From positions 1 to 39,093 of the IMG/VR virus record IMGVR_UViG_3300025122_000053: DNA of 39,093 bases; one strand, 5' to 3'. A program made the position numbers and the translations under genes. The stretch is from a virus. The notes under the pieces are model-generated. The model saw nothing but the letters and a program-made list of their open reading frames with translations. It was not told the DNA's origin and did no database searches. This document shows positions 1 through 39,093 of the stretch, piece after piece. Numbering within the stretch: position 1 is the stretch's first letter; each line of letters begins with the position of its first letter.

Positions 1-26
1 TGTTGCTATTCGATTATGTTTTAAAG

Positions 27-54
27 AATATCATGTCATGTCAAGACATGTCAA
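27..54 (-). promoter_or_regulatory. Leftward early promoter overlapped by operator (left copy)
   Basis: On the minus strand TTGACA (49-54) is followed after 16 bases by GATATT (27-32). The spacer is almost filled by CATGTC/GACATG half-sites: an inverted pair at 37-50 and an extra CATGTC at 32-37. A repressor bound here would cover the whole promoter. The equivalent site in the right copy is 38480-38507, which faces the leftward early genes. That RHH is the binding protein is inferred from its proximity. Confidence 0.6.
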
Positions 55-67
55 ATAAAAAAAATAT

Positions 68-235
68 TTATTTTACTTTATGTTTATTTTCCTCATACCA
101 TTGACGCACTGCATTATTAATCATGCTGTTGAAATTAATATCTAGACTGCTACATGTCTTTTTAATCTTTGGCAACATTTCTAATGTTTCGTTTTGCCAG
201 CGTAATGAATGTGTGTCTTTAATTATCTTTTGCAT
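68..235 (-). CDS. Arc-like ribbon-helix-helix repressor (left copy)
   Basis: This 55-residue protein starts at the ATG at 233-235. Residues 9-20 (HSLRWQNETLEM) match the Arc/Mnt beta-strand plus first helix: in Arc the strand before LRW enters the DNA major groove. Residues 34-50 (NFNSMINNAVRQWYEEN) match the second helix with its usual Asn-Ser start. Such proteins bind as dimers of dimers to short palindromes, and palindromes of CATGTC lie on both sides of the gene. There is no ribosome site. A promoter with TTGACA (265-270) and TAGTTT (242-247) places the first transcribed base at about the ATG. A second, 96%-similar copy sits at 38521-38688. The family assignment is firm; the target genes are inferred. 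Confidence 0.8.
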   Translation of the reverse strand: MQKIIKDTHSLRWQNETLEMLPKIKKTCSSLDINFNSMINNAVRQWYEENKHKVK

Positions 236-241
236 AACTAC

Positions 242-270
242 AAACTATCAAAAGGTTGGTATCATGTCAA
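242..270 (-). promoter_or_regulatory. Promoter of RHH gene
   Basis: TTGACA (minus strand, 265-270), a 17-base spacer and TAGTTT (242-247). The -10 box ends seven bases before the RHH start codon, so the message would be leaderless. The -35 box lies inside the palindrome at 263-276, consistent with autoregulation. The right copy has the same layout with a better -10 box, TATTTT. Confidence 0.55.
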
Positions 271-278
271 GACATGAC
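261..278. promoter_or_regulatory. Shared operator between RHH gene and terS
   Basis: CATGTC-AA-GACATG at 263-276 is an inverted repeat with 6-base arms. It overlaps the -35 box of the leftward RHH promoter and lies just upstream of the terS -10 box, so one bound repressor could control both divergent genes. The right copy carries the identical 14 bases at 38716-38729 although its surroundings have diverged, which argues for selection on the site. Confidence 0.65.
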
Positions 279-285
279 TATTAAA

Positions 286-294
286 TGCTATAAT
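286..294 (+). promoter_or_regulatory. Extended -10 promoter of terS
   Basis: TATAAT at 289-294 is preceded by TGC, an extended -10 element; no convincing -35 box is present. The -10 box ends seven bases before the terS ATG at 301 and no Shine-Dalgarno sequence intervenes, so the transcript should begin at or next to the start codon. The right copy keeps this spacing within one or two bases. Confidence 0.6.
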
Positions 295-300
295 TAAAAG

Positions 301-762
301 ATGGCAAAGAAACCAGAGACAAAAGCAGAGAAGAACAAACGGTTGAATGAGTTGAATCGCAAGACTAAAGCAATGAAGGGTTTAACACTTCAACAAAGAA
401 AGATAGTCAAAGAAGTAGGGAACCCAGAACATAAGACATTAAGTGAGGTGTCTAAGGCAGCAGGCTTAAGTCAAGCACCGGCATCTCGTAGTCAAATCTA
501 TAGGGATCTAAAGAGTGCAAAGCTACAGAGAGCTATCCAGTTATACTATGCCAATGGAGAGAAAAATTTCCTGGCAGACATAGCTAGAGGCACAATTGTT
601 GACGTGATTGAGGATGAAACAGTAGATCCAAGCGTAAAATCTCCATATGTCAAGCTGGCAGCCCAGATATCAGGTGATTTAAAGAACGTAAACGTCAATC
701 ACTCAATCACTTATAGCAAAGATGATGTGCTTCAAGCACTCAAGGACTTAATGTCTAGTTGA
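301..762 (+). CDS. terS: Terminase small subunit
   Basis: This 153-residue protein has a basic N-terminus (1-30), a helix-turn-helix region (about 44-70: HKTLSEVSKAAGLSQAPASR, then IYRDL) and a C-terminal half expected to form the oligomer core. Size, helix-turn-helix and position upstream of the large terminase gene fit the small packaging subunit, which recognises the packaging start on phage DNA. Unlike most phages, about 1.5 kb of tiny genes separates it from terL. Translation starts at an ATG with no ribosome site, seven bases after a TATAAT box. The right-end copy differs in the helix-turn-helix by one codon and several residues but is identical from residue 73 on. A helix-turn-helix regulator is the main alternative. 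Confidence 0.75.
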   Translation: MAKKPETKAEKNKRLNELNRKTKAMKGLTLQQRKIVKEVGNPEHKTLSEVSKAAGLSQAPASRSQIYRDLKSAKLQRAIQLYYANGEKNFLADIARGTIVDVIEDETVDPSVKSPYVKLAAQISGDLKNVNVNHSITYSKDDVLQALKDLMSS

Positions 763-1121
763 GACAGGCTATCACCCTCATAACACCCCCTCAGTCTCAA
801 TTGAAGTTGTAAGCTCTACGAGCTGAAGGCCTTATGTATTCGAGATAACTTGACAGAGTACACATTATGCGACGTTCATGTATGTTGCTGTTGACTTTGT
901 AAGCGTGTAGATGTGAGCCCTAAGAGGTAGGGGGGAGGGGGTGCCTACCCCCAAGGATCCCTATATATATAAAGCATTAGTGATACTTTTATACGCGCTT
1001 CAAATTTTTACTAGACATTATTACCATACTGATATAGTATAGATTTGCGTTCTGAGAGCCTCTAGGGGGTCTAGGAGCGAAGATAATTAAAAACAGAGGT
1101 CAGTGTAAGGGGGTATGTGAG
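763..1121. other. Noncoding stretch between terS and accessory genes
   Basis: No credible gene was found in these 359 bases on either strand. The stretch holds a GC-rich hairpin candidate (926-953) in otherwise AT-rich DNA, a run of TA repeats (961-971), and a weaker imperfect hairpin near 1058-1078. TTGACA occurs near 851 but has no suitable -10 box. Lying next to terS, it is a reasonable place for a packaging site or an untranslated leader; neither can be shown from one sequence. Confidence 0.5.
926..953. other. G-rich hairpin or quadruplex candidate
   Basis: GGTAGG pairs with CCTACC across a loop of G runs (GGGG A GGGGG), and further G5/C5 pairing is possible. The G runs could instead form a quadruplex. 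There is no T-tract immediately after it, so it is not a standard intrinsic terminator. Confidence 0.45.
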
Positions 1122-1304
1122 ATGAGTAAGTTTATTAAGTTGACTTGGTCATTAGGAGATTCAGATGTTTTTGTTAGAGAGGCTTTAATCTCAGGCATTT
1201 TTAGAAGCGATGAAGATTGTAGTGTGATCTACACTCCCGATAGAGAAATCTTCGTCAAAGAAACCCCAGAACAGATCATGAAGCTGATTGAGGGGGATGA
1301 GTGA
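1122..1304 (+). CDS. Small FlbD-like beta-rich protein
   Basis: This 60-residue protein has the order FIKLTW, a predicted strand pair, a serine/aspartate turn, VIYTPDREIFVKE, then a short C-terminal helix (PEQIMKLIE). The pattern of a KLT start, hydrophobic strands and a VKET-PEQIM end resembles the FlbD fold (a small protein named for flagellar loci but also seen in phages). It begins a chain of four tiny genes: its TGA overlaps the ATG of the next. A G-rich stretch (AAGGGGG) lies about nine bases upstream. The fold resemblance is by eye; no role is known. Confidence 0.6.
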   Translation: MSKFIKLTWSLGDSDVFVREALISGIFRSDEDCSVIYTPDREIFVKETPEQIMKLIEGDE

Positions 1305-1414
1305 TGGATGAGGAAAACCCAATTATCGGTATAAAGAGATGGATGACTCAAGAGGAAATAGATTATTGGATGAAGCAGTATGAAGAAACAAAGGATAATC
1401 ATTTAAAGGACTAA
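1304..1414 (+). CDS. Tiny hypothetical protein (36 aa)
   Basis: It starts at an ATG overlapping the preceding stop codon (TGATG), with GAGGGGGATGAG upstream as a ribosome site. The peptide is charged and helical (MTQEEIDYWMKQYEE). Overlap and spacing suggest it is translationally coupled to its upstream neighbour. No family recognised. Confidence 0.5.
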   Translation: MDEENPIIGIKRWMTQEEIDYWMKQYEETKDNHLKD

Positions 1415-1417
1415 CCA

Positions 1418-1609
1418 ATGAGAGAACCAAAATTCAGAGTTTGGGATAACAAAGAGAAGGAGAGGTTAGACTTTGATTTTATTGGCTTCTCTGATAGAGG
1501 CTTTGAAGTCTATAGAGATAGAGAGCAGATAGCTAATAGTTGGGATAGAGACTTGGAACTTATATACGAACACCCAGAGCTTTTAGAAAAGGATAAATGC
1601 GAGACGTAG
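1418..1609 (+). CDS. YopX-like small protein
   Basis: This 63-residue protein begins REPKFRVWDNKEKE, the signature opening of the YopX family, common in phages and of unknown biochemical function. It is shorter than typical members (about 120 residues or more) and seems to hold only the N-terminal strand module. It follows the 36-residue gene by three bases and overlaps the next gene by 13 bases. Confidence 0.65.
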   Translation: MREPKFRVWDNKEKERLDFDFIGFSDRGFEVYRDREQIANSWDRDLELIYEHPELLEKDKCET

Positions 1610-1770
1610 AAGAACTTAAAAAACTGTATAATCAGTACAAAGTTAACAGAGATTTAGTAAACGATGTAAAAACCTTAATGCGTTGTACAGAGTCTCAGTT
1701 AGTAGAGAGAGTAAAGCAGCTTGTAAAAGAAAAGAAAGATCTTAGAATAAAACTAGATGGCCCCGACTAA
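1597..1770 (+). CDS. Small coiled-coil hypothetical protein
   Basis: This 57-residue, highly charged protein is helical almost throughout (EELKKLYNQYKVN and QLVERVKQLVKEKKDL give heptad-like spacing). The ATG lies inside the end of the YopX-like gene, after AAAGGA. Its last four bases overlap the convergent zinc-ribbon gene. A small dimeric adaptor or regulator is possible; nothing specific was recognised. Confidence 0.55.
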   Translation: MRDVEELKKLYNQYKVNRDLVNDVKTLMRCTESQLVERVKQLVKEKKDLRIKLDGPD

Positions 1771-1889
1771 ACCTCACACATTTCCCCATTGCAGCAAGCA
1801 TCAATAGTGCATAAGCATTCAGGACATCGGTAGTGACCGTGTAAAGGTTCAGGGGACACACTTTTCGCGCAATAGGGACAGTTAATCAT
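1767..1889 (-). CDS. Small zinc-ribbon protein
   Basis: This 40-residue protein has CPYC at residues 4-7 and CPEC at 22-25, two CxxC knuckles 14 residues apart as in a zinc ribbon, followed by more cysteines (C27, C32, C33, C38). CGGAGA lies upstream as a ribosome site. It is leftward inside a rightward block and shares its end with the convergent coiled-coil gene. One of several tiny zinc-ribbon proteins in this genome. Confidence 0.6.
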   Translation of the reverse strand: MINCPYCAKSVSPEPLHGHYRCPECLCTIDACCNGEMCEV

Positions 1890-1906
1890 TAGGGGAATCT
1901 CCGAAA

Positions 1907-2092
1907 TTAATTGTGGTTGTAAATGGGAATGGTTACTGTTAGATCTGGATCACCGTCTACTACCCATACGACAACGAAGGGTTGGTAATAACCTTTAGTC
2001 TTTGCGTATGCCTTCCAAACATTAAACATAAATCCTATTTCATCTTCTGTAATTGCATCATCGGAATTAATAGTAGAGAAGTCATCCATCAT
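1907..2092 (-). CDS. Hypothetical acidic small protein (61 aa)
   Basis: The protein has an acidic N-terminus (MMDDFSTINSDDAITEDE), a helix and a beta-rich end with VVVWVVDGD. There is no ribosome site. TGCTAAAAT on the minus strand ends seven bases before the ATG, another leaderless arrangement. With the zinc-ribbon gene it forms a short leftward pair divergent from terL. No family recognised. Confidence 0.5.
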   Translation of the reverse strand: MMDDFSTINSDDAITEDEIGFMFNVWKAYAKTKGYYQPFVVVWVVDGDPDLTVTIPIYNHN

Positions 2093-2098
2093 AGATAC

Positions 2099-2129
2099 AT
2101 TTTAGCATACCAGTAAAGTATGATATAAT
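2099..2129. promoter_or_regulatory. Back-to-back -10 elements before terL
   Basis: On the minus strand TGC-TAAAAT (core 2099-2104) faces the 61-residue gene. On the plus strand TGA-TATAAT (core 2124-2129) faces the zinc-ribbon gene and terL. Both are extended -10 elements without clear -35 boxes. Downstream, TCAGGTT and AACCTGA could pair in the terL leader. Confidence 0.5.
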
Positions 2130-2189
2130 AAATACTGTTCAGGTTATTAGCCAGTCTGGAAGATTTTCTTTAACCAACCTGACTTACAC

Positions 2190-2315
2190 ATGTCTATAGA
2201 AAACAGATGTCCAAAATGCTCTAAACAAGGTCGTATTGTCATCTACGACGGTATAGAAATGTGTGTCAAATGTATGGTAAATGAAGTCACAAAAAAATCC
2301 CCAAGAAAAAAATAA
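2190..2315 (+). CDS. Zinc-ribbon peptide overlapping terL start
   Basis: This 41-residue protein has CPKC (residues 7-10) and CVKC (25-28), a compact zinc ribbon, and a lysine-rich tail. It overlaps the first 35 bases of terL in another frame, which suggests coupling. Zinc-ribbon peptides beside terminase genes may bind DNA or terminase; that role is inference. Confidence 0.6.
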   Translation: MSIENRCPKCSKQGRIVIYDGIEMCVKCMVNEVTKKSPRKK

Positions 2316-3915
2316 TATTATCTTAGACTTGATAGCCCTTAAGAATTGGGAAGACATCGAGCCTAAGATTGCTGTGTTAGCGGATAAAGATCCTGAGTTA
2401 GCTTTACAGATTGGTTTTCATGTAGCCAAGGAGAGAGCTAAGAAGGATCTTTTTTATCTAGCCAGAACCATATTAGGTTTTAAATTCCTATCTGAGAAGA
2501 CTCACAGACCCCTTTGTGAGTTCATACAAAACCAAAAGAACAATCGTAAGTTAATTTTATGGCCACGCTTTCACTGTAAGACGACCATTTGCAATACCGC
2601 ATACGTTATTTGGCTTCTTATAAACAATCCAGAAGCAAGGATATTAATATTAAGTGCTACTACCACTGTTGCTCGTGACATGTTATCGGCTATCAAAGGT
2701 CATTTTTTACAAAATGAACGCTTTAGAAGTATTTTTCCAGAGTTATGTCCTTCACTTGGAGGAGACTTTGGAACACAGGATCACTTTGATATACCCCTCA
2801 AGACAGAAATCACCAAAGAACACTCAGTAAGTGCAGCTTCTATGGAAACCAACCTAACAGGTAAGCATTGGACTGTGATGATAAAGGACGATTGCGTTAC
2901 CGAACAGAATTCCTCGACCAAAGAGTTGTGCGAGAAGCTTCTCCATCATAATCGTTTGAGTTATTCGTTGATGGACCCAGGAGCTGAAGAGATTGTGATT
3001 GGGACGCGTTATAACTTTGGGGATATGTACGGCTACATCTTAGAAAACATGCAAGACGTTTACAAAACAGAAATCAAAGCTGTATTTTTAGACGAAAAGA
3101 AAATCGTTCCCTTGTGGCCGGAATCGTTTCCTTTAGAAGAGATCGAGAAGAAGCGTAAAGAATCTAACGACTATGTTTTTTCCTGTCAGTTCATGAATGA
3201 TCCTGTCGATCCAGCCACGGCCATATTTAAAATAGAAAAAGTAAAACAGGTTAAGAAACAAGATTTACCTGAAACACTAAACATATTCACAACCATTGAC
3301 CCCGCTATATCAGAAAAAGCAACCGCAGATTATTCAGTGATATTAACAGCAGGCGTAGACAAAGATTGGAACATTTACATCCTAGACATTGAGAGAATGC
3401 ATGTCAAACCAGACGAGTTGATCGATAAAATGATTTCAACCTACCTACGTTATAAGCCGTTTCATATTTCATTTGAAGATGTCCAGTTTCAGAAAGCGGT
3501 CGTTTATTTCTTCCGTAGTGTCTGTAAGCAGAGAAACCTAAACATACCCGTCAAATTACTTAAAAGGGATACGAGAGAAAGTAAGTTCCAAAGGATCTGC
3601 GCTCTTCAACCTAAAGTTGAATTTGGTGAACTTTACGTCGTTGAAGATTGTAGAAACAAAAGCGAACTGCTCGAAGAGATGAGACGTTATCCCAAGTCTC
3701 GTCACGACGACATCCTAGACGCACTGGCCGATGTCTTGCGTATTGGTTTCCCCCCTTACCAATCCCAGCGTAAGGCATCGCAGCCAGGCACGCTTGCGTA
3801 TTGGGAAAGGCTTTTAGAAAATGCGCAAGAGATGGAGGGCAGAATTGGAAACGAAGATGTTGATGGAGAAAGTAATGACATACAGGAGGTACCCACAATA
3901 AGACATGTCGCCTAA
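2281..3915 (+). CDS. terL: Terminase large subunit
   Basis: This 544-residue protein is the ATP-driven packaging motor and nuclease that threads DNA through the portal. The Walker A-like segment is at 92-102 (WPRFHCKTT), followed by the ILILSATTTVARD strand-helix (121-133). Walker B is VMIKDD at 199-204. The nuclease domain carries D340 (TTIDPA), E399 (ISFED) and D476/D477 (RHDDILDAL), the usual metal-binding acids. Length is typical. The ATG lies within the zinc-ribbon gene and has no strong ribosome site, so coupled translation is likely. The end overlaps the portal gene by 11 bases. Confidence 0.95.
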   Translation: MKSQKNPQEKNNIILDLIALKNWEDIEPKIAVLADKDPELALQIGFHVAKERAKKDLFYLARTILGFKFLSEKTHRPLCEFIQNQKNNRKLILWPRFHCKTTICNTAYVIWLLINNPEARILILSATTTVARDMLSAIKGHFLQNERFRSIFPELCPSLGGDFGTQDHFDIPLKTEITKEHSVSAASMETNLTGKHWTVMIKDDCVTEQNSSTKELCEKLLHHNRLSYSLMDPGAEEIVIGTRYNFGDMYGYILENMQDVYKTEIKAVFLDEKKIVPLWPESFPLEEIEKKRKESNDYVFSCQFMNDPVDPATAIFKIEKVKQVKKQDLPETLNIFTTIDPAISEKATADYSVILTAGVDKDWNIYILDIERMHVKPDELIDKMISTYLRYKPFHISFEDVQFQKAVVYFFRSVCKQRNLNIPVKLLKRDTRESKFQRICALQPKVEFGELYVVEDCRNKSELLEEMRRYPKSRHDDILDALADVLRIGFPPYQSQRKASQPGTLAYWERLLENAQEMEGRIGNEDVDGESNDIQEVPTIRHVA

Positions 3916-6031
3916 AGATGATTTTAACGTAAACATTCCTTCTAGTGAGGACAATAATCCGGACATAAACCCGAAGGCTAAGAAACAAAGTAAGAAGTGG
4001 CTAAAGGATATTAAGGAATCTGAAAGAGTTCTTGAACAAGAGGAAAAGAAGTGGAAGAGATATAAGAAGTATTACAAGAATGAATTCCATGGATTTAGAT
4101 CTAATGATGACCGTATTACCGTAAACTATCCGTATGCATTAATTCGAGCTTCCATTCCACAGCTTTATTTTAAAGATCCTGGTATTGCAGTTAACACTAG
4201 AAAACAGAGATCTGGTATACCAACCAAGTTAAATGCACAGCAAAAAAGTGGTAATGAAAATATAGATGGTATTTTAGAACAAGCAACCGGCATTGCACAA
4301 ACCGGCAGTCCGTTTGGGTTAACACCTGAAGACCGCTCTCCAATATTAGAGTCGGTTGACAACTATCTCATTAAAGAGTTGCGAGTAAAGAAAGAAGTAA
4401 AAAAGTGTATTTTAGATACCTTTCTTTCTATTGGCTACATGAAGGTGGGCTACACCTTCGATGTAGAACTTGAAGCAAGTAAACTAGATGGCATTGTTGA
4501 TTACAATGAAAAGATCAAGAGAGATTCGGTCCATATTTATCGTTTAAGTCCAAAGCAAGTAGTAGTTCCTATTGGTTATGATGATATGGATCGTATGCCT
4601 TGGATAGCGATTAAGTATCTCTTTCCAGTAGACGATGTAAAAAACAATTCTTCTTATAAGAATGTGAGTCAAGTAAAAGGTTCAAAGATTAATGTTTCTG
4701 ATTTCTTCACCCTTGATAAGCCTAGTAAACAGCAAGAAAGTCAAGAGGACTTTGTTTTGGTTTATGAAATTTGGGATAAGAGAAATCAAGAGGTTATTCT
4801 TATTACTGATGCAGGTATAGAGCTACAGAGTAGACCTTGGCCGTTTATGATGGATGGCTTTCCTGTAGTGGATATGAAGTTCAATGAAGTTCCTGATGAG
4901 TATTATCCAGTTCCTGATGTGAAGTACATTGAAGCTCAAACTTTAGAGTTGAATCGTTACCGAACGAAACAGATGGAGCATGTAAGGAGATTTGGAAGGA
5001 AGTATGCCGTTAACGATGGTTTAGTAAATCCAGAAGAGCTATCTAAACTTGCAAGGGGAGAAGACGGTGTAATTTTAAAGTTTCCAGATAATGCGGGTAC
5101 GGCTGTATCTGCAATATCAGATGCGCCTATGCCGTCTGATAATCGTTTTTACCAGGAAGATATTAAGCAAGATATGCGTGTTATCTCTGGATTTGACGAA
5201 CAGCAGTTCGGAGCTTTATCACGTGGAGCAACTACGGCTACTGAATCAAGCATTGTTGAAGCCAATAAGAAATTAAGAATTGATGAGAAGGCTGACATTG
5301 TTGTTGATTTCATTAAAGACATCTTTAGAAAAGTAAATCAGTTAGTTAATCAGCTTTATACTCCAGATCAGATTATTGCTATTACGGGTGATAATAATAC
5401 GAAGTGGGAGCCTACTGACGAGGAGGATGAGATTAAGGGTGAGTATGATGTCAAGATAGAAGCAGGTTCAACCTTACCTTTAACTGAAGAGATAAGAGAA
5501 CAGAAAGCTATTACTGCTATTCAGATCTTATCTAGTCCTTTGTTTGCTCAGCATTTAAACATACCAGGAATATTATCGGAGTTTATGAAGACCCAGAAGT
5601 GGATTAAGAATCCTGATGATTGGGTGAATATAGAACAGAATGAAGCTGAAGCAGCTAGTCATGCGTCAAAAGAAAATCAGTTGATGGCGTTAGGAAGACC
5701 TGTTCAAGCGACTCCAGATGAAAATCATTTGGTGCATATGAAAGGGCATATGCAGTTCTTAGACGCTTTAAAAGGGGGAGAATTAGATGAGATTGATCCG
5801 ACGGGGACTGCAAGTCAGTTATTCTTGCAGCATTTAGCTGAACATGAAGCTATGCTAGCGCAAGCTGGTGTAGATATTCAGAGTGGTGGATCACCCGTAG
5901 GAGGTAGTCAACCTTCACCAGGTTCTCCGCAAGCAACTGTAAATCCAAATATTTCACCTACTCCAGGAGGATTACCAACACCAGATCCTGCTACTGATGC
6001 ATTTGGTGTTCAATCAGGAAACAATGCCTAA
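3905..6031 (+). CDS. Portal protein
   Basis: This 708-residue protein follows terL directly and is in the size class of P22-type portals. The portal is the dodecameric ring at the capsid vertex through which DNA enters and leaves. It has a charged N-terminal helical region (about 20-65), a mixed central region, a long helical segment with DEKADIVVDFIKDIFRKVN (about 458-476) suited to the stem, and a Gly/Pro/Gln-rich tail (after about 655). A GGAGG lies 15 bases upstream, further than usual. Position is the main evidence; individual portal motifs are weak. Confidence 0.8.
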   Translation: MSPKDDFNVNIPSSEDNNPDINPKAKKQSKKWLKDIKESERVLEQEEKKWKRYKKYYKNEFHGFRSNDDRITVNYPYALIRASIPQLYFKDPGIAVNTRKQRSGIPTKLNAQQKSGNENIDGILEQATGIAQTGSPFGLTPEDRSPILESVDNYLIKELRVKKEVKKCILDTFLSIGYMKVGYTFDVELEASKLDGIVDYNEKIKRDSVHIYRLSPKQVVVPIGYDDMDRMPWIAIKYLFPVDDVKNNSSYKNVSQVKGSKINVSDFFTLDKPSKQQESQEDFVLVYEIWDKRNQEVILITDAGIELQSRPWPFMMDGFPVVDMKFNEVPDEYYPVPDVKYIEAQTLELNRYRTKQMEHVRRFGRKYAVNDGLVNPEELSKLARGEDGVILKFPDNAGTAVSAISDAPMPSDNRFYQEDIKQDMRVISGFDEQQFGALSRGATTATESSIVEANKKLRIDEKADIVVDFIKDIFRKVNQLVNQLYTPDQIIAITGDNNTKWEPTDEEDEIKGEYDVKIEAGSTLPLTEEIREQKAITAIQILSSPLFAQHLNIPGILSEFMKTQKWIKNPDDWVNIEQNEAEAASHASKENQLMALGRPVQATPDENHLVHMKGHMQFLDALKGGELDEIDPTGTASQLFLQHLAEHEAMLAQAGVDIQSGGSPVGGSQPSPGSPQATVNPNISPTPGGLPTPDPATDAFGVQSGNNA

Positions 6032-6287
6032 CTACGATTACAAATGTCCTAATTGCAAAATCAAGGTCGAACTATTTAGAAAGATTTCAGACACAAGTGA
6101 AGTTATTTGTGATGAATGCAAGTCTGAGATGGAATTGGACTATTCAAGTCCTACCCAACCTCCAGACTTTGGTTTTAAAGCTTTTTGGTCCGAGAATTTG
6201 ACCCCTAATCCAGGAAAAGTCTACGTTAGTTCTCGAGAAGCTAAAAAGAAATTAATGAAACAACATGGCCTCGAAGAGGCCGGTTAG
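6024..6287 (+). CDS. FmdB-type zinc-ribbon protein
   Basis: This 87-residue protein opens with MPNYDYKCPNC, the hallmark of FmdB-like regulatory zinc ribbons (Y-Y/D-Y-C-x2-C), and has a second CDEC 19 residues on. The tail is basic. The start at 6024 has AGGAAAC just upstream and overlaps the end of the portal gene. Such genes often sit between portal and scaffold or protease genes in environmental phages; the function is unknown. Confidence 0.75.
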   Translation: MPNYDYKCPNCKIKVELFRKISDTSEVICDECKSEMELDYSSPTQPPDFGFKAFWSENLTPNPGKVYVSSREAKKKLMKQHGLEEAG

Positions 6288-6309
6288 CTAACCGCAAGAA
6301 AGGATTTAT

Positions 6310-7053
6310 ATGCCCGACGAAGTTACCCAGACCCCACAACCAGAAGGACAAGCCCAGGCCCCTTCGCCCACAGAAGGTGGACAAGTCGAAAGTTCAGGAC
6401 AAGCCGTGGAGGCTGCCCCTGAAGTATCTTCCGACCCAGAGACGTTAAAACAAAGTTACGAAGAGTTACGCCAGAAATTTAATCAGCGTGACCAAGAGCT
6501 AGTTGCCTTGAGAAAAGATTCGGATACTCTTAAGTATTTGAAGAATGATTCAAAATTTGTTGACTGGGCTCAGCAAACCTACGGGGGCAACACTCAAACT
6601 CAAAACCCTCCTGCTAGTGAAACGGAAATTGGCTATGATGATGATATACCTCAGACGAGAGCGGAACTATCTCAGTACGTTGCTCAAGAGGTAAATAAGC
6701 AAATCAACCACGATCCTCTCATTAGTAAGTTCAAAGATCAATCAGTAGATCTGGAATTTCAACACCTCGGTGGGAAATATACAGATATAACTAATTACAG
6801 ACAAAAAATGATCGATTACCAATCTGCAAATCCAGGCGTTAATATGACTCTTGAAGAGTTGTATCGACAGGTTAAGTTTGATGATCTCGTTAGCGGACAA
6901 CAAGTCCAACAACAGAATCAGCAATCGATAGATGCAAAGAAAAACGCATCGACCGTATCTCCTGGAATGACTTCAACGGTGACTCCTGATGACCGTCCTA
7001 GAACGGTTGCAGAGTCATTTCATAAAGCTAAAAAGCAGCTTGGTATTGATTGA
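6310..7053 (+). CDS. Capsid scaffold protein
   Basis: This 247-residue acidic protein lies directly upstream of the capsid gene. It has a disordered N-terminus rich in Pro, Glu, Gln and Ser (1-45), a predicted coiled coil (about 46-85, YEELRQKFNQRDQELVALRK), a Gln-rich part and a basic C-terminal helix (FHKAKKQLGI), the end that binds coat protein in known scaffolds. AAAGGA gives the ribosome site. Role assigned from composition and position. Confidence 0.8.
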   Translation: MPDEVTQTPQPEGQAQAPSPTEGGQVESSGQAVEAAPEVSSDPETLKQSYEELRQKFNQRDQELVALRKDSDTLKYLKNDSKFVDWAQQTYGGNTQTQNPPASETEIGYDDDIPQTRAELSQYVAQEVNKQINHDPLISKFKDQSVDLEFQHLGGKYTDITNYRQKMIDYQSANPGVNMTLEELYRQVKFDDLVSGQQVQQQNQQSIDAKKNASTVSPGMTSTVTPDDRPRTVAESFHKAKKQLGID

Positions 7054-7067
7054 GGAGGAAGTAGTAA

Positions 7068-8021
7068 ATGGCAGGTAATTCAAACTTCGACTCCCTTATT
7101 TCGACAACTTTACAGAACCATGCATCGAATCTAGAAGATAACGTCTTCAATCCGTTGCCATTGTTCAATTGGTTGTCAAAGAAGGGTAACGTCAAAACCC
7201 TTGGTGGTGGTCGTACAATCGTTAAACCGATTATCGAAGCTAAGAACACGACCGCTGGTGAATACGCATCGTATTCACTTTTGGACACGACACCCCAGGA
7301 TGAGTTTACGAGTGCAGAATATAACATTCGTCAATACTCAGTAAGTATCGCAATTAATGGACTCGAAGAATTTCAAAACTCTTCGGAGTGGGAAATAATT
7401 AATCTTCTCGAAGGGAAGATTAAAAACGCAGAAATGTCCTTACGGGACGTATTAAACACTGACGCATTTGCTTCGCAAAGCGGTAACAAGATCGAAGGAT
7501 TACAAAATCTTGTTAATGATGCTGGTACAGGAACAGTAGGAAATATTAATTCTTCTACTAATACTTATTGGCAGAATCAGAAGCAGCAATCCGTAGGATC
7601 ATTTGCATCTAACGGTGTGGACAAGATGAGAGCTGGTTATAATTCCGCTCTCTACGGTTCTTCCCGTCCAGATGTGATCTTTACGACTGAAGCCGTTTTT
7701 GGATACTACGAAAAAACGATGGCATCCAACGAACGATACCTCACCGTAACTGGTCCTGATGGTACTGGTAAACTTTCATTCCCGCATTTAGCGTTCAAAG
7801 CAACACCTGTTTTATTTGATCGCGCGTGTCCGAGTGGAACAATGTATTTGTTAAATAGTAACCATCTCTTTTTCGAGATGGGTAAAGGTAAGGATTTCGT
7901 TACTACACCATTTGTCCGTCCTGAGAATCAAGACGCAAAAGTTGCCCAGATTTTAGTCTACGGTAACTTAGTTGTTGACTCTCGTCGAACACACTGTGTG
8001 TTAAGCGGAATTACTGCATAA
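7068..8021 (+). CDS. Major capsid protein
   Basis: This 317-residue protein follows the scaffold gene with a strong ribosome site (GGAGGAAG). It shows the layout of HK97-fold coat proteins: an N-terminal arm, an extended beta loop near 55-85, a long helix (about 105-140, EWEIINLLEGKIKNAEMSLR) and an alternating strand/helix C-terminus with VIFTTEAVFGYYE and MYLLNSNHLFF. Genes encoding such proteins are highly expressed. No separate protease gene is present, consistent with scaffold-dependent assembly without maturation cleavage. Confidence 0.85.
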   Translation: MAGNSNFDSLISTTLQNHASNLEDNVFNPLPLFNWLSKKGNVKTLGGGRTIVKPIIEAKNTTAGEYASYSLLDTTPQDEFTSAEYNIRQYSVSIAINGLEEFQNSSEWEIINLLEGKIKNAEMSLRDVLNTDAFASQSGNKIEGLQNLVNDAGTGTVGNINSSTNTYWQNQKQQSVGSFASNGVDKMRAGYNSALYGSSRPDVIFTTEAVFGYYEKTMASNERYLTVTGPDGTGKLSFPHLAFKATPVLFDRACPSGTMYLLNSNHLFFEMGKGKDFVTTPFVRPENQDAKVAQILVYGNLVVDSRRTHCVLSGITA

Positions 8022-8031
8022 GGAGTACTGA

Positions 8032-8301
8032 ATGGCTTTTTCGTTTACAGTCACTGAAAAGGTTCCAAGAGGTAGTCATTGGTTAGCGTTCGGAACTTTT
8101 ACGACCGCAGATGGTGATACTTCAGGCACATTAGATGCTTCAACGCATGGCTTGAATTACATCATGGACCATGACATAAAGTTTGAGGTTGGTGGTGTAG
8201 CTACACCTAATCCAAAGGTTACAATCTCTAGCGGAACTATCACAATAACAGTTGACAATACAGAAGGCTATTCTGGTACTTGGAAACTGTTAGGAAAATA
8301 A
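8032..8301 (+). CDS. Small beta-rich virion protein, possible decoration protein
   Basis: This 89-residue protein comes right after the capsid gene, with AGGAG upstream. It is almost entirely predicted beta strand with Gly/Thr turns (KVTISSGTITITVDNTEG) and ends in WKLLGK. Position and composition fit a capsid decoration or stabilising protein. No specific family recognised. Confidence 0.6.
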   Translation: MAFSFTVTEKVPRGSHWLAFGTFTTADGDTSGTLDASTHGLNYIMDHDIKFEVGGVATPNPKVTISSGTITITVDNTEGYSGTWKLLGK

Positions 8302-8356
8302 CTCATTATGAAGCTCGGGAAACCTTGAAGCTTCTGGTGAAAGGAGAAAAGAATAA

Positions 8357-8803
8357 TTGAATACGCAACGCATTAACAGAACCGATGCAGAAACCATTCG
8401 TTTAGTTGTTAAAAACGTAGATGGTGGTGGATCAATTACCACAGGTGCTGGTGTTTGTTTAGTACAAGCCGGTGCTTCTATTGATGGAGTTAGCGCAGTT
8501 AATTCAACGGCTGCTACAATCAGTGGTTTTGGTGGTGTTGCAAAGCAAGACATAGCGATCAACGGTTACGGACAAGTAACTGCTTGGGGTTATGCCGCGT
8601 CAGTTCTAGTTTCACACGTAGGGACTTCTATCACGATTACTCGTGGTGATACCCTCAAACCTGGTGCAGTAGCTGGAACATTTTTCAGTTCACTTACCAA
8701 CCAAGCTCTTTCAACCCTACTCTACAGATACGTCAAAGCAGCAGAAACACCCGCTGCCGTTTCAGCACAAGTCTGGATTAAGGGATTTGTAAGAGGCCTT
8801 TAA
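8357..8803 (+). CDS. Hypothetical virion protein
   Basis: This 148-residue protein is rich in Gly, Ala, Thr and Val and probably beta-structured. It starts at a TTG with AAAGGAG about ten bases upstream. Located between the capsid gene and the glycosylation genes, it is probably a structural or second decoration protein. No catalytic motif is visible. Confidence 0.6.
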   Translation: MNTQRINRTDAETIRLVVKNVDGGGSITTGAGVCLVQAGASIDGVSAVNSTAATISGFGGVAKQDIAINGYGQVTAWGYAASVLVSHVGTSITITRGDTLKPGAVAGTFFSSLTNQALSTLLYRYVKAAETPAAVSAQVWIKGFVRGL

Positions 8804-8819
8804 TTTAAGGAAACGCTCA

Positions 8820-9011
8820 ATGTGGACACCTACATGTTTTGTAAAACGACCTTTTGGAAAACCTCTGGAGGTGTCCCGTTGTCGTACAGATTATGCTTTA
8901 GTGACCGATGATCAATCGTGTTTAAAGAAACACGCTGGTCACTATGTTGCACAACCTGTAGTAATTAAATATTGGGAGAGAATTTCTATATGGCTGAGAA
9001 TCATAAGGTAG
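8820..9011 (+). CDS. Small hypothetical protein (63 aa)
   Basis: It starts at an ATG with AAGGAAAC upstream, three residues-worth after the previous gene, and overlaps the glycosyltransferase start by 22 bases. It contains three cysteines and basic segments, with a hydrophobic Trp/Ile-rich end. It has no recognised family and may be only an open leader region before the transferase gene. Confidence 0.4.
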   Translation: MWTPTCFVKRPFGKPLEVSRCRTDYALVTDDQSCLKKHAGHYVAQPVVIKYWERISIWLRIIR

Positions 9012-9733
9012 TAAAAGTTGCTATTGCAATTCCGAATAACGGATATACACAAGTAGAATCCTATGAAAACAGACTCTTAAACTTTTTGCATTTAGGAAGA
9101 TTGGCCGAAAGAAGTAAGAACGAACCTGTTGAATTTGATTTCTATTTCTTTGTAATAGGAAGAACTTTTACCCCTATGGCTAGAGAAGAAGCTGTTAAGA
9201 ATTCTCTAGAGGCTGGAATGGATTATCTGTGGATGATTGATGACGATATGATCGCAGATAACGATATTTTTGAAAGATTATACAGACACGATGTTGATAT
9301 CGTTGGTGGACTAGCATTCACAAGGAATCCACCCTTCAAACCCGTTATCTATTCTTGTATAGATGGCTGGGATCCTATTGATAAGAAAGATTACTTTATC
9401 AACCATTACATCATGAATTATCCAAAAGATAAGTTGGTTGAATGTGATGCATTTGGTTTCGGTACAGCTCTTATTAAAATGGATGTGTTTAGAAAAATGA
9501 AACCACCTTATTTTGCTCTATCATCACAAACAGGTGAAGACATTCTCTTTTGTTACAACGCTAAGAAGTATGGTTTTAAAGTTTATGTTGATACATCTAC
9601 AAAGTTAGGTCATCTAGGAAATCCAATTAAAGTGACTGAAGATTCAGCTCATGCTTATTGGAAAGAAAGCAACCTACAAGTAGAGAGACACAACGGTGAA
9701 TACATCAAATACAAAACGACAGAGGTGTCATGA
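8990..9733 (+). CDS. GT-A type glycosyltransferase
   Basis: This 247-residue protein begins with a Rossmann-like VKVAIAIPNNGYT strand, has a central TPMAREEAVKNSLEAGMDYL helix-strand and the acidic motif IDDDM (84-86 DDD), which in GT-A folds coordinates the metal and sugar nucleotide. VGGLAFTRNPP follows, and a GEDILFCYNAKKYG segment matches the acceptor-site helix. The ATG at 8990 is chosen over an upstream TTG because GGGAGAG is correctly spaced. First of three overlapping sugar-modification genes. Acceptor unknown: virion protein or host glycan. Confidence 0.8.
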   Translation: MAENHKVVKVAIAIPNNGYTQVESYENRLLNFLHLGRLAERSKNEPVEFDFYFFVIGRTFTPMAREEAVKNSLEAGMDYLWMIDDDMIADNDIFERLYRHDVDIVGGLAFTRNPPFKPVIYSCIDGWDPIDKKDYFINHYIMNYPKDKLVECDAFGFGTALIKMDVFRKMKPPYFALSSQTGEDILFCYNAKKYGFKVYVDTSTKLGHLGNPIKVTEDSAHAYWKESNLQVERHNGEYIKYKTTEVS

Positions 9734-10980
9734 TAGCAACAGTGATAATTCCAACATATGATTCAATTGATTACCTGAAGAATTGCGTAGAGTCTATTCT
9801 AAAACACAACCAAGGTATTGCAGATATAGTTGTTGTTAATAACGGCAAAGCTCCATTAGAAACTATATTACCTAAAGATAAATTACTTAAGATTGTTAAT
9901 ACAGAGAAAAACCTTGGATGGGAAGGTGGTTTAAAAGAAGGTCTTAAACACACGGATAGCGAATTTATTGTGTTTATGAATGATGATACCTTTGTTCCTC
10001 AGACATCAAGTCACTGGCTAATTAACCTATTGTTTCCATTTCACGATAAGAAAGTAGCAGCGGTTGGACCTACTTCAAATTGCGTATCAGGATTACAAAA
10101 CATATTTCACCCTAATACACCTAAAGACATTGTAACTACAAGTTATTTAATTGGATTTTGCGTAGCGGTAAGAAGAAGTGCTTTAGAAGAGGTTGGTGGA
10201 ATCGATGACACGCTTCCTGGGGGGGATGACTTCGATTTATCAATGAGATTCTTAAAAGCTGGTTATAAGCTTTTAATTCAACCAAGCGTGATGATCTATC
10301 ATCATGGTTTTGTGACAGGAACTAAAGTTCATGGTCTACCAGATCAACCTATGGGCTGGAACTCGATTGATATGATTGATAGAACCAATAAAGCTTTAAT
10401 TCAAAAGCATGGTTTTAAATTATTCCTCGAGTGTCAAAGGCAGCCAATAGAGGGTATTCACGAAATGAAAGAAGGGGATATGGAAGGGGATCTTGTTAGA
10501 AGCTATATCACAGGCGAACAAGTTGTTGAACTGGGTTGTGGCTTCAGAAAAACAATTGAAAACTCTATAGGTGTAGATAGGATTAAAAAAGGAGATGCAA
10601 TTTCAACCCTTAGCAATGAATTAAGTGTTGCTGACATTGAAGCAAATGCAGAAGAAGAGTTACCGTTTGAAACAGATAGTGTAGATACGATTATAGCTAG
10701 ACATTTATTAGAACATTGTGTGGATCTATCGAAGACCATTAAAGAGTGGCGAAGAGTATTAAAACCTGATGGACGGCTTATCATTGCCGTTCCAGATCAA
10801 ACGATAGGCGATACCATTCCAATGAATCCAGAACCCGTTCATGCCTTTACTAAATCAAGCTTACCTTCATTATTAGAGATGTTCGGTTTCCATGTTGTTG
10901 CAAATGTTGATGTAGAGAATTTTGTGAGTTTTGTAACGGTAGCTGAAAAGGTTAAAAAAGGGGCTGAAATCTATGCATAG
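9730..10980 (+). CDS. Family 2 glycosyltransferase fused to SAM methyltransferase
   Basis: This 416-residue protein has two domains. Residues 1-235 are a GT2 transferase: VIIPTYDSIDYL, NLGWEGG, MNDDTF (metal-binding NDD at 84-86) and GGDDFDLSMRFLKAGYKL, the usual conserved acceptor-site helix. Residues about 258-400 form a class I methyltransferase: VVELGCG (265-271) binds S-adenosylmethionine, then ARHLLEHC and WRRVLKPDGRLIIAVPD as in type 11 methyltransferases. It overlaps both neighbours by a few bases. The fusion suggests one enzyme adds and then methylates a sugar, or modifies a glycan and its carrier together. Confidence 0.85.
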   Translation: MIATVIIPTYDSIDYLKNCVESILKHNQGIADIVVVNNGKAPLETILPKDKLLKIVNTEKNLGWEGGLKEGLKHTDSEFIVFMNDDTFVPQTSSHWLINLLFPFHDKKVAAVGPTSNCVSGLQNIFHPNTPKDIVTTSYLIGFCVAVRRSALEEVGGIDDTLPGGDDFDLSMRFLKAGYKLLIQPSVMIYHHGFVTGTKVHGLPDQPMGWNSIDMIDRTNKALIQKHGFKLFLECQRQPIEGIHEMKEGDMEGDLVRSYITGEQVVELGCGFRKTIENSIGVDRIKKGDAISTLSNELSVADIEANAEEELPFETDSVDTIIARHLLEHCVDLSKTIKEWRRVLKPDGRLIIAVPDQTIGDTIPMNPEPVHAFTKSSLPSLLEMFGFHVVANVDVENFVSFVTVAEKVKKGAEIYA

Positions 10981-11851
10981 ACTAGCGATATACTATGAAA
11001 ATCGATTAGGACGCAATGATGGAAATCCATTATATGTGTGGAATGATTTAAAAAACAGACAGAAGGATAACGAATTAGAAATAGACCATTTTATTCCAGA
11101 TGGAGATGTGCATGTATTTGGTAATTATGATTTTCATCTTTATGTTGATTGGGGTGAAGATGCCCTATATGGAATGCTACCTTACGTTCCTTTCAAGACT
11201 CCTAAACCAAATCTATGTTGGATGAGTGACACCCACCTAGATGGTGGTTGGAGACTAGAAAAGGCTAAAGAATTTGATATTGTTTTCTTCGCTCAACAGA
11301 GTGCAGTAGAAGATGCTAAGAAAGCTGGAATTGAACATGCCTTGTGGCTTCCTCACGCGGTCTGTCCACAAGCCTATCCTAATTACGAAATACCTGGAAA
11401 GAAAACTGACATTTGTTTTGTAGGTCATATTAACTCCGGCAACAGGATAGATGCTTTGGATACCATGTTTAAAGAATTTCCAAACTTCTTTTACGGACAA
11501 AGACTATTTGAAGAAGCTGCAAGAAAGTATTGTGAATCTAAAATAGTATTTAATATCTCCATTAAAGATGATCTCAATATGCGTTGCTTTGAAGCCTTAG
11601 CAACAGGATCTTTTTTACTAACCAATGACATCCCAGAACTTCATGCTGTATTCGAAGATGGCAAACATCTTGTTACCTACAAGGACATGGATGAGGCTGT
11701 TGAGAAGGCGAAGTATTATATAGAGCATGATGAAGAAAGAGAAAAGATAGCAAGAGAAGGAATGCGATACGTATTAGAGAATCACACGATTCATCATCGC
11801 GTTAATAGAATGTTAGAAGAAATCAATAAGAAATTAGAGGTGAAAGTTTGA
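10973..11851 (+). CDS. CgeB-like (GT-B) glycosyltransferase
   Basis: This 292-residue protein has a loose N-terminal domain (DVHVFGNYDFHLYVDWGED) and a C-terminal GT-B half: DICFVGHINSGNR, FNISIKDDLNMRCFEALATG, and LTNDIPELHAVFEDGKHLV, matching the nucleotide-sugar site of CgeB/Glyco_trans_1_2 proteins. The C-terminal helix AREGMRYVLENHTIHHRV is also typical. It overlaps the upstream transferase by 8 bases and the adaptor gene by 4 bases, so the cassette is fused into the structural operon and expressed with it. Confidence 0.8.
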   Translation: MHRLAIYYENRLGRNDGNPLYVWNDLKNRQKDNELEIDHFIPDGDVHVFGNYDFHLYVDWGEDALYGMLPYVPFKTPKPNLCWMSDTHLDGGWRLEKAKEFDIVFFAQQSAVEDAKKAGIEHALWLPHAVCPQAYPNYEIPGKKTDICFVGHINSGNRIDALDTMFKEFPNFFYGQRLFEEAARKYCESKIVFNISIKDDLNMRCFEALATGSFLLTNDIPELHAVFEDGKHLVTYKDMDEAVEKAKYYIEHDEEREKIAREGMRYVLENHTIHHRVNRMLEEINKKLEVKV

Positions 11852-12768
11852 CATCGAGTGAAATGCGTTTAGAAGTTGGAGCTTTACTAGGAGTAACAAC
11901 TCTTACGAGTTTAGCGACATCTGTAAATAACAGACTTTTTAGAGCTATAAACCAAGCGAAAGATAGAGTGTTAAGCGACATTAGAATGCTTGGTATGAAG
12001 TCCACGACATTTTCAACAGTTAGTTCGCAGTTCCTTTATGAACCTGTAGAAGATTTAGGTCACATCCTATCTCTTAGACAGTACACAACCCCAACAAAAC
12101 TTCAACCGATTGACTCAGCTTTATTTTATGAAAAGGTTCCAGACCCCTCAAATAATGGGGCTAGCGGGACGCCTACATATTACGTAACTCGATTAGGATT
12201 ATCAGATGCTGGGTTTAACCAGATAGGTTTGTATCCAGTTCCTGATGCAGCTATTACGATGTACCTCACGTATAGAATGCTTATGAGAGATTTTGCGAAT
12301 GATGATTATGAAACAGGTACCATAACTTTTACCAACGGTGATGCGACTATTGCTGGCAGTGGGACAACTTTTACGGCTGCCATGGTTGGAAGGTATATAA
12401 AAGATGGCAATGGATATTGGTATAAAATTAAAACATTTACTAACACAACAAGTATGGAACTAGAAAAAGATTATGTTGGTACAACAGAAGCTGGAGTAAC
12501 TACTCATATAGCAGAACGCTTTGCTTTAATGGGACAAGAGGATTCAGCTGATTACGCCATAGCTACATACGCAAAATATTTAATAACACTTACAGATAGA
12601 AACCATATAGAACTAGCTGCTTTGTTGAAAGCAGAATACGACACACAAATAAGATCTTTAAGATCAACTCTTAACTCAGATCTAGATGATCTGTTGAGAA
12701 TAGCTCCAGACAACTTCGGAACACGTAACTCATTTGTTCACTTACCCTACCAATTTGACGAGTATTAA
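11848..12768 (+). CDS. Head-to-tail adaptor protein
   Basis: This 306-residue protein starts at a TTG overlapping the previous stop, with GAGGTG upstream. The N-terminus is helical (NRLFRAINQAKDRVLSDIR), as in phage adaptor/gp4-type proteins that dock on the portal. The middle (about 150-215) is a small beta insertion (TITFTNGDATIAGSGTTFTA), and the C-terminus is helical. It precedes the large tail protein, the usual gene order for adaptor then tail nozzle. Assignment from position and architecture. Confidence 0.65.
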   Translation: MTSSEMRLEVGALLGVTTLTSLATSVNNRLFRAINQAKDRVLSDIRMLGMKSTTFSTVSSQFLYEPVEDLGHILSLRQYTTPTKLQPIDSALFYEKVPDPSNNGASGTPTYYVTRLGLSDAGFNQIGLYPVPDAAITMYLTYRMLMRDFANDDYETGTITFTNGDATIAGSGTTFTAAMVGRYIKDGNGYWYKIKTFTNTTSMELEKDYVGTTEAGVTTHIAERFALMGQEDSADYAIATYAKYLITLTDRNHIELAALLKAEYDTQIRSLRSTLNSDLDDLLRIAPDNFGTRNSFVHLPYQFDEY

Positions 12769-15294
12769 ATGAAAGCATTAAAAATATTTATTCTTACAAT
12801 TTTAGTCATTTCTATTTACCGAATTATATTCAGTGAATATGAAAGACACTATGGCCTCGATAAGGGATTGAATAATACGACTAATAAGATTTTGCTTATG
12901 CCTGAAGAGGCATTGGAGGCAAAAAATGTTTATTACGATAGCAAACGCGTCGTTAAGCGTCCAGGATTTGACATTGTTGCTACTTACTCTACTTCTTCTG
13001 AGAACGATAACATTTTTGGATTAGCGGATTATACAGTTTTAGGTAAGGCAGTCATGGCTACGCCTTATTGGGAAGTTCATTTTAGAAATGACGCTTCTGA
13101 TGGTTTAGTAGCAACCGCAAACGCTACAGTTGCTTTATATAAAACAGCTACGAATGTAAGCGTTGATCATGATCTTTCAAGATTTCCTAAGGGAACATTT
13201 TCTTTTCCATCAGGAGTAGAAACAAATTATTTTGATTGTGTACAAATGGCTGGCGTGCTTTATTGTGCGACAGCTCAGACAGGAGGTATCCCTAACCCAG
13301 ACTTAACTCCTGGATACGTAAAACCAGTTGAAAATGTAAAGTTTAATGCAAAAGCATCAGATAATTTAATTGAAAGTTTTGATACTGTTGGTGATTGGTC
13401 TTGTTTAACCGATTGCGGTTCTACTTCCGCTCAACCTGGAAAACGAGTTGAAGGAACTAATATCGTAGGATTTGATGTTACTGCTACAACTACTACTACC
13501 GTTGGGATGCAAAATACTGGTATAGATTCATTAGATTTAGAGGGACATAAAGATGGTTTAATTTATATAGAGTTTCCTGGAACCAATGATTCTATTAGTC
13601 CTATTCTAGTAAGATTTTCAACGGCTGGAGTAGGGGCTGATTACAGACAACATAGCATTACTCATAGTGGAGAAACTGGATATTATAGAATTGATTTAGA
13701 TACAACAACAGCAACATCTGGTTCTACAGATGAAAATGATATAACCGAAATTAATATCTATGTTCAAAGAACAAATGCCACAGATTCGCTAGGCACTCAT
13801 TATTTTGATGCCCTCACTTTCCTACCAGAATTCCATAAGATGGGTGTGCCAGCAGTAACAGATACTTTAAGTGGAGCTACAGGTGCAGCGGGAGTATTAA
13901 CTGGAGATTATAAATATAGATTTTCATGTGTTCATTGGGATGGATCTGAAGGTAATTGTAGTGCAGCTAGTGCTACAGTAACTGCAGCTTCAGATAAAAT
14001 AGATTTAACTTCAATGGCTGAATGTGATGGCACCTATGGTCCTGTTAGATATAAAAATATTTATAGAACTAAAGCAGGTGGATCTAATTACTTCTATGTA
14101 GCACAAATCCCTAATGTTGACACAACTTATACCGATAACACAGCAGACACTTCTTTAGGTGACTTCGCTCCTATACTAGGAGACAGCTTAAATGATAATG
14201 GAGTACCCCCAGCAGTTAAATATCTTGAAGTATTTAAAAATAGGATATGGGGTGCTGGAGATGAGGATCAACCTTCCAGGCTATACTTTTCAGAAATCAG
14301 TGGATCAGGAGCTGAACCAGAATCTTGGAGACAGGTAGATTTCTTAGATATTAACAAAGATGATGGACAAGCTATTACAGGTTTATTTGCTTCAGCTAAT
14401 TCCATATTTGTTTTTAAGTCTGGAAGTGTGTGGGAAGTAAGAGGTGATAATCCTAACAACCATGTTGTATCTCTTATAAGCACTAATAGAGGCACTACAT
14501 CTAATAGATCTTTAGTAGAAGTTGATGGCATTGTTTATTTCATAGATAAGTATGGTGTCTATGCTTTTAATCAGGAGGAACAGTTTGTAGAAATATCTGC
14601 TCCTATTAGAGAATCCTTATTTACAGATTTAGATACGACTGAATTAAAAGCATTTGCAGAGTATTATCCAAAGCATAGACAAATATGGTTTATGCTTCCA
14701 GCAGATACCACTTGGGGAAATGACACCTTAGCGATATTCCATTTAGATAATGGTGCATGGAGTAGCTATACCTTTGAAGAGGAATCAGGTTGTGGAACTT
14801 CTAGTGTTACAGCTTTAAATTGGTCTGAAGAAGATGAGAATACTTCTAGAATGCATATTGGGACAGGTGCACAAGGTGTATTTAGATATGAACGAGATAC
14901 TAGTGATACCTTGTTAACTTCAGACGCTAGTGATGGAACGTGTGCGATAGATGCATCCTTTCAAACTAAGTATTTTTATCAGGAACAATCTCAAGACGGT
15001 GGACCTATTAAAGAAAAGATCTACGATCACTTCTATACCTTGTTCGAGGTAGAAGCTAGTGGTGATGCTGTAGTTGCTTGGGACTTTGATTATGAATCAG
15101 CTTTTTCAGATTCAAATACAGTCACCTTAACAGGTAACGCTAACCAAGACGTGCTTTATAAGAAGGTATTTTTTGAAGGCAGTTCTGGAGACAACCGAAG
15201 TGTTTCTTTTAGGATTACTGATAATTCCACTACAGATGTATTTACGTTATTAGGTCTTGAAACGCATTTCAAGAAAATAGGAGGGGATAGGTGA
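12769..15294 (+). CDS. Large tail nozzle/stabilisation protein with hydrophobic N-terminus
   Basis: This 841-residue beta-rich protein resembles the DNA-stabilisation or tail nozzle proteins of short-tailed phages: KILLMPEEALEAKNVYYD followed by RVVKRPGF is their typical opening, and repeated Thr/Ser/Asp strands suit a beta-propeller. Unexpectedly the reading frame opens with a basic, strongly hydrophobic 20-residue stretch (LKIFILTILVISIYRIIF). No better start codon lies between it and the conserved opening, and the ribosome site is weak. The hydrophobic start could be a real signal-anchor or an upstream extension that is not translated. Confidence 0.7.
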   Translation: MKALKIFILTILVISIYRIIFSEYERHYGLDKGLNNTTNKILLMPEEALEAKNVYYDSKRVVKRPGFDIVATYSTSSENDNIFGLADYTVLGKAVMATPYWEVHFRNDASDGLVATANATVALYKTATNVSVDHDLSRFPKGTFSFPSGVETNYFDCVQMAGVLYCATAQTGGIPNPDLTPGYVKPVENVKFNAKASDNLIESFDTVGDWSCLTDCGSTSAQPGKRVEGTNIVGFDVTATTTTTVGMQNTGIDSLDLEGHKDGLIYIEFPGTNDSISPILVRFSTAGVGADYRQHSITHSGETGYYRIDLDTTTATSGSTDENDITEINIYVQRTNATDSLGTHYFDALTFLPEFHKMGVPAVTDTLSGATGAAGVLTGDYKYRFSCVHWDGSEGNCSAASATVTAASDKIDLTSMAECDGTYGPVRYKNIYRTKAGGSNYFYVAQIPNVDTTYTDNTADTSLGDFAPILGDSLNDNGVPPAVKYLEVFKNRIWGAGDEDQPSRLYFSEISGSGAEPESWRQVDFLDINKDDGQAITGLFASANSIFVFKSGSVWEVRGDNPNNHVVSLISTNRGTTSNRSLVEVDGIVYFIDKYGVYAFNQEEQFVEISAPIRESLFTDLDTTELKAFAEYYPKHRQIWFMLPADTTWGNDTLAIFHLDNGAWSSYTFEEESGCGTSSVTALNWSEEDENTSRMHIGTGAQGVFRYERDTSDTLLTSDASDGTCAIDASFQTKYFYQEQSQDGGPIKEKIYDHFYTLFEVEASGDAVVAWDFDYESAFSDSNTVTLTGNANQDVLYKKVFFEGSSGDNRSVSFRITDNSTTDVFTLLGLETHFKKIGGDR

Positions 15295-15827
15295 GCAAGC
15301 TTACATTCCCATTTCTACCTAAAAGCACAACATCTATGAAGAAGTTATCTCTTCTTTTTGAGTATCTTCAAGGTTGGGGGGAGTCAAACGGATTAGGTCA
15401 TTCATCTAAATACATCGATGTTACCTTTAATGCTAATCAATCTATTCCTGATAATACTAGCACTGATCTTGTTTGGGATAGAATTCTTGAAGATGACGAT
15501 AACGTTTATGATGGAACTACAGGTGAGTATGTTTGTCCGACAGACGGGATCTATTCATTTATGACGTATTTACGATATTCTATGAACGATGGCGATCTCG
15601 CTTTGGTTTTTTTACGTATCAATAACGGGAGTAGGTCACATAGAGGTAGTGGAGATCTGACGGGCGCAGCGAACTCAGTAATATTAGTACATGGAAATTG
15701 GTCTCTTAAATTAATTGCTGGAGATCGTGTAAAAGTTGTTGCCCACCATATAAGTGGTGGCAGCATTTCATTGATAGCCACAGCAGCTCAATCAGAGTTC
15801 ATAGCCTACAGAGAAAGAATACTATGA
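15291..15827 (+). CDS. C1q-like jelly-roll virion protein
   Basis: This 178-residue protein starts at a GTG with GGAGG six bases upstream. Residues about 45-175 form a C1q/TNF-like jelly roll: TGEYVCPTDGIYSFMTYLRY is the characteristic strand pair, followed by LALVFLRINNGSR and a C-terminal IATAAQSEFIAYR strand. Such trimeric domains cap phage fibres and bind receptors or assist trimerisation. The gene fibre at 24149-26470 ends in a similar domain, so the two may be related tips. Position right after the nozzle suggests attachment to the tail hub. Confidence 0.7.
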   Translation: MSKLTFPFLPKSTTSMKKLSLLFEYLQGWGESNGLGHSSKYIDVTFNANQSIPDNTSTDLVWDRILEDDDNVYDGTTGEYVCPTDGIYSFMTYLRYSMNDGDLALVFLRINNGSRSHRGSGDLTGAANSVILVHGNWSLKLIAGDRVKVVAHHISGGSISLIATAAQSEFIAYRERIL

Positions 15828-16243
15828 AGATAACTGTTAAAAAAGAACATAAACCTAACATACTTCATGATGAAATATTAGAAGCCCTTCCTGAATTACG
15901 CGGTACATTAGAAGATGGTATTTACCATAAAGCTAAACTCAAGGTTTCTCTTAGCGATAATTTAACCACGTTTGAGTTTCCTGATAATGTTGATGCTACT
16001 GTAATACAAAACGTAATTGAGAGCCATGACAGTAAGAAGAAAACAAAAGAAGAACTTAGAAATAAAAGAAGAAAAGAAAGCAAAGATCTATACGATCAAC
16101 ATAAATTCTTAACTGTAAGAGACATTAATAACATGTTAGCAAGCGTTAAAACATTGGAGGAAATGAAAGTGGCAGTAAGAAGAATAGCAAGCCTCTTACT
16201 ATATCAAGCGAAATATTTAGATGTACAAGAGGAGGATAATTGA
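15824..16243 (+). CDS. Hypothetical protein (139 aa)
   Basis: The protein begins with a strand-rich part (1-60) and continues in a strongly charged helix (KKKTKEELRNKRRKESKDLY) and a C-terminal helix pair. It overlaps the C1q-like gene by 4 bases and the next gene by 4 bases. It could be a tail-assembly helper; no family recognised. Confidence 0.6.
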   Translation: MKITVKKEHKPNILHDEILEALPELRGTLEDGIYHKAKLKVSLSDNLTTFEFPDNVDATVIQNVIESHDSKKKTKEELRNKRRKESKDLYDQHKFLTVRDINNMLASVKTLEEMKVAVRRIASLLLYQAKYLDVQEEDN

Positions 16244-16719
16244 TCTTAAATCATTTTACTACCCAGGAAGCTAAAGAGAAATTGGAGGCAGGCATTCCCT
16301 ACGATAAGTTCGAAAGCCCTATTCATGGTACCTACGATCATGGGCAGGGAAAGTTTGCGGGGGATCAGCTTTACTTATCTTTAGATGACGATGCTTGGCG
16401 TTGGAATGATGGTAAGGAATTATTTCCTGTAGCATTTGATCTATCTCAAGATGTTAGAAAATATGCATTTGATTCATTATTAAGCTTGAGAAATTCAATA
16501 TATGAAATATCTAGATTAGCAAAGAAGGTGTTAGACCCAATGCATCCTAGTGGAGAGTTTTGGGATTTCTTTAAGAAAAAGTATGAAATAGCAATCATTG
16601 CAAACACAAAGAAAATATTCCTTAGTGAGTTTTTCAATAACGCCTTTGCTGACCAAGTAATTGTATTTAACTTAAAAAAAGCAAAGGTTGTTCATAAGGA
16701 GGCATTAAGTGGGCTTTAA
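16240..16719 (+). CDS. Unassigned protein with ADP-ribosyltransferase-like pattern
   Basis: This 159-residue protein starts at a TTG with GGAGG five bases upstream. Three short segments are spaced like the core of H-Y-E/Q ADP-ribosyltransferases: LNHFTT near the start (compare L-x-H-x-T), GDQLYLSLDDDAWRW at about 41-55 (compare Y-x-S), and FADQVIVFNLKKAKVV near the C-terminus (compare the Q/E-x-V strand). T4 injects such enzymes to modify host polymerase. Located beside putative ejection proteins, this one could be delivered too. The resemblance is by eye and unproven. Confidence 0.5.
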   Translation: MILNHFTTQEAKEKLEAGIPYDKFESPIHGTYDHGQGKFAGDQLYLSLDDDAWRWNDGKELFPVAFDLSQDVRKYAFDSLLSLRNSIYEISRLAKKVLDPMHPSGEFWDFFKKKYEIAIIANTKKIFLSEFFNNAFADQVIVFNLKKAKVVHKEALSGL

Positions 16720-17503
16720 GCCAGATCAAGTAGAGAAGTTTCCAGGTCCTGGAGGAAGAAAACTAATTGGTTGGAAGAATCCAACCACAGGACAAACGGC
16801 TGGAATTAATATTCCAGGGTTACAGGGTTACACTGTCCCTCTATGGGGGCCAGCCCCTCAGACATCTTCAGGTGGGGGGCACCGAGGTAGCAGCAGTAGC
16901 GGAGGTGGACATAAAGGTGGGGGTGGTACTCAACTCCCATCATACAAAGGGTTGCTTGCAGCAATTAAAAATGATCTTAGAGCCCCTGTATTCAATGAAG
17001 GTAGATTTAGATCAAGAGCAGGTGTGCTTGATGAAGGATCAAGAATACAAGCTGAGAAAGCAAGACGTGCGGTAGCCGGAAGGTTAGGATCACAAGGCAA
17101 TCTATCTAGTGGAGCTTTTATTGAAAACCTTAAAGATATTGGTGAAGCTGAATCTAGAGATATAGGCGGTAACTTAGAACAGTTGGCAGAAGATGAAAGA
17201 TCCTTCCTTACTAACACAAGGCTAAGAGGATTAGAGTCCGCTGAGAGATTGTTTAGTAATCAGCTTAGAGGTATAACGGCTCAAGACATTGCTAAAGCTA
17301 ATAGAGACTTCTCAGCTCGTCTTGGTGCGCAACAATTAGAGTTTTCTCGTCAGCAATCAGCTCTTGATAGGGCCTTACAGAGAGAACAATTAAATATATT
17401 AGTTTCTCAAAGTAATCGCGGTGGTGGTAATAATTTCCTAAGTGGACTGCTTGGTAGTATCGGAGGTGGAATAAACTTAGGTAGTACATTAAGAGGTTTA
17501 TAA
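16709..17503 (+). CDS. Putative internal virion (ejection) protein 1
   Basis: This 264-residue protein starts at a GTG with GGAGG upstream. It opens with a Pro/Gly-rich region (PGPGGRKLIGWKNPTTGQTA), then a Gly/Ser/His linker (about 53-75), long polar helices rich in Arg, Gln and Ala (RAGVLDEGSRIQAEKARRAV; RQQSALDRALQREQLNILV), and a Gly-rich end. Such helical Gln/Arg/Ala proteins upstream of a giant virion protein fit the ejection-protein set of short-tailed phages. Function inferred from context. Confidence 0.55.
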   Translation: MGFKPDQVEKFPGPGGRKLIGWKNPTTGQTAGINIPGLQGYTVPLWGPAPQTSSGGGHRGSSSSGGGHKGGGGTQLPSYKGLLAAIKNDLRAPVFNEGRFRSRAGVLDEGSRIQAEKARRAVAGRLGSQGNLSSGAFIENLKDIGEAESRDIGGNLEQLAEDERSFLTNTRLRGLESAERLFSNQLRGITAQDIAKANRDFSARLGAQQLEFSRQQSALDRALQREQLNILVSQSNRGGGNNFLSGLLGSIGGGINLGSTLRGL

Positions 17504-17506
17504 TTA

Positions 17507-18184
17507 ATGGCTAAGAACCCAGGAGAACAATTAGACATACATGATCCTTTGTTGGAAGCTACGTTAAGAGCAATGCAAAGGAAGAATGTAAGCCCTCAAG
17601 CTGAAAAGGAGTTCAATCTTGTAGGCGATATTGCAAGAGAAGACACTCGTTCTTCATCTGCAAGAGTTAATAGAGACACAGGTAAGAGGGTAGATAGAAA
17701 CTTTGGGGGAGATATTGCAGCTGGAGCAACCGATGACCTTAATAGAAGGAGAGGATTACTCTTAAGAGAGTTTGATGAGAACATGTCTACCAGTGAAAGA
17801 AACTTCATGGAGAAGATTAAGACCGGTGGTCTCAGTGCTGGTTTAGGAATGTTCGATTCTCAGTTCGGAGCTATTACCCAGACTAATGTAAATAGACAGC
17901 AACAATTAACTCAACAAAATGCTGTCAATCAAGAAATAGATTTCTTGAGTAAAGAATCGGAACTTGATCGTATTTTAAATAGAGAAAACTTTGCTGGTCA
18001 GCTTAGAATGAGTGAAAACCAAAGAAGAGCTGAAGAGAAGAAGAAAAAAGGTGGTCTCTTTGGAAGCATCTTTGGATCTATCTTAGGCTTTGCAGCTGCA
18101 CCATTTACGGGTGGAGCATCTTTAATACCGGCAGCAACTAGTTTGGGTGGTGGTTTAGCACGACAAGCAGCAGGAGGGAACTAA
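17507..18184 (+). CDS. Putative internal virion protein 2, membrane-active C-terminus
   Basis: This 225-residue protein is polar and helical up to about 180, then has a Gly/Ala/Phe-rich hydrophobic tail (GGLFGSIFGSILGFAAAPF) that could insert into a membrane. Phage ejection proteins of the T7 gp14 or P22 type pair a helical body with such a segment to build a trans-envelope channel. It overlaps the next start by one base. Inferred role. Confidence 0.6.
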   Translation: MAKNPGEQLDIHDPLLEATLRAMQRKNVSPQAEKEFNLVGDIAREDTRSSSARVNRDTGKRVDRNFGGDIAAGATDDLNRRRGLLLREFDENMSTSERNFMEKIKTGGLSAGLGMFDSQFGAITQTNVNRQQQLTQQNAVNQEIDFLSKESELDRILNRENFAGQLRMSENQRRAEEKKKKGGLFGSIFGSILGFAAAPFTGGASLIPAATSLGGGLARQAAGGN

Positions 18185-19239
18185 TGGCAATAAAAGGATT
18201 TAGAAGACCGTCAAGAGGATCAAACCCATCAATATCTCAAGCTAATGCTAGCAGAGGTCCTAGTGGAATTGATATAGCTAGTCAAGTATTTCAAATTGGA
18301 GGTCAATTAGCTCAATTTGCTAAAGCTGGTAAAGATCAAAAGTTTCAAAGTAGCATTAATGTGACTAGATCTATACTTGATAGAGAAAAACAAAAGGTAA
18401 GTTTTCTTATCAAGAACAATGCTGCAGATGAAATGGACTTTGATCGTTTAGATAGAATTCAAGACATAGAAAGCGTTCTTGATAATGGTGAATCTAGAGG
18501 ATCATTCAGTGAAGAGGAAAGAGCTTTACTTGATCAAGGTTTAATTGGTGTTACAAACGATGAGCCTATGTCCAGCTTTGAAGCTGTTCAAGAGGGTGAG
18601 GCTAGAAGTAATGTTGAGGGTATAGCAAATGAAGAAGCTAAGGCAGCTAGAGCAACTGCTAGAAAAAGACCACAACAAAGAAGAGACAAACAAGCTACTC
18701 AAGCTTTTGGTTTTCTTGATAAAAATGAACCTGCTTCATTAGGTGTTGCTGCAGACATAGAAAGAGCTCAATTTGGAGAGCCTACAACAAGAGATGTGGA
18801 ACACGCAGGAATTAGGGCTATGTTAAGTGGTATTAATACACCGCAAGCAGATACATCTCCTCTAGAAGTTATAAGTCACGCCAGAAAAGATCCTAAAAAA
18901 GTTAAAGCTTTAAAGAAAAAAGCTCCTCAAAGTTCGAAAAGCCTAGACCCTGAAGAAGAGTTGGAATTGTTAGGATTCAAAGATAAGATTCCACAGTTAA
19001 AAAAAGAAGGTAGAAATCTTAAAATTGCAGCAAGAAAAGCAAGAGAAGCGAGAAAAGAATCAACTTCTATCGTGAATGCAGCAATTAAACAAGTATCAAA
19101 TGAATACGCTGAAAACTTAAAAGATCCTAGTGATAAAGAAAACAAGAAACAATTCAAACTAGACGTTAGAGCGAGAATTGAATTTATTAAAGAACAAAAA
19201 GAAGAATCTAATTCATTGTTGGAGGACTTAGGTGTCTGA
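18184..19239 (+). CDS. Putative internal virion protein 3
   Basis: This 351-residue protein is basic, low in hydrophobics and mostly helical. It has a short Gly/Ala segment (GIDIASQVFQIGGQLAQFAK, about 29-48), a long charged central region and a Lys/Ala/Glu-rich C-terminal helix. The ATG has GGAGGG five bases upstream. It sits between the membrane-tailed protein and the giant protein and overlaps the latter by 8 bases. Role inferred. Confidence 0.55.
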   Translation: MAIKGFRRPSRGSNPSISQANASRGPSGIDIASQVFQIGGQLAQFAKAGKDQKFQSSINVTRSILDREKQKVSFLIKNNAADEMDFDRLDRIQDIESVLDNGESRGSFSEEERALLDQGLIGVTNDEPMSSFEAVQEGEARSNVEGIANEEAKAARATARKRPQQRRDKQATQAFGFLDKNEPASLGVAADIERAQFGEPTTRDVEHAGIRAMLSGINTPQADTSPLEVISHARKDPKKVKALKKKAPQSSKSLDPEEELELLGFKDKIPQLKKEGRNLKIAARKAREARKESTSIVNAAIKQVSNEYAENLKDPSDKENKKQFKLDVRARIEFIKEQKEESNSLLEDLGV

Positions 19240-22200
19240 TAGAACTGATGAAATTCTGTTTGGTAAAACTAAGAAGTCAAAATCTGTAGATAGAACTGAT
19301 GAAATATTATTTGGAAGTTCTAGACAAGAAAACGAGGCTCCAGAATTCGATGTAAGCCCTTCTTTTGGGGGAGTCCATGATGAAGGTGCAGCATTACCTC
19401 AAGAAGAACCTACGACTATTGGGGAGCAAATAAAGCAAAATCCATTATCAGCATTAACAGTTACCTCTAGATTGGCAGGTCAAGGCATTAAAACTGGACA
19501 AGATGTCTTAACCAACCTACTTGAACCAGCTTTTGGTGGTGAGTTTAAAGGATTAGGCTATGGAGTTGATTTAGAGAAGGATTTCAGCCAAGAAGAATTA
19601 GTTAAAGCTCCATTTGCCTTTGACAGAATTAAAGAAGCTTTAGGTGATGGAGTTATTGGAACTGGAGCAGGTATAGCTGGGGAACTATTAATACCAACAG
19701 GGTTTGCTAAGTTAATCGGGGCTGCAGGTTCTAAGGCTACTGAAGGCCTTAGAATGAAAAAGAAGATTAAGAATATAAAACTTAAAAGAAAGCAAGCTCG
19801 TAATCTAGCTAAAGCAACAGCTGACATTGAAGGAAAGGAAATACAAAACCTTAGACAACAAGTTGAGGGAATTTTAGCTAAAGGTGAAGATACTTTAAAT
19901 ATTCCTATAGAATCAATTAAAAACAAAACCATTGATACTGTTTCTAAACTTGGAGGAGAAGGGGAAGATTTATTAAGAAGACGATTCTTTTCAAATATAG
20001 ATGAAAATAGACCTGATATTGGAGACTTAACTAAGAAGAGTCAAATTGAACTCAATGAATACTATAAACAAATATCAAATGAAGAATCGGTTGCTAAAGC
20101 AGATTTAAGAATCGCGGAGAATCCAACCAAAGCTCATAGATATGTATTAGCTGAAAAGACACCTTCTGCAGAACATACAGCTACCTCACTACGATTAATG
20201 GATTATTACGAATATCTTGAAAAAAAGGGAATAGATACATCTAGTGAAATAGCTGAATTAGTAAATGATATAGCTCCAAAGCTTACTCAAATGGGACAAG
20301 CGATACAAGCTGCTTCAATATATGGAAGAATGACCCCATCAGGGGCTCAAATATATGCTCAAAGATATGTTGATAAATTTAATAAACTTAATCCTAAAAA
20401 TGCTGTAGATATCACAGATCAACAATTTAAGAATATAAGATCACAAGCTGAAACAATAACTGAGATGTCCGAAGGTTGGGAAAAGGCATTTGCATCATCT
20501 AAGTTAATTAAATCAATAAATGAATTAGTTCCTAGGGTGGGGACAAAAGCTTTTCTAGAAAAAACAGCAATGACTCAAACTATAGCCCAACTATTAAACC
20601 CTAAAACAATCATTAGAAACCTTGGAGGTAATGCTGGTTTTTCGATAGGCGAAAATATATCCGATGTACTTGCAACGCCTATAGATAAGATTATAGGTAA
20701 ATTTACAGGCAAAAGAACAAAAGCTCTTCCATCAGTAGCGGAACAGTTTAAAGGTTTAGTTCAAGGATTGAAAGAGGGGACTAAAGAAGCATTAGCCGGA
20801 GTGAATGTAAATCAATTAGGAACAAAGTTTGATATACCTGCAGGAGAAGTCTTCCAAAGTAAATTTGGAAAAGGAATGCAGAAAGCTTTATCAATTGCTT
20901 TAAGAGCTCCTGATAAAGCCTTTTATAAAATGGCTTACAGAAATGAACTTAAAAACTTAATGAAGTTAAATGGAGCTGAGAAGCCTACTGCAGAAATGAT
21001 AGAGCAAGCACATTATGCTGGTTTATTTAGAACATTTCAAGATAATAGCTTATTAGCTAAATCATTAAGTAATTTAAAATCAAAAGTATTTAATGTCGGA
21101 CAGCCTTTTGGGTTCGGAGATTTAGTAATAAAATACCCAAGAACACCAGCTAACCTATTAAATAGAGGTTTCTCATATTCTCCCGCTGGTTTTGCTAAGA
21201 CAGCATTTGAAGCTATTAAACCAATGGTAGGAAAAGATTTTAATCAAAAAGCATTTGTTGAATCTTTTTCTAGGGCATTAGTTGGTAGTACAAGTTTAGT
21301 GGGGACAGGGGCGTTACTTCATAATTATGGGATACTTACATTGGAAGGCCCTAAAAGCGGAATAGCCAGAGATCTCCAAAGATCTGTTGGTATAAAACCC
21401 TACAGCATAAATGCTACAGCTTTTAAAAGATTAGTATACAGTGGGTTTGATAAGACTGAGGCTAAGTTTCGTCCAGGTGATAAAATGGTTACTTATGATT
21501 GGTTTCAACCATTTGCATTTCCAGTAGTAATGGGTGCTAGCATGAATGATGGTTGGAATAACGAGACAGAACCTGTAACTAATAGCATTGAGGTATTAGG
21601 AAGATCATTTACGTCGTTATTTGAAGGAGTTGATGCTTTAACTCAGACACCGTTACTAACAGGAGTAAGAAGATTTGCAAGAAATCCTAGTATAGGCAAG
21701 GCTTTTGCGGAAACGGTCGCTCAAGCTCCGAGAACATTTATACCAACATTAATAGCGCAAATGAGGTTTTATTCAGATAAAAACCTTAGAGATATTTTTG
21801 ATGACGATACTGTTATGGGGGAAACAAAACAAATTCTAAGACAAGTAACTGATAGAATTCCGTGGGCCTCTAAAATGCTATCTCCAAGATTAGATCAGTT
21901 AGGACAAGAACAAGTCCTTATAGATGATGAAGATAGAACGGTATTTAATGTCTTTTTTAATCCAGCAATAACTGGAGAGATATCAGATGATCCCGCAATT
22001 CTTTATATGTGGAATTTACAACAAAGAACAGGAACTGCAAGGCATGTTCCTAATATAAGAATTAAAGATTTAACATTAAATGGTAATAAAATAAAGCCTA
22101 CCCCCGAACAAAGAAGAGATTTTATATATCAAGTTGGTAATGAATATAAAAAATTATTAGATAGAATGCTAAATAATAAAAGCTTTGTTAAAGCTAATCC

Positions 22201-22363
22201 TCATGCTCAGGTGAGTAAACTATCCGGAAGATTAAATAAGATAAGAGCTAAAGCGAAGAAAGATGTGTTTGGTAAAAAACCTAAGAAACAGAAAGTTGAA
22301 AACCAATCCATCAAAACACCTGATATAGAAACAATACTACAAACTATTCAGGATCAGAATTAG
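19232..22363 (+). CDS. Giant virion protein, probable ejection protein
   Basis: This 1043-residue protein starts at a GTG with GGAGG six bases upstream. A nine-residue sequence, DRTDEILFG, occurs twice near the N-terminus (3-11 and 20-28). Later regions are long and mostly helical, with Gly/Ala-rich hydrophobic patches (GDGVIGTGAGIAGELLIPTG near 139-158; ALVGSTSLVGTGALLHNYG near 688-706) that could cross membranes. Size, order and composition match the largest ejection protein of short-tailed phages. No lytic transglycosylase or other catalytic motif was identified. Its last 20 bases overlap a minus-strand gene. Confidence 0.65.
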   Translation: MSDRTDEILFGKTKKSKSVDRTDEILFGSSRQENEAPEFDVSPSFGGVHDEGAALPQEEPTTIGEQIKQNPLSALTVTSRLAGQGIKTGQDVLTNLLEPAFGGEFKGLGYGVDLEKDFSQEELVKAPFAFDRIKEALGDGVIGTGAGIAGELLIPTGFAKLIGAAGSKATEGLRMKKKIKNIKLKRKQARNLAKATADIEGKEIQNLRQQVEGILAKGEDTLNIPIESIKNKTIDTVSKLGGEGEDLLRRRFFSNIDENRPDIGDLTKKSQIELNEYYKQISNEESVAKADLRIAENPTKAHRYVLAEKTPSAEHTATSLRLMDYYEYLEKKGIDTSSEIAELVNDIAPKLTQMGQAIQAASIYGRMTPSGAQIYAQRYVDKFNKLNPKNAVDITDQQFKNIRSQAETITEMSEGWEKAFASSKLIKSINELVPRVGTKAFLEKTAMTQTIAQLLNPKTIIRNLGGNAGFSIGENISDVLATPIDKIIGKFTGKRTKALPSVAEQFKGLVQGLKEGTKEALAGVNVNQLGTKFDIPAGEVFQSKFGKGMQKALSIALRAPDKAFYKMAYRNELKNLMKLNGAEKPTAEMIEQAHYAGLFRTFQDNSLLAKSLSNLKSKVFNVGQPFGFGDLVIKYPRTPANLLNRGFSYSPAGFAKTAFEAIKPMVGKDFNQKAFVESFSRALVGSTSLVGTGALLHNYGILTLEGPKSGIARDLQRSVGIKPYSINATAFKRLVYSGFDKTEAKFRPGDKMVTYDWFQPFAFPVVMGASMNDGWNNETEPVTNSIEVLGRSFTSLFEGVDALTQTPLLTGVRRFARNPSIGKAFAETVAQAPRTFIPTLIAQMRFYSDKNLRDIFDDDTVMGETKQILRQVTDRIPWASKMLSPRLDQLGQEQVLIDDEDRTVFNVFFNPAITGEISDDPAILYMWNLQQRTGTARHVPNIRIKDLTLNGNKIKPTPEQRRDFIYQVGNEYKKLLDRMLNNKSFVKANPHAQVSKLSGRLNKIRAKAKKDVFGKKPKKQKVENQSIKTPDIETILQTIQDQN

Positions 22364-22652
22364 AAATGTCTTTTCTTTTAAAGAAATGGCATCCAAATGA
22401 ATGGATCAAACTATTAATTATCATCATAACAAAACCTAATCCAGCGATATATCCACCTATTTTAGCTAGTGGTTCAGATATGAATGCAAAAACAATAAAT
22501 ATTAAAACACCTATCCATAGCATCCAATGGCACAATGCAATTAAAAACCAAAAAGAATCTTTAATTTCTCGTGTAGCTTCATATAGCTTAGATATTCTCA
22601 AGAAAGGCCAAGCAATAGCCCTATACCATATTGGATCTTTATATACTTTCAT
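22344..22652 (-). CDS. Two-helix membrane protein in inserted cassette
   Basis: This 102-residue protein has a basic N-terminus (residues 1-33) and two strong membrane segments (about 34-58, SFWFLIALCHWMLWIGVLIF; 64-88, IGGYIAGLGFVMMIINSLIH), then a Lys/Asp-rich tail. It is leftward inside the late rightward operon with its own promoter (TTGTAC, 18 bases, TATAAT) and GGAGG six bases before the ATG at 22650-22652. This is the layout of a moron gene, which phages use for host change or exclusion of other phages. The function is unknown. Confidence 0.7.
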   Translation of the reverse strand: MKVYKDPIWYRAIAWPFLRISKLYEATREIKDSFWFLIALCHWMLWIGVLIFIVFAFISEPLAKIGGYIAGLGFVMMIINSLIHSFGCHFFKRKDISNSDPE

Positions 22653-22669
22653 AACAACCTCCAACACCC

Positions 22670-22699
22670 ATTATAAGCAAATAGGTTATAATAGTACAA
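22670..22699 (-). promoter_or_regulatory. Promoter of minus-strand membrane gene, facing plus-strand -10 box
   Basis: On the minus strand TTGTAC (22694-22699) is followed after 18 bases by TATAAT (22670-22675). Transcription would start near 22663, leaving a leader of only about eleven bases containing the GGAGG site. On the plus strand TATAAT (22687-22692) lies in the same stretch facing the secreted-peptide gene, so the region works as a divergent promoter pair. Confidence 0.6.
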
Positions 22700-22723
22700 G
22701 AAATATTATGCATTACCCAATTT

Positions 22724-22897
22724 ATGAATACAACCATATTTTTCCTCTCAATGGGGCTCCTTATCCAGCCTATTCAGGGTGTGGAGACCATCAAAGAAGA
22801 GAAGTTAGTTTTAATTCCAAGGAAACAAAGCAACCACATATACAGCGTAATAGTTTCAGACCCAAGCTATTATCGTCTAGTAGAAACATCAGTATAA
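22724..22897 (+). CDS. Small secreted peptide (57 aa)
   Basis: Residues 1-20 (MNTTIFFLSMGLLIQPIQG) look like a cleavable signal peptide, and the mature part is short and beta-rich (KLVLIPRKQSNHIYSVIV). It is divergent from the minus-strand membrane gene and shares its promoter region. No ribosome site is clear. An alternative frame starting at 22708 (84 residues, no signal peptide) overlaps it and cannot be excluded. A periplasmic partner of the membrane protein is plausible. Confidence 0.45.
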   Translation: MNTTIFFLSMGLLIQPIQGVETIKEEKLVLIPRKQSNHIYSVIVSDPSYYRLVETSV

Positions 22898-22985
22898 GGA
22901 ACAATTTATTATTTAATCGCGTACTCGCATGGCAGTTGACAATGAGCACCGTAAAGAACTAATGGGCGTGGAGTAAAGGATACTA

Positions 22986-23864
22986 ATGAAGACCAATAAT
23001 GCCAATGAATCGAAGATCGGATGGTTACACAAAGTTACAAATGAATTAAATGCCCTCACTAAACGCAAAGATGTTTTAGCAGAGGAAACAGCCTCATCCG
23101 AGAAGATGAAGCAAGGCATTATTGATGAGATATCAGCTCTTAGTATTAAGAAAAATAAGATGCTTTCTGAAGTAGACAAATACAATATGACTTTAGTTGA
23201 ACTTCATAAAAATAAGAAGGCATTACTTAAAGAGCTTCAAGATAACAAAGATCAACGTGAAAAAGAAATAGAATCCTTTAACTCAACTACTAATCAAAAA
23301 GAAAAAGAGTTAGATAAGCTTAAAGGTCATCTCAATTCACAAATAGATCTCCTCTATGACAGAGAGAAGTTAGTAAAGGAAAGAGAAGAAACTTTAAAGT
23401 TATCCGAAGGTGAAACAGAACAGAAAAAAGAAGAACTAGAAGAAGGTGTGAAACAGCTTAATGAAGCTAGAAAAGAATCTAGTGATAAAGCTATTCAAGC
23501 CCAAAAGAACTATGAATATGCTGATGTAAAAGTAAAAGAATCTCAAGCGATAGTTAGTAAGGTTCATGAAAAGCTAGATGCTCTTAAAGTAATGGAAGAC
23601 AGAAGAGATGCAATCCTACTTGAAAGAGAAGAGGCGGTTAAAGAAACAGAAAAGTTAAGAGAGAATTCTGAAGTACAAAGAAAAGAGTTAGAGGCAGATT
23701 GGGAAAGATACTCTAATGCATATGAATCTTTAGATTATAAAAGAAAGAAATTATTTGAGCTTAAGAAGATTGTATTTCAACTAATGGCAGAAAAATATAT
23801 TAACGATAAGCTTGGGCCAGAAGCTAAAGAACTAGTAAATATCGTAGACGATCAATGGAGGTAA
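22986..23864 (+). CDS. Long coiled-coil virion or tail protein
   Basis: This 292-residue protein is almost wholly charged helix with heptad spacing from about 12 to 240 (ELNALTKRKDVLAEE; KQLNEARKESSDKAIQAQ), ending in a short globular part with ELKKIVFQLMAEKYINDKLG. The ATG has AAAGGA five bases upstream. Its position just before fibre genes suggests a fibre shaft, tail-fibre network component or assembly chaperone. Coiled coil is certain; the role is inferred. Confidence 0.65.
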   Translation: MKTNNANESKIGWLHKVTNELNALTKRKDVLAEETASSEKMKQGIIDEISALSIKKNKMLSEVDKYNMTLVELHKNKKALLKELQDNKDQREKEIESFNSTTNQKEKELDKLKGHLNSQIDLLYDREKLVKEREETLKLSEGETEQKKEELEEGVKQLNEARKESSDKAIQAQKNYEYADVKVKESQAIVSKVHEKLDALKVMEDRRDAILLEREEAVKETEKLRENSEVQRKELEADWERYSNAYESLDYKRKKLFELKKIVFQLMAEKYINDKLGPEAKELVNIVDDQWR

Positions 23865-23865
23865 T

Positions 23866-24234
23866 ATGGCACAAGTAACTGTAGAAAGTGGCAACTATGT
23901 AACAACACCGCAGACAGTTGTCAATCCTGATGGATCTTTATTATCACCAGGAGTAAATGCAAGTTATGAATCGCATGAATTTAATGTGAACGATAGTACA
24001 ACGAATTATGATGTTAAGACAACGCAAAGCGCATTTGCAACAGTCACATCAGCGAATAAGATTCTCCTTCGCTCTGATTCCACTATTACGTTCAAACTAA
24101 ATGATACGTCTAACCACGCTATCACACTCACCAGTTTAGAGGAGTTTATTGAAATTGATTTCATTCAAATCACTAACATCTATATTACCAACAACTCTGG
24201 CGGTACTGCTGCTGTTAAATTGCTCATGGCTTAA
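23866..24234 (+). CDS. Small beta-rich tail-fibre-associated protein
   Basis: This 122-residue protein begins two bases after the coiled-coil gene, with GGAGG upstream. It is predominantly beta with Asn/Thr/Ser-rich strands (TTNYDVKTTQSAFATVTSAN; ITNIYITNNSGGTAAVKLLM), fitting a short fibre or a fibre-attachment protein. Its last 86 bases also encode the putative start of the large fibre in another frame. Confidence 0.6.
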   Translation: MAQVTVESGNYVTTPQTVVNPDGSLLSPGVNASYESHEFNVNDSTTNYDVKTTQSAFATVTSANKILLRSDSTITFKLNDTSNHAITLTSLEEFIEIDFIQITNIYITNNSGGTAAVKLLMA

Positions 24235-26470
24235 TGCTGCTGTTGGCAGAAAATTAGTATTAGTAAACCTTAATGTTGCTGACTTACCTTCAAGCCCACC
24301 TGATGGAACCATAGCTTACATTGAAGATGGTAACGCTGCTAATGACTGTACAACTGGAACAGGTAGTACTCAGGTTATGTGTATTTATGATGGCTCTGCT
24401 TGGAATGCTATTACAGGGGTGACTGGGGGAGATATTCTATATGAATCAGAATTAGATTCTGAGTCTGAATTAGAAACACAGCTTACAGATGTATCGAATG
24501 TATTCACTAATAACGATGGTGCTTTGGATGATGACGATATAACAGATGATGCATCAACCTCATTAACAGATACTGCCGATTTGCTATATGAAACAGAGTT
24601 AGATTCCGAGTCTGAATTAGAAACTCAAATAGCAGATATGGCGAACATTATTCAAGCTGCTGAGATAGATGCGTTTTCAGAAGTACAGGCTCTTGTTGCA
24701 GACAAGACCTTAATTAATGAAGAAGATGCTCCCACTTTTGATGTGGATGTTTCAGTTCCTGATGAAGTATACGGAGCTGGATGGAATGCTTCAGTGGAAG
24801 TACCAACTAAGAATGCCGTTTATGACAAGATAGAAGCGGTCGGCGGTTCAAGTGAGTGGACAGATACAGGAACTATTCTTCATTCAAATGAAGAGACGGC
24901 AGATGAGATTGCTATCGGTGGAACAACTGAAGCTGGTGCTGATATATTTCTAGGTGTTGATGGTGTGGCTGTATTTAACGAACAGGGAGGGGATTCAGAT
25001 TTTAGAATAGAAGGGGATGATAATACAAACCTATTAAATACAGATGCAGGCTTGTTCTCAGGCAAAGGATCTATTGGATTAGGTGCTGCTGCAGCTAACA
25101 CAGGGTTTGTAAATATTACACCAGCTGCTTTTACTTCTGCTGCTGATACAGACATTGCAGTAGTGCAAATAAAACCTACTGGAGTAACTATACCAACAGG
25201 AACAACTGGTGTAGCAGCTTCATTAAGAGTTTCAGAACCAGTGATTACAGAAACTGGAACTGTTACTAACGTCTCAGCTATATATGTTGACTCATCAGCC
25301 CATGAAGGAACTAACAATTATGCGCTCTGGGTGGATACTGGTGCAGTTCGTATAGATGAACAAATGTTAGTAAATGACGGTCAAGGTGATTTCGACACTC
25401 AATTTAAAAGTGATACTAACGACTTTACTTTCTTTATAGATGCTTCGGAAGACAATTTAGGGTTTGGAACTAACACACCCGCAACACAGGTAGAAGTTTA
25501 TGAAGATACGGCAGCTACTGACGCTGTGGTTGATGTACTCACCTTAAGTAATAATTCTACAGGAACAGTTGCAGCAGGTTTTGGAGTAGGAATTAGTTTT
25601 GAGCTTGAAGATGCCGCTGGAAATGAACAGCAAGCATCTCAAGATGTGGTTCTCACCACAGTTACAGACGGGGCTGAAGATGCTGATATGTTCTGGACTA
25701 TTAATCAATCTGGAGCGCTTACAGAGATATTAAGATTAGATGCTTCTGGTGATAGTGCTATAGTTTCTGGAACAGTAGCCACAGACGTTGGTTTAGATGG
25801 TGTTGGTGCCGTTGATTTAGATTATGGTTCTGCAGACATCACAGACCATACCTTTGTTACGGATGGCACTGGTACAGCCGAAGTAGTCCTACCTGCAGGT
25901 TCAATAGATTCCACAGAAATATTAGATGAAACCATACTGGAAGCCGATCTAAAAGGCGTTGACGGTCCTGCAGATGAAGAGATACTTACCTTTGAAGCTA
26001 CAACAGGAGATTTTGAATGGGAAGCACCAGTAGTTGAAGGGTGTAGAGTCACTGATGCTGGCGCACAAACAATTACAACCGCAACAACAACAAACCTAGA
26101 GTTCGATACAGAGACTTATGATTACAACACAATTCACGATACCAGTACAAATAATGACAGAATAACCTTTGAACAAACTGGCGTATACATAATTACTTGT
26201 CATGCAAATTTTGCATCTAATGGAACAGGAGAAAGAATGCTATTAATAGAAAAAAATGGAACTACTTTAATAGCCCAACAAGAATGGGATACCAACGAAG
26301 CTGGAAGAACTTTCATGTCTATTACTACAATGGATTCTTTTACCCCCACAGAATATGTCGTCTGTCAGGTTAGACAAACGAGTGGTGGAAATCTTAACAT
26401 CGAAAAGTTAGCTTCAAGGTCACCGGAATTTGCAGCCCATTTTATACATCAATCAGGATTAATGGAATAA
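24149..26470 (+). CDS. Tail fibre with C1q-like tip
   Basis: This 773-residue protein starts at a TTG with AGAGGAG correctly spaced upstream, inside the preceding gene. Residues 1-31 read like a signal peptide, odd for a virion protein. Residues about 95-165 contain two near-copies of ELDSESELETQ. The middle is Asp/Thr/Gly-rich beta shaft with the WNASVEVPTKNAVYDKIE segment. The last 140 residues form a C1q-like jelly roll (FEQTGVYIITCHANFASNG; RMLLIEKNGTTL). A receptor-binding fibre is the clear role. The first 35 residues may not be part of the mature protein. Confidence 0.75.
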   Translation: MKLISFKSLTSILPTTLAVLLLLNCSWLNAAVGRKLVLVNLNVADLPSSPPDGTIAYIEDGNAANDCTTGTGSTQVMCIYDGSAWNAITGVTGGDILYESELDSESELETQLTDVSNVFTNNDGALDDDDITDDASTSLTDTADLLYETELDSESELETQIADMANIIQAAEIDAFSEVQALVADKTLINEEDAPTFDVDVSVPDEVYGAGWNASVEVPTKNAVYDKIEAVGGSSEWTDTGTILHSNEETADEIAIGGTTEAGADIFLGVDGVAVFNEQGGDSDFRIEGDDNTNLLNTDAGLFSGKGSIGLGAAAANTGFVNITPAAFTSAADTDIAVVQIKPTGVTIPTGTTGVAASLRVSEPVITETGTVTNVSAIYVDSSAHEGTNNYALWVDTGAVRIDEQMLVNDGQGDFDTQFKSDTNDFTFFIDASEDNLGFGTNTPATQVEVYEDTAATDAVVDVLTLSNNSTGTVAAGFGVGISFELEDAAGNEQQASQDVVLTTVTDGAEDADMFWTINQSGALTEILRLDASGDSAIVSGTVATDVGLDGVGAVDLDYGSADITDHTFVTDGTGTAEVVLPAGSIDSTEILDETILEADLKGVDGPADEEILTFEATTGDFEWEAPVVEGCRVTDAGAQTITTATTTNLEFDTETYDYNTIHDTSTNNDRITFEQTGVYIITCHANFASNGTGERMLLIEKNGTTLIAQQEWDTNEAGRTFMSITTMDSFTPTEYVVCQVRQTSGGNLNIEKLASRSPEFAAHFIHQSGLME

Positions 26471-26528
26471 AGGATAAAGAAAAATGGCAACAAAATTGGA
26501 TTAAAAACAATCTGTAAAGGAGACATGA

Positions 26529-26783
26529 ATGGCAACATCAAGTGATTTAACTTTTACATTAGAATTAATACGTAGATTAAATGAACATACTAGCCGATTA
26601 AAAAATGCAGGGAACGATTTAGATAAGTTTTTAACTGAAGTACAGCTAATTGTTGATACCCCCTCTGAATACACAAAACTCACCAATGGATTAGCTGATC
26701 TATCGGATTACACTATAGGAGACTTAAACTCTATTAAAAGCGATTTAGAAACAGCACGAGATTGGGTTGCTGCTAACTTATAA
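26529..26783 (+). CDS. Hypothetical helical protein (84 aa)
   Basis: Acidic and helical throughout (TLELIRRLNEHTSRLKNAG; SIKSDLETARDWVAANL), with AAAGGAGAC upstream of the ATG. It lies between fibre and lysis genes and may be a fibre chaperone or baseplate-like small virion protein. An abortive six-codon frame beginning with the same ATGGCAACA lies just upstream at 26484. Confidence 0.5.
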   Translation: MATSSDLTFTLELIRRLNEHTSRLKNAGNDLDKFLTEVQLIVDTPSEYTKLTNGLADLSDYTIGDLNSIKSDLETARDWVAANL

Positions 26784-26801
26784 AAGGACACAGGAAATAA
26801 A

Positions 26802-27035
26802 ATGGCGCAAGCGCAAAACGGTAATGGATGGGCAAAACTTTATGTAGTAGGGGGTTTCGCAGTTTTATTTGCATGTTTAGGAGTTATCTACGCAGAGTCG
26901 AGAGAACATGAAACTAGAATTAGTCAGGCAGAAGTGAAACAAGAAGGTTTAGAAAGAGAAGTGTTAGTTAAGCTTGAATATATAAGCAAGAACCAAACAC
27001 GAATATTAGATTTACTAGCAAAGGGTGTTAAATGA
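26802..27035 (+). CDS. Membrane-anchored coiled-coil protein of lysis region
   Basis: This 77-residue protein has one membrane span (about 11-29, LYVVGGFAVLFACLGVIYA) followed by a charged coiled coil (ISQAEVKQEGLEREVLVKLE). The plan resembles XhlA-type haemolysin-like holin partners or an inner-membrane spanin. It overlaps the lipoprotein gene by 4 bases, placing it first in the lysis block. Confidence 0.6.
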   Translation: MAQAQNGNGWAKLYVVGGFAVLFACLGVIYAESREHETRISQAEVKQEGLEREVLVKLEYISKNQTRILDLLAKGVK

Positions 27036-27841
27036 ATAAGTTATTAATAGCGGTTATAGCTCTATCGTTAACGAGCTGTAGCTTGTTCAAAGATGAAGTT
27101 AAGAAGCCTCAAGGTAAAACAGCTTACTCACATGGGTTATTTATAGGTTGGGGTAGAGTCTGGACCTGGCACTTCCTTGATCCTGAAGCATTAGCATCTG
27201 CGCTACAAAGAAATAAATTAAATCTTACAATCGTGGAATTAGGTGGTGATTTTGATGATGTTTATTTTAATACTTCCTTAGAAAAGCTTCCGGCTTTCCT
27301 TGCAGCTATGAAGAAGCACAACATATGGACTGAGGTAGTTATCTCTAACTCAAACGCTCCTGGCATAACAAAAAGTGAAGCTTGGTATAGAGGTTATATA
27401 GATAAAGTTCATGCAATTACAGAAGCTTCTGGAGCTCATGTGTTAATAAATCCGATTACTGAGCCAGGAAATTTTAAAGATGGTAACAGAGCTAGTATAC
27501 GCAAAATGGAAAACATAATTGAATATGCGTACTCCAAGTGGCCTTCTAACATAATGATTGCAGAACAGCGTCGTGAGCCTTATAGAAAATTCCTCAGTAG
27601 GGCAGCTATACAAGAGTATCACCACTGCAGATATCCTGATTCAAGGACAATGCAAACAGGGGTTATGAACTCATTTGATTGTTCACCTCTACTTAATCCT
27701 GCTCCAGAAACACTCTACGAACAAACTAAATTAGCAATAAAGAAAAAAGCTCATCTAATAATATACAGAGGCCATAAAACAGACGCTTCAATAGAAGAAG
27801 CAAGAATGGCTTACATGAAAAGAGCCATAGAAGAATCTTAA
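27032..27841 (+). CDS. Lipoprotein glycosidase-like protein, candidate lysin
   Basis: This 269-residue protein has a lipoprotein signal with lipobox LTSC (Cys16). The rest alternates strands and helices like a TIM barrel: LTIVELGGDF (65-74), IWTEVVISNSN (98-108), HVLINPITEPGN (136-147), NIMIAEQRREP and LIIYRGHKT. E144 in NPITEPG sits where GH-A clan enzymes place the catalytic acid. It lies inside the lysis block and no standard lysozyme, amidase or peptidase gene was seen. It could be an atypical membrane-tethered endolysin. The alternative is an envelope or glycan-modifying lipoprotein. Fold inferred by eye. Confidence 0.55.
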   Translation: MNKLLIAVIALSLTSCSLFKDEVKKPQGKTAYSHGLFIGWGRVWTWHFLDPEALASALQRNKLNLTIVELGGDFDDVYFNTSLEKLPAFLAAMKKHNIWTEVVISNSNAPGITKSEAWYRGYIDKVHAITEASGAHVLINPITEPGNFKDGNRASIRKMENIIEYAYSKWPSNIMIAEQRREPYRKFLSRAAIQEYHHCRYPDSRTMQTGVMNSFDCSPLLNPAPETLYEQTKLAIKKKAHLIIYRGHKTDASIEEARMAYMKRAIEES

Positions 27842-27854
27842 CAAAGGAGAATAT

Positions 27855-28058
27855 ATGAAATTTTCATGGTTAACCAACATATGGAAAGGCGTTCAGCCAG
27901 TGCTTATAGCCAGTGCTATTACCGTCGGTCTAAACGCTTTAAACCTATTAGAAGGACAGATCAGTGAAGGCAACCTCAACTTAGGCTTTGCAACAGGGTT
28001 GATTATCGGTCTAGTTCAAATGCTTAAAAATTATCTAAAGAACAAGGACAATGGATAA
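27855..28058 (+). CDS. Holin candidate
   Basis: This 67-residue protein has two hydrophobic stretches (about 14-34, VQPVLIASAITVGLNALNLL; 42-57, LNLGFATGLIIGLVQM) separated by a short Gly/Glu turn and ends in a basic tail (KNYLKNKDNG), the plan of a two-span holin. AAAGGAG precedes the ATG. It overlaps the spanin gene by 8 bases. Confidence 0.65.
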   Translation: MKFSWLTNIWKGVQPVLIASAITVGLNALNLLEGQISEGNLNLGFATGLIIGLVQMLKNYLKNKDNG

Positions 28059-28254
28059 GGGTTTATTCGGTTTAATAATTGGGGCGGTTGGTACTTTCCT
28101 AAGTATCATCTTGCTCTCAATTAAAAGAAGTAACCGAAAACAAAAAGAAAGAAAAAAGAGAGCACATGATCTTCATGAGCAATTTAAAGAAGCCATTGAA
28201 AACGGTGATCCTACTGGGGTTACTGGTGGCTTCGATGACATTCACAGGATGTAA
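28051..28254 (+). CDS. Inner-membrane spanin candidate (Rz-like)
   Basis: This 67-residue protein has an N-terminal membrane span (about 4-24, GLFGLIIGAVGTFLSIILLS) and a charged helical tail (SNRKQKERKKRAHDLHEQFK). The lipoprotein gene that follows begins inside it in another frame, the classic Rz/Rz1 overlap. It is short for an Rz protein, so the helical linker across the periplasm would be brief; reaching the partner may require oligomers. Confidence 0.6.
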   Translation: MDKGLFGLIIGAVGTFLSIILLSIKRSNRKQKERKKRAHDLHEQFKEAIENGDPTGVTGGFDDIHRM

Positions 28255-28396
28255 AACAACTATTCATGCTGTATCAGGACAAGACATTGTTTTAATGAAA
28301 GCTGGTAAGAGTCATACACCGGATAGGGATGGCTACTTCTTAAGTAATGAATATCTTAAAAGAGTAGCTAAAACAAAGATAGATGAAGCACAATAA
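28166..28396 (+). CDS. Outer-membrane spanin lipoprotein (Rz1-like)
   Basis: This 76-residue protein has a basic start, hydrophobic core (TVILLGLLVASMTF) and lipobox FTGC with lipidated Cys29, leaving a mature lipoprotein of 48 residues. Its first 89 bases lie inside the inner-membrane spanin gene in a different frame. Together the pair would join inner and outer membranes in the last step of lysis. This is the strongest sign of a Gram-negative host. Confidence 0.7.
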   Translation: MIFMSNLKKPLKTVILLGLLVASMTFTGCKTTIHAVSGQDIVLMKAGKSHTPDRDGYFLSNEYLKRVAKTKIDEAQ

Positions 28397-28532
28397 ACCA
28401 AAACCTACCTACAAGCCTTTCGGCACACCTTTAAAGAACTATTCTAAAGATATCCAATCTAAATTGGATAAACTAAAACATAGAATAGCTAATCAAACTA
28501 AAGTTAGTGGAACCATAGAAGTTAATCCTTAA
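28383..28532 (+). CDS. Small basic hypothetical protein (49 aa)
   Basis: Lysine-rich peptide (KPKPTYKPFGTPLKNYSKDI) starting at an ATG inside the end of the spanin gene. It is the last rightward gene, and its last 11 bases overlap the end of the convergent leftward gene. No family recognised. Confidence 0.45.
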   Translation: MKHNKPKPTYKPFGTPLKNYSKDIQSKLDKLKHRIANQTKVSGTIEVNP

Positions 28533-28860
28533 TAAGGGTAGCATTAAAACCACACTTCCACTTATCAATTAGTTTCAAATCTTCTTTTTCTAAACCCATT
28601 CTAGCTATTCGTTCTAGCTCATTCCATTTCCACTCTTCGGGTATCTTTACTATTCGATCTAAAACTTCACTATAAATAGATATTTCAGCTTCAGCACTTC
28701 TTAATATGTCTATGGGACAATCATTAAGAATTCCATAGATAGCTTCATCCAACCATCCAAGTTCTTTAAATCTATTTAGACACTGCCTTACAGCATAAGG
28801 ATTCTTGTTCCTTATAGATTGTTTAAGTAAGTCTATCCCTTTTTGTTTTCGCTGTTCCAT
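28522..28860 (-). CDS. Hypothetical helical protein (112 aa)
   Basis: Helical protein with a repeated leucine/arginine pattern (LLKQSIRNKNPYAVRQCLNR; LERIARMGLEKEDLKLID). It is the last gene of the leftward operon and overlaps its upstream neighbour by 28 bases. GGAG lies 11 bases before the ATG. No recognised domain. Confidence 0.6.
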   Translation of the reverse strand: MEQRKQKGIDLLKQSIRNKNPYAVRQCLNRFKELGWLDEAIYGILNDCPIDILRSAEAEISIYSEVLDRIVKIPEEWKWNELERIARMGLEKEDLKLIDKWKCGFNATLIKD

Positions 28861-29015
28861 GTCGCGTAGTGCTCCACAAATTCGTCTATGTTCTCATCAA
28901 AGGCTTCTAGGCAATCATTCCAGCCATGATCATACGGGTCTCCATGATCTCTTTCTTCCGGAAGCATTTCCCTTATCCAATCAATCATGTAATCTAATGG
29001 GTGTTGTAGTTTCAT
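28833..29015 (-). CDS. Small acidic hypothetical protein (60 aa)
   Basis: Rich in Asp, Glu, His and Trp (EERDHGDPYDHGWNDCLEAF), with AGGAA six bases before the ATG. The HGDPYDHGWND cluster could bind metal. It overlaps both neighbours by short distances, as do most genes here. Confidence 0.55.
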   Translation of the reverse strand: MKLQHPLDYMIDWIREMLPEERDHGDPYDHGWNDCLEAFDENIDEFVEHYATWNSENKKG

Positions 29016-29227
29016 GTTATATTCCTATCCCAAAACTTCATTTGTGCAGCCTTAAAAATTAGTTCACCTTTCTCTAAAACCCAATCATATTCAAAATCAA
29101 TTAAAACAATTTTCTTCATAAGTTTTTTAGTCCATCTTGCTATTTCTCTTCTATTTTCTCTTCTATTCCATTTTTCAATTCGACGAGGGGTAAGTTTTTT
29201 AATATGACGTTCAACTGTTGGTTTCAT
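29012..29227 (-). CDS. Small basic hypothetical protein (71 aa)
   Basis: The N-terminal half is strongly basic (KKLTPRRIEKWNRRENRR), followed by a hydrophobic strand pair. The ATG at 29227 is preferred over one 18 bases upstream because GAGGTTGTT precedes it, the same leader as the membrane gene at 22652. A nucleic-acid-binding role is possible. Confidence 0.55.
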   Translation of the reverse strand: MKPTVERHIKKLTPRRIEKWNRRENRREIARWTKKLMKKIVLIDFEYDWVLEKGELIFKAAQMKFWDRNIT

Positions 29228-29234
29228 AACAACC

Positions 29235-29708
29235 TCACAAAACATAAATTACAATAGTAGCAACTAGAACAAAGCCTCTACCGAACTCAGAGATATGTAT
29301 GTTGCTTCTAAAAAACAAACCAAACCCTGTGGTTAGTATGGTAAGAGCCACAATTCTACCCACCACTAGGTACCAACCAAGGTCAGTAAAGAGCAGAGGA
29401 AGCGAACTGAGGCCATAAAAAAAGCCTGTTAAAGCCCAATTTGTGTGTCTTAGCTTATTATCATCCTTCCAGAGCTTCGTTATCTTCTTCCAATAAGTTG
29501 TTAGAGCAGCCCACAGGAAGGCAAAATGAAGGAAATGTTGCCAAGAACCATCTCTTATTAAATACATGGCTAGACCTACAGTGATAAGAGAGCAGGGGAT
29601 GTCACGCATCTTAGAATTGAGATACCAAGGGCCTCCGCCTCGTCCTCCACACCAATAAAATGCACCACTGATTGCTGATAGTATTGCTATTAAGATCCAT
29701 TCATTCAT
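29235..29708 (-). CDS. Multi-span membrane protein (157 aa)
   Basis: Four or five hydrophobic segments (WILIAILSAISGAFYWCGG; LITVGLAMYLI; FLHFAFLWAALTTYW; YLVVGRIVALTILTTGFGLFF; FVLVATIVIYV). The ATG has AGGAGAG five bases upstream, and the previous gene's stop overlaps it. A membrane protein in the early operon could alter the host envelope or block superinfection. Unassigned. Confidence 0.65.
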   Translation of the reverse strand: MNEWILIAILSAISGAFYWCGGRGGGPWYLNSKMRDIPCSLITVGLAMYLIRDGSWQHFLHFAFLWAALTTYWKKITKLWKDDNKLRHTNWALTGFFYGLSSLPLLFTDLGWYLVVGRIVALTILTTGFGLFFRSNIHISEFGRGFVLVATIVIYVL

Positions 29709-29800
29709 GTTATCTCTCCTCTTAAATCATGGTCTATTTTAGCTTCTTCACAAAACCCTACAGAGCAAATCAAAAGAAATATTACAGTTAATGCTTTCAT
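29705..29800 (-). CDS. Tiny signal-peptide-like peptide (31 aa)
   Basis: Residues 1-17 (MKALTVIFLLICSVGFC) form a signal or membrane segment and the rest is charged. It overlaps its upstream neighbour (TGA/ATGA) and the downstream membrane gene, with GAGGGGG upstream. Too short to classify; coupling supports translation. Confidence 0.45.
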   Translation of the reverse strand: MKALTVIFLLICSVGFCEEAKIDHDLRGEIT

Positions 29801-29958
29801 TCCCCCTCTACAATATAAAGATGTCCGTTAATGTAAAAACCAGATCCTTTAAGAACATATTCAAACGCTTGAAGCACTTCATCTATTGTGTTTTCATTTG
29901 TAACTAACATAACTTTTAAACCACCATATTTATAAATTGCTATTTGATTATCTTTCAT
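29797..29958 (-). CDS. Small hypothetical protein (53 aa)
   Basis: Alternating beta/alpha pattern (IAIYKYGGLKVMLVTNEN, then YINGHLYIVEGE). The start at 29958 is chosen because GGGAGGG lies five bases upstream; a longer frame of eight more residues lacks one. It overlaps neighbours by 4 bases each. Confidence 0.6.
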   Translation of the reverse strand: MKDNQIAIYKYGGLKVMLVTNENTIDEVLQAFEYVLKGSGFYINGHLYIVEGE

Positions 29959-30182
29959 TTCTTTCCCTCCCAAGCATCCCACTTAAGAGTAGGTTTATTA
30001 AATGCTTCCAACATCATCTCTAAATCTCGTTTAATTTCTTTTTTTGTATCGCCATAAGGACTAGAAGGTGAATCAGTTACAGCCATTACCTTTTTATCAT
30101 CTTCATAATAAGTTTCGTGAATAGAAAACAGACTTTCACCATGAAACATTTGTTTAAAAACTCGATAATTCCATGTCATCAT
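29955..30182 (-). CDS. Small hypothetical protein (75 aa)
   Basis: Pattern WNYRVFKQMF...FSIHETYYEDDKKVMAVTD followed by a helix with KKEIKRDLEMMLEAFNKP, typical of small phage proteins of unknown function that begin with an RVF/HxxYY strand pair. An AT-rich leader of about 95 bases precedes it without a clear ribosome site. Confidence 0.6.
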   Translation of the reverse strand: MMTWNYRVFKQMFHGESLFSIHETYYEDDKKVMAVTDSPSSPYGDTKKEIKRDLEMMLEAFNKPTLKWDAWEGKK

Positions 30183-30277
30183 TTACAGTAACCCCTGTAT
30201 ATCTTTATAGTTAACAATTTAGTTAATTAGCTGTGTACAGTTATATTTAAATATATACATTTAATACGTTATTCAAA

Positions 30278-30457
30278 TTAAGGACCGTATCCTTTATACG
30301 TGACATATAATCCTTCCAAATATTTAGCTTTCTTTTTCTTAGACCAGCTCTGAGTCACATAAAAATCTCTTAGTTCTATAGTCCCATCTTCATGTCTTTT
30401 AGCTATCCATCCATCATAAACATAAGGATCTTCTATGTAGAGAATGTCTTTCATCAT
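30278..30457 (-). CDS. Small hypothetical protein (59 aa)
   Basis: Acidic start, then IAKRHEDGTIELRDFYVTQS and a Lys-rich helix. GAGGGGGAA lies directly before the ATGATG start. One of six tiny leftward genes between here and the helicase gene. No family recognised. Confidence 0.55.
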   Translation of the reverse strand: MMKDILYIEDPYVYDGWIAKRHEDGTIELRDFYVTQSWSKKKKAKYLEGLYVTYKGYGP

Positions 30458-30475
30458 TTCCCCCTCTTTGGGTGT

Positions 30476-30598
30476 TCACAACTCAGCACCGCAATGATGA
30501 CAGTGAGTATTCTTAACAACTAAATTAATACCCTTACACTTAGGACATATCTTTTCTACATGAGGACAAGACTCGACATCGCAGGTATGAGGGATCAT
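30476..30598 (-). CDS. Small zinc-ribbon protein (40 aa)
   Basis: Two cysteine pairs, CPKC (18-21) and CHHC (33-36), in a compact zinc ribbon, with an upstream Cys/His patch (HTCDVESCPH). GGAG lies five bases before the chosen ATG. An in-frame ATG 12 codons upstream would add a Lys/Ser-rich start but has no ribosome site at proper distance. Confidence 0.6.
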   Translation of the reverse strand: MIPHTCDVESCPHVEKICPKCKGINLVVKNTHCHHCGAEL

Positions 30599-30655
30599 TC
30601 TATCTCCAGTGCTTTTTTGACTTCTTTTAGGCATTCATTCCATCCATTGGATCTC

Positions 30656-30811
30656 CTATGAATGAACTATTGCTGAAATAATTAAAACAATAAAAAAAGA
30701 AATAAATAATGAAAAACCTTCATCCCCCTCTAAATCAAACAACCAAGAAATTATTCCAGCTATTATCGTCCAAACAAAAAACCATATACCTAACCAACCC
30801 CACCAACTCAT
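30656..30811 (-). CDS. Two-span membrane peptide (51 aa)
   Basis: Hydrophobic segments WWGWLGIWFFVWTIIAGII and FSLFISFFIVLIISAIV separated by an acidic turn (DLEGDEG). Its ATG overlaps the previous gene's stop (TGATG), with GGAGGG upstream. Confidence 0.55.
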   Translation of the reverse strand: MSWWGWLGIWFFVWTIIAGIISWLFDLEGDEGFSLFISFFIVLIISAIVHS

Positions 30812-30987
30812 CAATCCCTCCATCTATTAATAAATCCACTAATGCAATCTGCTATTAAAACTATTCCTAACAGAATTGCTAATACAGGCGAAATAAGAAC
30901 AAGTAATGTTAATCGTAGGAATGAAGAGTCTTTTAACTTTTGATACCTACGTAATTCATAAGGCGGTGTTGATTTAATAGTAACCAT
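30811..30987 (-). CDS. Single-span membrane peptide (58 aa)
   Basis: Basic N-terminus (YELRRYQKLKDS) and one membrane span (about 24-45, LRLTLLVLISPVLAILLGIV). GGGAGG lies seven bases before the ATG. Overlaps the gene before and the gene after it. Confidence 0.6.
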   Translation of the reverse strand: MVTIKSTPPYELRRYQKLKDSSFLRLTLLVLISPVLAILLGIVLIADCISGFINRWRD

Positions 30988-31075
30988 CTAGATACCTCCC
31001 GATCGCTATAATGAACGTAATTAACCAACTAATTGCTGAACCCCAAACTAAGCCTATAATGTAATCCAAAATCAT
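30974..31075 (-). CDS. Tiny membrane peptide (33 aa)
   Basis: Almost all hydrophobic (YIIGLVWGSAISWLITFIIA) with a charged end. It starts inside the CxxC gene after GAGGAAG and ends inside the next gene's start. Overlap in frame order argues for real, coupled translation. Confidence 0.45.
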   Translation of the reverse strand: MILDYIIGLVWGSAISWLITFIIAIGRYLDGYY

Positions 31076-31169
31076 TTTCTTCCTCACAGTGGGAATGGTA
31101 TCCCAATGAAATGTCATTTAATTCCATTAACAAATTGCCACAATAAAAACAGATAATGTTTTCTTCCAT
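31029..31169 (-). CDS. Small CxxC protein (46 aa)
   Basis: CFYC (residues 7-10) and a HSHC (25-28) could bind one zinc ion as a short ribbon. TAGGAGG precedes the ATG at ideal distance. It follows the helicase gene by eight bases counted upstream to downstream. Confidence 0.6.
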   Translation of the reverse strand: MEENIICFYCGNLLMELNDISLGYHSHCEEENDFGLHYRLSLGFSN

Positions 31170-31177
31170 AAAACCTC

Positions 31178-32512
31178 CTAATCAAAGTTATAAGCTTTCT
31201 TATCCTTAAACTTGACCGTAGCTTTATCGAACTCTAACCATACCCACCCACAAGGGCCGTTGCGTTGCTTAGCAACATCAATTAATACTTCAGGTGATTC
31301 ATCGCTCACAAACTCATCAGCATTACTACTCACTTTCCTCTTACTCATCAAAATAACTACATCTGCATCTTGCTCTATAGAACCACTCTCTCTTAAATCT
31401 GATAATCTAGGCTTCTCATCACTCCTAGCTTCAACACCTCTATTCAACTGACTTAAAGCTATTACGGGGATGCTTAAATCTTTGGCAATGGCCTTCAACT
31501 CTCTACTAAACTCAGCTACTTCTAAATCTCTTCGCTCAACTTTCTTGCCTTGGTACCTAAGCAACTGCATGTAATCCACTATCAAAACTTTAATATCATG
31601 CTCACGCTTAGCCTTCTTTGCTATATGCCTAAGATTCATCTGCGTTAGATTGCACTGATCATTGATGTGGAGTGGGGCATCTTTCAATTCATTACCTGAA
31701 TGGACAATAGACTGCCACTCATCTGCTTCCATAAAGCCACTCTTCATCTTCTCATAAGCAACACCAGACCTAGCAGAGATCACACGATTACCCAATTGCT
31801 CCTCACTCATCTCTAGAGAGAAAAAGAGGACGGGTTTTTTTTCATTCATTGAGATATGCTCAGCAATATTTAGGGCTAGCGTGGTCTTTCCCACACTAGG
31901 TCTGGCAGCTATTATTATGAGATCACCAGGTTGAAAACCTGATGTCAGGTTGTCTAACTCTTCATAGCCTGTTTTCAAACCTGAAACCTCACCTTTGTGT
32001 AAATGAACTAATTCTAAAGAGGCTAAGTTGCGATCCATCAGATCGCTAAAAGAGGAAAGGCGGAATCCATTCGTTGATGTATCAGCTATACTGAGAATGT
32101 CTCTCTCAGCCTCACTCACTACACCATCAACGTCTACGGATGGGGTAAAACACTTAGCCTCTAAAGTTCTACTCTGTTCAATAACTCTTCTTAAAATATA
32201 TTTCTCTTTAATAATGTTGCTATGCTCTCTCCAATTATCTGAAGTCATAACAGCATTAGTCATACAAGTTAGTTCATACTTACTAATGTCTCTCTCTTTC
32301 GTTACTTCTTCTGATAAATAAATAAGATCTATTTTCTTTCCTTGGCTATAAAGATAGGTAAGGGATCTAAAAATAACTCTGTTGTTGTCTAAGTAGAAAT
32401 ACTCTTCTCTGACAACCTCGGCTACTTCATCTATAATTTCGTTGTAGTTAATCATCGCACCTAACAATGCGACCTCCGCTTCAATGTTCTGTGGTAACAT
32501 CTTCTCTTGCAT
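31178..32512 (-). CDS. dnaB: Replicative DNA helicase (DnaB type)
   Basis: This 444-residue protein has the DnaB N-terminal helical domain (EAEVALLGAMINYNEII, residues about 10-26) and RecA-type motor: Walker A AARPSVGKTT (about 208-217), FFSLEMSEEQLGNR, Walker B VLIVDYMQLL, and the arginine-finger region QLNRGVEARSDEKPRLSDLR, with SGSIEQDADVV. It unwinds DNA at the fork. ATG at 32510-32512 is chosen since AAGGA lies six bases upstream; a longer frame adds nine residues. A phage with its own helicase but no primase or polymerase depends on host enzymes for synthesis. Confidence 0.95.
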   Translation of the reverse strand: MQEKMLPQNIEAEVALLGAMINYNEIIDEVAEVVREEYFYLDNNRVIFRSLTYLYSQGKKIDLIYLSEEVTKERDISKYELTCMTNAVMTSDNWREHSNIIKEKYILRRVIEQSRTLEAKCFTPSVDVDGVVSEAERDILSIADTSTNGFRLSSFSDLMDRNLASLELVHLHKGEVSGLKTGYEELDNLTSGFQPGDLIIIAARPSVGKTTLALNIAEHISMNEKKPVLFFSLEMSEEQLGNRVISARSGVAYEKMKSGFMEADEWQSIVHSGNELKDAPLHINDQCNLTQMNLRHIAKKAKREHDIKVLIVDYMQLLRYQGKKVERRDLEVAEFSRELKAIAKDLSIPVIALSQLNRGVEARSDEKPRLSDLRESGSIEQDADVVILMSKRKVSSNADEFVSDESPEVLIDVAKQRNGPCGWVWLEFDKATVKFKDKKAYNFD

Positions 32513-32563
32513 AACCCGTCCTTGGTATTTAGTCGTCAATCCATGGAGCAGGGTAGTTATCCC

Positions 32564-32932
32564 CTAAATCTTCTCCTGGATCCTTTGGACCATTTCTAAA
32601 AAGGTAGTAAATCTCAAACATGCGTATGAGTCTCTTTTGTTCTTTTTAAAAATCAATAAGGGTTCTTTATACTCGTGGCAATCTCTCTCAACTTGATCTA
32701 ACCATTGCTCTATACGTATTTGTTCACAATGCTTGCACTCAATACAAAAGGCGTGTATATACTCAGGTGGCTTGTAACCTTGAAGCACGTCAGCATCGTA
32801 TAAATCACCCTTAATCTCCAAGCCACCACTAAGAGGAACCCTTCTAAACGTAGTACCTAGAACATAATTAATCATTCCAGCTACTACACGCTCAAAACGA
32901 TTGCCTTTACTTCTTGAGTTTATCTTTCCCAC
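32564..32932 (-). CDS. PD-(D/E)XK nuclease, Holliday-junction-resolvase-like
   Basis: This 122-residue protein has the small-nuclease order: SKGNRFERVVAGM with E14, GDLYDADV with acids at 43-48, and IECKH (E65-x-K67). Basic surrounding residues fit DNA binding. It starts at a GTG with AGAGG upstream. Resolving branched replication or recombination intermediates before packaging is the expected task. Confidence 0.7.
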   Translation of the reverse strand: MGKINSRSKGNRFERVVAGMINYVLGTTFRRVPLSGGLEIKGDLYDADVLQGYKPPEYIHAFCIECKHCEQIRIEQWLDQVERDCHEYKEPLLIFKKNKRDSYACLRFTTFLEMVQRIQEKI

Positions 32933-32970
32933 TTGTAATAACCTCTTGTATCTGTTGATTTGAAATTAGA

Positions 32971-33165
32971 TTAATAATCGCAATTCTCATCTGTTTCTCT
33001 TCCTTTGGGGTCATTCTTGTCCTCCAGCGTTAGTTTTATGTGAAATGTTGTAGTGTCGTAATTATCGTTGTAAACTTTTGAGCCTGTGATCTTAACTTCT
33101 GTGTTCTTTAAATATTTTTCTAACAACCTTTCTACTAAGGTAAGAATAACTACTTCTTTATTCAT
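32971..33165 (-). CDS. Small hypothetical protein (64 aa)
   Basis: Helix followed by a strand-rich part (TTTFHIKLTLEDKNDPKG). AGGAGGTGTT precedes the ATG. Overlaps the homing endonuclease gene's end by 4 bases. No recognised family. Confidence 0.55.
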   Translation of the reverse strand: MNKEVVILTLVERLLEKYLKNTEVKITGSKVYNDNYDTTTFHIKLTLEDKNDPKGRETDENCDY

Positions 33166-33623
33166 AACACCTCCTTGTACTGCTTATATTCTGTAATTTC
33201 TTTTCGACATAAAAACATATTTTCAATAAACTTTTCTCTCGATTGATTAGGATCTCTCTTGTTGTAATTAAGCCAAAGGTTTATATGTTTTATAAAAGCT
33301 TTAGCTTGTTTTCTTTTAAGAACAAAATATGCAGACTCTAAGAAAGGCAAAAACTTCTTTAAATGCTTTTTGGATGAAATTCTATAAACATAACAGGGGT
33401 TTCCATTAGGGGAAGTGGAATAGCTAGTATAAGAGATATACCCACCAAAGATATCCTTAAACTCATAAAGAACATCAGCGCAATCAACCCTCTGAGTTAT
33501 ACTAAATACAGGGGTAGGGTAATAACCTGGAATATTTGAAGTAAAACACCCCTCACCATCAATAAAGCCAGCGTAGTAACCCAACTTATAACTATCAATA
33601 CAAGGAACTTTATATTCGCTCAT
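33162..33623 (-). CDS. LAGLIDADG homing endonuclease
   Basis: This 153-residue protein has the LAGLIDADG-type motif LGYYAGFIDGEGCF (14-27), where the acidic residue is catalytic, and the following GYYPTPVFSITQR and FLPFLESAYFVLKRKQAKAF segments of the DNA-binding fold. One motif implies a homodimer. Such enzymes cut alleles without the gene and spread by repair. The gene is free-standing, not in an intron. Its first eight codons resemble those of the upstream DUF5659-like gene. AGGAGA precedes the ATG. Confidence 0.8.
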   Translation of the reverse strand: MSEYKVPCIDSYKLGYYAGFIDGEGCFTSNIPGYYPTPVFSITQRVDCADVLYEFKDIFGGYISYTSYSTSPNGNPCYVYRISSKKHLKKFLPFLESAYFVLKRKQAKAFIKHINLWLNYNKRDPNQSREKFIENMFLCRKEITEYKQYKEVL

Positions 33624-33631
33624 ATCTTCTC

Positions 33632-33904
33632 CTATTGGAAATCTATTGCTTTTTTTAAGGATTTTATCTTTTGTAAAAAAGTAATAGGACTTGTGTTAGG
33701 TAAGTCATTAGCAAAATCAACAATTAATTTTGACAATTGATCTGTATTTTTAAAGATAAACACCGCTCTCCGCCCATCTTTTAGAATATTTTTAATAACC
33801 TCTCCATTTATTGATAAATAGGCAGATAACCAAAGATCACTTGTTTGAAACTCATCCTTCATTGTGTAAACTGTATTTTTTGATGGAACATTATATTCAC
33901 TCAT
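33632..33904 (-). CDS. DUF5659-like protein
   Basis: This 90-residue protein has a YTMKDEFQTSDLWLSAYLS opening, a GRRAVFIFKNTDQLSKLI centre and a C-terminal LQKIKSLKKAI helix, as in the DUF5659 family of phage proteins with unknown function. It overlaps the nuclease gene upstream (ATGA). Its first codons resemble those of the homing endonuclease gene downstream. Confidence 0.6.
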   Translation of the reverse strand: MSEYNVPSKNTVYTMKDEFQTSDLWLSAYLSINGEVIKNILKDGRRAVFIFKNTDQLSKLIVDFANDLPNTSPITFLQKIKSLKKAIDFQ

Positions 33905-34614
33905 AGCTTTTTATATTCCTTTTCTAGTTGATAAAGACTACGGCCATGGCGAAACATCTTTAATCCAATCTCTCTCTTTTCTTTACATATGGAATGGATA
34001 ACTAGGTTTTCTGTAGTTCTACTGACTTGAATGATGATTACATTCTCGATAGGCTCATCTTCAACTTCATTCCAGTACTGTTCGTAAGCTGCAATCTGAG
34101 CAATATGAGCTTCATGCACTGAGGAGGCCGATTTAATGTCGGCTAGGGTTAGCTGACCATCAATGCGAACAACTAGATCTAAGGTGCCTCCACATTGAAA
34201 TTTCTCACTCACTATCACACGCTCACTCTCAATGTAGGTAGGATTTAAACGCTTCTCCCACTTCTTAAATGCCTTTAAACTTAGATCAGTATAATCCCAA
34301 TCCTCTTTGGATATGTTATACGGATCTAAAGTCCAATTCTCTATATGACATTGTATCTTTAAGTGACAAAGAGTACCAAGGTAGGCTAGGTATTTAAGTA
34401 CTTCGGCTGGATCATTACCTTCTTTATACTGCTTTACGGTCCATCCGGTTATAGCACCCTTGCCATAACCTAGTTTGTCGAGAACAGTGGTGGTCCCTGG
34501 AACTAACTTGCCACTTTTGAGTTTGTACTTTATGTGGGACTTTCGGGGTTGATGCTTAACTATCTTCTTTTCTGAGATATTACTCTCTTGAATCGAAAAT
34601 TCTTCTTTGTTCAT
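33901..34614 (-). CDS. RecB/Cas4-like PD-(D/E)XK exonuclease
   Basis: This 237-residue protein shows GTTTVLDKL, LGTLCHLKIQCHI (His84), GGTLDLVV (D146), LADIKSA (D159, K161) and QIAAYEQY (Q173, Y177), the order seen in RecB-family and Cas4-type nucleases. It probably processes DNA ends in recombination. It overlaps a small upstream gene by 35 bases. No Cys cluster for iron-sulfur is present, so it is not a full Cas4. Confidence 0.75.
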   Translation of the reverse strand: MNKEEFSIQESNISEKKIVKHQPRKSHIKYKLKSGKLVPGTTTVLDKLGYGKGAITGWTVKQYKEGNDPAEVLKYLAYLGTLCHLKIQCHIENWTLDPYNISKEDWDYTDLSLKAFKKWEKRLNPTYIESERVIVSEKFQCGGTLDLVVRIDGQLTLADIKSASSVHEAHIAQIAAYEQYWNEVEDEPIENVIIIQVSRTTENLVIHSICKEKREIGLKMFRHGRSLYQLEKEYKKL

Positions 34615-34819
34615 CGGTGAGTTCTCCTTTTAGAATAAATATATTCTTAGTACTCTCCTCATCGTATTCATCATTTACTGCATTAAGTACTGCCTCCTTA
34701 TCTTCACATTCATCTGGGATATCTGTAAATGAAGTGGGGATTCTCTTGTCTTGCTTTGCTTTTTCTAGGTCTACCTTCCATGGTAGATATCTTTGTACAA
34801 TTACTATTGCCTTGCTCAC
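34580..34819 (-). CDS. Small hypothetical protein (79 aa)
   Basis: Strand-rich start (AIVIVQRYLPWKVDLEKAKQ) and acidic C-terminal half (DEYDEESTKNIFILKGELTD). It begins at a GTG after AGGAG. Between the SSB-like and nuclease genes; may assist recombination. Unassigned. Confidence 0.55.
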   Translation of the reverse strand: MSKAIVIVQRYLPWKVDLEKAKQDKRIPTSFTDIPDECEDKEAVLNAVNDEYDEESTKNIFILKGELTDEQRRIFDSRE

Positions 34820-34863
34820 TCACTTCTCCTGGCTCCATCCTCTTCAATAGGTGATAGGTTAAT

Positions 34864-35112
34864 TTAGAATGCAAAGTCGTCATCCTTCTTTGCTGGGGCT
34901 GATGCTACTGGGGCACCTTCTTCTCCCTCAATGGCTACTAGAGCGAACTCAAAGCCTTTAGGAGCTACTAAATGGAAGTTAGGCTGTTTACCTTGCTGCT
35001 TCTCGTTTCTCCAAACATTGATGAACTGATCACCAATCTTTCCACCTAACACAGTATTTCCTTTGACATCCTTCTTCCACAGACCTACTCGGTTATTTGT
35101 ATACTTAGGCAT
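34864..35112 (-). CDS. SSB-like single-strand DNA-binding protein candidate
   Basis: This 82-residue protein has a beta-rich body (NNRVGLWKKDVKGNTVLGGK; FINVWRNEKQQGKQPNFHL) and an acidic tail ending DDDFAF, similar to the DDDIPF tail by which SSB recruits partners. Length is shorter than a full OB-fold SSB. GGAGAG precedes the ATG. Coating ssDNA beside recombination nucleases is plausible but unproven. Confidence 0.55.
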   Translation of the reverse strand: MPKYTNNRVGLWKKDVKGNTVLGGKIGDQFINVWRNEKQQGKQPNFHLVAPKGFEFALVAIEGEEGAPVASAPAKKDDDFAF

Positions 35113-35332
35113 TTGTACTCTCCTTTTTTTCTTTTAGTTTTCCATCAATTTGATGGCCCATATGAACTAAGAAATTAGTTAAATCCACCAATTCCTCTTC
35201 GTGTAATACTATCTGGGAAACAAATTCTGACTTATCCTTCCTTAAAAACATAATTGACGCCTTATGGTCGTCTCTATAAGAAATAAGTGCTTCCAAACCA
35301 TATTCCCCTAGCTCTCTCCCTATAATTGTCAT
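35105..35332 (-). CDS. Small hypothetical protein (75 aa)
   Basis: Mixed strand and helix (KASIMFLRKDKSEFVSQIVL; LVDLTNFLVHMGHQIDGKL). GGAGGGACGG lies before the ATG, which overlaps the preceding stop. No recognised family. Confidence 0.55.
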   Translation of the reverse strand: MTIIGRELGEYGLEALISYRDDHKASIMFLRKDKSEFVSQIVLHEEELVDLTNFLVHMGHQIDGKLKEKKESTNA

Positions 35333-35502
35333 CCGTCCCTCCTTGCTTCGTTTAGGTTAAAATCAGCTAACGGATCACCAAATCTTTCTTCTTCTAACTT
35401 TTTAGCCCTAGCACTCAAACTTTCAAAGAGCTTAAACATTGAATCCTGTATCTCTTTTATCTTTTTTAGTTCAGCATTTATTAACTCTTTCTTTTCATCC
35501 AT
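35329..35502 (-). CDS. Small coiled-coil protein (57 aa)
   Basis: Charged helical peptide (ELINAELKKIKEIQDSMFKL) with coiled-coil spacing. Its ATG overlaps the stop of the initiator gene (TAATG), and its stop overlaps the next ATG. May be a helper of the initiator or a helicase loader; nothing recognised. Confidence 0.55.
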   Translation of the reverse strand: MDEKKELINAELKKIKEIQDSMFKLFESLSARAKKLEEERFGDPLADFNLNEARRDG

Positions 35503-36239
35503 TAATCTTTTCTCCTTGTCATTTGTTGCAGTTGTTTTAAACGATCCTGGCGTTCCTTCTCTTTAAGATTGTCGTTCTGTCCTTCTAATTCTTCTTTACG
35601 CAAATTCAACCAAGTCTCAAACCTTTGATCCCAATAAATAACTCCTTTACGCTTATCTCTTGGAACAGACTTGACCTTACGGGTGTATATCTCTAAGGCA
35701 TTGTCTAAATCGATTGTCGGAAACTTTTTAGTGAAGTCTTCTCTGATTATGTCTAAATTTATGAACGTTTGTGTCTTCCAGTCGTACTTAAACCTTAACT
35801 CTGTGAAATATGTGTTTCTTTTTAGTTTCTTTTCGAGTACCTCTGAGTATCTTGGGGAAAGGGGACTCGCGGAATCAGGGGATAGGGGGTTGTTGGAGCT
35901 TCTTAAAGCATTGGTAATAGTTGATCTATCGAAATTATCGAGGATTTTATTTTTAATAAAATCAAAAGCTTGCTTTAAAGCTTCTAGACTTAAAGCTTCT
36001 ATAGAAGCTTTATACTTATTTAAACTACTTATAGTTGTGAAGCTTCTACTAGAGGCTTCTATATAAGCTTTATATATATCATTAATAGGCGGATTTTTTC
36101 TTTTTGGTTCTTTTTCTTTTGAATCGAACTGGTCGGAGTTGGGTTGGTTGTTTAGGAGGTCGGTTAGGGGGGCTGTGGACTCGTAGAAGAAGTTCTTTAG
36201 CTCTTCGCGAATGATTAGACGGATTTCGTACTGATCCAA
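35502..36239 (-). CDS. Replication initiator candidate carrying iterons
   Basis: This 245-residue protein is basic and helical at both ends. Residues about 55-95 are encoded by a cluster of near-identical AAGCTTCTA repeats, giving repeated KAYIEAS and KASIEALSLEALKQ peptides. Lambda O works the same way: origin iterons sit inside the initiator gene. The C-terminal half (RFKYDWKTQTFINLDIIRED, TRKVKSVPRDKRKGVIYWDQ) is charged and could recruit helicase. TTG start with GGGGGG upstream. No helix-turn-helix was clearly identified. Role inferred from the iterons and from the helicase in the same operon. Confidence 0.5.
   Translation of the reverse strand: MDQYEIRLIIREELKNFFYESTAPLTDLLNNQPNSDQFDSKEKEPKRKNPPINDIYKAYIEASSRSFTTISSLNKYKASIEALSLEALKQAFDFIKNKILDNFDRSTITNALRSSNNPLSPDSASPLSPRYSEVLEKKLKRNTYFTELRFKYDWKTQTFINLDIIREDFTKKFPTIDLDNALEIYTRKVKSVPRDKRKGVIYWDQRFETWLNLRKEELEGQNDNLKEKERQDRLKQLQQMTRRKD
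35964..36074. other. Candidate replication origin: iteron cluster
   Basis: About seven copies of AAGCTTCTA-like units occur in 111 bases: near 35964 (AAAGCTTGC), 35976-35986, 35991-36002, 36001-36012 (inverted), 36038-36048, 36051-36061 and 36062-36074 (inverted). The pair at 35991-36012 is a perfect 22-base palindrome. AT-rich DNA flanks the cluster on both sides (35941-35963 and 36063-36088). This matches the lambda-type origin layout of iterons plus AT-rich unwinding element. The window contains no other comparable repeat cluster. Confidence 0.6.
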
Positions 36240-36295
36240 GGTTCCCCCCGTTGGAATTTAACGATTAACTACTATTAACCAAACCAAAATACCTA

Positions 36296-36616
36296 TTAAC
36301 TCGCCTCCAATAAGAAGCGCAATTGCCTCCATTTATCTCCTCTAACTTGTCTGTATTCGGGTTTGATGTCGTAAAACTTAGATATATTAAAGTCAGGATC
36401 ATAGTTTTTAGCCTCTAAGATGAAGGCTAGAACTTGTTCACCTGATAGTTTCGCTCTAGAATCCTCACACATTAGGCAACCAAGGAATGAATCTGATGGT
36501 TCTGCACCTAGTTGGGGTATAAGAAGTTTGCGTACTGCTTTAATACGGTGTTCTTTTTTGTTGGTTAGAAATTCAGAGATCCAGTTAGAATACTTCTGTT
36601 TGTTAAATGCAATCAT
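36296..36616 (-). CDS. Hypothetical early protein (106 aa)
   Basis: Helical, with KYSNWISEFLTNKKEHRIKA and FILEAKNYDPDFNISKFYD. ATG at 36614-36616 is chosen because GGAGG lies five bases upstream; the same frame extends to a GTG at 36709 with no ribosome site. It is the first gene after the XRE-controlled promoter and directly upstream of the initiator, so it may regulate or assist initiation. Confidence 0.6.
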   Translation of the reverse strand: MIAFNKQKYSNWISEFLTNKKEHRIKAVRKLLIPQLGAEPSDSFLGCLMCEDSRAKLSGEQVLAFILEAKNYDPDFNISKFYDIKPEYRQVRGDKWRQLRFLLEAS

Positions 36617-36709
36617 TACTGCCTCCTGGTTTAATTGAGATACGGGCGAGTTAGCAATGATGTTGGTATTAACCGATTTGTCAGTAATCTGCGTCACATT
36701 AGGCTCCAC

Positions 36710-36889
36710 ACCTAACTACGCTTACGTCGCATAATATATATGGGGTAGAAAAGCGTAGTCTTTATTCGGTTAGTATTTACAACAGGCTTTACAACTTATT
36801 TCTTAAGAAGTTTATGATTTTGGTTAATGTTTGTCAATACTTTTTAAAAATATGTATCTTTTTTATTAGCAAACTAGTATTATGTGCTT
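36710..36889. promoter_or_regulatory. Divergent control region between XRE gene and early operon
   Basis: Leftward promoter: TTGACA (36832-36837, minus strand), 17 bases, TAAACT (36809-36814). The perfect palindrome TTCTTAAGAA (36800-36809) covers its start site. A pair ACTACGCTT/AAGCGTAGT (36715-36723 and 36751-36759) forms an inverted repeat flanking TA-rich DNA, and TTTACAAC is repeated at 36776-36783 and 36788-36795. Rightward, TATTAT (36878-36883) ends seven bases before the XRE ATG. The arrangement resembles a repressor switch region. Confidence 0.6.
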
Positions 36890-37168
36890 ATGAATTACGG
36901 AAATTACTTTGCAAAACTATGGAGTTCTAAGCGTCCAGACCTAACCATGACCAGCTTCGCAAGAGAGCTAGGCGTTACCCAACCGTTTGTAAAGCAGATT
37001 GAAATGAATATTAGGTCTCCTAGGAAAGAAATGCGCGACAAGATGATTAGGATACTAGGCTTGAAAGGCAAGGAGTGTGATGATTTTATATACAACTCTA
37101 TCCTATTTAGATTAGATGATAGTGATGAAGGGGATATGATTAGGCTTCAGAGGAAGGGTTATTTTTAA
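36890..37168 (+). CDS. XRE-family repressor
   Basis: This 92-residue protein has a Cro/CI-type helix-turn-helix: LTMTSFARELGVTQPFVKQI (about 18-37), followed by RSPRKEMRDKMIRIL. The ATG at 36890 lies seven bases after TATTAT with no ribosome site, so it is another leaderless candidate; a GTG two codons upstream is the alternative start. It is divergent from the leftward replication operon and its end overlaps the convergent sigma-like gene by 29 bases. Probable control of replication genes from palindromes in the intergenic region. Confidence 0.75.
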   Translation: MNYGNYFAKLWSSKRPDLTMTSFARELGVTQPFVKQIEMNIRSPRKEMRDKMIRILGLKGKECDDFIYNSILFRLDDSDEGDMIRLQRKGYF

Positions 37169-37751
37169 TATTAAGAAATTCTTGTAAGCGACCATATCTA
37201 TATGGGTGCCTTAACATCATTAAACCTTTAGCTTCTATTTGCCTCACTCTATCACTACTGATTTTGTAAATATTTGCTATATCCTTAAGAGTTTCACCCT
37301 CCATGCGCATCATTAGAATCTTGCTAGACCTTGGGTCTATAGTTTTTAATGCTCTATGCACTTCCTCTTTCATTTCATCATCCATAGCACTATCAACAGT
37401 TGAGTCTGGCGCTTCTATTTGTTTTATGTCTACACCTGACTCGATCATATCCGTGAATGAAGTCTCTATCACTGTCTTTGTTTCTTTCTTACCGTAGAGT
37501 TCAATAGGGAAGAGGTCTTCGGGGATTATCTTTACTGCTTTTGATATCTTAATACAAATATCTTTATATTCTTTTGAGTTCTTCTTTAAAGGATGAAAGG
37601 CTAGATTCAACAAACTACCCACGATACTACCGGTTAGTTTAATCCTTTTATGCTTCCTACAGAAATCAGCCACTGATTCGTAGTTGTCAAATATTGCATG
37701 CCATAAGATATTATTTCTAACTCTGGCTTCTATTCGTAGGTTTTTAGTCAT
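37140..37751 (-). CDS. Cro-like domain joined to sigma region 4
   Basis: This 203-residue protein has two parts. Residues about 18-85 resemble a Cro/XRE-type domain (NYESVADFCRKHKRIKLTGS, ending SKAVKIIPEDLFP, a common end of such domains). Residues about 128-192 match region 4 of primary sigma factors: LKTIDPRSSKILMMRMEGE, TLKDIANIYKISSDRVRQIE, AKGLMMLRHPYRYGRLQEFL; this binds the -35 box. No region 2 is present, so it cannot melt a -10 box by itself. It may redirect host polymerase or block -35 boxes. AAGGGGAAAG precedes the ATG. Sigma-4 match is strong; N-terminal assignment weaker. Confidence 0.8.
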   Translation of the reverse strand: MTKNLRIEARVRNNILWHAIFDNYESVADFCRKHKRIKLTGSIVGSLLNLAFHPLKKNSKEYKDICIKISKAVKIIPEDLFPIELYGKKETKTVIETSFTDMIESGVDIKQIEAPDSTVDSAMDDEMKEEVHRALKTIDPRSSKILMMRMEGETLKDIANIYKISSDRVRQIEAKGLMMLRHPYRYGRLQEFLNIKNNPSSEA

Positions 37752-37762
37752 TACTTTCCCCT

Positions 37763-37930
37763 TTAAATATTATCCCAGTAGTTTAGTTCATAACGTAATG
37801 CAAGTCTAGCGCAAGTTATCTCAGCCCAAGCGTCACTTCCTTTAACACTAAGCTCTCCTCTTTTGTGCATTCTCATTAGTTGACGTTCAACACTTTGAAG
37901 CTTTTGGAACATTCTGCGTAGTTCTTTCAT
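37763..37930 (-). CDS. Small basic helical protein (55 aa)
   Basis: Arg/Lys/Gln-rich helices (MKELRRMFQKLQSVERQLMR; SDAWAEITCARLALRYELN). GGAGGACGG lies before the ATG, the same leader seen before the next gene upstream. An early leftward gene of unknown role. Confidence 0.6.
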   Translation of the reverse strand: MKELRRMFQKLQSVERQLMRMHKRGELSVKGSDAWAEITCARLALRYELNYWDNI

Positions 37931-37952
37931 TGTCCGTCCTCCTTTTGTTTGG

Positions 37953-38393
37953 TTAGGCTATAGATTCAAGATATACATTTTTAATATCTTCGTTTCGGTA
38001 TAGGTTATCGTTTGCAACTTCTTCCTTAACCATGTCAAAAAACCTAGTCAGGTATTTAGAGAACTTTTTAGCTAGGTCTTGGGGGCTCTTTGACTTAATT
38101 ATTCTATAACTCACTTTTTTATGACTCATTGCATAATATTTGCTTTCAGGCTTACAACTTAAACGATGGTAATATCGCTCTAATTGTAGACCTTCGTCGT
38201 TTTCTCTTATAGTAAACACTCCATAACCACTGTCATTTTCTCTTATATTATTAGAACAGTCTCTTTGCTCTTTTATTAATCCTATTGAGATATGAACATC
38301 ATCGCCGAGACAGGCGCGTCTCGTCTCAAAGAAGCCATTGGGGGCTTGTTTTAAATACTCTTCTTTTAACAACTCAATTGCTTTCGTCTTCAT
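37953..38393 (-). CDS. First leftward early protein, hypothetical (146 aa)
   Basis: The protein has an N-terminal helix (KTKAIELLKEEYLKQAPNGF), a strand-rich middle (GYGVFTIRENDEGLQLERY) and a C-terminal helix (DLAKKFSKYLTRFFDMVKEE). ATG at 38391-38393 is preferred since AAGGA lies nine bases upstream; an upstream in-frame ATG at 38414 would sit within the operator palindrome. First gene behind the RHH-controlled leftward promoter, so it would be among the first made. No family recognised. Confidence 0.6.
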   Translation of the reverse strand: MKTKAIELLKEEYLKQAPNGFFETRRACLGDDVHISIGLIKEQRDCSNNIRENDSGYGVFTIRENDEGLQLERYYHRLSCKPESKYYAMSHKKVSYRIIKSKSPQDLAKKFSKYLTRFFDMVKEEVANDNLYRNEDIKNVYLESIA

Positions 38394-38408
38394 CTTCCAC
38401 CGTCCTTT

Positions 38409-38423
38409 CGTCATGTCATGACG
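38409..38423. promoter_or_regulatory. Third RHH-type operator, in early leader
   Basis: CGTCATG-T-CATGACG is a perfect 7-base inverted repeat with one central base, built from the same CATG(T/A)C words as the two operators by the RHH gene. It sits in the leader of the leftward operon, 16 bases before the start codon, so binding there could block elongation or act as auxiliary site. That it is bound by the same protein is inferred. Confidence 0.5.
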
Positions 38424-38479
38424 TTTGTTGGTTAAAAAATATATGTGTTTCTTTGTTTCTATTCGATTATGTTTTAAAG

Positions 38480-38507
38480 ATTATCATGTCTTGTCATGAC
38501 ATGTCAA
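38480..38507 (-). promoter_or_regulatory. Leftward early promoter and operator (right copy)
   Basis: Minus-strand TTGACA (38502-38507), 16 bases, GATAAT (38480-38485). CATGTC (38485-38490), the palindrome TGTCATGACA (38492-38501) and GACATG (38498-38503) fill the spacer. Transcription would start near 38473, about 80 bases before the first early gene. Half-site spacing differs from the left copy, which has an AA-centred pair. Confidence 0.65.
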
Positions 38508-38520
38508 ATAAAAAAAATAT

Positions 38521-38688
38521 TTATTTTACTTTGTGTTTATTTTCTTCATACCATTGACGAACTGCATCATTAATCATGCTGTTGAAATTAATATCTAGAC
38601 TGATACATGTCTTTTTAATCTTTGGCAACATTTCTAATGTTTCGTTCTGCCAGCGTAATGAATGTGTGTCCTTAATTATCTTTTGCAT
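38521..38688 (-). CDS. Arc-like ribbon-helix-helix repressor (right copy)
   Basis: This 55-residue protein differs from the left copy at two positions (I29 for S, D41 for N). The DNA-contacting strand region (HSLRWQN) is unchanged, so both alleles should read the same operator. Leaderless promoter: TTGACA (38718-38723, minus strand), 17 bases, TATTTT ending seven bases before the ATG. It is the nearest gene to the leftward early promoter and could be co-transcribed with it or shut it off. Confidence 0.8.
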   Translation of the reverse strand: MQKIIKDTHSLRWQNETLEMLPKIKKTCISLDINFNSMINDAVRQWYEENKHKVK

Positions 38689-38715
38689 AAGTACAAAATA
38701 TCAAAAGGCTAGCAT

Positions 38716-38729
38716 CATGTCAAGACATG
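38716..38729. promoter_or_regulatory. Shared RHH/terS operator (right copy)
   Basis: CATGTC-AA-GACATG, identical to 263-276. It overlaps the -35 box of the RHH promoter and lies 14 bases before the TATAAT box of terS, as in the left copy. Confidence 0.6.
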
Positions 38730-38753
38730 ACTATTAAATGCTATAATCTAAGA

Positions 38754-39093
38754 ATGACAAAGAAACCAGAGACGAAAGAAGCGAAGAACAAGAGACTGAA
38801 TGAGTTAAATAGAAAGACTAAAGCGTTAAAGGGTTTAACTCTTCAACAGAAGAAGATCGTTAAGGAGATAGGCAATCCTAAGCATAAAACAGTATCAGAT
38901 GTAGCTAAGACAATAGGGATGCCTCCTTCATCAGCTCGGAGTAAGATCTATAGAGACATTAAAAGCCCAAAGCTACAGAGAGCTATCCAGTTATACTATG
39001 CCAATGGAGAGAAAAATTTCCTGGCAGACATAGCTAGAGGCACAATTGTTGACGTGATTGAGGATGAAACAGTAGATCCAAGCGTAAAATCTC
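38754..39093 (+). CDS. terS: Terminase small subunit, second allele (cut by window end)
   Basis: First 113 codons of a terS allele, running off the window. It encodes a more regular helix-turn-helix (HKTVSDVAKTIGMPPSSARS) than the left copy and lacks one codon there. From the KLQRAIQ segment on it is identical to the left copy. TATAAT (38742-38747) ends six to seven bases before the ATG. Not truncated by mutation; only the window stops. Confidence 0.8.
   Translation, partial: MTKKPETKEAKNKRLNELNRKTKALKGLTLQQKKIVKEIGNPKHKTVSDVAKTIGMPPSSARSKIYRDIKSPKLQRAIQLYYANGEKNFLADIARGTIVDVIEDETVDPSVKS

Follow-up and report, generated by a model that had tools for sequence, protein, structure and literature searches.

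An Arc/RelB-like repressor candidate with palindromic candidate operators at the early and terS promoters of a 39-kb virus genome

The two transcription arms of the virus record under study (39,093 bp with 37% G+C, referred to in its entirety as the window) meet at a gene for a 55-aa protein that is a candidate repressor of the ribbon-helix-helix (RHH) type, akin to Arc and RelB. The gene is surrounded by short palindromes, of which O1 is located within the leftward early promoter, O2 in the region that the RHH and terS promoters have in common, and O3 in the early leader. The reading favoured here is that the protein probably acts as an autorepressor, which also damps the early operon and terS by way of O1 and O2. 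The original prediction had seen in it a single small repressor, a master switch holding down both early genes and packaging; what stands of this is the Arc-like RHH protein together with the candidate operators on the early promoter and the shared RHH/terS region, but not the master switch or the control of packaging as a whole.

The rightward virion arm of the genome includes terL, portal and MCP (phrog_9953), and the leftward early arm includes E1, a sigma-like factor, an exonuclease, HNH, RusA and DnaB. At the arm junction E1 lies to the left of the RHH gene and terS, on the opposite strand, to its right. The set of proteins scanned, in which not every small ORF was represented, contained no integrase, CI-like repressor or lysogeny genes. 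The virion gene block is interrupted by glycosyltransferase and methyltransferase-like genes (8972-11851, plus strand), and a perfect 22-bp palindrome, TAAAGCTTCTATAGAAGCTTTA, is present at 35991-36012 within ORF 35502-36239. Between terS and the next gene there is a long non-coding stretch (763-1121), which contains, near 935-955, a G/C-rich hairpin of the form GGGGGT...ACCCCC with no Rfam match; both the Rfam and the tRNA scans were empty.

What do the two ends of the window represent? They share an exact overlap of 126 bp (positions 518-643 are the same as 38968-39093), ahead of which each end bears an allele of the same RHH-terS stretch (1-644 and 38453-39093). An overlap of this kind is typical of an assembly bubble at k=127. 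The simplest reading is of a circularly mapping genome with one RHH-terS locus, present in the population as two strain variants. In the sibling contig IMGVR_UViG_3300002519_000047 the left allele is joined to the early-arm sequence 38361-38457, with 97 bp identical. Each genome would thus carry one locus, since the 126-bp overlap joins strain variants and the sibling has the left allele at the same place; on these grounds a genome with two RHH copies, each marked by its palindromes, was rejected, and the two alleles of the original prediction are to be understood as two variants of a locus and not as two copies in one genome. The alleles differ at 4% of bases in the RHH gene, about 14% in the RHH-terS spacer and 29% in the 5' half of terS (the HTH region), and are identical in the remaining comparable part of terS, a pattern that looks like recombinational mosaicism.

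The RHH candidate is encoded on the minus strand at 38521-38688, and its left allele (68-235, minus strand) is 96% identical. Its best PHROG match is to the Arc-like repressor family phrog_582, albeit a weak one (E 0.0041 for the left allele and 0.05 for the right), and no RHH model of Pfam or NCBIfam gave a significant match to the 55-aa protein; Pfam Arc and RHH_1 had no match anywhere in the window. In a local alignment with P22 Arc (SLRWQNETLEMLPKI / NLRWPREVLDLVRKV) the score exceeds that of ~99.9% of shuffles (p~0.001), and the protein bears the Arc-like NLRW/SLRW strand and NS motif. The aligned stretch of Arc comprises the DNA-contacting strand and the start of helix A. The AF2 monomer model has two helices, at residues 2-30 and 35-50, such that residues 2-13 are placed in a helix rather than a strand, with low confidence at residues 1-10. 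When this model was used with Foldseek, the weak matches included CopG and CdbA, both of which are RHH proteins. The ORF was where it had been claimed to be, and the 55-aa protein is likely to be of the RHH class; support for this fold, which draws on phrog_582, the SLRW strand and the two-helix model, is moderate.

Three promoters meet around this gene. The leftward early promoter, P_E (38480-38507, minus strand), consists of TTGACA (38507-38502), a 16-nt spacer and GATAAT (38485-38480), and matches the sigma-70 consensus at 11 of 12 positions; its TTGACA is the only one in the window with a -10 partner that matches at 5 of 6. The promoter of the RHH gene itself (38695-38723, minus strand) reads TTGACA-N17-TATTTT, with a weaker -10 of TAGTTT in the left allele. 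The terS promoter is recognised by an extended -10, TGCTATAAT (38739-38747, plus strand), ahead of the terS ATG at 38754, and its -35 is poor; the motif TGNTATAAT is found in the window only in this promoter, in both alleles, and at 2121. In both alleles the -10 boxes of the RHH gene and of terS end exactly 6 nt ahead of the ATG, and both genes lack the Shine-Dalgarno sequence that most genes of this phage possess. For these two reasons both messages are predicted to be leaderless, with the AUG as their 5' end. Within O2 the divergent promoters have coinciding -35 regions, and therefore simultaneous use of the two by polymerase on one DNA molecule is probably impossible.

The terS gene is complete in the left allele (301-762, plus strand, 153 aa), whilst the right allele (38754-39093, plus strand), with 82% identity to the left one, is cut off by the end of the contig, its last part lying in the 126-bp overlap. 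Its identity is positional, being based on the location upstream of terL and an HTH-like N-terminus rather than on a family match: the family search returned a weak sigma-r4-like HTH match (E 0.046), no homologue was found in the phage collection, and the AF2 model, with a pLDDT of 58, was too poor for use.

O1, CATGTCTTGTCATGACATGTC, occupies about 38484-38505, with its core in the spacer of P_E, between TTGACA and GATAAT; O2, TCATGTCAAGACATGA, covers both -35 regions of the RHH and terS promoters at 38715-38730; and O3 is a perfect 15-bp palindrome, CGTCATG-T-CATGACG, in the transcribed early leader at 38409-38423, some 60-75 bp from O1. They have in common a 10-bp core, TGTCAWGAC(A/G), found at 38492-38501 in O1, 38718-38727 in O2 and 38414-38423 in O3, where O3 is one mismatch from the core. 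The left allele keeps the first two, O1 at 32-52 and O2 at 262-277, as had been claimed; O3 is missing from it because the window starts just left of O1, and in the sibling contig the left allele is joined to the same O3.

Clustering of the palindromes at the RHH locus is well above chance. In the window the exact core TGTCAWGACA has four occurrences, which are O1 and O2 in each of the two alleles, and CATG-N6-CATG is likewise confined within the window to O1 and O2 of both. Allowing up to 2 mismatches, CATGTCNNGACATG has 7 matches in the window, all in the two copies of the locus, against 0.96 (sd 1.03) in shuffled sequences. When O2 was used as the query and the left allele excluded, O1 was found at 38484 with up to 3 mismatches to one strand of O2 and up to 2 to the other, for which the chance expectation is 0.56 and 0.05, respectively, per whole genome. 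By this test O3 comes out as the weakest site, as it is reached from O2 only at 4 mismatches, where 4.5 matches are expected per genome, so that the early-leader palindrome of the original prediction is certainly present but makes a weak candidate for an operator. Could the palindromes be RNA hairpins or weak terminators, and not protein sites at all? A terminator scan does flag O1 (minus strand) and O3 (plus strand) as terminator-like, but they would form only weak hairpins (-5 to -6.5 kcal/mol), without good T-runs, and O2 lies upstream of both predicted starts and would be part of neither transcript, which leaves this explanation extremely improbable.

Support for the palindromes as sites for an RHH protein comes from a comparison with RelB. 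The E. coli RelB protein, itself an RHH repressor, binds 12-bp sites of inverted hexads, [A/T]TGT[A/C]A, such as TTGTAATGACAT (PMC2812701), for which the published operator consensus is WTGTMA-TKACAW (PMC2812701). A scan of the window with WTGTMATKACAW found a single exact match, and this is O1 (TTGTCATGACAT at 38491), which differs by one base from the left half of relO, TTGTAATGACAT; O2 and O3 (38413) are each one mismatch from the consensus. With up to 1 mismatch there are eight places in the window, six of them O1, O2 and O3 in the two alleles and two elsewhere in the 39 kb, where base-shuffled sequence would give about 2.8 per whole window. At the whole-window rate, three independent sites within 320 bp have a nominal Poisson p of ~2e-6, a value that is optimistic since the consensus, though not derived from the window and the sole one tried, was chosen after the sites were known. 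The same scan of P22, MW202489 and BUCT555 gave zero matches.

The RelB likeness also invites two other explanations. In one, the palindromes serve a regulator of the host, of the RHH type or another, and are not bound by the phage protein; the RelB consensus is indeed a host-type operator (PMC2812701). The copies, however, are gathered in 320 bp about the RHH gene that the phage itself carries, and none were seen at other phage promoters, and we regard a host regulator as very unlikely. The other is a toxin-antitoxin-like pair, with the RHH protein as a RelB-type antitoxin, E1 as its partner and the palindromes as autoregulatory operators, an arrangement with which the match to a RelB-like consensus and the order of the RHH gene followed by E1 would agree. 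E1 (37953-38393, minus strand; phrog_21515, E 2.7e-11) is the first gene behind P_E, but it has its own promoter and Shine-Dalgarno sequence and shows no match to toxin families, and RelE had no match among the proteins scanned. Its relatives are instead early genes of jumbo phages (Munch/CBB/GAP32-type phages, 28-38% identical), next to which only hypothetical proteins are annotated, and at 55 aa the RHH protein has about the length of an RHH domain by itself, which leaves hardly any space for a tail to neutralise a toxin. A toxin-antitoxin pair thus appears highly improbable. In several jumbo phages the E1 homologue is located in the terminal repeat or close to an end of the genome, and E1 is possibly a host-takeover-type gene common to this 39-kb phage and phages of ~350 kb.

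Returning to the phage protein as ligand of its own operators, the comparison of the two alleles offers a further line of evidence. Within the 65-bp RHH-terS spacer a block of 34 nt (38714-38747), which extends from O2 to the terS -10, is unchanged between the alleles, whilst the other 31 nt carry 9 changes (Fisher p = 0.0006); for O2 alone the invariance has a p of 0.10. The 2 changes that separate the O1 copies of the alleles leave the TGTC/GACA half-sites untouched. Base-for-base conservation, as originally described for the shared operator, therefore holds for O2, and this one allele pair supports a function for both sites.

How, then, might such a system operate? The steps set out here are proposed from what can be observed directly, namely the sequence, the geometry, the clustering and the allele conservation, combined with a fold of moderate support, and binding, repression and timing are inferred from these. 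The RHH protein would be made from its own promoter, and its dimer would place a ribbon of two strands in the palindrome core, TGTCAWGACA. Bound at O1, the dimer would fill the spacer of P_E and so block RNA polymerase, such that once enough protein had accumulated the early genes (E1, the sigma-like factor and the replication genes) would be turned down. At O2, lying over both -35 regions, it would limit its own supply and keep terS low, and terS would rise once the protein was diluted by genome replication or removed. O3 might perhaps serve as a roadblock in the leader.

The point at which this proposal is most readily challenged is terS. An Arc/Cro-like protein could act on O1 and its own promoter only, as an autorepressor that also shuts off early genes, with terS a mere neighbour; a filled O2 would then leave the terS promoter unaffected or even favour it, as competition from the RHH promoter would be gone. 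With its extended -10 TGCTATAAT and poor -35, terS might be weakened less by occupancy of O2, and upstream of terL (2281) the late genes have another extended -10 promoter-like site (TTAGCA-N16-TATAAT with TG, 2102-2129, plus strand) with no palindrome. Against this, O2 spans about -39 to -24, counted from the terS start as predicted, a stretch with which polymerase is normally in contact, and O2 and the terS -10 lie in one unchanged block, so that a circuit without terS is considered rather unlikely. The stronger version of the favoured reading, in which the RHH protein directly times the initiation of packaging, the leaderless divergent promoters make RHH and TerS synthesis mutually exclusive, and O1 shuts the early operon, is offered only tentatively.

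For packaging as a whole the claim has to be reduced: terS has O2, but terL has its own promoter-like site (2121) with no operator, and for this reason terS is the only candidate direct target in the late region and the term master switch is unwarranted. The early operon also encodes a sigma-70-like (region 4) protein (37140-37751, minus strand; PF04545, E 2.2e-11; phrog_351, E 7.8e-15; also matched in NCBIfam), a candidate late transcription factor, and no lysogeny genes were among the proteins scanned. To have the RHH protein make a decision, rather than damp transcription, therefore overreaches. If the favoured circuit is true it would be a minimal one, in which one 55-aa protein and two or three sites of 10-12 bp couple early shut-off to the start of packaging; separate timing of terS versus the other late genes is rarely known in phages.

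Relatives of the locus are few. Searches of viral contigs with RHH, TerS, TerL and the O1-gap-O2 DNA pattern returned only the sibling 3300002519_000047, which is 96-100% identical, and tblastn of RHH and TerS against the phage collection returned nothing; otherwise there was nothing closer than about 37% identity in the collections searched. An MCP-based search gave 80 loci, which, besides the sibling, have in common with the window only the MCP and some portal/virion segments, and the MCP alignment of five sequences was too divergent for scanning. The distant MCP relatives have no Arc-family match and only isolated weak matches to other RHH models, and hence, with two alleles to compare, the RHH-operator arrangement has not been seen as a conserved one. 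Small divergent genes beside the terminase genes of MW202489 and BUCT555 were set aside as not RHH-like, their translations being judged by eye. A search based on E1 led only to jumbo phages, where no site cluster was seen.

Among known systems the closest in kind is immI of P22, where the Arc protein, like the candidate here, is an RHH protein of 53-55 aa with an NLRW/SLRW strand, and where a control region is likewise shared by divergent promoters (Pant/Pmnt). O_arc is annotated within Pant, much as O1 lies within P_E between the -35 and the -10. Unlike in P22, the candidate targets are the main early promoter, a separate promoter of the RHH gene itself and terS; the neighbours are E1 and terS, with no ant or mnt; and the candidate operator is TGTCAWGACA, where that of Arc is ATGATAGAAGCACTCTACTAT. 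With E. coli RelB and relO there is in common the 12-bp dimer site of inverted hexads, exact in O1 and one mismatch away in O2 and O3. The sites here are single ones (O1 with extra half-sites), whereas relO has two abutting sites, and unlike RelB the protein has no tail and no RelE-like partner was found.

The use of an RHH protein in place of the XRE or CI type had been called unusual, which is half right, given the Arc operator inside Pant and SvtR. The latter, from the archaeal virus SIRV1, is a small RHH protein that represses both its own gene and a structural (virion) gene (PMC5569661), although its host and promoters are archaeal, its operator is another and its target is a tail-fibre gene, not terS. 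Control of terS by a repressor is known from SaPI operon I, which contains terS and is under LexA (PMC5052747), but LexA is the SOS repressor of the host, at work there in a phage satellite, and not a phage-encoded RHH protein. Leaderless repressor messages have a precedent in lambda cI (PMC4965119); in comparison, the leaderless state here is no more than a prediction, and one that also takes in the divergent terS. The combination of an RHH repressor with a divergent leaderless terS was not found in the open-access papers searched. The parts of the proposed circuit are thus of a known kind, and it is the wiring, with one RHH protein on the early genes, itself and terS, that would be unusual.
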